IMG/VR virus record: IMGVR_UViG_3300044643_002868
Span: 1 to 38,750 of that record
DNA from: a virus
Direction: 5' to 3' (one strand)
Length of the DNA: 38,750 nt
This document shows positions 1-38,750 of this stretch, piece by piece (the stretch's first letter is position 1; each line of letters opens with the position of its first letter). The notes under the pieces are model-generated. The model ran no database searches. It was given only the letters and a program-made list of their open reading frames with translations, and was not told where the DNA came from. The position numbers were made by a program, and so were the translations under genes.

Positions 1-1
1 C

Positions 2-298
2 AGTTTACGCAGTTGCTTTTTAACAGCTCCACGTCAGCGCATCTTAAATCCAACCTATGGCATAGATCTTAGACGGTTTTTATTTACACCAATATCACAA
101 AATAATGCTTTCTTCATGGCCAGAGATATAGAAAGATTATTACCTAGTAACGAACCTAGAGTAGTAGTTACTAACGTTACTGTAACTGCGAATGAGGATG
201 AGCAGCAATATGAAATTTTTCTTCAAATTGACGTACCTACCCTTAATATATACGGGCTAACACTTCAAAATATACTAAATAGTAATGGATACTTTTAA
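2..298 (+). CDS. gp25: Baseplate wedge protein gp25 (5'-truncated by window edge)
   Basis: The frame is open from base 2, so the gene begins upstream of the window; the ATG at 116 is internal. The visible 98 residues contain the typical GPW/gp25 core: an LTAPRQRILNPTYGIDLRRF-type segment (residues about 8-27 of the visible part) corresponding to the family's 'R..NP.fG..l...lFe' signature, then an amphipathic beta region and a short C-terminus. In T4, gp25 is a small baseplate wedge component that contacts gp6 and helps join the wedge to the inner baseplate and sheath. It is followed by gp6 after 2 nt, the usual order in T4-like phages. No SD is visible before the next gene. Confidence 0.88.
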   Translation, partial: SLRSCFLTAPRQRILNPTYGIDLRRFLFTPISQNNAFFMARDIERLLPSNEPRVVVTNVTVTANEDEQQYEIFLQIDVPTLNIYGLTLQNILNSNGYF

Positions 299-300
299 AT

Positions 301-2121
301 ATGTCTAATATAATACAAAATATTGATTATAATATACCTAAAGATGGTTATGTTGCGTTTGATGCACTAACTCTTAAAGATTTTATTACTCAACGACTCA
401 CCGAAGAGGGTACATTCGCTGACCAAATATACGAAGGTAGTAATCTCGCATCTATAGTTGAGATTATAGCTTATTCATACCACGTATTAATGTTCTATCT
501 TAATACAACAGCGTCTGAGACCGCATTTACTCAGGCATCTTTATATGAAAATATGAACAAGATTGTTAATCTTGTAGGTTACAAACCTACAGGTAAACAA
601 ACATCAGTTTGTGCTATACGTGCTGTAGCAAACGCTAGCCTTGCAGCAGGAAGCTATCTACTTAAGAGATATTCATTCTTTAACGTTGGTAACATACAAT
701 ATACTTTTACTAAGGACTATAACTTCTCAAAAACAACAGCTGGCATAGAAGAATTAGAGGAATTAAACGATACTGTGATTTTATATCAAGGTACTGTGCA
801 GCAATACCCTGTATATACCGCTTCGGGTGATGTATTTGAAACTTTCCCTGTAGTAGTTACGAATATTGTTGATAGCAATGACACAAAGTTTATTTCAAGT
901 GGGTCAATTAGTGTGTATGTAAAAGAAGCTACCTCTAACAAGTATTATGAATATACCGAAACAGGTAATATCTATTTATCACAAGGTTACGATCGTGTAT
1001 ATGATTTAAGACTCAATGAAAATGGAAATTATGAAGTAAAGTTTGGTAATGATGTATTTGGACGTCAGCTTCAAGCGGGAGACCAGGTAGTTGTCTATTA
1101 TATAGTATCTGACAACATCAACGGGTCTATTAGTCGTAACGCAATCGGTGGAGCACTCTATGAATATACTACAAGCTTATTTGATACTATATACAATGAT
1201 GTAAAGGGTATAAACACACCGGCTCCCCTAACCTCTATACAACGTAGCTATATAACTTTTAGTAATCCTAGCAACTCTACCGTTGTAGGTGATAGTGAAA
1301 CAATAGAGCAAATGAGAGTTAATGTTCCAAAATATGTTTCATCAAATTTTAGGCTTACAACAGCACGAGATTATACAGTTTATTTACAAAAGAGCTTAAA
1401 TAAGCTCGCGCAGTCAGTATATGTTGCCTCTAATGATGAATTTCTAAATGAATATATTAATTACTTTTATAAAATAAGTGTTGATCCTTCAAGAGTTAAT
1501 CGCGTGCTTTTAAATCAGGTTAATTTCGCTGATAGCTGTGATTTTAATAATGTTAATGTATTTTGTGTACCGACATTTAACATAGATATAGATGATTATG
1601 TGCCTGATTTTATGCCTGCTTCGTTCAAGAATCTTATTGTAGATTCAACGCAGTCTATAAAAACAATAGGAACGGAGGTTGTTCCGCGTGATCCAGTCTA
1701 TGTTGCATTTAAAATAGGTATAAGCAATAAGTCTACAATCTACACAACAACAGCAGATAGTTGCCGTATAGTTATTAAGCGTGATCCTGGTGCGGGTATA
1801 TCAAAGGACTCTATTAAGAGTAAGGTTGTTAACACAATAAAGGAATTTTTTGCTTCATCAAATAATACCCTAGGACAGAATGTATCTTTAAGTGATTTAT
1901 CCTCAAAAATCCTTAGTATTGCTGGAGTGCGAAGCATTCAGACTATAAATAAAGCGGAAGATATTACATTTAATGGTATATCATTTATTACTTGGAATCC
2001 ACTATACCCAGAAGTAGATGTAGCGCTAATGAACCAAGATACTAAACTTCCTTTCTTTAAGTTTCCCTACTTAATGTATCCAGTAACAATAAGCAACTAT
2101 ATAGATATCGTAGATGAGTAA
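301..2121 (+). CDS. gp6: Baseplate wedge subunit gp6
   Basis: 606 residues, close to the 660 of T4 gp6. The N-terminal third, with an alpha-helical 'GSNLASIVEIIAYSYHVLMF' stretch (residues about 46-65) followed by 'ASLYENMNKIVNLVGYKP', is the family's most conserved part. In T4, gp6 dimers form the inner ring that links neighbouring baseplate wedges. The context supports this: it lies 2 nt after gp25. The C-terminal region contains a 'SLSDLSSKILSIAGVRSI' segment like the J/gp6-type baseplate fold. The gene ends TAA and overlaps the next start by 8 nt, suggesting translational coupling. No SD precedes the ATG. Confidence 0.88.
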   Translation: MSNIIQNIDYNIPKDGYVAFDALTLKDFITQRLTEEGTFADQIYEGSNLASIVEIIAYSYHVLMFYLNTTASETAFTQASLYENMNKIVNLVGYKPTGKQTSVCAIRAVANASLAAGSYLLKRYSFFNVGNIQYTFTKDYNFSKTTAGIEELEELNDTVILYQGTVQQYPVYTASGDVFETFPVVVTNIVDSNDTKFISSGSISVYVKEATSNKYYEYTETGNIYLSQGYDRVYDLRLNENGNYEVKFGNDVFGRQLQAGDQVVVYYIVSDNINGSISRNAIGGALYEYTTSLFDTIYNDVKGINTPAPLTSIQRSYITFSNPSNSTVVGDSETIEQMRVNVPKYVSSNFRLTTARDYTVYLQKSLNKLAQSVYVASNDEFLNEYINYFYKISVDPSRVNRVLLNQVNFADSCDFNNVNVFCVPTFNIDIDDYVPDFMPASFKNLIVDSTQSIKTIGTEVVPRDPVYVAFKIGISNKSTIYTTTADSCRIVIKRDPGAGISKDSIKSKVVNTIKEFFASSNNTLGQNVSLSDLSSKILSIAGVRSIQTINKAEDITFNGISFITWNPLYPEVDVALMNQDTKLPFFKFPYLMYPVTISNYIDIVDE

Positions 2122-4135
2122 TATAATCTCGGGTATAACTGTTACAGATTTTAGAGGAAGTACAACTTCCCTCTCTTCTTTTAATTTAAGCCTGACTCCA
2201 CTAACGTTCACACCAGTATATGGAAGCTATGTTGGAGTACCACCTTTAATCACCTGGAGTTTTGGTGATGGTGATACCTCTACTTCACAATCACCTGTAC
2301 ATGTATATAAATACCCGGGTTTATATAAAGTAACATTAGAATATTATGATCAAAATAAGAATCAGGTTATTTCAACACAGACACGTAATGTAAGCGTGTT
2401 TGATTACATTAATGATAATTTTAATGTAACATTATCAACTACTTTTGGTAACAATACTCTTTCAACTACACCCGGTGCCATTGTCGGTCCGTTGATTATA
2501 ACACAAACAACACCATTTTACAGTACTGATAATACAATTTTTTATTACGTTACAGGATCTAATACAATTAATTATTTCTTAGCACCTGAAAATAAATTTA
2601 AGCACTTATCACCATATCACTGCTTGTTTAAACGACTTACAAGTACAAATAATATTGTAGAATTGCAGGAAATAGAAAAAATTCAGCTAAATAAAACATC
2701 GTTATACACTTATATATCTAATAACGCATTAGTAACAACATCAATAAGTAGTCCTAATACAATCCTAGCAGGTTTTTCTGGATCAGGCGTATATTTTTAT
2801 CGCGATGATTACACTACCAATCGTTTTAACATTATTTTTAATAGAGGTATAAATGATTATAGTAATACAATGAATATTAATCTAAGCGGTCTGGTTACAG
2901 TACCTGTTTTGTCTGCTTCTCTAAGACCAACAGGTATAACTATTACATCAACCGGTATAGATGGTGATAGTTTACCTATTAGCTCATTTAATATTAATAA
3001 GATAAAATTTGCTAATACAAAGATACCGTTCGTAGTTAAGCTTAAGGATATTTCACAAAACACGTGTAAGTGGACTAAGCAAGTCTTTCCCAATACGAAC
3101 TGGACGTATATCATTAGTGCGGGTGGTTTGCCTAGTAATTATAATTCTTACACTGTAACATCTTTAAAGAATACAATAACAGGATTTACGCCTGATTTTT
3201 ATAGGGGCTCGATTACATTTAGTAATGTAATACAGCCTTTAAGTAATATAAGACTAGCTGTATCTGCTATTGATACAAATAATTTCTTTAATATAATTAC
3301 AGGTGTTACGCAGCCATTTGATGTTTTTCCAAAAGACTATTATACTGTATATAAACAAAATGAAAATTTTGACGCTGAGGGCATGTTCAAGAGTTTGCGC
3401 TTTTCAGAGTCACTTTTAGATACAGATACTTTCTTTGAAAAGTTTCTTGGAACCATATTTGGAGACACAGCGCCAGATATTGATGCATTAGGTAAAAAGG
3501 TTTACGAGCGAATAGGTAACTTTGTTGATAATACTGCTAATGTTAATACAACGGAGATTACAAGTTTGATAGATCAGGGCAAAATGCTAGATATGAATAT
3601 AGCGCCTGCAGGAGGTTTTCCTGTTAATAGCCCTAATCATATAAAGCGATTAATAAATTTATTCTCTATAAATAAGAATAATTTAATAGGTGAGCAAAAT
3701 AAGTTTGCACAAAACTTTGACGATAAAGGATTTTTTACGAGAGACGTATACGGTAAGAATCTAGGTAGTCAGATTAATGTAAATGCACCTATTAATTTAA
3801 GTACACCGTATGTTGTTGGTTTTGAGAAGTTTAGCAATGTTTATACTTTATTAAGCGCACCGTTTACTAACAACTTTATTATTAGTAATTATAATACTAC
3901 TTGGAACTGGCCTATTAACCTACCTGATAATTTTACATCAGAAGACTTAGGTAGATACTATCTATTTTTTACATATATAGATACAATCGATGGTACTAGC
4001 GTTGGTAATATTATTGATTTTAATACATCAAACATACCTAAAACTATTTCATACAGTGAGCTTTATGGTGACAGTGGCGTTGTTGAAAATATGCTATTAA
4101 ATACACTTTATATATCCCTTTCACTAACTAAATAA
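2114..4135 (+). CDS. PKD-domain tail/baseplate protein (possible gp7-position wedge protein)
   Basis: 673 residues. Residues about 28-98 form a clear PKD (Ig-like) domain: 'WSFGDGDTS' at 48-56 and 'HVYKYPGLYKVTLEY' starting at 63. The middle is beta-rich with many Asn/Thr/Ser, as in phage adhesive proteins. The C-terminal third is more helical ('FFEKFLGTIFGDTAPDID...') and may be the part that docks on the baseplate. It starts inside the gp6 stop region (8 nt overlap), where T4 has gp7, but I cannot show homology to gp7. A virion structural role is inferred from fold and position. Confidence 0.6.
   Translation: MSNIISGITVTDFRGSTTSLSSFNLSLTPLTFTPVYGSYVGVPPLITWSFGDGDTSTSQSPVHVYKYPGLYKVTLEYYDQNKNQVISTQTRNVSVFDYINDNFNVTLSTTFGNNTLSTTPGAIVGPLIITQTTPFYSTDNTIFYYVTGSNTINYFLAPENKFKHLSPYHCLFKRLTSTNNIVELQEIEKIQLNKTSLYTYISNNALVTTSISSPNTILAGFSGSGVYFYRDDYTTNRFNIIFNRGINDYSNTMNINLSGLVTVPVLSASLRPTGITITSTGIDGDSLPISSFNINKIKFANTKIPFVVKLKDISQNTCKWTKQVFPNTNWTYIISAGGLPSNYNSYTVTSLKNTITGFTPDFYRGSITFSNVIQPLSNIRLAVSAIDTNNFFNIITGVTQPFDVFPKDYYTVYKQNENFDAEGMFKSLRFSESLLDTDTFFEKFLGTIFGDTAPDIDALGKKVYERIGNFVDNTANVNTTEITSLIDQGKMLDMNIAPAGGFPVNSPNHIKRLINLFSINKNNLIGEQNKFAQNFDDKGFFTRDVYGKNLGSQINVNAPINLSTPYVVGFEKFSNVYTLLSAPFTNNFIISNYNTTWNWPINLPDNFTSEDLGRYYLFFTYIDTIDGTSVGNIIDFNTSNIPKTISYSELYGDSGVVENMLLNTLYISLSLTK
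4127..4134 (+). promoter_or_regulatory. Degenerate late-promoter-like element
   Basis: ACTAAATA, two mismatches from TATAAATA, ends 6 nt before the ATG at 4141. It overlaps the end of the preceding gene. The spacing matches the exact late elements in this window, but the match is weak and AT-rich chance is possible. Confidence 0.3.
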
Positions 4136-4140
4136 ACGTA

Positions 4141-6420
4141 ATGAGTTTAAACTCGCTCAAATATCCTCCTGTTCCAAGCTCGATAACTAACCCTGCGGCT
4201 AAATCAAGTGATGTAAAGGATGTTGCTTCGCCTTTTGGCCTTTTAGAGTTTATTAAATTAACTGCAGAACTTGTTAGCAATGAAATAGTAACACAGTATT
4301 ATAATCATTACATTACATTATGGAGCACCTATAAGTCAGATAAAGAGACTACAGCCGCTCAACACGTTGTGAACTCTTATACAGAGTTTTTAAAGGATAT
4401 ATCGTTGCAATTTAATACAATATCTGAAAATAAATTTTTAACTAATATAGATTATAGCGATCCTTACGATCTAGACGTTTTATTAACGTTTATTACACGC
4501 AAGATAAAAGATATAACAGTTTACTATAGCAACGCTCGTGAGCAAATTAAGCTTCAACCAAGTAGGTTAAAACTTAAAGCATCAACTGTTGGTACTAGTA
4601 CAGGTCTTAGAGAGCGGGTTATTCAATTCTTTAAAGAAAAGCAAATTAATATAAACACGCAAACAGTTAGTGTTACTATTGATGAATTATATGATGTAAG
4701 TGGCGATTATTTTAATAGACCGCCGAGTATTGTGCCATATGGCAGCCAGGATATTGATTTTGATATAGATATATTTTTAAAAGATAATGTAACATTGTTG
4801 CAAGAAGCGTTTCAAGATGCCACTAACGCTATTATAGAGGCACAAAACAATGAAACTTTAAATCTATCACCGAATAGTGTCGCTGTGTTTAGTTATGGTG
4901 AATATAATGAAGTGTTTACAAATAAGCGCGATTTAACTAAAAAGTATATGGGTACTGACTTTTATTATGTTTCAGGTAGACCTATAGAAAGCAGGTTGCC
5001 TAATATAAACGTACCAGGTACTCTTTTGTATAATCCAAGTACACCAGAGCAGCCTGTCGGTGGATGGATATGTATAGGTAGACCTCCAAAATGCGTTTTT
5101 TCATTTACAGGCGGTAGCCCTACTCTTGCACAGTGTAAATTAGATTGCACAACAACGCCACCGCCCTATTTACCCCCTCCACCACCACCTCCTGTCTGTA
5201 TTGAAGGTGAATGGACAGTGGATTGCTGTGATTACGAATGGCGTCAAACAGAGTGCTGTGCTGCACGCCCCTGGGATCCGAGATGTAGTGGTTTTCCACC
5301 GCCACCACCACCGACAACTCCAGTGCCACCGCCAACACAACCACCTGTTCCACCTGTTCCACCACCGCCTCCACCGCCTCCACCGCCTCCACCGCCGCCA
5401 CCGCCGCCACCTCCACCACCGCCGCCTCCGCCGCCTCCGCCGCCTCCGCCGCCACCGCCACCGCCGCCTCCGCCACCTGATCCAGATCCGGAACCGGTGT
5501 ATCGCTGGGCGTGTTTAACAAAACAGTACACTTTAGGCGAGTCTCAACTTCAAGGCTATTGCGAGAAATACCTATTAGGCGAACTACCACCTGGTCCTAA
5601 CCAGTCAACAGGGTGGGAAACAGAGAGTGTCTGTAAGTCTAACTGTATACCGTTTTGGAGATGTAATACGGAAACCGATGGTTGGGTAAACGATGGTATC
5701 TGCAAGCAATATGTAGGTGCTGAGAGATGCCTCAATGCAAATTTTAGTACTTTACAAGAGTGTAGAAATACATGTAATCTACCGAGATGGAAGTGCGCAA
5801 CTCTCGATGGCGATTCGTATTGTAAAAGAGCCGCTACAACGAGTGAGGATGCACCATGGTTACGCTTAACAGATTGTATTACTAATTGTGTTCTTGAACC
5901 TGAATGGACTGACCTTGTAGACTCAAGTCCAGCGACTTGCGAGCCTTGTAGGTTATTCAGTGTTATTCAAGTAGCCAATGAATATCACAATTTAGCGTTC
6001 GATGCGTATGATTTTTACTGGCAATTATGGGGCAAGACTACCCAAAGTGTCTTTGGTACAGTAGGACCCGCGGATCCGGTGTGTTTTGTAAATTATGTAC
6101 CTCAAGCGAGCCATCCAAAAATCGGATCTGCTACATTCAACAATGGTCAACCCTTTGGTTTAACCAAAGGGATTCCAGCGAGCTCGAGTACAAAATATAA
6201 AGTTATTGCAAAAGAAACGGGCAACGATGGTGGTGGGTTTATATGCTCACCGTCTACAGAGGCTATAATTAATTTTCAGCAAACTTCGTTTCCTGTCGAC
6301 TACACCGCATGGAATAATTACGGTGGTACAACTGGTCCTCCGTATACAGGGCGCTGTATAGTTCGAACTATGGGGTTCGATGCGATAGCTAGACCGTATC
6401 CTGCTGCTCAAGGAATCTAA
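4141..6420 (+). CDS. Tail structural protein with 40-proline linker and cysteine repeats
   Basis: 759 residues in three parts. Residues 1-300 are a largely helical domain that looks like a virion attachment domain. Residues about 309-583 hold four W-x-C ... C ... C-x3-C repeats, split by a proline-rich region with 40 uninterrupted prolines (407-446) and an extra cysteine-rich stretch ('VDCCDYEW...ECCAARPWDPRC'). Residues about 590-759 are a globular C-terminus. The proline run would be a stiff polyproline II rod that projects the C-terminal part. I recognise no exact family; a tail fibre, spike or baseplate decoration role is inferred from location. The opposite strand carries long poly-Gly/Ala shadow frames that are not genes. 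It ends TAA. Confidence 0.65.
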   Translation: MSLNSLKYPPVPSSITNPAAKSSDVKDVASPFGLLEFIKLTAELVSNEIVTQYYNHYITLWSTYKSDKETTAAQHVVNSYTEFLKDISLQFNTISENKFLTNIDYSDPYDLDVLLTFITRKIKDITVYYSNAREQIKLQPSRLKLKASTVGTSTGLRERVIQFFKEKQININTQTVSVTIDELYDVSGDYFNRPPSIVPYGSQDIDFDIDIFLKDNVTLLQEAFQDATNAIIEAQNNETLNLSPNSVAVFSYGEYNEVFTNKRDLTKKYMGTDFYYVSGRPIESRLPNINVPGTLLYNPSTPEQPVGGWICIGRPPKCVFSFTGGSPTLAQCKLDCTTTPPPYLPPPPPPPVCIEGEWTVDCCDYEWRQTECCAARPWDPRCSGFPPPPPPTTPVPPPTQPPVPPVPPPPPPPPPPPPPPPPPPPPPPPPPPPPPPPPPPPPPPPPDPDPEPVYRWACLTKQYTLGESQLQGYCEKYLLGELPPGPNQSTGWETESVCKSNCIPFWRCNTETDGWVNDGICKQYVGAERCLNANFSTLQECRNTCNLPRWKCATLDGDSYCKRAATTSEDAPWLRLTDCITNCVLEPEWTDLVDSSPATCEPCRLFSVIQVANEYHNLAFDAYDFYWQLWGKTTQSVFGTVGPADPVCFVNYVPQASHPKIGSATFNNGQPFGLTKGIPASSSTKYKVIAKETGNDGGGFICSPSTEAIINFQQTSFPVDYTAWNNYGGTTGPPYTGRCIVRTMGFDAIARPYPAAQGI
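5065..5889 (+). repeat. Four W-x-C...C...C-x3-C protein repeats
   Basis: In the protein starting at 4141, repeat units run at residues 309-336 (C311, C318, C332, C336), 456-502 (C458, C474, C498, C502), 506-545 (C508, C521, C541, C545, extra C530) and 550-583 (C552, C561, C579, C583). Each begins Trp-x-Cys and ends Cys-x3-Cys. The first lies before the polyproline rod and three lie after it. The spacing suggests small disulphide- or metal-stabilised modules. Confidence 0.75.
5359..5478 (+). repeat. (CCN)40 tract encoding 40 consecutive prolines
   Basis: Forty proline codons in a row (CCG, CCA and CCT mixed, no CCC), flanked by shorter proline runs on the N-terminal side from about 5299 and by DPDPEP on the C-terminal side. 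The mixed codons show the run is kept at protein level and is not a pure trinucleotide expansion. The tract is much more GC-rich than the rest of the window. Confidence 0.95.
6151..6171 (+). other. Perfect inverted repeat within coding sequence
   Basis: Ten-base arms (6151-6160 and 6162-6171) around a single T, CCCTTTGGTT / AACCAAAGGG, near the 3' end of the polyproline protein gene. It could form a strong mRNA hairpin. There is no T-run after it, so it is not a typical terminator. Confidence 0.5.
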
Positions 6421-6433
6421 ACTATGTATAATA

Positions 6434-6441
6434 TATAAATA
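6434..6441 (+). promoter_or_regulatory. T4-type late promoter TATAAATA
   Basis: Exact match to the gp55-dependent late promoter element, located in the 30-nt gap before the 1066-residue structural gene. Its last base is 9 nt before the ATG at 6451, so initiation 6-8 nt downstream would leave a leader of only a few bases. No SD is present. Confidence 0.75.
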
Positions 6442-6450
6442 ATCGTATAG

Positions 6451-9400
6451 ATGCCTCTTAATATCATAACAGTCGATTACCCGCTTCATAGAGCGGTGCC
6501 TATTCCTAATACAACTAAAGTAAGAGTAATAGGAGGGTTTTTATTTCCAAAAAATACAGACTTTGTTTCTGCAACGTGGTATTTTGATGGTGTTGAGGTG
6601 TTATCACCGCCACGTGCAAATGAAGATTTTTATAGTATTGTAAGGTCAATATCTAGTTCAAATGCTGATTTTGTACCATATTGGAGTGATAGTATAGCGC
6701 GTAGTGTTGGCTATCTTGTTCCAAAATTCGATTTAACGTATGATCTATTAACAGCTGGCTCGCATACAATACAATGCCATCTTGAAGAAAAAAACGGCAC
6801 AATATACAAAGGTGCAACTACAACTATCATTTTGAGCGGCGAGACTGCAGCGCTAAATTATGACCCCTGGGATAATGTAAAAGATTTTTACACAGCAATT
6901 GAACCAAATAGCCTTGACGGTAGTATACCTGTATTACTCACTGATGTTACTCCTTATGACTTTAGATATTTACCTACAACGGTAGAATATTCTGTCGCGG
7001 GCATCAGTAACCGTACAGATGTTAATTACTTACATTGGGAGTTTGGTAACGGGCAGGTCTTTACTCAAACCGGTAATTTAACTGGCGGTACGAGTGTCTT
7101 TCAGCCTGTTTCTGTTGTATATAATTCTTTACCTAAAGGTAATCTTACACAGGCAGCTGTAACTATAGCCCTTAATATTAGTGGTGGTAGCGCTATTACC
7201 CTGACTGATTCGACAGAGGTGCTAGCTGGGAGCGAGTATGCGACAAGTAAAGGTAGTGTGACTACAAATCCAGAGCAAGAGACACTCGAGAGTATAAGCA
7301 ACACGACTGCTCAAGGCAATATCGTGTATACCAGTATAGCTGATCAGATAGATAATCCACCATATCCTAGCTATGCTGTAGCAGGTTACACACCTGTAGG
7401 TAGTGTACCTAGCTGGTTTAGAAGCTTTTTTGCTGTTACTACAAAACTTCAGTATATAATATGCAGTTACGATGATGGTAGGTATGATGTTATACCTATA
7501 GGTATTAACACTGATCCACGATACCTAGCACAATATCCTATAGTTGCACAAGACTATCATTTGTATACATCTTTAAATCACTATAATGATGGATTTTTAC
7601 CACGGTATATTTTTGTCTTTTATGACGAAGATACAAATACTTACTTTACACAAAGACATGACAGTAAGTCTAGACTTAGATATAACTCTGGAATTAACAT
7701 AGCATATACCAATGATAAGCTTCTACCTATAACGAGCTGGGTTAATTATAGAAAGTTTGATGGTATATCTACGCTTATAGAATATATTGATGGTCAAAAC
7801 TCTGCTAACATTTATATAAGACTATCGCTAGGTACAGACTCGCGCCACATATACTCTTTTGATAAGATAGTTTGGTCGTACAACGGATGGGAATTTCCAC
7901 AAGATAAAAACACCTCTCTCAACTTTGGTAGCACTGTATTTGCAACAAACTCTCTACCAGAAGCAGTTGAAATTTCAGCCAGCGTATACCGCAAGAGCCT
8001 TAGCGGTGAAGAATATACTTTATACGATACTTATAGCACGGGTCCCTTTACTGTATTTGCAGAAATATCTGCTAAAGCTATTAATAATACTCTTTCAAGC
8101 TTTTACCCTGAGGATCCGTTCTTTAGACAATATAGAGACACAAATACATATAGTATCCTACCGATTGCAACAGATACTGATCAGCAAATTCTAACGCAAG
8201 GTCTAACGAAAGAACAAGAAGAAGCTGAGTATTTAGCAACTCTATCTGACGGATTGTATATATCTGGTACTATTCCCGTCACTGGTATACTGTTTGAAGC
8301 GGATAATCCAGCGGCAAATTTTCTTAATAGAGATAATCCGACTATCGCTGCTACACCGTCAAAACTATATGAGAGTAAACAAGAAGTTGGGTATTTTAGA
8401 CCATCAAAATCTTCTATAATTGTTGTAGATCCGGGAGAATTTACTTTTTACATCGATACTCCTGTTGTTCAACCTAATACAGTCACATACTTTCCAGATC
8501 CATATAAATATGGTAGTTCAGCAAATGAGATAACCTTTAGAGTTGCTGAAAAGTCATTTAAGCGATCATTTACGTTTGGTAGTGCGCGTAACGAACCTAG
8601 TACTTCACCGGGTAGTGTAACATCTCATGGGTATGTGTCTAAGTCTACAATAAGTGATTATAGTGGGTTTACACAATTAAATAGTATTGGATACATACAC
8701 GATAGTAAGCAAGACGCTTTTGGTAATACATACGGGCTTATTAAAGATAATAATAACTTTAGACGTAATGTGCAAATGTCAACATCAGGCAATGGACCTC
8801 AGTATAACAACATACCTGTACCTATATATAAGGGAGATGTTGCAGTATTTGATATATTAAGCAGCACTTCAGGCTATACTACAACGCCAGCAAATATACA
8901 ATCATTAACACAGCGGCAGCAATTAACAGGTACGCTTTTTATTAGGTCAACAAATGGAACGATATCCCCATTAATGAGCGTCTTTAATTTTGGAGCTTTA
9001 AAGTATGGTAGCGTTGCTTTTAATTCTTTATCTAGTGTTATTAGTTTTGATATTGCACGCAACACGTATTTTATACAAACTCGAAACTTCTTAATCGTTG
9101 ATACGATTAATTATGATTATGAAACAAAATTATTTAATATTAGCAATAGCACAAATAATGTATATCAATATAATAGCAATACATATAACCCTATAACAAA
9201 TCGCTTACAAGTGCAAGATTATGTTTATTTTGCAACTTTATCATGTATACCTGATATTACACTTAACAACTTTTTATCTGCATACATCGTATTATATAAA
9301 TATGATATTAGTAAGGGGTACAGTACGCAGTATAGTGTAAGTACTATATCACCTTTAGTTATACCTACAAGTGGCGTACTATATCTCGAGGCAACCACTC

Positions 9401-9651
9401 CGTTGATTACCTATAATTCAAGCTTAAATAGGTTTAACTTTTCTTTTGTAGTTAAGGATTACAATAAGTCGCCAGCTATAGTAAGTTTTGATTTTATTGT
9501 GACAAATACAATTACAATAGATAAAGAATGTATCGTACCTATATCAAATAGCAGCACTACAAAAACCTTTAACAGCACTACTTTATTCAATAATGTTACA
9601 GCGTTAACTGCATCCTCAACACCAACTTTCAATAGGTTTCTTTTACTTTAA
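6451..9651 (+). CDS. Large beta-rich tail/host-recognition protein
   Basis: 1066 residues and the longest gene in the window. The composition is Ser/Thr/Asn/Tyr-rich with almost no cysteine, typical of phage fibre or adhesin proteins. A stretch 'WEFGNGQVF' (about residue 197) resembles the W-x-F/W-G-(D/N)-G core of PKD-like Ig domains. No catalytic motif or known receptor-binding domain could be recognised. It has its own exact TATAAATA promoter, which indicates late expression, and it heads the run of host-recognition candidates that follows. The start is the first ATG after that promoter, and the frame closes with TAA at 9651. Confidence 0.6.
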   Translation: MPLNIITVDYPLHRAVPIPNTTKVRVIGGFLFPKNTDFVSATWYFDGVEVLSPPRANEDFYSIVRSISSSNADFVPYWSDSIARSVGYLVPKFDLTYDLLTAGSHTIQCHLEEKNGTIYKGATTTIILSGETAALNYDPWDNVKDFYTAIEPNSLDGSIPVLLTDVTPYDFRYLPTTVEYSVAGISNRTDVNYLHWEFGNGQVFTQTGNLTGGTSVFQPVSVVYNSLPKGNLTQAAVTIALNISGGSAITLTDSTEVLAGSEYATSKGSVTTNPEQETLESISNTTAQGNIVYTSIADQIDNPPYPSYAVAGYTPVGSVPSWFRSFFAVTTKLQYIICSYDDGRYDVIPIGINTDPRYLAQYPIVAQDYHLYTSLNHYNDGFLPRYIFVFYDEDTNTYFTQRHDSKSRLRYNSGINIAYTNDKLLPITSWVNYRKFDGISTLIEYIDGQNSANIYIRLSLGTDSRHIYSFDKIVWSYNGWEFPQDKNTSLNFGSTVFATNSLPEAVEISASVYRKSLSGEEYTLYDTYSTGPFTVFAEISAKAINNTLSSFYPEDPFFRQYRDTNTYSILPIATDTDQQILTQGLTKEQEEAEYLATLSDGLYISGTIPVTGILFEADNPAANFLNRDNPTIAATPSKLYESKQEVGYFRPSKSSIIVVDPGEFTFYIDTPVVQPNTVTYFPDPYKYGSSANEITFRVAEKSFKRSFTFGSARNEPSTSPGSVTSHGYVSKSTISDYSGFTQLNSIGYIHDSKQDAFGNTYGLIKDNNNFRRNVQMSTSGNGPQYNNIPVPIYKGDVAVFDILSSTSGYTTTPANIQSLTQRQQLTGTLFIRSTNGTISPLMSVFNFGALKYGSVAFNSLSSVISFDIARNTYFIQTRNFLIVDTINYDYETKLFNISNSTNNVYQYNSNTYNPITNRLQVQDYVYFATLSCIPDITLNNFLSAYIVLYKYDISKGYSTQYSVSTISPLVIPTSGVLYLEATTPLITYNSSLNRFNFSFVVKDYNKSPAIVSFDFIVTNTITIDKECIVPISNSSTTKTFNSTTLFNNVTALTASSTPTFNRFLLL

Positions 9652-9662
9652 TTATCAAAAGC

Positions 9663-10172
9663 ATGAACTTTTTTTTATTACCTCTAAGCGCTACACCTAG
9701 CGTTTTTAATTATTTTCAAAATGAAATTATATTCACTGACACGACGAGTGTGACTCTATCGACTTTTAGTTTACCTTTTCATGAGAACCTGGTACCTTTA
9801 TCGTTAAAAATAAACTGGGGTGATAATAGCCAGATAGAGAGCTATCAAGCAAACTTTTATTCTCTAACATCAAGGATCATCTCTGCAACAAAACCAGATA
9901 TATTTTTACAAAACTATAATCACACCTATAATACTTCAATCAGTACTTTAACGCGTGTTTTAACCTGTCAGGTTGTAGTTTCTTACATAGATAACAGGCA
10001 ATACTACTTCAACATACCAATAAGAATTATATCACCATCGTTCTTTAAGAAGGTAGGAGACATATATCTCCAAAAATCAAGCATTCTCACGAATGGTAAT
10101 AATTTTTATGTGTTTAGTGTACAGGAAGATGGGGCGATCGTTGAAACAGTTCTCAATAAATCTAGTATATAA
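9663..10172 (+). CDS. Small PKD/Ig-like tail protein
   Basis: 169 residues, beta-rich throughout. 'KINWGDNSQIESY' (W52, G53, D54) followed by 'YNHTYNTS' matches the W-G-D-G/N ... H-x-Y spacing of PKD-type Ig folds, so it looks like one free-standing domain plus flanks. It lies 11 nt after the 1066-residue protein and 12 nt before the next large gene, and is probably co-transcribed with them. A structural role (small fibre cap or connector) is inferred. It has no SD and no exact promoter of its own. Confidence 0.5.
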   Translation: MNFFLLPLSATPSVFNYFQNEIIFTDTTSVTLSTFSLPFHENLVPLSLKINWGDNSQIESYQANFYSLTSRIISATKPDIFLQNYNHTYNTSISTLTRVLTCQVVVSYIDNRQYYFNIPIRIISPSFFKKVGDIYLQKSSILTNGNNFYVFSVQEDGAIVETVLNKSSI

Positions 10173-10179
10173 TTAAATA
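10172..10179 (+). promoter_or_regulatory. Degenerate late-promoter-like element
   Basis: ATTAAATA (two mismatches from TATAAATA) ends 5 nt before the ATG at 10185, the same spacing as the exact element at 14246. It overlaps the preceding stop codon. Weak alone. Confidence 0.35.
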
Positions 10180-10184
10180 ATAAC

Positions 10185-12461
10185 ATGGTAATCCGATTAG
10201 ATGCATCTTCGCTAAGTCCTTGTGATACGTCTCTCGATCTGGATGGAGTGAGGGCTATAGGCGGTAGAACGTATTTAAATTCTACTGCATCATTTTATTT
10301 TAATGAGCTTTTAACTAACGTTATAGATGTAAAGATTAAAAATTACACGGTATTTTACTTAACGCAAAACAAGCCTATTGAGAGAGCTATTAGTGTAGAT
10401 AAGTTGACAGTACAAGGCCCGTCTATGATTTCAACACCGTTTTCCTTTTTTACTACTTTATGCGGTGAGAATCAGGGTAGAGGATTTAACCTAACGTTTG
10501 ATAGAACTCTCTCAACATCGTTTGCTAGTACGAGCAGTGTTATCTTACCTACATTCGTCTCATCATCAAATAATTTACTTAATATATTTGATATAAACAT
10601 GATTAATAACGAGTTTTGCTATATTTCAACTTATGATAGATATGGAATATTTTATTTTAACTTAAGCGCCACAAATGGTTTTATTTACCCCGTTCTACAA
10701 CGACCCTCACAATTTAATAGTTCCTTTAGCTATACTAGCGGATCACAGTTTTTTAGATATTTAAATAATAATGGTAGGCTTATTTTATTAAAGGATATTA
10801 ATAATAGTACATATCAAATTATAGTAAATACATCACCGTTTCAACTTACCGCAGTAAGAGCTACAGCTTATTCTATAGCATCAGCTATGTATATAGGTGA
10901 TAACACTGTTTTAATTGATGAAGGTTATAGTTCTGACTATATTAAGTATACTGATAATGCAGTAGATGTAGATATAGCAACTAGCGTGGTTAGTTTATGT
11001 AATAATTATTTATTATATAAAAACTTCAACAAAGATGTAAACAATGCGCATATTATTTCTTTGAAAAACCAAGCTTCAGAGAAAGGAATCTTTTTACAGG
11101 GTGATAGCTTAGGTTTATCTTCAACAAATCCTAGAGACTTTGTTAATTATAGAGAATATACTTGTATTGCTAACGACATTGATAGAGAGACAGATGAATC
11201 TCTCGTACTTAACTATACTCATTATAATAGTACTATTTCAATTAACCCGGGTAAAAATTATTTTAGAATCGCGGATAACATAACTCCGCTTACCCATATA
11301 AACATAAATCATACACCGATATCTAAGCAAGGCGCTTTCAGCAGCGGTGTTCCTCTCTACGCGGATAAAATCTATCAATCAACATTAACAAAATATAATA
11401 CAGACATCCATCTATTATGTACCTGGTTGTCAGGTGGGTTGGGAAGTTCTAACCCTAGATGGATTGATAGATATTATTATCCTAATTTCATTAATAAACA
11501 GCAAGCACTATCTGGTAGACCTATAAGTAATTCTACGTATCTTGATCCTATCGAGTCGGGTGTAGTTTCGACAGCTGCTTTATCGACGAGCGTTTTAACT
11601 AATCAATATTTTGATCTAATATCAAGTCTAACGTTTAGACCGAGTTCAACATATATATATGAAAGACTTGATCCTAATACTATTAACTTTAAAAATGAAT
11701 TTACTTCATTAGGAGGTAATTATTATACAGCAATTAACAGCAATGGCGGGTATGTACTGTCCTTTGATGTTAAAAACTACACAGCGAGTGAATATTATGT
11801 TGTAAGGTCGATATGGAATGAAATCCAAAACGGAGTGTATATTTCTTTTAATAGAGATTATGTTTCGTATACGTTTAGTGTGTATAATACAGTTACTCAG
11901 TCTACGTCAACAATTACAAACTTTACGCGGGTACCTAGCAATATTAGCTATAGAGTAACTGTTAATGTAAACTCGGATAATGGTAAAATAAAAATATATA
12001 TTAATGATAAGCTTTATAATGTCACTACTAGTTATGCTGCTGGCGCATTTACACCACTTAATGGTAACTTTATAACTAGTGAGGGTGACGATATAACAGC
12101 TCTAGCATCACAATATGACTTTAATAGTGAAAAAGAAAATTATATAGATAATATTTTTATTAAAACGTCACCGTTTTCGGATGTTGATCTCGAAAATTAC
12201 GTCGCTGTGGAGATGTTTAAAGAGGATGATAGGCAGTTCTATGTTACACTACCCTGCGGGATGCGTAACTCTTCTGATGAAATTTTGCAAATAAATAATT
12301 ATAAAGCGAATCAAAAAAATAAAGCTTCAAACGTTAATGTTAATATCAATGGCTTAAATATTAAAGATTCAGCAACTATAAATGAACTATATGATTATCT
12401 TGCTGCAACACCAGAATTACTACCCGCAACTGTAAGTCTCGAATCAATTAAAGTTACATAA
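10185..12461 (+). CDS. Tail protein with lectin/LamG-like domain
   Basis: 758 residues. Residues about 500-650 look like a concanavalin A/LamG-type jelly roll: alternating strands with 'GGYVLSFDVKNYTASEYYVV', 'GVYISFNRDYVSYTFSVYN' and 'GKIKIYINDKLYNVT', the last being a typical 'kiyvNGkl' strand of such domains. The N-terminal 450 residues are beta-rich without a recognised family. The last 70 residues are more polar and include 'CGMRNSSDEILQINNYKANQ'. Glycan binding at the cell surface is a reasonable inference. The following gene starts 1 nt after the TAA, so the two are tightly coupled. Confidence 0.55.
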   Translation: MVIRLDASSLSPCDTSLDLDGVRAIGGRTYLNSTASFYFNELLTNVIDVKIKNYTVFYLTQNKPIERAISVDKLTVQGPSMISTPFSFFTTLCGENQGRGFNLTFDRTLSTSFASTSSVILPTFVSSSNNLLNIFDINMINNEFCYISTYDRYGIFYFNLSATNGFIYPVLQRPSQFNSSFSYTSGSQFFRYLNNNGRLILLKDINNSTYQIIVNTSPFQLTAVRATAYSIASAMYIGDNTVLIDEGYSSDYIKYTDNAVDVDIATSVVSLCNNYLLYKNFNKDVNNAHIISLKNQASEKGIFLQGDSLGLSSTNPRDFVNYREYTCIANDIDRETDESLVLNYTHYNSTISINPGKNYFRIADNITPLTHININHTPISKQGAFSSGVPLYADKIYQSTLTKYNTDIHLLCTWLSGGLGSSNPRWIDRYYYPNFINKQQALSGRPISNSTYLDPIESGVVSTAALSTSVLTNQYFDLISSLTFRPSSTYIYERLDPNTINFKNEFTSLGGNYYTAINSNGGYVLSFDVKNYTASEYYVVRSIWNEIQNGVYISFNRDYVSYTFSVYNTVTQSTSTITNFTRVPSNISYRVTVNVNSDNGKIKIYINDKLYNVTTSYAAGAFTPLNGNFITSEGDDITALASQYDFNSEKENYIDNIFIKTSPFSDVDLENYVAVEMFKEDDRQFYVTLPCGMRNSSDEILQINNYKANQKNKASNVNVNINGLNIKDSATINELYDYLAATPELLPATVSLESIKVT

Positions 12462-12462
12462 A

Positions 12463-14250
12463 ATGATAGCGTATTTTAAATATACCAATGGAACTGCTTT
12501 CAATTTTGGTAGCAGCAGTTATAACGGCATGATTAATGTACGTGATGGGGTTGCCTATACAGGTGCAGTATATAATGAGTCATCTAAGAGATTAAATAAT
12601 AAAAGTAATTACATTGCAGAGATTTATTTAAATAAAATAAACTTTAACCGAACAGTAGGTGATTCCTTAGTGTTAAATGAAAAAGATGCAACGGTATATT
12701 CAAGAACTATTTTGTCGGAATTCAAATTAATTGAGGGAATACTCAACAAGTTAAATTATAATAACCTTCTGCTATACTCAAAGACTATAAATTATAATAG
12801 TGATATTTTTAACACATATGCAAAAACGATTGACGCTCAACCTACAATGTATTGCGCCACGAGAACAGATCCATCGTTTCGAGGTAGAATTTTAGCTAAA
12901 GATCTGACAGGGTTACCTGGAGCATTATCAAGTGTTACTAGTGTTTCACCTGACAGTAGTTTATTTGCTGTACTGTCGAATAATACTTTCTTTCAATATC
13001 ACAATAACGGTCGGCGCGTTATTGCGCCTATATTAAGCGGCAGTGTTGCTACGATTGATGACAGTATTATTACAAATAACGACCCTACGAGTTTTGATAG
13101 ATATAATAAATTGCTATATATTACATCACTAACATCGTTTAGTAAATATTACCTAGAATTAGGGTTAAGTACAACATTTTTAAGCGGTGGTACTCTAAGT
13201 GGAGGTAAGATTGGGTTACTTGATAGAGCGGATATAACACGCAATAATATTATTACTAATAGATCGCTTGTAACGTACGGTAAGACATATAGGTGTGCTA
13301 TTGTATCTAATAATGGGAGACAGTTAATAGAAGTATCTCGGGTAGATAATTCAGCGCAACTATTTTCTATAACATTAAGCGATCTCAATTGCGATTCTAT
13401 TATCTCGATATGTCAAAGATTTGAAGATCATGCTCTCGGTATGATTGTTTTAAGAGGAACGCAATTTTATTTTAGGATGTTTGATTTAGATGTTCTATAT
13501 CAAACAAATGTTGAAAAGGCGCAGGGATTTGATTTTATTCCTATTGAAGGTCAAATAGCAAGCTATCTACCCATGAATAATATGACGTTTTACGATGCTA
13601 TAGAGTTTGCACCTTTTGACTCTGATGTAGTTATTATACGGACTTATACAACGACTGATAATTTAGAAAAAATAGAATTTAGATCTGTTACAAATCCTTT
13701 ATTGCCGATGTGCGTTTTTGGTGATATTGGTAGATCTGGTTATGTAGAAGCTTATTCTCCTGTTATATCAGGAATTGAAACACTAATTAACTACATGGAT
13801 AGTACTTTTTCTGCTCCAGATGTTACTGTACCTTTTAAAGACGTACAGTTCGATGTAACAGATAAAGTCTATTACTTAACGCTATACCCTAATATGTTAG
13901 AAGTAGGACCGTGCAATTTATACAATAACTTTACATCTTTTAATTTACCTAAAAAATATAAGCCAATTGATAATAATAAAGGCAGCAGTATTGGACTAGT
14001 ATTAAATAATTACTTGAGATATTTAATACACGATACATTTAATTTACATAAAGCTGTACGATCTGCACCCGTATCTTTTAGCAATGGTGCAATTTACGGT
14101 ACTGATTTCTCTATTTTAGGTGATATTTCTGATGATAATTTTTATATATATGAAAATGAAACTCTTAATGTTGCTTCTTTAAATCGTATTTTTACAGGAA
14201 TAGTACGGTTGCAGAAAAATATAGCTAGAGCTATAAGGGTTACTGTATAA
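12463..14250 (+). CDS. Tail structural protein, family unknown
   Basis: 595 residues. 'SSVTSVSPDSSLFAVLSNNTFFQYHNNGR' (about 150-180) resembles one blade of a beta-propeller ('S.D...la...'), and several similar strand-rich segments follow up to about 400, so a propeller is possible but unproven. The C-terminal about 120 residues are mixed alpha/beta. It starts 1 nt after the previous stop and its own stop codon is overlapped by the exact late promoter for the next gene. It belongs to the host-recognition block. Confidence 0.5.
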   Translation: MIAYFKYTNGTAFNFGSSSYNGMINVRDGVAYTGAVYNESSKRLNNKSNYIAEIYLNKINFNRTVGDSLVLNEKDATVYSRTILSEFKLIEGILNKLNYNNLLLYSKTINYNSDIFNTYAKTIDAQPTMYCATRTDPSFRGRILAKDLTGLPGALSSVTSVSPDSSLFAVLSNNTFFQYHNNGRRVIAPILSGSVATIDDSIITNNDPTSFDRYNKLLYITSLTSFSKYYLELGLSTTFLSGGTLSGGKIGLLDRADITRNNIITNRSLVTYGKTYRCAIVSNNGRQLIEVSRVDNSAQLFSITLSDLNCDSIISICQRFEDHALGMIVLRGTQFYFRMFDLDVLYQTNVEKAQGFDFIPIEGQIASYLPMNNMTFYDAIEFAPFDSDVVIIRTYTTTDNLEKIEFRSVTNPLLPMCVFGDIGRSGYVEAYSPVISGIETLINYMDSTFSAPDVTVPFKDVQFDVTDKVYYLTLYPNMLEVGPCNLYNNFTSFNLPKKYKPIDNNKGSSIGLVLNNYLRYLIHDTFNLHKAVRSAPVSFSNGAIYGTDFSILGDISDDNFYIYENETLNVASLNRIFTGIVRLQKNIARAIRVTV

Positions 14251-14253
14251 ATA
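14246..14253 (+). promoter_or_regulatory. T4-type late promoter TATAAATA
   Basis: Exact late element. It overlaps the TAA stop (14248-14250) of the preceding gene and ends 5 nt before the ATG at 14259. Initiation would fall at the start codon. Confidence 0.72.
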
Positions 14254-14258
14254 AATTT

Positions 14259-14768
14259 ATGGCACTCAATTTTACAAATGAAAAAGTCTCAGCGGTATAT
14301 GATTCGTTATTACATCTCGACGGACCACTAACCTCTACCAATAAAATTATATATGATGGCATAGGTAATGGAACAAAAATGAGCATTTCTACAGTTGGAG
14401 TTTCTATTTCAGGTCAAATTAGATTCAATAATTTAGATTTTTCCACCTTTACTTCAGCAACTACAGGAATTCTCTCTGCTTCAAATGGCGTTGCATCATT
14501 TGTACCACGTCCGATTAAGACGGACGTGCGATTTTTAAGTACTGTTGCTATTTTATCAGGCGCAGCAATAACATACGATCCAGATATAATTCCAACAAGC
14601 CCGTATTGGGGACAATTTAGTATGCCACGAGCAGGTGATAAAGTTATAGTTATGCAAAAATATATGAGTCTCGTTGCGGGTGGTCTTTCGACTCTGCGCG
14701 ATATTAAGCTTTGGGATTATCAGTATAACGGTACAATCTGGAATAAATTAAGCTCAGCCCCGATATGA
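14259..14768 (+). CDS. Small tail-fibre-like protein
   Basis: 169 residues. The N-terminal half ('TSTNKIIYDGIGNGTKMSIS', 'SGQIRFNNLDFSTFTSATTGILSASNG') resembles repeated collar/shaft strands of phage fibres, and the C-terminal half ends with 'KLWDYQYNGTIWNKL', a motif style often seen at fibre tips. It has its own exact late promoter. It ends TGA and overlaps the next start (ATGATAAG), so the two are probably translated together. Function is inferred from composition and position. Confidence 0.5.
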   Translation: MALNFTNEKVSAVYDSLLHLDGPLTSTNKIIYDGIGNGTKMSISTVGVSISGQIRFNNLDFSTFTSATTGILSASNGVASFVPRPIKTDVRFLSTVAILSGAAITYDPDIIPTSPYWGQFSMPRAGDKVIVMQKYMSLVAGGLSTLRDIKLWDYQYNGTIWNKLSSAPI

Positions 14769-14989
14769 TAAGAATTATGAAGACACACCAAAAAGCAGTG
14801 TGTCTTTGCGAGGAGTTCACTGACTTCGTTCTGCAAGATAAATCACGCTTAAGTATTGTTACGAATATTGATGTAGCTTATTTTAGAGTACTAAAACAAG
14901 AGATGGGGAAAATAGGGTATACTGTATTTTTTTGTAAAACGTTTAAAGATATAAATACTATTACCGTAGGATTTGTAATAAAAAAATAA
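14765..14989 (+). CDS. Small protein of unknown function
   Basis: 74 residues, starting in a 4-nt ATGA overlap with the upstream fibre-like gene. Unlike its neighbours it is a mixed alpha/beta, Lys-rich, cysteine-containing protein ('KAVCLCEEF'), so it may be a chaperone or accessory factor and not a virion protein. I recognise no family. No SD. It is kept as a gene because of the tight coupling and because the space is otherwise unused. Confidence 0.5.
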   Translation: MIRIMKTHQKAVCLCEEFTDFVLQDKSRLSIVTNIDVAYFRVLKQEMGKIGYTVFFCKTFKDINTITVGFVIKK

Positions 14990-14993
14990 TATT

Positions 14994-15761
14994 ATGCCTT
15001 TTTCACCCGATATACTATTACCTAATACAGCAAAATATATTTATCTAAGAGATCGAAATATATCATATAACTCTGATTTTGATATAACATGGTCGTTTGC
15101 CCTTAAGTTAAGTACAACCAATAGCCTTGCGCAAGGGTTAGTATGTACCGGTCTTACTCCTTCGTTAGCTCCTGAGCCTGATATTAACCCTGGTCATTTC
15201 GGCTGTATGACTCCTAACAATCTCTCGCTGATAAACTCTGTATCGGTTATTTCTGCAGGTAGCATTACACGGCGTTCTCCCTTTAATGTTATAAGTATAG
15301 CGTTTGATACAACAGGTTATTTTGCTGTATCAACACTAAACAGAAATGAGGGTATACAGTTTGCTAGTGCGCTTCCTAACTCTATAGTTATTAGAGATAT
15401 AACTAATAGGGTTATTTTTAATACCAATTCTATTGTCAGTGCTGGTATAGATGCATTGGGAAATTGGATTAAAAACCAGGACCTTATTCTAAGAATTAAC
15501 TATTCAAACTCTCGGCAGGAGGTGAATATCAGCTATAGGCCTCTTAGCAGTATATCTTTTACATCAGCAGCTACAGTTAAGCTCGATTATACTATTGTAA
15601 AGCCTAACAACGCTATAAACTTATTCCCCTTTATTTCTTTTTGTTCGCCTATTAGCACAACACAGACAGCTAATTATGCTTTATTATTAAGCTCATTTCA
15701 TTACGATGGAATAACATCATCAACTGCTGTTGAGACAATAACTTCAGCAACTCTGTCTTGA
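14994..15761 (+). CDS. Putative lectin-fold tail protein
   Basis: 255 residues, beta-rich, with an N-terminal 'FDITWSFALKLSTTN' strand and later 'VISIAFDTTGYFAVS' and 'QDLILRINYSNSRQEVNISY', a pattern consistent with a single concanavalin A/LamG-like jelly roll. It lies in the host-recognition block. A degenerate AAAAAATA ends 5 nt before the ATG, matching the spacing of the late elements but with two mismatches. Exact family unknown; a virion or receptor-binding role is inferred. Confidence 0.5.
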   Translation: MPFSPDILLPNTAKYIYLRDRNISYNSDFDITWSFALKLSTTNSLAQGLVCTGLTPSLAPEPDINPGHFGCMTPNNLSLINSVSVISAGSITRRSPFNVISIAFDTTGYFAVSTLNRNEGIQFASALPNSIVIRDITNRVIFNTNSIVSAGIDALGNWIKNQDLILRINYSNSRQEVNISYRPLSSISFTSAATVKLDYTIVKPNNAINLFPFISFCSPISTTQTANYALLLSSFHYDGITSSTAVETITSATLS

Positions 15762-15777
15762 TATTTTAAATGTAATC

Positions 15778-15785
15778 GTTAAATA
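15778..15785 (+). promoter_or_regulatory. Degenerate late-promoter-like element
   Basis: GTTAAATA (two mismatches from TATAAATA) ends 5 nt before the ATG at 15791, inside the 29-nt gap between genes. The spacing agrees with the exact elements. Confidence 0.35.
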
Positions 15786-15790
15786 GCTGT

Positions 15791-16720
15791 ATGCGAAAAC
15801 TAACAATAGGAATGTGTTATTTTGATGATTTTGATGGTGTTTATTTTACTGTACAGGCTTTGCGTCTATTTCATAAAGAGATCTTAAACGAAATAGAATG
15901 GGTGTTTGTTGATAATAACTACGGATCACCACAAAGTGAGCTCGCAAAACAGTTTATTACAAACCATGTAAAGGAGCCTTATAAATTAATACCCTTTACC
16001 AGATTTACAGGTACATCGCTGCGTAATATTATTTTTGAGGTGTCAGACACCCCATATACTCTCTCAACTGACTGTCATGTTTTGTTTGAACCAGGCTCTC
16101 TTAAAAAATTAATTCAATACTATGATGAGGGTCATGATGATGGTAACTTATTACAAGGTCCTCTTATATACGACTCTATTAGTGAAAATAGCGTTTCTAC
16201 GCACTTTAAAAGGGAGTGGGGCGTACTTAACGGCACTGATAAATCTGCCGGTATGTTAGGAAAGTGGGGTTATGATTCAAGATATGTAAATAGCGATTCA
16301 CCGCCCTTTGAAATTGAATGTCAGGGCCTGGGAGTGTTTTCATGCAGAACATTAAATTGGCTAAAGTTTAATTCTGCGTTTCAAGGATTTGGCGGCGAAG
16401 AGTTTTATATTCATGATAAATATAGGATAAACGGTAAGAAGGTAATATGTCTACCGTTTTTAGGCTGGGTACATCGATTTTTTAGAGAGAGAACTCCTTA
16501 TCCGAATTTTTGGGAGCATAGATATCGGAATTACTTAATAGGTAGGATTGAATTAGGTCAAGATGTTGATGACGTAGAAGAGGCCTTCAAAGGCGCACTA
16601 AGTGAAGAAACAAAAGAATTAATTCGAAAAGAGGTTGTTGAGCTCTTTAATAGTAAATTTGAAATAAAATCTTGCAACTGCAAGGGTAAAGGTACAATAA
16701 CAGCACCGCCTAGTAATTAG
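15791..16720 (+). CDS. GT-A glycosyltransferase (family 2-like)
   Basis: 309 residues. The N-terminal Rossmann-like part has 'WVFVDNNYGS' (37-46) and the metal-binding position reads STDCHV (D94-x-H96), a D-x-H motif as in some GT-A enzymes instead of the more common D-x-D. 'GFGGEEFYIHDKYRINGKKV' fits the family's acidic (E/D)(E/D) catalytic region, and 'LGWVHRF' a late conserved His. The last 15 residues contain Cys-x-Cys. It lies at the end of the tail gene block, so it may glycosylate a virion protein or host-surface glycan; DNA glucosylation is less likely from position. It ends with TAG, which matters for judging the amber codon in the polymerase gene. Confidence 0.7.
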   Translation: MRKLTIGMCYFDDFDGVYFTVQALRLFHKEILNEIEWVFVDNNYGSPQSELAKQFITNHVKEPYKLIPFTRFTGTSLRNIIFEVSDTPYTLSTDCHVLFEPGSLKKLIQYYDEGHDDGNLLQGPLIYDSISENSVSTHFKREWGVLNGTDKSAGMLGKWGYDSRYVNSDSPPFEIECQGLGVFSCRTLNWLKFNSAFQGFGGEEFYIHDKYRINGKKVICLPFLGWVHRFFRERTPYPNFWEHRYRNYLIGRIELGQDVDDVEEAFKGALSEETKELIRKEVVELFNSKFEIKSCNCKGKGTITAPPSN

Positions 16721-16745
16721 CGCTTAGAGTCTACCCATAAGCGCT
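16719..16745. terminator. Possible hairpin between convergent genes
   Basis: AGCGCTTA (16719-16726) and TAAGCGCT (16738-16745) form an 8-bp stem with an 11-nt loop at the meeting point of the plus-strand late block and the minus-strand block. No T-run follows on either strand, so factor-independent termination is doubtful. Confidence 0.3.
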
Positions 16746-16966
16746 TCTACCGTAAGATCATGCTTCATAGAGTGGAAGCGCTCATCAATATATTTCTGAA
16801 ACGCAAGCGGCTTAATCCATTCATCACTTGAATCCGTTATTTCATTAGCGTCAAGGTGATTGCTTACTTGCTCAATACCTTCAATTAGACATGCCCAGCG
16901 CGCTAGCTCATCAATGCCCATGTTTATCTCTTGACCGTTTTTAAGGTTGAATTTAAATGTCTTCAT
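16724..16966 (-). CDS. Small protein of unknown function
   Basis: 80 residues, mostly helical, acidic in the middle ('DANEITDSSDEW') with no cysteine-based motif. I recognise no family. It is the last gene of a minus-strand group and starts 3 nt after the stop of the membrane/zinc protein gene. The bases AAGG lie directly before the ATG, too close for a standard SD. It ends at the convergent junction with the glycosyltransferase. Confidence 0.5.
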   Translation of the reverse strand: MKTFKFNLKNGQEINMGIDELARWACLIEGIEQVSNHLDANEITDSSDEWIKPLAFQKYIDERFHSMKHDLTVEALMGRL

Positions 16967-16969
16967 ACC

Positions 16970-17383
16970 TTATGATATGACAGTTCCTTTGTCTTTGAGA
17001 TGATTAAAAGCATTTTCAACGTTGAAAGGATCGGTAACAAGTATTGAGTTGTAATCAGTCTCTACTTTAAATCTACTGTTACATTTTTCACATTTAAAAG
17101 TATTATCCACATTAAAAAATATTGTAGCTTCAAAGGTATTTTTACCGCATGGGCACGAAACCGGAACTGTTTGTAGATCTATTATCTTATTATTAATATC
17201 GTTATAGGTATTTTGCACAACTGCATTGTTTTTTCTTTCTGCAACTAAGTAAAATACAATAAACTGAACTACCGTTGCACCTACTACCCCTTGCCAGAAA
17301 TCAAAAATATTTGATAATGTAAAACCTACTCCAAGGCTTATGAGTATTGTAATAGAGAGTGATATTAATATTGATCTAATCAT
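16970..17383 (-). CDS. Two-TM membrane protein with C-terminal zinc ribbon
   Basis: 137 residues. Two hydrophobic segments (about 3-23 and 31-48) predict a hairpin in the inner membrane, followed by a polar linker and a zinc ribbon-like module C77-x-C79 ... C98-x2-C101. No family name can be assigned. Membrane anchoring of a metal-binding domain could suit a role in takeover, superinfection exclusion or lysis control, all speculative. It has a good early-type promoter at 17391-17418 ending 7 nt before its ATG, so it is probably expressed early from its own start. Confidence 0.6.
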   Translation of the reverse strand: MIRSILISLSITILISLGVGFTLSNIFDFWQGVVGATVVQFIVFYLVAERKNNAVVQNTYNDINNKIIDLQTVPVSCPCGKNTFEATIFFNVDNTFKCEKCNSRFKVETDYNSILVTDPFNVENAFNHLKDKGTVIS

Positions 17384-17390
17384 TTAAATA

Positions 17391-17418
17391 AGTTTAAATT
17401 ATAGTTTCATTTTATCAA
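17391..17418 (-). promoter_or_regulatory. Early-type promoter TTGATA-N16-TAAACT
   Basis: Minus strand: -35 TTGATA (17418-17413), 16-nt spacer, -10 TAAACT (17396-17391), then 7 nt to the ATG at 17383. It lies mostly within the 3' end of the upstream gene. It belongs to a set of similar promoters at 30463, 30949, 31222, 33829, 35077 and 38367. Confidence 0.6.
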
Positions 17419-17725
17419 GTTGAGCGGGAATATTAAATAATATATCTTCACCTATTGCGTCTATTATGTTTGTAATGGTTTTAACTGCTGCTGTGTTATG
17501 TTTTGGTTCATTTAATGTATTGTTTACATCGCTAGATAGACGGCGCAGCTTCTTGAAAACATCATCAAGTAATTCTAGTGCAGAATCTACGTTAAAAGGT
17601 AGTACCTGCGGAGCTTTATGACCAGATTCTTCACTCTTATATTGATTTATTTGTGCAGATACGTCCATAGATAGTCTTGGTGCGTTATTATCTCCCATTA
17701 CTGTGGTAGAAGTTTGATTATTCAT
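17399..17725 (-). CDS. Small late protein of unknown function
   Basis: 108 residues. The N-terminal 40 are Ser/Thr/Asn/Gln-rich and probably disordered; residues about 45-108 form two amphipathic helices ('VDSALELLDDVFKKLRRLSSDVNNTL', split by a short linker). No family recognised. It is preceded by an exact minus-strand TATAAATA ending 6 nt before the ATG, so it is predicted to be a late gene, divergent from the plus-strand gene at 17759. It could be a minor virion or assembly protein. Confidence 0.5.
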   Translation of the reverse strand: MNNQTSTTVMGDNNAPRLSMDVSAQINQYKSEESGHKAPQVLPFNVDSALELLDDVFKKLRRLSSDVNNTLNEPKHNTAAVKTITNIIDAIGEDILFNIPAQLDKMKL

Positions 17726-17739
17726 TATAAATATTTATA
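17726..17739. promoter_or_regulatory. Palindromic divergent late promoter
   Basis: TATAAATATTTATA is a perfect 14-bp palindrome holding TATAAATA on the plus strand (17726-17733) and on the minus strand (17739-17732). The minus copy ends exactly 6 nt before the ATG at 17725. The plus copy points at the gene at 17759, which also has a nearer one-mismatch copy. Confidence 0.72.
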
Positions 17740-17745
17740 GTCAAG

Positions 17746-17753
17746 AATAAATA
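17746..17753 (+). promoter_or_regulatory. Late promoter variant AATAAATA
   Basis: One mismatch from TATAAATA; ends 5 nt before the ATG at 17759, the same spacing as at 14246. It may act together with, or instead of, the exact plus-strand copy at 17726. Confidence 0.5.
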
Positions 17754-17758
17754 AATAT

Positions 17759-18184
17759 ATGACTACATTTGGAAATTGTTTTTTACGAGTCTTAAGCGAA
17801 CAGGATGAAGATAGAGCAGCTATGCTTTCAACCCTAGACAAAGGTACAAATCCTGAAGATTTTGATACAGACACTACTGAGCCTACGGATATGAATAATC
17901 CTAACGCTGCAATATCAAAAGCTCTATCGGAAAGAGAAGCAGCCATGGTATCTCAAGTACGTGAGTGGGTTGCGAGCATGGAAGAGTTTCTTGAAAATTT
18001 AAATGGTACGGAAAACTCCATTCAGACTGCATTAGCGAGCGCGGAGGCTGATACACTTTTAGATAAAATGAAGCAATCAGAGCAAAGAAAAATAGCAAGA
18101 GTTGCAACAGAATTAGCTGCTTTAGCGGAATCGTTCAAGGGCTTTTTAGCTCAAGCAAACAACTCATCTTTAAAGTACGTCTAA
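17759..18184 (+). CDS. Putative internal head protein with capsid-targeting-like N-terminus
   Basis: 141 residues. The N-terminus MTTFGNCFLRVLSE-Q has the layout of T4 capsid-targeting propeptides (short amphipathic start, Phe at 4 and 8, then L12-S13-E14, matching the (L/I)-x-E cleavage rule of the gp21 prohead protease). Processing would leave 127 residues: an acidic disordered stretch, then a long Ala/Glu/Lys-rich helical or coiled-coil region (about 50-140). It is a lone plus-strand gene among minus-strand early genes and has late elements directly upstream. A packaged and possibly injected internal protein is inferred. The stop overlaps the primase gene stop by 4 nt. Confidence 0.55.
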   Translation: MTTFGNCFLRVLSEQDEDRAAMLSTLDKGTNPEDFDTDTTEPTDMNNPNAAISKALSEREAAMVSQVREWVASMEEFLENLNGTENSIQTALASAEADTLLDKMKQSEQRKIARVATELAALAESFKGFLAQANNSSLKYV

Positions 18185-19224
18185 CGATTATTTTTTATAT
18201 TAGCGAGTCTAAAAATACCTTCGAGTCCCTCGAAGGTATTTTTTTGTATAAAATCATGTGATATTTCATTAACGTTACACGCTATACATATATCATTAAA
18301 GTCTTTAAACCTTTTGCCGAATTTTTCTGGCCATATGAACACCTTCTCACCGTTTTTGAGAAGTATTTCAGATTTATTTAAGGATGCATTATCGATCCAT
18401 TGACTATCAAGTACCCAAATCTTGTCATACCACTTAAGAACTGTGTCGCACTGTTCTTGCTGACGCTTAGTAAACAGTGATTGGCTTTTTTCTGTAATAC
18501 CTGCTACTGCTACACTATTTTTGGTGAAAAACGCATTAATAGGTCCTTCAAAAATGAATACACTCTTGTATTTATCAGTTACTTTATTAATATTAAATAA
18601 AGTTTTTTCGGCATTAATTCTAGAGATATATTTTGGCTTTTTTTTATTTAATTCATTTAAAATCGTTCGAGTCTGATAAAACTCAATATTATTTTGCTCG
18701 TTTATGAATGGTATAACGAGTCGATTTTTATGAACAGGGTCAACTAGAGATAAATATAGTGAGTCAGGTTTATTAACTGCGGTATCTAGTCGACGATACT
18801 TAATCATTTCTTGACACTCTATTAGGATTGGATTGTTCTTGTAGAAGTTGATCTGCGTATTATCGCTCAGGTTTATACTATCAACGGGTAAAGAGGGCGT
18901 CACAATGGTGGCGCGTGGTATTACTTCTTCTCGACTTGTATTGATAAAGCTATCTACCGTTTTTAACTCATTTAAAATATCTATGTCAGACTGACCAGAT
19001 ATTTTTTTGATCCACGACATAGGCTTACTCGACCACCCGCAGTTATGGCAAAATACAATGTTATTTTTAGGTATATAATAGCATCTTCTCTTCTTACCTA
19101 GAGACCCGCCTTCACGACATATACAACACCCGCCTTGATAAGTATTGTTGTATCTATTAAACTTAGGGTAGTGTGTATATTGAAAGAATTTTTCAATTAT
19201 ATACTCTTCAGGTAGAGGTATCAT
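18181..19224 (-). CDS. gp61: DNA primase gp61
   Basis: 347 residues (T4 gp61: 342). An N-terminal zinc-binding module is visible with C33/C34-x-C36 and C59-x2-C62 ('VFCHNCGWSS'). The Toprim core has 'FIFEGPINAFF' (catalytic E226) and the later acidic pair in 'VLDSQWIDN' (D273, D278). It makes RNA primers for lagging-strand synthesis, working with helicase gp41, which is encoded in the same block. It starts in an ATGA overlap with the RNase H gene. The final codons also encode the terminator hairpin of the convergent plus-strand gene. It ends with TAG. Confidence 0.85.
   Translation of the reverse strand: MIPLPEEYIIEKFFQYTHYPKFNRYNNTYQGGCCICREGGSLGKKRRCYYIPKNNIVFCHNCGWSSKPMSWIKKISGQSDIDILNELKTVDSFINTSREEVIPRATIVTPSLPVDSINLSDNTQINFYKNNPILIECQEMIKYRRLDTAVNKPDSLYLSLVDPVHKNRLVIPFINEQNNIEFYQTRTILNELNKKKPKYISRINAEKTLFNINKVTDKYKSVFIFEGPINAFFTKNSVAVAGITEKSQSLFTKRQQEQCDTVLKWYDKIWVLDSQWIDNASLNKSEILLKNGEKVFIWPEKFGKRFKDFNDICIACNVNEISHDFIQKNTFEGLEGIFRLANIKNNR
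18211..18245 (+). terminator. Rho-independent terminator inside primase 3' coding region
   Basis: Perfect 15-bp stem (18211-18225 with 18229-18243), 3-nt loop TCC, plus-strand T-run 18239-18245. It lies 27 nt after the stop of the plus-strand late gene at 18184 and overlaps codons for the last 12-22 residues of primase on the other strand. On the minus strand only five Ts follow, still inside the primase gene, so a partial bidirectional effect is possible. Confidence 0.85.
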
Positions 19225-20096
19225 GAAAAAATTAAATTTAACTTGTTTTTAAGAAAAAGATAAGTATACCATTTTTCTTTCTTTTTGAGAATTGTGTTAA
19301 AATTTCGCTGTGTGCACTCCGCAATAAACAATTCCCAACTACTAGCATGCTCTACCTGTAGCTGCTGGTTGTAATATTGAGCCTCTTCAGAGCTCTCTTT
19401 ATATCTATCTAGCCTAAATAACGCCATATTACGATCGAATATAACTTGTTCATCTACTGATAGTTTAAGGCTGCTTTTAAGATATTTCTGCAACTTTGCT
19501 TTACCATACCCGGGTATACCACTTACATTATCGGACTTGTCTCCTAAAATGCACTTACATGTTAGCCATTCTTCTACAGAATCACTACCTGTAAGCTCTT
19601 TAAATCTCTCGTTAGTATATTCAATCTTTCGAATAGGGTCGTATAGAGTAACACTTTCTTTTATTAGCTGTATAAAGTCTTTATCAACAGATACTATTAC
19701 CTTACTACCGGGTATTTCATTACATAAATATGATACGATGTCATCTGCTTCAAGCTCGCGTGGATAAATAGAGACTATACCTACAGCGTGAAGTATAGTC
19801 TTAATTGCTTCATTGTTCTGGTGCGGTGTAGAGTCTTGTGTACGATTACCTTTATAATTTTCATATTCAACTTTACGTGCGTTTTTGCTGTACTCCTTTT
19901 TTTCATCCCATACAAAAAATATCTTATCGGGATTGAACTTAGTAATATATGAGAGCGTCGCGTTAAGCGTAAAATAAATATGCAGATTACTTATATCGTC
20001 TGGTGTATTCTTATTAGTTCGCTGCGACTGCATTTTAGCCGTCCAGTATGTCCTATGTATGAGATTATTTCCATCGACGATAAGAGTTTTGCTCAT
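19221..20096 (-). CDS. rnh: 5'-3' exonuclease / RNase H (T4 rnh type)
   Basis: 291 residues (T4 RNase H: 305). FEN-family acidic residues are all visible: D8 in 'IVDGNN', D64 in 'VWDEKK', E116/D118/D119 in 'ELEADDI', D138/D140 in 'SVDKDF', and D186/D189 in 'GDKSDNVSGIPGYG', which begins the helix-hairpin-helix. It removes RNA primers from Okazaki fragments. It sits upstream of primase (ATGA overlap) in the replication block. A perfect TATAAT ends 6 nt before its ATG, suggesting a promoter of its own. Confidence 0.87.
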   Translation of the reverse strand: MSKTLIVDGNNLIHRTYWTAKMQSQRTNKNTPDDISNLHIYFTLNATLSYITKFNPDKIFFVWDEKKEYSKNARKVEYENYKGNRTQDSTPHQNNEAIKTILHAVGIVSIYPRELEADDIVSYLCNEIPGSKVIVSVDKDFIQLIKESVTLYDPIRKIEYTNERFKELTGSDSVEEWLTCKCILGDKSDNVSGIPGYGKAKLQKYLKSSLKLSVDEQVIFDRNMALFRLDRYKESSEEAQYYNQQLQVEHASSWELFIAECTQRNFNTILKKKEKWYTYLFLKNKLNLIFS

Positions 20097-20102
20097 AATA
20101 AT

Positions 20103-20108
20103 ATTATA
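20103..20108 (-). promoter_or_regulatory. -10 element TATAAT before rnh
   Basis: Minus strand TATAAT ends exactly 6 nt before the ATG at 20096, matching the other early promoters, but no TTGATW box is found 16 nt upstream (it reads ACGTCA). It overlaps the stop codon of the upstream gene. Possibly an activator-dependent promoter. Confidence 0.4.
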
Positions 20109-20409
20109 AATTAGTTCCGTTAACTGACGTCTCTTTTAGTTTTTTTTGTGGGTTGTTTTCATTAAGCGTGAACTGCTGAGCTACTGTCTGCTGTACAAAT
20201 ACTGGTACTCTCTCAACATATTTGACTATGTTGTGCTTACATGCGTGGTTGAATATCGCTTTTGAGATGATTTTATTTTCCATAACAGGTATAGCTAGGA
20301 AGCAATAATCTTCTTTTTGTTCTTTTACAAAAATAATGATCTCTCCTGCATATTTACCTGTATGTACTGCGTATGAATCACCTTGTTTAAGCGATTTTAA
20401 TACTTTCAT
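20104..20409 (-). CDS. Small protein, possible KOW/SH3-like barrel
   Basis: 101 residues. The first 60 alternate strands, with 'GDSYAVHTGKYAGEIIIFVKE' resembling a KOW-type G-x-Y-x-G-x-I turn; the last 40 are polar and probably disordered. No family is certain. Located between rnh and the gene at 20432. It is one of the few genes here with a convincing SD (AGAAGG, 20420-20415, 5 nt before the ATG), which fits an internal operon gene that has no promoter at its start. Confidence 0.5.
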   Translation of the reverse strand: MKVLKSLKQGDSYAVHTGKYAGEIIIFVKEQKEDYCFLAIPVMENKIISKAIFNHACKHNIVKYVERVPVFVQQTVAQQFTLNENNPQKKLKETSVNGTNL

Positions 20410-20422
20410 ACTAACCTTCTAA

Positions 20423-20436
20423 TGTAATATATTACA
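20423..20436. other. 14-bp palindrome between two genes
   Basis: TGTAATATATTACA, perfect palindrome overlapping the stop codon of the gene at 20432 and just upstream of the SD for the gene ending at 20409. Operator-like in shape, but AT-rich palindromes can arise by chance. Confidence 0.3.
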
Positions 20437-20758
20437 GAGCACAATCGTCTTTAATTTGCGATATACCCTTTTCGAGAAGTGTTGTAACTATGACTTCCAT
20501 CGATGTAGTTTTAATAGAAAAATTTCTCGGAAAAACTCTACCACCATCATTAAATTCAAACATTCTATCACTTCTAAAGTCCTTGTTTATATAGCATGTA
20601 ATAAAGAGGGATGCATTACCTGGATCCACCATTACTGTCCACTTACGAGGATCAGACTCTGCGTAATTATCTATTATTTTCCATGTGTTAAATCCGCTAT
20701 CTTTTAATCTCTTTACAAAATACGACAATGTAGTTATTTTATTTTTTGTATTATTCAT
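20432..20758 (-). CDS. Small protein of unknown function in replication block
   Basis: 108 residues, mixed alpha/beta ('FNTWKIIDNYAESDPRKWTV', 'ASLFITCYINKDF', 'GGRVFPRNFSIKTTSMEVIV'). I recognise no family. Its ATG overlaps the clamp gene stop (ATGA), so it is translated with gp45. In T4, clamp-loader genes 44 and 62 follow gene 45, but there is no ATPase motif here and the protein is too small for either. A clamp-associated or transcription factor role is only a guess. Confidence 0.5.
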   Translation of the reverse strand: MNNTKNKITTLSYFVKRLKDSGFNTWKIIDNYAESDPRKWTVMVDPGNASLFITCYINKDFRSDRMFEFNDGGRVFPRNFSIKTTSMEVIVTTLLEKGISQIKDDCAL

Positions 20759-21498
20759 TGTGTTAAGGATGTTAATATATACTTTAATTTAATAGCATTA
20801 GCAGCGATATCAATTACCGTGACACCATATTCTGTATTAATATTAAATACAAGGTTATCTGAAATGGTTGAAATTATTCTTATATTATCAAGGTTAAGAG
20901 GTAGAGGCTGTAAGCTAAAATCTACATCGCCTAAATTTAACGAAAATACATCTGTGTTATGCTTTGCCCTATCAGTTAATTCACCTTTCAACCTACCATC
21001 TTCAGTATAGAGGTATAGCTTATTAGTTTCAGCAGCAAAAGAGCTTCCTTTAATTATATTCTGCAATATGTTTTTTTGTAGATTAAAATTAATATTGTAT
21101 TTGAAGCTCTTAATTTTTTCAACATTAATTGAAGGCTTAGTAAGAAAACCCTCTTCAAATAAATGATATTTAAATTTTAAGTTGCTGCTTTCATATGTAA
21201 TATTATTGTTATTGAGAGTAAATTCTATACCCTCGGTGTTAATTGATTCAATTACACGAATGAGCTTGCTGATGTCAGGTACGTTAATGGTACCTCTAAA
21301 ACTGCTCTCAATTCCATCTATCTCCGCATATAAGATAAGAGTATTATCTGACGAGGATACTAACGAGGTTGCTAAGCCATCGCTTAATGTAATTATTGCT
21401 GACTTGTTTATTCTGGATGTAGCATCCAGAAATCGGAGCCAGTCAGCACGATTCGGTATTTTTAGTTTTGCTTGACTTAACTGGCTTTGGTGACTCAT
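20755..21498 (-). CDS. gp45: Sliding clamp gp45
   Basis: 247 residues (T4 gp45: 228). The fold pattern fits a T4-type clamp: N-terminal 'AKLKIPNRADWLRFLDATSRINKS', the middle repeat 'INFNLQKNILQNIIKGSSF' and C-terminal 'YGVTVIDIAANAIKLKYIL'. The trimer encircles DNA as polymerase processivity factor and, in T4, activates late transcription with gp55 and gp33. The start overlaps the upstream gene by 56 nt in another frame; no other Met is available in the N-terminal region. The clamp loader is not in the window. Confidence 0.75.
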   Translation of the reverse strand: MSHQSQLSQAKLKIPNRADWLRFLDATSRINKSAIITLSDGLATSLVSSSDNTLILYAEIDGIESSFRGTINVPDISKLIRVIESINTEGIEFTLNNNNITYESSNLKFKYHLFEEGFLTKPSINVEKIKSFKYNINFNLQKNILQNIIKGSSFAAETNKLYLYTEDGRLKGELTDRAKHNTDVFSLNLGDVDFSLQPLPLNLDNIRIISTISDNLVFNINTEYGVTVIDIAANAIKLKYILTSLTQ

Positions 21499-21865
21499 AT
21501 TTTTTTTCTAATATATTGGCAATGCGCTCTAGATTCGAGCCGATTATACTTAAGACATCTACAAGACTATCACTTGCTGGTACAACTACTTGCGGTGGTG
21601 GTTGTATTATTGTTGGCGGTTGATAGTCAACCGGTGGTAAGGCCACCGGTTCAGGTACATTATCAGCAAAAAATTCCTGCGGTTCATAACTAATTCTCTC
21701 TTCAGTAATTGGCTGGCGTAAAACCTCCTGAAGTTGATTCTGTATTGGTATGCTAATAGGTCGAAGATTTACACTATTACCCACTACCATTTGATCAGTT
21801 TGCTTTCCTTGAGCGTGTATACTTCCGAAGAAATTAATTAATGTTCGTTTATCGTCTTCTGTCAT
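21443..21865 (-). CDS. Proline-rich small protein, unknown function
   Basis: 140 residues. The centre (about 55-95) is rich in Pro/Val/Gln ('PPVDYQPPTIIQPPPQVVVP') and probably disordered; it is followed by one amphipathic helix ('DSLVDVLSIIGSNLERIANILEKKY') and a basic tail. It sits between gp32 and gp45 and overlaps the gp45 coding start by 56 nt. The layout (disordered linker plus helix or basic tail) could suit an adaptor binding the clamp or SSB, which is inference only. Confidence 0.5.
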   Translation of the reverse strand: MTEDDKRTLINFFGSIHAQGKQTDQMVVGNSVNLRPISIPIQNQLQEVLRQPITEERISYEPQEFFADNVPEPVALPPVDYQPPTIIQPPPQVVVPASDSLVDVLSIIGSNLERIANILEKKYESPKPVKSSKTKNTESC

Positions 21866-21869
21866 ATAA

Positions 21870-22718
21870 TTATAAGCCTTTTAAGAGTTCTTCAATATCA
21901 TCGTCTATTGAATCATTACTTTCCTCCATAACTGATACTTGCGGTGTAAATGTCTGCTGTGGCGATGTAGTAGGTGTACTATATTGCGAACTACCTGTAT
22001 CTACACTATCTCTACAGAACAAATGTTCATCAAGCATTTGTTTGAGTTCTTCATTTGAACGGACTGTAAATACTTTTGTTAAGTCGTATGCTGAATCGTA
22101 AATAGCTTTTTGTTCACTTTCGCTTAAAGTAAGTTTACCGGTTGAAGTAAACCTAGATGAAACATACGTTGGATACTCGCCTTGATTTTCACACTTAATC
22201 TTGAAATTAACTCCATTAGCTCCAAGGTCGAAAATACGAGGGCCAAACTCTTCTGAATCTTCACCCTCAATTGCTTCCATAATAATTTTATGAAGTTGCT
22301 TACCATAGCGAAGCATCTTAACCTTACCGTTATTGTCCGGTGTAGCAGGATCATCAATTACATATACATTGACAAGGTATTTTTCAAGACGCTTAATAGC
22401 TTTTGCTTTTTCTTTTTCTTCTTCTGTCCCCGTTCTTGATAGTCTATACCTCTCTTCTGCAATAGGGTCTCTCTCGCCGAATGTCATTGGCGATAGTGCT
22501 TGAACGTATTGACCGTTTGCATAAGAAACCCAACCGTGATTGAAGTAATGGAAGAAAGTATTTTTAGGATCTTTTGCATAAGGCAATAGCCTTACCGTAT
22601 AGGTGTTACCGGGAGTGGTTTTAAGAATTTCGTTGTAGACGGAGCCACCACTTTCATTTTCATTTTTTGAAAGTGCAGACTTAATTGATTGGAACATGGA
22701 TGTATTGAATGTACTCAT
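21870..22718 (-). CDS. gp32: Single-stranded DNA-binding protein gp32
   Basis: 282 residues (T4 gp32: 301). Recognisable OB-fold core: 'GNTYTVRLLPYAKDPKNTFF' followed by 'HGWVSYANGQYVQALSP', then 'DNNGKVKMLRYGKQLHKII' and 'GVNFKIKCENQGEYPTYVSS'. The C-terminal tail is Ser/Thr/Gln-rich and ends with a strongly acidic 'DSIDDDIEELLKGL', the usual protein-interaction tail. The Cys/His zinc motif of T4 gp32 is absent (only two cysteines, far apart). It coats ssDNA during replication and recombination. The upstream region shows no SD and no clear promoter. Confidence 0.85.
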   Translation of the reverse strand: MSTFNTSMFQSIKSALSKNENESGGSVYNEILKTTPGNTYTVRLLPYAKDPKNTFFHYFNHGWVSYANGQYVQALSPMTFGERDPIAEERYRLSRTGTEEEKEKAKAIKRLEKYLVNVYVIDDPATPDNNGKVKMLRYGKQLHKIIMEAIEGEDSEEFGPRIFDLGANGVNFKIKCENQGEYPTYVSSRFTSTGKLTLSESEQKAIYDSAYDLTKVFTVRSNEELKQMLDEHLFCRDSVDTGSSQYSTPTTSPQQTFTPQVSVMEESNDSIDDDIEELLKGL

Positions 22719-22747
22719 AGTTTATTTGTATTAGTTTCTTTATGTGA

Positions 22748-23410
22748 TTATAGGCTGTTAGATTTATTTTTCAACAATTTTATTTCAATTATGGAGAGAG
22801 CTTCTCGAATAATAGTCTTTAAGCGTGTTGATTTGAGAAAATTAACTCTTGTTGTATTAAGAAGTGAATAAAAGTCTTGAACAAAGAAGTCAAGAAGATC
22901 TGATTCGACTTTTCTAATTGTATTATTAATTTCAAGGCCGTGAAGCGTGTAGAAATTTATTTTATGTTCTCTAAGATGTTGTAGAGCTATAGGCGTTGTA
23001 CCATTTATGAGGGTTTTATACTCGCAAAGCGTTATGTTATTTTCGCGACAGAACTTGTATATAAAAAGACAACACTCTTTGCAGGAATTAATTATACTAC
23101 TATTATCTGGATCTTCTGTCTCGCGCTTTTTGAGATATAGTGTGTAGCACTTTATCGCTTTTGTTGTAGTAAAGAACTGTAAGTCAAAATAGTCGTCTTT
23201 ACCGTAATATAAATATGGTGCGGAAAAAAAATCATTTAAGTTAATGTTATTATTATGCTTGAAAAAAGAACCTAACTTTTTTAAAGTAAGGTACGTTGTA
23301 TCGTTAATATTGGTAAAGTTCTTCTTAATTTTGAAAGGTAAGCCTTTTGCAACCTTACTCGCTATTAAATGTGCGTTATAGATGTGCTTTTCTTGTTCAT
23401 TTAGAAGCAT
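22748..23410 (-). CDS. Unknown protein between gp32 and gp41 (possible helicase-loader-like)
   Basis: 220 residues, mostly helical and basic at the C-terminus ('FLKSTRLKTIIREALSIIEIKLLKNK'), with a cluster CKECCLFIYKFC in the middle. The length and the position between SSB and replicative helicase recall T4 gp59 (217 residues, helical, basic), but no diagnostic motif could be matched, so this is a hypothesis. It overlaps the small upstream gene by 10 nt. Confidence 0.45.
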   Translation of the reverse strand: MLLNEQEKHIYNAHLIASKVAKGLPFKIKKNFTNINDTTYLTLKKLGSFFKHNNNINLNDFFSAPYLYYGKDDYFDLQFFTTTKAIKCYTLYLKKRETEDPDNSSIINSCKECCLFIYKFCRENNITLCEYKTLINGTTPIALQHLREHKINFYTLHGLEINNTIRKVESDLLDFFVQDFYSLLNTTRVNFLKSTRLKTIIREALSIIEIKLLKNKSNSL

Positions 23411-23697
23411 ATGTGTTGATTTGTATTAAGAAATTTAGTAATGTACTTACTCTTCGCAATAGAGGGATCGTATTGTAAGAATAGTTTAACTATTTCAAAA
23501 TTAGAATCAACGCCTAAAAGGTCTTTAAGAAGGTTTCTTAATATGTCATTTTGTAAAATTAAAACAAAAACGTTTTGAAGAGAGAGTTTTTTGCCTTTAA
23601 GTAAAGTACACAGGGTACAAAAAGATAGTAAAATATGCTGACTCTCTCTATCGATTATGTTTTGAGCGGGATCAATAGGTGTTAAGGTAATGTGCAT
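23401..23697 (-). CDS. Small helical protein, unknown function
   Basis: 98 residues, predicted nearly all helix, Leu-rich ('HILLSFCTLCTLLKGKKLSLQN', then 'DILRNLLKDLLGVDSNFEIV'). It is translated in close coupling with both neighbours (10 nt overlap downstream, 1 nt overlap upstream). I recognise no family. It may form a complex with the two adjacent unknown proteins. Confidence 0.45.
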   Translation of the reverse strand: MHITLTPIDPAQNIIDRESQHILLSFCTLCTLLKGKKLSLQNVFVLILQNDILRNLLKDLLGVDSNFEIVKLFLQYDPSIAKSKYITKFLNTNQHICF

Positions 23698-24134
23698 TAT
23701 TGTGTGTTAAGTAATTTAGTAAATTTAACAAAGTTATCAGTAATTGACCCGTACGCTACATGCTGTTTATCTTTATAGCATTCTCCATCACAGAGCAACT
23801 TTACAAGCTTACATATATCAACGGTAGTATTTGTTTCGTTTTTCTTAAAGAGAACTTTATTTGCTGTAATGTTAACTATAATAGCGGCATCTGCTGATAA
23901 TTTTTCTAGCATATGGGAAAAAAACTCTTCATAAAACTTTTCTGCAAAACAACTTATTATATTAGTTTCCTTTACTGTACCTTTAAAAAAAATAGTATTA
24001 GCAAGAACATCTTTATATTCAAGGAGATAAAATTTAATCCTATTAAGTTCCTCTATAGTAAAATCTCTTCTACCATTTCGATAGGCCTTTATATTATTTT
24101 TAAGTTCATCAGCATAACTATCGAAGTTTTTCAC
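23697..24134 (-). CDS. Unknown protein, GTG start, late-type promoter
   Basis: 145 residues, mixed alpha/beta, no recognised motif; the C-terminal half has 'AAIIVNITANKVLFKKNETN'. The GTG at 24134 is chosen because the only nearby ATG (24139) runs into a stop after two codons and because an exact TATAAATA ends 6 nt before the GTG, the spacing used elsewhere. That promoter would also drive the two following genes (23401 and 22748) late, inside an otherwise early block. Confidence 0.5.
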   Translation of the reverse strand: MKNFDSYADELKNNIKAYRNGRRDFTIEELNRIKFYLLEYKDVLANTIFFKGTVKETNIISCFAEKFYEEFFSHMLEKLSADAAIIVNITANKVLFKKNETNTTVDICKLVKLLCDGECYKDKQHVAYGSITDNFVKFTKLLNTQ

Positions 24135-24140
24135 TTCATC

Positions 24141-24148
24141 TATTTATA
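24141..24148 (-). promoter_or_regulatory. T4-type late promoter TATAAATA
   Basis: Exact element on the minus strand in the 30-nt gap between helicase and the next gene; it ends 6 nt before the GTG start at 24134. Confidence 0.68.
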
Positions 24149-24164
24149 TTGATGTGTCAACTTT

Positions 24165-25481
24165 TCAACCAGCCAAGGCACGCAAGGCACTAAAGGTTTC
24201 ATCCTCTGTTGATATAGCACTATCTTCTGACTGTGTAATAGTTAAGGTTGAGTAGTCAATTCTCATAGCCTGAGTATGTCCACGTGGTCCATATCTATTT
24301 TTCATCATACCAAGCCTAATAACTCCAAGCTCTCTATCCTCTTCGTTTTGAAAAATAGAAACAATAACATCTGCTGTTGCCGCTAAACCTACAGATTCAG
24401 AGATTGTTGCAAGATCAGGATTATCAATACTAAACCCTGATCGATTTAATTGCGTAGCTGTTATAATAGGACAGTTAAATACATACGACATAGCGCGAAC
24501 CTGCTCTGTTACGTTCTTAACGCGCTCATAAGAGTTAGAACCTATTGGAGAGTGAACTAGATTTAAGTAATCGAGTACAATTGCATCAATGGCGATACCT
24601 TGGTCCTTTATTTTTTTAATAAATGCTTTTAACTGATTTGGAGTAATGGTTGAAGGTGGGAATTCTTTAATAAAAATACTCCCTTTACCGCTTTGTTGCT
24701 GTTCCTTAATGACACTGCGGAGAGTTTGTGTATTCATATTCATTTCCTTAAGAGGTATTTTTGTAACATTTGTACATATACGTCGAGCATATAAAAGCTC
24801 TGACATTTCTAATGTTACAAGTAATACATTTTTACCTTGATTAGCTATATTAGTTGCAATATTTCCTAGAAAAATAGATTTTCCAATATTTGTTTCACCT
24901 GCAAAAACGTAAAGCGCGCGACCACTTTCTAAAAATCCACCATTTAGTGCATCATCTAACCACGGCCACGTGCTAGGTATGGATCGCTGTACACTGCAAA
25001 GATCATCGATAAGGGTATCGATATCGTTATACAGATCAAATCCTGTATCAGTAACTAAGCTAATGTTGCATGATTGTTCTATCTTAGATAGGATAATAGA
25101 TGTGTCAATATCTCCTTTAGCTATATCACTCGCTACATCAAGCATTGTACTATATACAGCTTTTTCTTTAAGAAATTGCTCTGTATTATCGTAGAGTTCG
25201 TTTTTATCGATATTTTTATCAATATCCTTTAACGACTCAACCAGATTTTTAAAAGATGTCTTTAAGTCTTCAGTTGTCAGGTATGTCTTTACCTCAGTAA
25301 GCGTTGGTAGTTTATCCCGCTTAACATAAAATTCTGAAATTATTGTAAAAACACTCGCTATATTTTTATCTTTAAAGTAGCAAGGTTTAATATAATCAAC
25401 AATTGACGCTAAATATGTAGAATCAAAAAGTGCCTTAAAGCAGAGTACCCTTTCAAAGTAATCGTTATCTAGCTTACTCAC
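24165..25481 (-). CDS. gp41: Replicative DNA helicase gp41 (DnaB-type)
   Basis: 438 residues (T4 gp41: 475). An N-terminal helical domain is followed by a RecA-like motor: Walker A GETNIGKS (195-202), 'LVTLEMSELLYARRI', Walker B 'IDAIVLDYLNLVHS', and sensor region 'CPIITATQLNRSG' and 'LGMMKNRYGPRG'. It unwinds the fork 5'-3' on the lagging strand and recruits primase. The start codon is GTG at 25481 (no nearby in-frame ATG); TATAAT ends 7 nt upstream. Confidence 0.9.
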   Translation of the reverse strand: MSKLDNDYFERVLCFKALFDSTYLASIVDYIKPCYFKDKNIASVFTIISEFYVKRDKLPTLTEVKTYLTTEDLKTSFKNLVESLKDIDKNIDKNELYDNTEQFLKEKAVYSTMLDVASDIAKGDIDTSIILSKIEQSCNISLVTDTGFDLYNDIDTLIDDLCSVQRSIPSTWPWLDDALNGGFLESGRALYVFAGETNIGKSIFLGNIATNIANQGKNVLLVTLEMSELLYARRICTNVTKIPLKEMNMNTQTLRSVIKEQQQSGKGSIFIKEFPPSTITPNQLKAFIKKIKDQGIAIDAIVLDYLNLVHSPIGSNSYERVKNVTEQVRAMSYVFNCPIITATQLNRSGFSIDNPDLATISESVGLAATADVIVSIFQNEEDRELGVIRLGMMKNRYGPRGHTQAMRIDYSTLTITQSEDSAISTEDETFSALRALAG

Positions 25482-25488
25482 AATATTT

Positions 25489-25494
25489 ATTATA
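25489..25494 (-). promoter_or_regulatory. -10 element TATAAT before helicase gene
   Basis: Minus-strand TATAAT ends 7 nt before the GTG start at 25481 and overlaps the stop of the upstream gene. No clear TTGATW box at 16 nt (CTGGAA). Confidence 0.38.
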
Positions 25495-26146
25495 GCTTAC
25501 CTTTCCATTTTTCCAGGAACCACTTTTGACCCTCATTGAACTCTGGTGTAAATTCTTTTAACCCTGGCGATGCGTGTGTAATCATAATATCCGATACCCC
25601 GATCTTAAATTTTTCTTTATGACAAGAGAGAGAGTAGTCAAGATCGTAAAAATGAAATCCTGCTGGGTTCGTTTCATCAAATCTTACCTTAGTAAAAACT
25701 TCCCTCTTAATGCATAAAAATACACCATCAAGTAGGAGCACTTGTTTAGGATAAGGTCCAAAAGAGGTCATAGTTTTATTTTTTTCATCTCCATGAGCTA
25801 CTGCACCGTGAAGTTTACCGCTACCAAATCCACCTCCCATAATATGCCAGAGAACGGGCTCCTGTAATTTACATTCTGTTGTACCAGCCACTCCAATAAC
25901 ATCAAAATCTTGCATTATAGAGGGCAATCTATAAGCAAGATCTGATTCGATAACTACATCATCATGGCATAATACAATAGCGTCAAAATTTTCCTCAATA
26001 GCAAAATCAATAGCCTTGTTATATACTTTTGGAAGAGTCTCAGTGTTATTCTCTTTAAAAATAAAACTATTGTATGTAGAGTGATTCTTTACTAATAGTG
26101 TATCTTTTCTACTCCCCTTAGTTGCTGAAAAATAAAATATATTCAT
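25490..26146 (-). CDS. GT-A glycosyltransferase (family 2-like)
   Basis: 218 residues. 'NFDAIVLCHDDVVIESDL' gives the nucleotide-sugar/metal site (D62-D63), followed by 'FDVIGVAGTTECK', 'LLLDGVFLCIKREVF' and 'FHFYDLDYSLSCHKEKFKIGV', the order of a compact GT2-like domain with a (Y/F)D-x-D acceptor-site motif. It starts in an ATGA overlap with the amidotransferase gene, so it belongs to the HhH-amidotransferase-GT operon. The acceptor is unknown; DNA base or nucleotide modification is possible in this replication-gene context. Confidence 0.7.
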   Translation of the reverse strand: MNIFYFSATKGSRKDTLLVKNHSTYNSFIFKENNTETLPKVYNKAIDFAIEENFDAIVLCHDDVVIESDLAYRLPSIMQDFDVIGVAGTTECKLQEPVLWHIMGGGFGSGKLHGAVAHGDEKNKTMTSFGPYPKQVLLLDGVFLCIKREVFTKVRFDETNPAGFHFYDLDYSLSCHKEKFKIGVSDIMITHASPGLKEFTPEFNEGQKWFLEKWKGKL

Positions 26147-26808
26147 AAAAATAAGAATGGTGATTTGGTTTCGAAGTGGTTAACCACTTCCCATGTTTTA
26201 AAATCTTTAAGCATTAAGATTGTACCCTCAGGTACCGCTTTAAATCCTTCTCCACCTAGTGTAGAGAAATCACCGTGGTCGTTATAGTGTAGTACTGAGC
26301 CTTGTCTAGCAATATAAACATCGTTACAGTCAGTATCCATCATACATAACGCAAAAGTACCTTCTAGTAAATTTAAAACCCGCTTAATAATCTCATGTGC
26401 CAGGCATTCACCTTTACATTCCTCAGTAAATTGCTGTAATAAATTAGAAATTACAGCTGTATCCACAGGATTAACGTCCCAATCAATATATTTTGCTCTA
26501 ATTTGTTCGTGGTTAGTAAGAACACCATTATGAACCACTGACCAAGATAGTGATTCGAAAGGGTGTGACGTATCATATGACCATGTACGCTTAGCAGATG
26601 TAGGTGCCTGAACGTGTCCTACAAAATAATCACATCTATTATCTAATTTTACTTGATCAAAATCTAACGTCCCTTGTTTCTTAATGACCATTTGATCGTC
26701 TCCATTATGCAAGCACACAACTCCAGTAGCAAAATTACCGCGTGGTAAATTACCAGCATACATAACTTCAAACTTTGATACATTACTAGCTCCTACTATA
26801 GCACACAT
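26143..26808 (-). CDS. Class II glutamine amidotransferase (stand-alone Ntn domain)
   Basis: 221 residues. Begins MCAIVGA: after Met removal, Cys2 is the N-terminal nucleophile of class II (GATase_6-type) enzymes. Other family hallmarks are 'GHVQAPTSAKRTW', 'SWSVVHNGVLTNHEQIR' (H-N-G, oxyanion region), 'VDTAVISNLL' and 'LEGTFALCMMDTD'. There is no synthetase or isomerase domain, so ammonia must be passed to a partner. A QueC-like protein is encoded 1.8 kb away on the same strand (28617), which would make a split Gat-QueC pair for 7-deazaguanine modification; alternatively it serves the neighbouring glycosyltransferase. The start overlaps the HhH stop by 1 nt. Confidence 0.82.
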   Translation of the reverse strand: MCAIVGASNVSKFEVMYAGNLPRGNFATGVVCLHNGDDQMVIKKQGTLDFDQVKLDNRCDYFVGHVQAPTSAKRTWSYDTSHPFESLSWSVVHNGVLTNHEQIRAKYIDWDVNPVDTAVISNLLQQFTEECKGECLAHEIIKRVLNLLEGTFALCMMDTDCNDVYIARQGSVLHYNDHGDFSTLGGEGFKAVPEGTILMLKDFKTWEVVNHFETKSPFLFL

Positions 26809-27131
26809 TACTTTACAAGGTATTCTCGTTTATCTTTCGGAATTCTCCAGAAAAAATCAATTTTTCCTGTAAGAATGTTTTTGGCAAGTGCAAAATCAGG
26901 GTATTCTATACCGTCTTCCATTAGATACCATGATTTTCTCTCTTTTTTTACCCTCTCAATACCTAAATTCTTGAGAGTTCTAGTACCTAATCCCTTTATT
27001 TTAAAGAGATCATTGTTAGATCTAAAAGGTCTATTGGCAATAATGCGTTCTGCTGCTTTTTTACCGATTCCTGGCAACTTGCAGATATTATTAAACGACA
27101 TTTCGTTAAAATCTTTCCAATTTAATTGCAT
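26808..27131 (-). CDS. Helix-hairpin-helix DNA-binding protein
   Basis: 107 residues. Two HhH motifs: 'ICKLPGIGKKAAERIIANRP' (about 17-36) and 'LFKIKGLGTRTLKNLGIERV' (about 42-61), the ComEA/Rad1-type arrangement, followed by a basic C-terminal segment. It probably binds DNA without sequence specificity. It is the first gene of an operon with the amidotransferase and glycosyltransferase, which hints at DNA-directed modification. Its presumed promoter overlaps the late promoter of the divergent gene at 27150. Confidence 0.72.
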   Translation of the reverse strand: MQLNWKDFNEMSFNNICKLPGIGKKAAERIIANRPFRSNNDLFKIKGLGTRTLKNLGIERVKKERKSWYLMEDGIEYPDFALAKNILTGKIDFFWRIPKDKREYLVK

Positions 27132-27135
27132 ATTG

Positions 27136-27143
27136 TATAAATA
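27136..27143 (+). promoter_or_regulatory. T4-type late promoter TATAAATA
   Basis: Exact late element; ends 6 nt before the ATG at 27150. No SD. The 18-nt gap between divergent genes holds this element and the -10 of the opposite promoter. Confidence 0.75.
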
Positions 27144-27165
27144 TAGTATATGAGTTCCTTTACAA
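27138..27165 (-). promoter_or_regulatory. Possible early promoter TTGTAA-N16-TATTTA
   Basis: Minus strand: -35 TTGTAA (27165-27160), 16-nt spacer, -10 TATTTA (27143-27138), 6 nt to the ATG at 27131. The geometry equals that of the other early promoters, but the boxes are weaker. The -10 shares its bases with the plus-strand late element. Confidence 0.42.
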
Positions 27166-28616
27166 AGCTACTATCAAGGTTAACTTCTTTAAACGAAGCT
27201 AAAGATTCACCAATGGACAGGATAATGCCTGGATTTCAAGGTCAAGCTCGTTCATTAGCTAAATCAAGAGGTGCTTCTTCTGGTACACGCGAAGGTCGCT
27301 TAGCGATGCTAGGTATTTTGTTTGATTTGGATATTATTGATGATTCTGTTGTAAGAATGTTTAAAAATGACCCGTCAGTTAGCAGAATGGTTGAATATTT
27401 TGAAGCAAATGGAATAGCTTCTAAAATAAAAGCAAAGCGTGATGAAATTCAAGCTCATATTAAAGATCAACTTGAAAATAAAGTAAGCTTTACCACTGGT
27501 AATAGAACAGATGCAGCTCAGCAACGCTACGAAGTTAATAAGCTTAACAGTGAGCTCAAAGCAGCAAAGAAAGTTGCTAGATTAGAGCGTAAAAAAGAGA
27601 CAGCAAGTGCTATGTCGTCAATGAGTCAGACTGTAGATATGTATGATGATCTTATCGGTTCTTTAGAATCATCCTATAGTAATGAATACATGCTCGAAAT
27701 AATTGCTGATAGAGATAGTGATTTGAGCGATATAACACAAATTGTTAGATATCTCTCGAAATTTGTAGATGAGAGTGATATTGAAGTTGAAGGTAGAAAT
27801 ATTGATGTTGTGTTTGGAGCATCTAGTAAGTTAGGTAAAATAATATCTAGATTAGGAGTTGAGAAGATTGAAAGACAAATAGCAGACGATCTAAAATCTT
27901 TTGGTGGCGCTGGCGTTGTTATACATGAACCAGATATGAATAATAAAGATATGATTGGTAATCTTAAGGCAACTTCTATAGAAGATGAGGAGTATCCAAC
28001 AGAAGAAGCAGAAGATGAATCAACAACGAATGATCCTTATTTACAAAGACTTATTGGCTTTGTAAAGAAATATCAAGATGAACCTAAACCTGTAAAGTTA
28101 ATAAAGGGTGAAGAGTCACTAACAACAGAAAAAGTCGACTGGAAACGTCTTGGAACAGGAGTTGCTGTAGCAGCAGGTTTAGCAGGTGCAGCAAAAGTCG
28201 CGCCGAAGATTATTGAAACAGGTAAGAATATAGCTGGTGAGATCGCATCACGCGGTGGTACGCAGGAGTTTTTAGATAAAATTACTGATCCTCAAGACCT
28301 TCAAGAGGTAACTACTAAATTACAGCTCCTAAGAGATGAGGGTACAGCTTCTAGACTTTCCGGTAAATCTGATAGAGTTGAGCGCATGAGAGCCGAGTTT
28401 GGGAAATTGGAAAAGGAGATGCGTAAAAAATATACAATACCAGATACAATATACATACAAGAAAATACTAAACTAACTACTGCTATCTATCTTACAGAAC
28501 AGACAAAGAGTGATAGTGTTAGAAGATCACAACCTCAGCAAAATTTAACATTTAAAGATAAATATAAACCTAAAACTTCTTGGCAGCTAGAAGAGCTAAG
28601 AAGATATGGTTTATAA
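27150..28616 (+). CDS. Putative internal head protein with capsid-targeting-like N-terminus
   Basis: 488 residues. N-terminus MSSFTKLLSRLTSLNE-A: amphipathic start with Phe4, then L14-N15-E16 followed by Ala, matching (L/I)-x-E cleavage by T4-type prohead protease, as in T4 internal proteins. The rest is charged and helical (about 90-170 coiled-coil-like), with an Ala/Gly-rich hydrophobic stretch 'GTGVAVAAGLAGAAKVAPKI' near residue 335 that could interact with membrane. An acidic linker lies at about 275-300. No family recognised. It is a single late plus-strand gene inside the early minus-strand region, with an exact late promoter. A protein packaged with the DNA and delivered into the host is inferred. 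Confidence 0.55.
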   Translation: MSSFTKLLSRLTSLNEAKDSPMDRIMPGFQGQARSLAKSRGASSGTREGRLAMLGILFDLDIIDDSVVRMFKNDPSVSRMVEYFEANGIASKIKAKRDEIQAHIKDQLENKVSFTTGNRTDAAQQRYEVNKLNSELKAAKKVARLERKKETASAMSSMSQTVDMYDDLIGSLESSYSNEYMLEIIADRDSDLSDITQIVRYLSKFVDESDIEVEGRNIDVVFGASSKLGKIISRLGVEKIERQIADDLKSFGGAGVVIHEPDMNNKDMIGNLKATSIEDEEYPTEEAEDESTTNDPYLQRLIGFVKKYQDEPKPVKLIKGEESLTTEKVDWKRLGTGVAVAAGLAGAAKVAPKIIETGKNIAGEIASRGGTQEFLDKITDPQDLQEVTTKLQLLRDEGTASRLSGKSDRVERMRAEFGKLEKEMRKKYTIPDTIYIQENTKLTTAIYLTEQTKSDSVRRSQPQQNLTFKDKYKPKTSWQLEELRRYGL

Positions 28617-29360
28617 TTAAATACAATTCTTTTCTTCATATATCCCATTAAGTTTATCTTGTTGTAGATACTTAATGGGATCTCTATATCCAGCTTCAAT
28701 AAATCCTTGAAGTCTTAAACTACTTGCCGGAGTAGTAGCATCAGCAAGACCATCCTCTCTGTTACTATAACATGTCCATGTGTTCTCGAACCGTACACCT
28801 AGTTTTATACCTTCTCGTATAATATCTGCTTTCGATAGGGAGAGCAATGGAGCTTCAATGAGGATCCTATGTTGTCTGTTAAGAGATGATAACTGATTAA
28901 TACTATCAACAAACTCTTGTGATCCATCCCAGTAACCAGCTAGTGAGTCTACTTGCGCTGCACCGTACCAAACCGCCTCTGCACCGAGACTCTCCGCGTA
29001 AGCACAGCAAATCGTAATAAACATCTGATTACGAAACGGAACATATGAAACGGGTTGTGCATCACCAGCGATTTTACTTATATCTGGATTATCAATTTCT
29101 AGATTTGTTAACGAGGACGTAGGAGAGATATCCTTTAGATAACTTACATCTAATACTTTATTTGTAAATTTAACATTAGGGTATTTCTCTTCAAGACTCC
29201 ATTTTTGAAGCGGCACACATTGCATTTCACGGCGATGTCTTTGACCATAATCGAAGGTTACGGTATGAATTTCTTCATAGCCTCTATCTGCCGCCATAAA
29301 GAGAAGTACAGATGAATCCATACCTCCAGAAAATGCTAAAACTACTTTTTTATGCTTCAT
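28617..29360 (-). CDS. queC: QueC-like 7-cyano-7-deazaguanine synthase, zinc motif degenerate
   Basis: 247 residues (usual QueC about 220-240). The ATP-pyrophosphatase P-loop 'AFSGGMDSS' (9-17), 'FDYGQRH', 'SYVPFRNQMF' and 'LSLSKADIIREGIKLGV' are intact. QueC makes preQ0 from CDG, ATP and ammonia. The C-terminal zinc site, usually one Cys in 'SCY' plus C-x2-C-x2-C, keeps only Cys197; the other three positions read Asp207, Thr210 and Ser213, while the flanks 'TWTCYSN' and 'LRLQGFIEAGYRDP' align in frame. It overlaps the uvsX end by 11 nt and is probably co-transcribed with it. An SD-like AGAGGA lies 8 nt before the ATG. It may act with the amidotransferase at 26143. Confidence 0.85.
   Translation of the reverse strand: MKHKKVVLAFSGGMDSSVLLFMAADRGYEEIHTVTFDYGQRHRREMQCVPLQKWSLEEKYPNVKFTNKVLDVSYLKDISPTSSLTNLEIDNPDISKIAGDAQPVSYVPFRNQMFITICCAYAESLGAEAVWYGAAQVDSLAGYWDGSQEFVDSINQLSSLNRQHRILIEAPLLSLSKADIIREGIKLGVRFENTWTCYSNREDGLADATTPASSLRLQGFIEAGYRDPIKYLQQDKLNGIYEEKNCI
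28642..28681. other. Hairpin at 3' end of late gene, inside queC
   Basis: Perfect 12-bp inverted repeat (28642-28653 and 28670-28681) with a 16-nt loop, 25 nt after the stop of the plus-strand late gene. No T-run on either strand. Its position parallels the true terminator at 18211. Confidence 0.4.
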
Positions 29361-30456
29361 CGTTTATTTCCTCTGGAGTTTCTTCTTCAAGATTACTATA
29401 AGACCATTCCTTTTTAATTCGACTGTCTAATCTCGGAAGAATAGTTTCTTCCCACAACGTTGTGTCTTTTCTAAAATTACGATAATAACCTAGCTTAGTA
29501 CCATCTTCAAGAGCATATGTTGAACCATTCTGAATAACTACACCAAGACCGACCGCAAGATCGAGCAAGCCATAATACCTATCCAGTCCGTTAGCAAAGG
29601 ATAGGTACATCTCACCTTCAAGATACTGTTTAATAAACCTGTTTTTACGTGTAAGAGCTCTAATAATAATACCTGCATAAGATTTTTGACCAACGGCGAG
29701 TTCGCCGTCTGTTGTTTTACCATCATCAGACTTCATCGGCTTACGTGCAAGTTGAACAGTTACTGATGGAAGATATACACATGCTTTACCGCCTGGCATA
29801 TGCTTTTCAATTGACGGAAACATAGCAGAGGGATCGTCATAAACATGGTTAGTGCAAAGAATAGTTGTTTGAGTTACAGCGCCTAGGTTAGTACAAGTCT
29901 GCATTAACGACTTCATAGCACGAGCCTTTGTACCCATATCAGATGAAGTGCTATCTTTACCCATACGAGCTAGTTCAAGCTCAGATTGAAGGTTACCTAA
30001 AGAGTCGATTGCGACAATAAACTTACCTTCTAGCTTCTTCTCTTTAACTGAGGTAAGGAACTTAAACAAAGCATTGCGTGTTTGTTCAATACTGATACAC
30101 GGTACATACTTCACCTTACTAATATCAAGACCTAGTCGTTGAGCTCCTTCACTATCTACAGCATTTTCTGTATCAAAAATAACAGGAATAAGACCTTCTC
30201 GCTGCGCAGATGCAAGGATCTTTTGTACAAAGAGAGATTTGCCAGTCATAGATTCTCCAGCTAGCATGGTAACCCGTCCTTTAGGAATACCACCTTTGAT
30301 AGAACCGGAAATAATAGCATTTAATACATAGGAACCTGTATCAACCCAACCACTAACTTTACTTAAAGTATTATCATTTAAATATGTCGCAAAAGGATTA
30401 ATCTCATCAATTTCATTAAGAGCCTTTTCAATATCCTTATCTTCAAATCTACTCAT
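29350..30456 (-). CDS. uvsX: RecA-like recombinase UvsX
   Basis: 368 residues (T4 UvsX: 391). RecA core with Walker A GESMTGKS (67-74), 'PVIFDTENAVDSEGAQRLG', Walker B 'FIVAIDSLGNL', and 'TTILCTNHVYDDPSAMFPSI'. It forms the presynaptic filament for strand exchange and recombination-dependent replication with gp32, gp46/47 and UvsW, all encoded here. It has a strong promoter at 30463-30490, with a terminator immediately upstream that isolates it from the previous gene. The C-terminus is acidic ('EEETPEEINDEA'). Confidence 0.92.
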   Translation of the reverse strand: MSRFEDKDIEKALNEIDEINPFATYLNDNTLSKVSGWVDTGSYVLNAIISGSIKGGIPKGRVTMLAGESMTGKSLFVQKILASAQREGLIPVIFDTENAVDSEGAQRLGLDISKVKYVPCISIEQTRNALFKFLTSVKEKKLEGKFIVAIDSLGNLQSELELARMGKDSTSSDMGTKARAMKSLMQTCTNLGAVTQTTILCTNHVYDDPSAMFPSIEKHMPGGKACVYLPSVTVQLARKPMKSDDGKTTDGELAVGQKSYAGIIIRALTRKNRFIKQYLEGEMYLSFANGLDRYYGLLDLAVGLGVVIQNGSTYALEDGTKLGYYRNFRKDTTLWEETILPRLDSRIKKEWSYSNLEEETPEEINDEA

Positions 30457-30462
30457 GTTTTT

Positions 30463-30490
30463 ATAATAGCATGAAAATATTATTTATCAA
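30463..30490 (-). promoter_or_regulatory. Early promoter TTGATA-N16-TATTAT (extended -10) for uvsX
   Basis: Minus strand: TTGATA (30490-30485), 16-nt spacer ending TGC, TATTAT (30468-30463), then AAAAAC and the ATG at 30456. The TG one base before the -10 gives an extended -10. The expected transcription start coincides with the ATG. Confidence 0.8.
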
Positions 30491-30524
30491 CATAATCATT
30501 ATTTTTAACATCGTTAAGGTTCAT

Positions 30525-30567
30525 AAAAAAATACCTCTCGTATTATACAGTGAAAATACGAGAGGTA
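30525..30567 (-). terminator. Rho-independent terminator upstream of uvsX
   Basis: Minus strand: 13-bp perfect stem (30567-30555 with 30544-30532), 10-nt loop, followed immediately by seven Ts (30531-30525). It lies 27 nt after the stop of the gene at 30594. Confidence 0.88.
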
Positions 30568-30593
30568 AGTTTGAAGTGATACTTATTTAATTA

Positions 30594-30941
30594 TTAGTCT
30601 GCGAACAATTTAACGACTTCAGGATCGCTATTCTGAGGTGGTGTAGTAGGGGTGTTAATATTGTGATATTGCTCGATAATTTTTGAGTCAAGCTCAACTT
30701 CAGATGTAACAATATTTGTCTTATTAAATGTCCAGTGATTAGTATCACGTGATTTTGCGGTAAGAAATTCCATAAAAATATAAGGAAAGGCTTGTACCTG
30801 AAGCTGACCAGTTTGTTGGTTTGGTTGCACGTGAACAATAACCGGGTTATTCAAAGTAATAGTAGTATCTGTATCTGATACAACACCACCCATAACGGTA
30901 CGGCCAATGTGATCAATAATGGTAATTATTTTTTCTTTCAT
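30594..30941 (-). CDS. Small protein, possible Sm-like beta barrel
   Basis: 115 residues. The first 75 alternate short strands ('IITIIDHIGRTVMGGVVSD', 'TTITLNNPVIVHVQPN', 'LQVQAFPYIFMEFLT'), like an Sm/LSm small barrel, where 'G.vv..d...i.L.np' is a typical core. The C-terminal 40 are polar. No catalytic motif. It has its own early promoter (30949-30976) and terminator (30525-30567), so it is a single-gene transcript. RNA binding is possible but not shown. Confidence 0.5.
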   Translation of the reverse strand: MKEKIITIIDHIGRTVMGGVVSDTDTTITLNNPVIVHVQPNQQTGQLQVQAFPYIFMEFLTAKSRDTNHWTFNKTNIVTSEVELDSKIIEQYHNINTPTTPPQNSDPEVVKLFAD

Positions 30942-30948
30942 ATGTTAT

Positions 30949-30976
30949 ATAGTAGAGTATTAGTTGAACAAATCAA
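30949..30976 (-). promoter_or_regulatory. Early promoter TTGATT-N16-TACTAT
   Basis: Minus strand: TTGATT (30976-30971), 16-nt spacer, TACTAT (30954-30949), 7 nt to the ATG at 30941. The stop codon TGA of the upstream gene (30975-30973) is part of the -35 box. Confidence 0.65.
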
Positions 30977-31215
30977 TCTTTTTTTGTTTTTTCGAAGCTT
31001 TTATTGACGATATCGCGCCAGACGAGTAGCGCGCGGCGCATTGATTCAATATCTTCATTATTATTTACACCTGTACCATTATCAGTGCCCATCATGATGT
31101 CTGAGACTATTGATAAAATTGCGGTAATACCTTTACCCTTGCCGCGCACATATGCAGGATGAGCACGATGGGTATCATCTAACTCAGGATTGTCTAAGTA
31201 ACTATTATTGTTCAT
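30973..31215 (-). CDS. Small conserved-looking protein, unknown function
   Basis: 80 residues with 'RAHPAYVRGKGKGITAIL' (17-34), then 'GTDNGTGVNNNEDIESMRRALLVWRD'. A 'R-A-H-P-A-Y-x-R-G' segment is something I associate with small conserved phage proteins, but no function is known to me. Helical C-terminus ending in a Lys-rich tail. It has its own early promoter at 31222-31249. Its stop codon TGA is built into the -35 box of the next gene's promoter. Confidence 0.55.
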   Translation of the reverse strand: MNNNSYLDNPELDDTHRAHPAYVRGKGKGITAILSIVSDIMMGTDNGTGVNNNEDIESMRRALLVWRDIVNKSFEKTKKD

Positions 31216-31221
31216 CTACTA

Positions 31222-31249
31222 TATATAGTGGTATTATTATTAAAATCAA
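31222..31249 (-). promoter_or_regulatory. Early promoter TTGATT-N16-TATATA
   Basis: Minus strand: TTGATT (31249-31244), 16-nt spacer, TATATA (31227-31222), 6 nt to the ATG at 31215. The polymerase gene's TGA stop (31248-31246) lies inside the -35 box. Confidence 0.7.
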
Positions 31250-33267
31250 CAGCTAAATAAATCAAACAATTCTGTTCTAACGTTGTCAGTAGGTTTTCGA
31301 ATTTGCCAGTTTACATTATTGTAAAATCTCTCAATAGAGTTATAGAGAATTTTCTCGAACATTTTTTCATAATCTATCTTAAATTCCTCGTTATATTGTT
31401 CAGGTAAATTATACTTAAAACCTATCACATCAACCCCGTACTTATTAGGCTGAGTTGTATAATAAAAACGTATCTTGTCTCCTGATGTTATGTTTTCATG
31501 TTGTTTTTCTATGCTTAATTTTTTGTTAATAAAGTTATGCAAATAAGCTGCCTTTACATGTATAGGTGTACCTTTTGCAATTTCAAATTCTTTGCATTTA
31601 CTAGCGTATTTCTCATATCCCTTAACACCCATAACAAAGGCTATATCCTGTATCGGTAGAGTTTTAAAGACATCATATGCTTCCGCTAGTATTCTATTTG
31701 TCTCGTGGTGCGATTGAGTAAGTAGCATTGTCTCAATAATTTTTTTTGCATATGGCTTTACTGCATTAGGCATAGAGGTACGTACAACCTCTACACCTGT
31801 ATATTTAAATTTATTTACTTTAATACCCTCGTCGTCAAGAATGTGCATCACATATCTCTTTTTCTGAAGAAATAACCCTACATCAGCAATGCACTCTCTT
31901 TTAAAGACAAATCTACTATCTACGGTTCGTAACGTTTTTATTGCCCAATCGGTAATATTTTTATTAAGATATTTTTCAATACGATCCACCTCTCCGTAAA
32001 ATTGTGGAGTAATATCACCGGTTGCATCTTTAATAGGTACTTGGTTTTGTATACTGTCAAGTGAGAAATAACAGCTATCAGTATCAGAATAAATCCAACT
32101 CTCATCCAGTGTAAGTGGATCGGTTATACTATAGGTTTCTGTTAAATATGACTGCAGAAGTTTACCTGCTTGTTTAATAATTGCTTGTCCGGTCAGTGTT
32201 ACAGATGATGCAATATCATCATCACCAATCGGAGCTTGTTTATTGCCCATGTATCCATATGCTGAGTTAATAAGAATCTTAATAACCATTTGCTTTGTAT
32301 TCAGACGCTCAACTTCATATTGAACAGAAGTATATTCTTTATCTTTTTTCGAAAGTGTGTTAAGTTTCTTTTTAAGATTGTATAGAGTTCCTTTTATACT
32401 CACGCGTTCTTGATAATAATAATCAAGAAATTCTGGGATAATACCTTGCTTCTTTTGCGTAAAGAGAAACCCGGCTTTTGTTAATGCACATTTTTCCGAT
32501 TTAATAAATTCGTTAAACTTTGCCGGTGTAAGCTCAATACACTGACCATTAACATGATATATGTTAATATTATTATTATTGTTCTTCTCAACTCGACCTA
32601 TTTTTGTCTCAGGTGATAAATTTAAAGATATCATTACACTTGGATATAGAGAGTTAGCGTCAAATGATACTATATTTTTTTTGAACCCTGATTTGGGTTC
32701 TGCTACATAAGCACCAGGATTCTTACCATCAATTCCTTTTCTTACAAAGGTAGACATTATTTCGCCCCGCTTTCTTGCTCTTATAGCCAGGGCTCCGTTA
32801 ATTACAGAAATAGTTCCCATGGCTCCCTCTAGTGTAGTCAAGCCGACATAAGCAAGCATTCTCAGTAGCGTAACATACTGTAGCTTTTCTTCTAACCGAA
32901 CAATAAGGTTGACGTCTTGAATGTTGTAATCAACAAATGTCTGCCATTGTGTATCGGCGAGAGTACACAGATCGATGTTACCGTAATCAATCTTACGCTC
33001 ATTCAATTCAATTTCCCCGATAGCATCCAGTTTATATGACTCTCTTAAAGATAAACAAAAACGTCTATATATATCAAGATAATCAATACACGAAATACCA
33101 TCAATAAAATATCTTTTTTGCTGTTTTCCGAATTTTCCTAGCACCTCACGATAGTGAACTCGACCTACCGGTGATAACCTTTCGACATACTCTTGACCTA
33201 GAATCTTTTCGCAGCGGTTAATAATATACGGAATATCAAAAAATTCAGAGTTCCAACCGGAGAGCAC
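31246..33267 (-). CDS. gp43: DNA polymerase gp43, part after the amber codon
   Basis: The stated end is the first GTG usable as a restart; the frame is open to 33471, directly after the TAG. From the GTG it has 673 residues with Exo II 'LSGWNSEFFDIPYI' (D11), Exo III 'YNIQDVNL' (D118), motif A 'FDANSLYPSVMISLNLSPET' (D203), motif B 'KILINSAYGYMGN' and motif C 'IYSDTDSCYF'. This is a complete family B palm, fingers and thumb. If read through the amber, the whole protein is 857 residues, close to T4 gp43 (898). A product starting at the GTG would lack the Exo I aspartate and the N-terminal domain. It ends TGA within the next promoter. Confidence 0.88.
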   Translation of the reverse strand: MLSGWNSEFFDIPYIINRCEKILGQEYVERLSPVGRVHYREVLGKFGKQQKRYFIDGISCIDYLDIYRRFCLSLRESYKLDAIGEIELNERKIDYGNIDLCTLADTQWQTFVDYNIQDVNLIVRLEEKLQYVTLLRMLAYVGLTTLEGAMGTISVINGALAIRARKRGEIMSTFVRKGIDGKNPGAYVAEPKSGFKKNIVSFDANSLYPSVMISLNLSPETKIGRVEKNNNNNINIYHVNGQCIELTPAKFNEFIKSEKCALTKAGFLFTQKKQGIIPEFLDYYYQERVSIKGTLYNLKKKLNTLSKKDKEYTSVQYEVERLNTKQMVIKILINSAYGYMGNKQAPIGDDDIASSVTLTGQAIIKQAGKLLQSYLTETYSITDPLTLDESWIYSDTDSCYFSLDSIQNQVPIKDATGDITPQFYGEVDRIEKYLNKNITDWAIKTLRTVDSRFVFKRECIADVGLFLQKKRYVMHILDDEGIKVNKFKYTGVEVVRTSMPNAVKPYAKKIIETMLLTQSHHETNRILAEAYDVFKTLPIQDIAFVMGVKGYEKYASKCKEFEIAKGTPIHVKAAYLHNFINKKLSIEKQHENITSGDKIRFYYTTQPNKYGVDVIGFKYNLPEQYNEEFKIDYEKMFEKILYNSIERFYNNVNWQIRKPTDNVRTELFDLFSC

Positions 33268-33471
33268 ATCCGGGTAATCGGCTTCAATATAATTAATAAA
33301 TTTTAAAAAAAGATCTCGCTCATTCTTACACTTATAATAAACTACCCGTGTGTCAGTATTGTTGTAATCATTAAGACCAAAGGTAAAAAACTTTTTACTG
33401 AAGCTATCGTAGCACGTTATAACGTTGACAGTATCTTGCGGATCATCAACATTCGGAAACCCAGTGGGTGA

Positions 33472-33474
33472 CTA
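33472..33474 (-). other. In-frame TAG (amber) interrupting DNA polymerase
   Basis: The single codon ACT-TAG-TCA separates '...VTFLDIET' from 'SPTGFPNVDDPQDTVNVITC', both clearly family B polymerase sequence in the same frame with no base gained or lost. Three other genes here end in TAG (15791, 18181, 38381), so a general TAG reassignment is not obvious. Confidence 0.9.
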
Positions 33475-33819
33475 AGTCTCAATATCTAAAAAAGTTACCT
33501 TTAGCGGCTTCGAGGTAAATGCCTCACTTTCATTATCGCGCCAAAATGTATCAATAAGGTATTGCTGTACTACCGGTAAGTTCTCATACACTCTGGTAAT
33601 ACCTGAATCACTTATAAACTTATTGCGATTATAACTATTTGTAAAAGTCTTTTTTTTCGCGCGAGTACCGTAGATGGTTTTCTTATCTCCGGCATTATCT
33701 TCTATATAAAGATAAGGTGAAACAGATAAATCATACGATACTCTCTTACCCTCTACATCCCAAGTAAAAAGTCTTATTGACTGTGTACGGCTGTTATAAA
33801 CACAATTACGAAAGGACAT
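33472..33819 (-). CDS. gp43: DNA polymerase gp43, N-terminal part up to the amber codon
   Basis: 115 residues: the N-terminal domain ('NCVYNSRTQSIRLFTWDVEGK', 'SPYLYIED') ending with exonuclease motif Exo I 'TFLDIET' (D112, E114). The codon after T115 is TAG. The following 68 codons (33471-33268) continue the same frame with typical polymerase sequence, so the two parts were one gene. By itself this fragment would have no activity. It is preceded by the strongest promoter in the window and by a 24-bp palindrome. Nonsense mutation, sequencing error, suppression and readthrough are all possible. Confidence 0.85.
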   Translation of the reverse strand: MSFRNCVYNSRTQSIRLFTWDVEGKRVSYDLSVSPYLYIEDNAGDKKTIYGTRAKKKTFTNSYNRNKFISDSGITRVYENLPVVQQYLIDTFWRDNESEAFTSKPLKVTFLDIET

Positions 33820-33820
33820 A

Positions 33821-33844
33821 TATACTGTATTATAATACAGTATA
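33821..33844. promoter_or_regulatory. Perfect 24-bp palindrome (operator-like) over polymerase promoter
   Basis: The halves TATACTGTATTA and TAATACAGTATA are exact reverse complements with no spacer, ending 1 nt before the polymerase ATG. It covers the -10 box and the expected transcription start. Likely a repressor site or an mRNA hairpin; T4 gp43 represses its own translation at an operator hairpin in this position. Confidence 0.6.
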
Positions 33845-33856
33845 AAAGTATATCAA
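33829..33856 (-). promoter_or_regulatory. Early promoter TTGATA-N16-TATAAT for DNA polymerase
   Basis: Minus strand: TTGATA (33856-33851), 16-nt spacer, consensus TATAAT (33834-33829), 9 nt to the ATG at 33819. The TGA stop of the upstream glycosyltransferase gene (33855-33853) lies in the -35 box. Confidence 0.8.
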
Positions 33857-35070
33857 GGATTATATTTTTTGAGATACTTTCTATCTGGAGAACCGTATGG
33901 TGTGTTTAAGGCCTCGATGTGACATCCAATATTTTCTGGATGTTCAAGGAATCTCTTTTCACCGATTGATCTTAACGCTTCTGTATTGCGATAGTAACTA
34001 GCTTTATTTTTAACAATTACTTCTATCTTAGCCTTAAGATCTTCACCATCGGTAAATTTAAGATAGCTAGGAGCATTTTTATATGTTTCCATATCTTGAA
34101 CGAGACACGGTAATCCTAAAACACAAGCTTCAATAAACTTAATATCAGACTTCGATCTATTAAAAGAGTTATCTACGAGTGGTGCAATCATTAACTGCGC
34201 ATTAAGATTATTAATAAATTTGGGGTAATCTGCAAGTGACTGCCATTGGTGAAATTCGATTTTTTTATTTACAACGTATGGAGCCAAGCCGGGTGGAAAG
34301 GAACCTACAAACACCCACTGATATTTATCAACAGTATCGCGCACCACATCTATAATATGGGAGAAGTCGTCAATGCCATTATTCTTAAAATCTACGTCAT
34401 AATGTGCACCTGAACCTGTGTATAAGATGCGAGGTTTTTTCTTATTTTTTTCAAACGCATTCCAAATTTGCTGCTTGTTATAGAGGTGACCCATCCACGA
34501 ATACGGTACGAAGTTTGGAATTACCGTAATCTCTTTTTTACCTGTTCTTTCTTGATATAGCCGGCGCATATAGTCACAAGTTACGGTGACTTCATCGCAC
34601 ATGTTAATTATATCAATACAGTTTTGTCTAATTTCATTGTTATCAAAGGCAAACTTGAATTTGTTATAGTCAGGTATATCCTCCTTAAAAACAACATCAT
34701 CTACTTCATAGATAAGTTTAAAATTATAATCCTTTTTAATGTTACATAAATGTTGTATAAACATTTTTTGCTCGTTTGAAGCTTGTCTTTGAATCTTTAC
34801 TGTCTTTACACCAGTATACCAGCGGGGATCAAAAATCATTGCTGTTAATGACGTTGAACAACCAACACCTGTCATGTTTATATAAAGCTCTGGCCATAGA
34901 ATGCGCCAGAAACCGCAACCGGAATAATCTGCAAGATAATTAATATAACGTGGTAATGAGAGCTCTCTAGGCTCTTCAATACGTGATTGCAGTTGTGCTG
35001 GCTGAACTATCGAGCCAATATTAGGCGCAAAGGGACTCGCTAATGGCGAAGCAAAAGGATTCACAAACAT
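33853..35070 (-). CDS. GT-B glycosyltransferase (family 4-like)
   Basis: 405 residues. The N-terminus has a short repeat 'NPFASPLASPFAPN'. Rossmann halves follow: 'FKLIYEVDDVVFKEDIP' and 'CDEVTVTCDYMRRLY', then 'ITVIPNFVPYSW' (the typical V-I-P-N linker of GT4 enzymes), 'PRILYTGSGAHYDVDF' and the donor-site region 'SDIKFIEACVLGLPCLVQD' (E in K-x-x-E-A). It sits between gp46 and polymerase, with its own promoter. The acceptor is unknown; DNA or host-surface glycosylation are both possible. The gene ends TGA within the polymerase promoter. Confidence 0.78.
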   Translation of the reverse strand: MFVNPFASPLASPFAPNIGSIVQPAQLQSRIEEPRELSLPRYINYLADYSGCGFWRILWPELYINMTGVGCSTSLTAMIFDPRWYTGVKTVKIQRQASNEQKMFIQHLCNIKKDYNFKLIYEVDDVVFKEDIPDYNKFKFAFDNNEIRQNCIDIINMCDEVTVTCDYMRRLYQERTGKKEITVIPNFVPYSWMGHLYNKQQIWNAFEKNKKKPRILYTGSGAHYDVDFKNNGIDDFSHIIDVVRDTVDKYQWVFVGSFPPGLAPYVVNKKIEFHQWQSLADYPKFINNLNAQLMIAPLVDNSFNRSKSDIKFIEACVLGLPCLVQDMETYKNAPSYLKFTDGEDLKAKIEVIVKNKASYYRNTEALRSIGEKRFLEHPENIGCHIEALNTPYGSPDRKYLKKYNP

Positions 35071-35076
35071 ATATAA

Positions 35077-35104
35077 TAAGTATATTAATAGTCTGAAAAA
35101 TCAA
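35077..35104 (-). promoter_or_regulatory. Early promoter TTGATT-N16-TACTTA
   Basis: Minus strand: TTGATT (35104-35099), 16-nt spacer, weak -10 TACTTA (35082-35077), 6 nt to the ATG at 35070. The -35 lies in the final codons of gp46. Same geometry as the stronger members, but the -10 is poor. Confidence 0.45.
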
Positions 35105-36893
35105 CACGTCTCGTTATACCGTTTTCCTTTTCAAGAAAAATAACATCACCTGTAACTGCCTTAAGTGACTCTTTTCTATGGGATATAACAATAGAACATT
35201 CATCTAAAGTTTGTACTCTCTCCTGAAGAATATTTGTAATTAGTTCTATACCTTTTTCATCAAAAGAGGAATCAAACAGCTCATCATATATAGCTATATT
35301 ATATTGAACGTTACCTTGTAGTCTTCGTATATCAGAGAATGCAAACAAACAAGCTAGATCTATTGCTTTTCTCTCTGCGCCTGAAAAATTAAAATACGAA
35401 CAAATTTTATTACGATCGTTAACAATGCTCTCTTCAAAATACTCATCAAATTGACATATAGAATTTGAATCTAATTTTTTAAGATAGAAGAAGAGTCTAT
35501 TATTAAGAAGCTCAAGAAGCTTGTTTACAATATATGATTTAACGCCTTCTTCACTAATAATAAATTTTACAACATCGAGTTTAGCTAATTCCTGCGAACT
35601 ATTTTGTACTATACTATCCAGTTCATTAACTCTAAGCATGAGATCACTAATTAAATCGTCATACTCAGTCACCCCATTACTAATAAATTGAATATCGTGA
35701 TTTAATTCCTCTTGCCACTTATTAAGTTGTGTAAGACGATCATTAATATTGTCAATATTTTGTTTTTTGAGATTTGTTTCGTTTATAAGAGCACTCTTAT
35801 CTGTAATTGCCTTACGTACTCGCTGTCTTAGTAAATCAGCTTCTTTTATATTACTACTAACTGCTTCTATCTCTTTAGCTAAAATTAATATATTTTGCTT
35901 TTGTGTATCTTTTTCTTTTGAAATATTTTCTTTATCGTGATCGTGAATAGTTCTCAAACAAACAGGACATTTATCCTCTGATGTACCTATCTTTGTATAG
36001 GTTTCCTTTGCGGCTGCAAGCATTGTTTTTTTATTAGCAGCATCACCAATAAGCTTATTAATATTACTATCCGTCTTACTAAGTTTATCTTCTAACTTTG
36101 TAATGGTTTTTACTATATCATCAATATTAGGTAGGTTATCTCCGTCTGCTATTTGACTCTGTAAGTCGAGTATTTCTTTTGTATTATTATTCTGTCTACT
36201 AATATAAAGTTCGTGCTTTTCATTACGACGATCAATAATTTTTTGTTTTTGATTATTATGATTGTTGAGAGATAGTTTTATTTCTTCTAATCGCGAGATG
36301 TTTATCTCATAATCTCTCTTTTTTTCATTATACTCCTGTCTAAGTGTAGATAGCATCTCACTAAACACCTCCATTCCAAATATATCCTCAATAAATTTTC
36401 TTTTATCAATTCTTGTCTTTGCCATAAACGGCACAGCATTATTAACGGTCATTATAACGCAGTTTTGAAATATAGACGTAGACGCGCTAAGTACATCACA
36501 TAGATATTTTGTAGTATTTGATATACTATCTCTTGTATTTTCTACTCCATCTTTATAAACATGTAGTTTTGTTGGTGATAGGGTACGTATTACTTTAAAG
36601 TTATTATCTCCCTTTGGGGATGATACACTAAAGTCGAGCTCTACGTGTGTTTTGCCTCCTGTTATGTTGTTCGAAATTAAATCCTTTTTGATTTCACGCA
36701 GCGTCTCACCGAATATCGCAAAATATAAAGCATCTGCTATCGTGGATTTTCCGACTGCATTCTGTCTATCTGGTTTATCTTTATTATTACCAGTTATTAT
36801 ATGAAGGCCTTGTGAGAACTCCACCGCAACTACTTCTTCCCCGATTGAAAGAAAGTTTTGAATGGATATTTTATTAAAATTTACCTTTTTCAT
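35085..36893 (-). CDS. gp46: Recombination nuclease subunit gp46 (Rad50/SbcC-like)
   Basis: About 602 residues from the ATG at 36893, chosen because it overlaps the gp47 stop as ATGA; an upstream ATG at 36902 adds three residues. Numbered from 36902: Walker A around 'NAVGKST' (48-54), two long coiled coils (about 185-300 and 320-440), zinc hook C312-P-V-C315, signature region 'FSGAERKAIDLACLFAF', Walker B 'IAIYDELFDSSFD' and 'IVISHR'. With gp47 it resects double-strand ends for recombination-dependent replication. Size and order match the T4 family (gp46: 560). Confidence 0.9.
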   Translation of the reverse strand: MKKVNFNKISIQNFLSIGEEVVAVEFSQGLHIITGNNKDKPDRQNAVGKSTIADALYFAIFGETLREIKKDLISNNITGGKTHVELDFSVSSPKGDNNFKVIRTLSPTKLHVYKDGVENTRDSISNTTKYLCDVLSASTSIFQNCVIMTVNNAVPFMAKTRIDKRKFIEDIFGMEVFSEMLSTLRQEYNEKKRDYEINISRLEEIKLSLNNHNNQKQKIIDRRNEKHELYISRQNNNTKEILDLQSQIADGDNLPNIDDIVKTITKLEDKLSKTDSNINKLIGDAANKKTMLAAAKETYTKIGTSEDKCPVCLRTIHDHDKENISKEKDTQKQNILILAKEIEAVSSNIKEADLLRQRVRKAITDKSALINETNLKKQNIDNINDRLTQLNKWQEELNHDIQFISNGVTEYDDLISDLMLRVNELDSIVQNSSQELAKLDVVKFIISEEGVKSYIVNKLLELLNNRLFFYLKKLDSNSICQFDEYFEESIVNDRNKICSYFNFSGAERKAIDLACLFAFSDIRRLQGNVQYNIAIYDELFDSSFDEKGIELITNILQERVQTLDECSIVISHRKESLKAVTGDVIFLEKENGITRRVDFSDY

Positions 36894-37951
36894 GCTGTGC
36901 ATCTTTGATATAGCTCGATTGTATAATCAAGTACCTCTTTCTTGTTGGTTAAGTCTAATGTATTGATAAATTCATCAATTGCTTGTGTTATATCAATTCC
37001 AGAAAGATCTTTTTGTACATCTTTATCTTTTATTTTATTAAAGGTCATATCATACTCAACGATAAGAGCCTCAGGTCTAAGTAAGTTAAGCTTTGATGTA
37101 ATAATTAAAAGGTCTTCTTGTGTAATATTACGATCGATTTTTAACTTTACAATATTATTTCTAAAAATTTCCTCTACTTCTTCTGTAATTGTTTGATAAG
37201 CAATAAGCTCACTTAAGTATATCTTTTTATACAATGGTGATACTGGATTTTTAATGAAACTGTATTCATTTGTCTCAATATCTAAAATGTGATAACCTTT
37301 ATCGTTATTTACATCACCGAAATCCATCTGAAAAGGATTACCTACATATAAAATAGTACCCGCTCCATATTTTTTTTCATGTCTGAAGTGGAAATGACCC
37401 GAAATAATCAAGGAACTCTTACTCAATAGATCTTTAACACTTAGACCTTCTTCGCAGTCTTTGTAGTTATTCATTTTAAAAGTTTCAATTTCAAAATGGC
37501 CAAATACAACATCACTCTTCTCTATTTTATCTGCTTGTGTTCCCCAAGGACAAAAGGTTAGTACGCGATCAAACGCTTCAATTTTTTCTATACTATCGAT
37601 AACGCTTATGTTTTTACTATTTTTGAAGATAGCAAGAGAATTTACATCGGTTCGATTTTTATAAAAAATATCATGATTACCTACTAGCGCGATAATATTA
37701 AAATCCTTAAGAATATTTAAAATATCTGCCGATATCTGTAATGTCATTACAGATATTTCACTGCGGTTGTGATACCAATCGCCACAAAAAATAATATCTT
37801 TAATTTTTTTATTGGTAAGTTCATCCCTTAACCACATACACCATTTTATAGCTATATCATGCCAAGCAGTGCTATTGGAATGAACACCTAGGTGTAGGTC
37901 GGATATAACAGCAACTTTTGATTTATTAATTTTGATCATAAAAATCATCAC
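36890..37951 (-). CDS. gp47: Recombination nuclease subunit gp47 (Mre11/SbcD-like)
   Basis: 353 residues (T4 gp47: 339). The metallophosphoesterase motifs are complete: 'VISDLHLGVH' (D18, H20), 'FCGDWYHNRSE' (D58), 'LVGNHDIFYKN' (N92, H93, D94), 'VVFGHFEIE' and 'IISGHFHFRHEK'. It is the nuclease partner of gp46. The Met at 37951 gives 'MMIFMIKINKSKV...'; the internal Met at 37939 overlaps the gp55 stop by only 14 nt and is an equally likely start. Co-transcribed after gp55. Confidence 0.88.
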   Translation of the reverse strand: MMIFMIKINKSKVAVISDLHLGVHSNSTAWHDIAIKWCMWLRDELTNKKIKDIIFCGDWYHNRSEISVMTLQISADILNILKDFNIIALVGNHDIFYKNRTDVNSLAIFKNSKNISVIDSIEKIEAFDRVLTFCPWGTQADKIEKSDVVFGHFEIETFKMNNYKDCEEGLSVKDLLSKSSLIISGHFHFRHEKKYGAGTILYVGNPFQMDFGDVNNDKGYHILDIETNEYSFIKNPVSPLYKKIYLSELIAYQTITEEVEEIFRNNIVKLKIDRNITQEDLLIITSKLNLLRPEALIVEYDMTFNKIKDKDVQKDLSGIDITQAIDEFINTLDLTNKKEVLDYTIELYQRCTA

Positions 37952-38360
37952 TATCCATATCGGTCGGTTTTACATAAACACAACCACCAAGTTTAGGATC
38001 ATTCATTATATCCTCATAAACTCGCTCTCTATAATTTTTCTCTGCCTCGTGATGCTTTTTTTCTTTTTTGATACGGTTTACAAAAGCATTAAAAGCGATT
38101 GTTGTAAAATAAGAAAAGGGATTTGATCCTTCCGCAAAATTATATTTTTTACCTTTTAGTGCAGCGTACATTTTTATCAAAGAGTCACCTATCATATCAT
38201 CTTTGTAGGTGTAATTAATAAAACTGCTATTATAGCTTAATCCGTAAGCGATTTTTTTAATATTTTCAGCAAGATCATCAGTCATAATATCAGAATCGTA
38301 ATATGTTTGAAGAGATTGTTTGAAGATTACAGGGTCAACATAATAGTTTTCTTTTGACAT
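37926..38360 (-). CDS. gp55: Late transcription sigma factor gp55
   Basis: 144 residues (T4 gp55: 185). The sigma region 2-like core is visible: 'LAENIKKIAYGLSYNSSFIN', 'DDMIGDSLIKMYAALKGKKY' and 'NPFSYFTTIAFNAFVNRIKKEKK', close in pattern to T4 gp55 '[21 protein letters not shown]'. In T4 it directs RNA polymerase to TATAAATA late promoters together with gp33 and the gp45 clamp. Those promoters are present in this window. It is expressed from a clear early promoter (38367-38394). No gp33 could be recognised here. Confidence 0.85.
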   Translation of the reverse strand: MSKENYYVDPVIFKQSLQTYYDSDIMTDDLAENIKKIAYGLSYNSSFINYTYKDDMIGDSLIKMYAALKGKKYNFAEGSNPFSYFTTIAFNAFVNRIKKEKKHHEAEKNYRERVYEDIMNDPKLGGCVYVKPTDMDSDDFYDQN

Positions 38361-38366
38361 AACTAT

Positions 38367-38394
38367 ATAATATATTAATACTAAGAGATATCAA
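38367..38394 (-). promoter_or_regulatory. Early promoter TTGATA-N16-TATTAT for gp55
   Basis: Minus strand: TTGATA (38394-38389), 16-nt spacer, TATTAT (38372-38367), then 6 nt to the ATG at 38360. The -35 overlaps the 3' codons of uvsW. Confidence 0.78.
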
Positions 38395-38749
38395 TATTTT
38401 TTTCGGTATACGCTATTTTTTCAGCATTGTAAATTTGCTTTCTCTTTTCAGAGTGCTTACTACCGTAGTGTAAATTATCGCTTAAGTCTATAATAATGAG
38501 TTTACTCTTATCTTTATGTAATCTTAAACCTCTACCTATAGATTGTACGGTTCTAATGAACGATTTACCTCCCGAGACAAAAAGAATATTGTGAAGGTTT
38601 TTTATATTAACACCGGTTGAGAAAATAGCGCTTATCGCAATACAAATTACATCATTACTACTCTCCATTAACTTTTTAATTTTCTCTCGCTCTTCTATTT
38701 CAACATCTCCTCTAATAAAGAATACTTTTTTGTTAGTACATGCTTTTTT
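38381..38749 (-). CDS. uvsW: Helicase UvsW, C-terminal part (5' end outside window)
   Basis: 123 residues visible; the frame is open to the window edge, so the Met at 38668 is internal. SF2 helicase domain 2 motifs: 'KVFFIRGDVEIEEREKIKKL' (motif IV region), 'ICIAISAIFSTGVNIKNLHN' (motif V) and 'VQSIGRGLRLHKDKSKLIII' (motif VI, Q-x-x-G-R-x-x-R). This matches the layout of T4 UvsW, which unwinds branched DNA and R-loops at the switch from origin- to recombination-dependent replication. It ends with TAG, 20 nt before the gp55 start. Confidence 0.85.
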   Translation of the reverse strand, partial: KKACTNKKVFFIRGDVEIEEREKIKKLMESSNDVICIAISAIFSTGVNIKNLHNILFVSGGKSFIRTVQSIGRGLRLHKDKSKLIIIDLSDNLHYGSKHSEKRKQIYNAEKIAYTEKNIDIS

Positions 38750-38750
38750 T

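Follow-up and report, generated by a model that had tools for sequence, protein, structure and literature searches.

The window analysed here, i.e. the whole stretch of 38,750 nucleotides of the IMG/VR virus record IMGVR_UViG_3300044643_002868, carries a DNA polymerase gene in which a single codon is an in-frame TAG, and the question that this locus raises is whether that TAG is something the phage makes use of (a recoded codon, the seam of a split enzyme, a regulatory stop) or an accident in the letters of the contig.

With the TAG read as sense, positions 33819-31246 of the minus strand form a single 857-residue open frame whose only internal stop is this codon (...KVTFLDIET*SPTGFPN... in translation); what was found is thus not the uninterrupted frame of a gp43-type polymerase, one TAG being present at codon 116. 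The Pfam domains exo (PF03104) and pol (PF00136) and the family phrog_262 (E 6e-200, residues 2-843) all span the TAG site, and the nearest solved structure is RB69 gp43 (E 1.3e-60). In an alignment of 35 sequences both sets of motifs were present and invariant: D112/E114 (Exo I), F194/D195 (Exo II) and Y298/N299/D302 (Exo III) for the exonuclease, and D387..SLYP, K514/N518/YG, D579TDS and K653K654/Y656 for the polymerase. In an AlphaFold model (35 sequences, mean pLDDT 88.4) D112 and E114 lie on a strand (108-115), and residue 116 opens the loop that comes next. Compared with T4/RB69 gp43 (PDB 1clq and relatives; phrog_262) the window enzyme is homologous over its full length and shares the Exo I-III and palm motifs; its codon 116 aligns with the Thr that follows DIEV in RB69 gp43, and the gene differs by its one internal TAG. 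The alignment with full-length relatives continues through the TAG at 71-80% identity, and the identity to the enzymes of cultured phages is around 30%; no near DNA match to the window was found among cultured phages, and a search of bacterial and archaeal genomes for a clue to the host returned no relative. The gene of the window encodes a T4-type DNA polymerase of the ordinary, single-chain kind. The earlier note had described an 857-residue family B polymerase with all motifs and one TAG directly behind FLDIET, and in this it was right: the frame, the Pfam and PHROG matches and the 35-sequence alignment agree, and the coordinates of the TAG (see the table) are correct.

Features of the interrupted polymerase gene, of the other TAG-ended genes of the window and of two genuinely split polymerase (PolB) loci (coordinates of the last two refer to their own contigs).
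Feature	Position	Strand	Remarks
T4-type family B DNA polymerase gene (gp43 homologue)	31246..33819	-	857 codons and TGA stop; one internal TAG
In-frame TAG, codon 116	33472..33474	-	Tyr (TAT/TAC) or Phe in 129/132 distinct relatives
Exo I residues D112-I-E-T115	33475..33486	-	end of predicted strand 108-115; next codon is the TAG, first of the loop
115-codon upstream ORF	33472..33819	-	product expected under standard termination
673-codon ORF from first in-frame GTG (V185)	31246..33267	-	without visible upstream ribosome-binding site
Primase-like gene	ends with TAG at 18181		readthrough would add 9 residues
UvsW-like gene	ends with TAG at 38381		readthrough would add 1 residue
Glycosyltransferase-like gene	ends with TAG at 16720		readthrough would add 36 residues
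L126 split PolB	N-ORF 480-902; HNH-type ORF 926-1732; C-ORF 1714-4074
L323 split PolB	N-ORF 2488-2919; HNH-type ORF 2971-3834; C-ORF 3800-6088

What the codon had been could be read from the relatives, which were recovered in four IMG/VR scans (46-80% identity) and comprised 142 distinct polymerases after removal of duplicates, 132 of them covering codon 116. The codons found there were TAT (72), TAC (38), TTT (13), TTC (6), ACT (2) and GCC (1), which amounts to Tyr in 110, Phe in 19 and another residue in three; the two ACT readings come from L034 and L062, where a 49-residue insertion behind DIET shifts the alignment, and the single GCC belongs to the cultured phage S-N03. None of the 132 has a stop at this codon, and the conserved stop that would go with programmed readthrough is likewise absent among them. 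The comparison with close relatives that had been proposed in the earlier note thus returned an aromatic codon nearly throughout; its further suggestion that the position would tolerate Gln, Glu, Tyr or Ser held for Tyr, the other three being seen in no relative. Since the relatives carry Tyr, the window TAG lies one third-base transversion (TAT or TAC to TAG) from the ancestral codon. The DNA pattern F-x-DIET-TAG was retrieved from IMG/VR in 14 stretches, none of which encodes a polymerase, and another pattern search, for the same strain with any TAN codon at the site, yielded no record, very near records possibly lying outside the set searched. Neither the 142 distinct relatives (~121,000 codons) nor the C-terminal parts of 80 more distant polymerases contained an isolated nonsense codon outside the genuine splits, and the window TAG is therefore a private singleton.

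The state of the gene behind the TAG was assessed over codons 117-857, for which the pairwise dN/dS of the window against three relatives (L001, L007 and L008) was 0.044-0.068, as compared to 0.02-0.07 between relatives in the same region; synonymous sites are near saturation and all of these values are rough. Amino-acid relative-rate counts put the window slightly ahead of the L001-L007 group and equal to L008, the private nucleotides of the gene number 35 in the window versus 34 in the comparable lineage L008, and private residues at otherwise invariant columns number four, within a range of 0-8 among the relatives. As far as substitution patterns can tell, this shows purifying selection acting on the polymerase downstream of the TAG. 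Gene decay was ruled out by the dN/dS and the private-substitution counts, and because the polymerase is not decaying the TAG, if real, must be very recent or suppressed. Close to the TAG the window has T119 (Asp in 31 of 36 relatives) and D129 (codon 33433-33435, minus strand; His in all 36 closest relatives), and the pair T/G at 119-120 stands where relatives mostly have D and S/T. The changes D119T and H129D are unusual for the family and were counted against an error. The unusual residues 119, 120 and 129 cluster near the TAG, for which we offer no explanation.

Also counted against an error is that the position of the TAG coincides exactly with a natural break at which an endonuclease gene divides other polymerases. 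In four contigs (L123-L126; IMGVR 3300010885_037880, 3300010334_002320, 3300009154_004484 and 3300022602_000058), with polymerases ~54% identical to that of the window, the frame ends a little way beyond DIET (...FIDIETDCHNVKDSKKIKIRKKTIS*), the N-terminal part is followed by an ORF with an HNH-like motif (HNH_4, E 0.0024, below the curated cut-off), and the remaining polymerase begins at its own ATG (MSEQEVTLGHFRNNKLWEQDYEVWDEKTGTWIDYF...); both polymerase parts carry tails, and an out-of-frame duplicate FLDIETYK* lies ahead of the endonuclease ORF. A search with the HNH-type ORF recovered these four and a fifth contig, L323, whose polymerase is only 32% identical to that of the window and breaks at this DIET too, the tails (...SLDIETNTGNKYTVLNNKMVKIRKKST* and MYDVFEINLNDLSSYKDDCEVFDEEKQKWVSI...) being similar; its HNH-type ORF, matched at 39% identity, is preceded by a duplicated IDIETDK fragment. 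Judged from these ORF arrangements, the PolB gene of five IMG/VR contigs is genuinely split directly after the Exo I DIET by a putative HNH-type endonuclease ORF, and the pattern suggests that the DIET site has been invaded repeatedly. Among the 80 more distant polymerases only L323 proved to be really split, the upstream frames being open in the 31 whose aligned part began before DIET. Two contigs, L034 (from 6001) and L062, have an unsplit polymerase in which DIET is followed by ~49 extra residues resembling the tails seen in the split genes (KVKI...TVGEL...VWDEKKEIWVKI). Interruptions were also found elsewhere in the gene: the polymerase of L302 (~2001-2060) is split in the fingers region by a TAG with an in-frame ATG ~20 bases on (MTKEQLLARK...) and has no endonuclease gene, and that of L073 (6001-9780; also L064 and L074-L076) has an in-frame insertion of ~400 residues at residue 190 (Exo II), which in L073 was recognised by the Pfam models for intein splicing and LAGLIDADG. 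At 9997-10033 of the plus strand L034, a phage contig, also matches the abiF RNA family (RF03085) with 40.0 bits (cut-off 37).

If the TAG were such a break, the window would encode a naturally split, two-subunit polymerase, in which an N-terminal chain of 115 residues pairs with a C-terminal chain that has a start of its own. The after-DIET junction is genuinely used in L123-L126 and in the divergent L323, a split without an endonuclease gene exists in L302, and Aeromonas phage 25, in which an endonuclease gene splits gene 43, is known to have an active two-chain enzyme (PMC2988022). The interrupted T4-type frame in an isolated gene is shared with the 43A/43B genes of Aeromonas phages 25 and 44RR (PMC2988022); these are, however, two cistrons with either an endonuclease gene or an untranslated stretch inserted between them, whereas the window differs by one base and has no second start. 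Likewise, the break falls at the same residue as in the five split contigs, but the N-ORF tail, the HNH-type ORF and the C-ORF, which there has an ATG of its own and a tail at its N terminus, are all missing from the window, in which no tails, endonuclease ORF, second start or insert were found and the codon spacing is that of the unsplit relatives, without extra residues. All split relatives have a nearby ATG for the C-terminal part, while in the window there is no in-frame ATG, GTG or TTG between the TAG and codon 185. The earlier note had correctly named the GTG at V185 as the first possible start behind the TAG; it is 207 bases downstream, initiation there would lose Exo I and the neighbouring strands, and no Shine-Dalgarno-like sequence was seen upstream of it. 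A downstream restart was thus rejected, there being no start codon with a ribosome-binding site, and the proposed enzyme without Exo I, an arrangement that no relative has, is not supported; the proposed deliberate short N-terminal product fared no better, since it was found in no relative and the surroundings of the TAG offer neither a start codon nor a ribosome-binding site. A split enzyme is, in our judgement, very improbable. The same low standing is given to the reading of the TAG as a homing-linked scar or resistance change, left by repair after HNH cleavage of the sequence encoding DIETYS or arisen as an escape from such cleavage: the HNH-type ORFs that two divergent polymerase lineages carry at this very site and the private residues 119, 120 and 129 in the adjoining loop speak for it, but around codon 116 there is no indel, duplicated exon fragment or change of nearest relative, the HNH relatives are few (five contigs), and a nonsense codon in an essential gene would be a poor escape route unless suppressed. 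Two further possibilities were rejected at the site. A group I intron is excluded by the codon spacing and gave no Rfam match in the window or the interrupted relatives, nor was any other RNA family matched at the TAG; a recombination or chimeric junction is excluded by the nearest relatives, which do not change there (the scan covered all but the last few codons). As to an RNA readthrough structure, a short, wobble-rich hairpin includes the TAG, but it is unexceptional within the gene (~3% of its 25-base windows fold equally well; z -0.88 for 121 bases) and is absent from the relatives.

A TAG that is real and read through by an amber-suppressor tRNA, of the host or from the rest of the phage genome, would give a full-length polymerase, possibly at a lowered level, and would fit the strong constraint on the part downstream. 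The window is a linear fragment of 38.75 kb, and related records reach 105-122 kb, so that a tRNA could lie outside it; suppression in vivo is conceivable because about two thirds of the genome fall beyond the window. One related record has a small tRNA cluster (Ile, Arg), and suppressor tRNAs that originate from a single change in the anticodon have been described in crAss-like phages (PMC7886860). Neither the suppressor tRNA-CUA nor the further in-frame TAGs that the earlier note would have looked for turned up in the DNA examined: no tRNA was found in the window, and no suppressor anticodon in the window or in the DNA of the relatives examined (ARAGORN, normal and relaxed, and Rfam), where only ordinary tRNAs occur (Ile and Arg in the record of L008, Thr in L044). 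In a tblastn comparison of the ORFs of six related contigs against the window, all homologous window genes were intact, with neither a second in-frame TAG nor a frameshift; the polymerase TAG was the sole in-frame intragenic stop, and the remaining stops were gene ends, start-site differences or in non-coding frames. TAG ends 4 of the 40 long ORFs of the window (10%, polymerase N-ORF included), as it does 4-10% of those in the relatives, and three of the four are, by comparison, true gene ends: the relatives of the primase-like, UvsW-like and glycosyltransferase-like genes stop at the same place or a few residues off, with TAA or TAG. Suppression by phage or host, one of the options of the earlier note, thus gained no positive support from tRNAs, second TAGs or terminator use, nor from any relative with a stop at codon 116, and we consider it unlikely, though it keeps some probability. 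Somewhat more doubtful still is its stronger form, in which the TAG is real, fixed and decoded as an aromatic residue by a host or phage tRNA-Tyr(CUA), with the level of polymerase tied to suppression at a tolerant loop codon beside Exo I. That the whole contig uses a TAG-reassigned code (code 15-like) deserves practically no credence: an in-frame TAG in a core gene is the usual first sign of such codes, but only one occurs in ~40 genes, terminator use is normal, and the three genes above still end with TAG where their relatives end, by which code 15 (TAG=Gln) for the whole contig is largely refuted. Recoded crAss-like phages (PMC7886860) share with the window an in-frame TAG in a core phage gene; they have many, mostly in late genes and often with a suppressor tRNA, whereas the window has one, no suppressor was found and TAG still ends genes.

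On balance, the TAG is probably an isolated single-base anomaly at a Tyr codon, either a base error of the contig or a recent nonsense variant, and not a recoding, splitting or regulatory device. Its letters are present in the sequence; as a biological device it is probably not real. The ancestral codon, the intact constraint downstream and the absence of a second broken gene are established, and error or recent origin is what we infer for the TAG itself. Gene 43 is essential in T4, and an unsuppressed nonsense allele is therefore unlikely as the majority of a population, which favours an error over a fixed mutation. On these comparative grounds an error in the assembled contig would be the most likely cause, followed by a nonsense variant of recent origin that some of the sampled population carries; accordingly, sequencing error or defective mutant is the option of the earlier note that survives best, given a singleton TAG in a constrained gene and no other broken gene. 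An argument against an error is that nothing else in the window is amiss, which means that the contig is not prone to errors in general. The coincidence with a known type of break point can be put at roughly 1%, judged after the fact, as 4 of the 411 possible nonsense point mutations of the gene fall within one codon of the DIET junction (from codons 115-117). In this phage the enzyme at work would be all 857 residues long and have an aromatic residue (Tyr) at position 116.

Two further genes of the window were annotated, both on the minus strand: 28617-29360 encodes a PP-loop protein with a FSGGMDSS motif (read by eye; QueC-like), and 26143-26808 a protein with a glutamine amidotransferase domain (Pfam). 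Together they possibly represent a deazaguanine DNA-modification set.

A real and suppressed TAG would make this phage, otherwise of standard code, a rare case of an essential replication gene that is conditional on one amber codon. For a lone stop in a single metagenomic contig, a call of recoding needs both relatives and reads. The HNH-type ORF that splits PolB right after the DIET of Exo I is a more solid lead than the window TAG.
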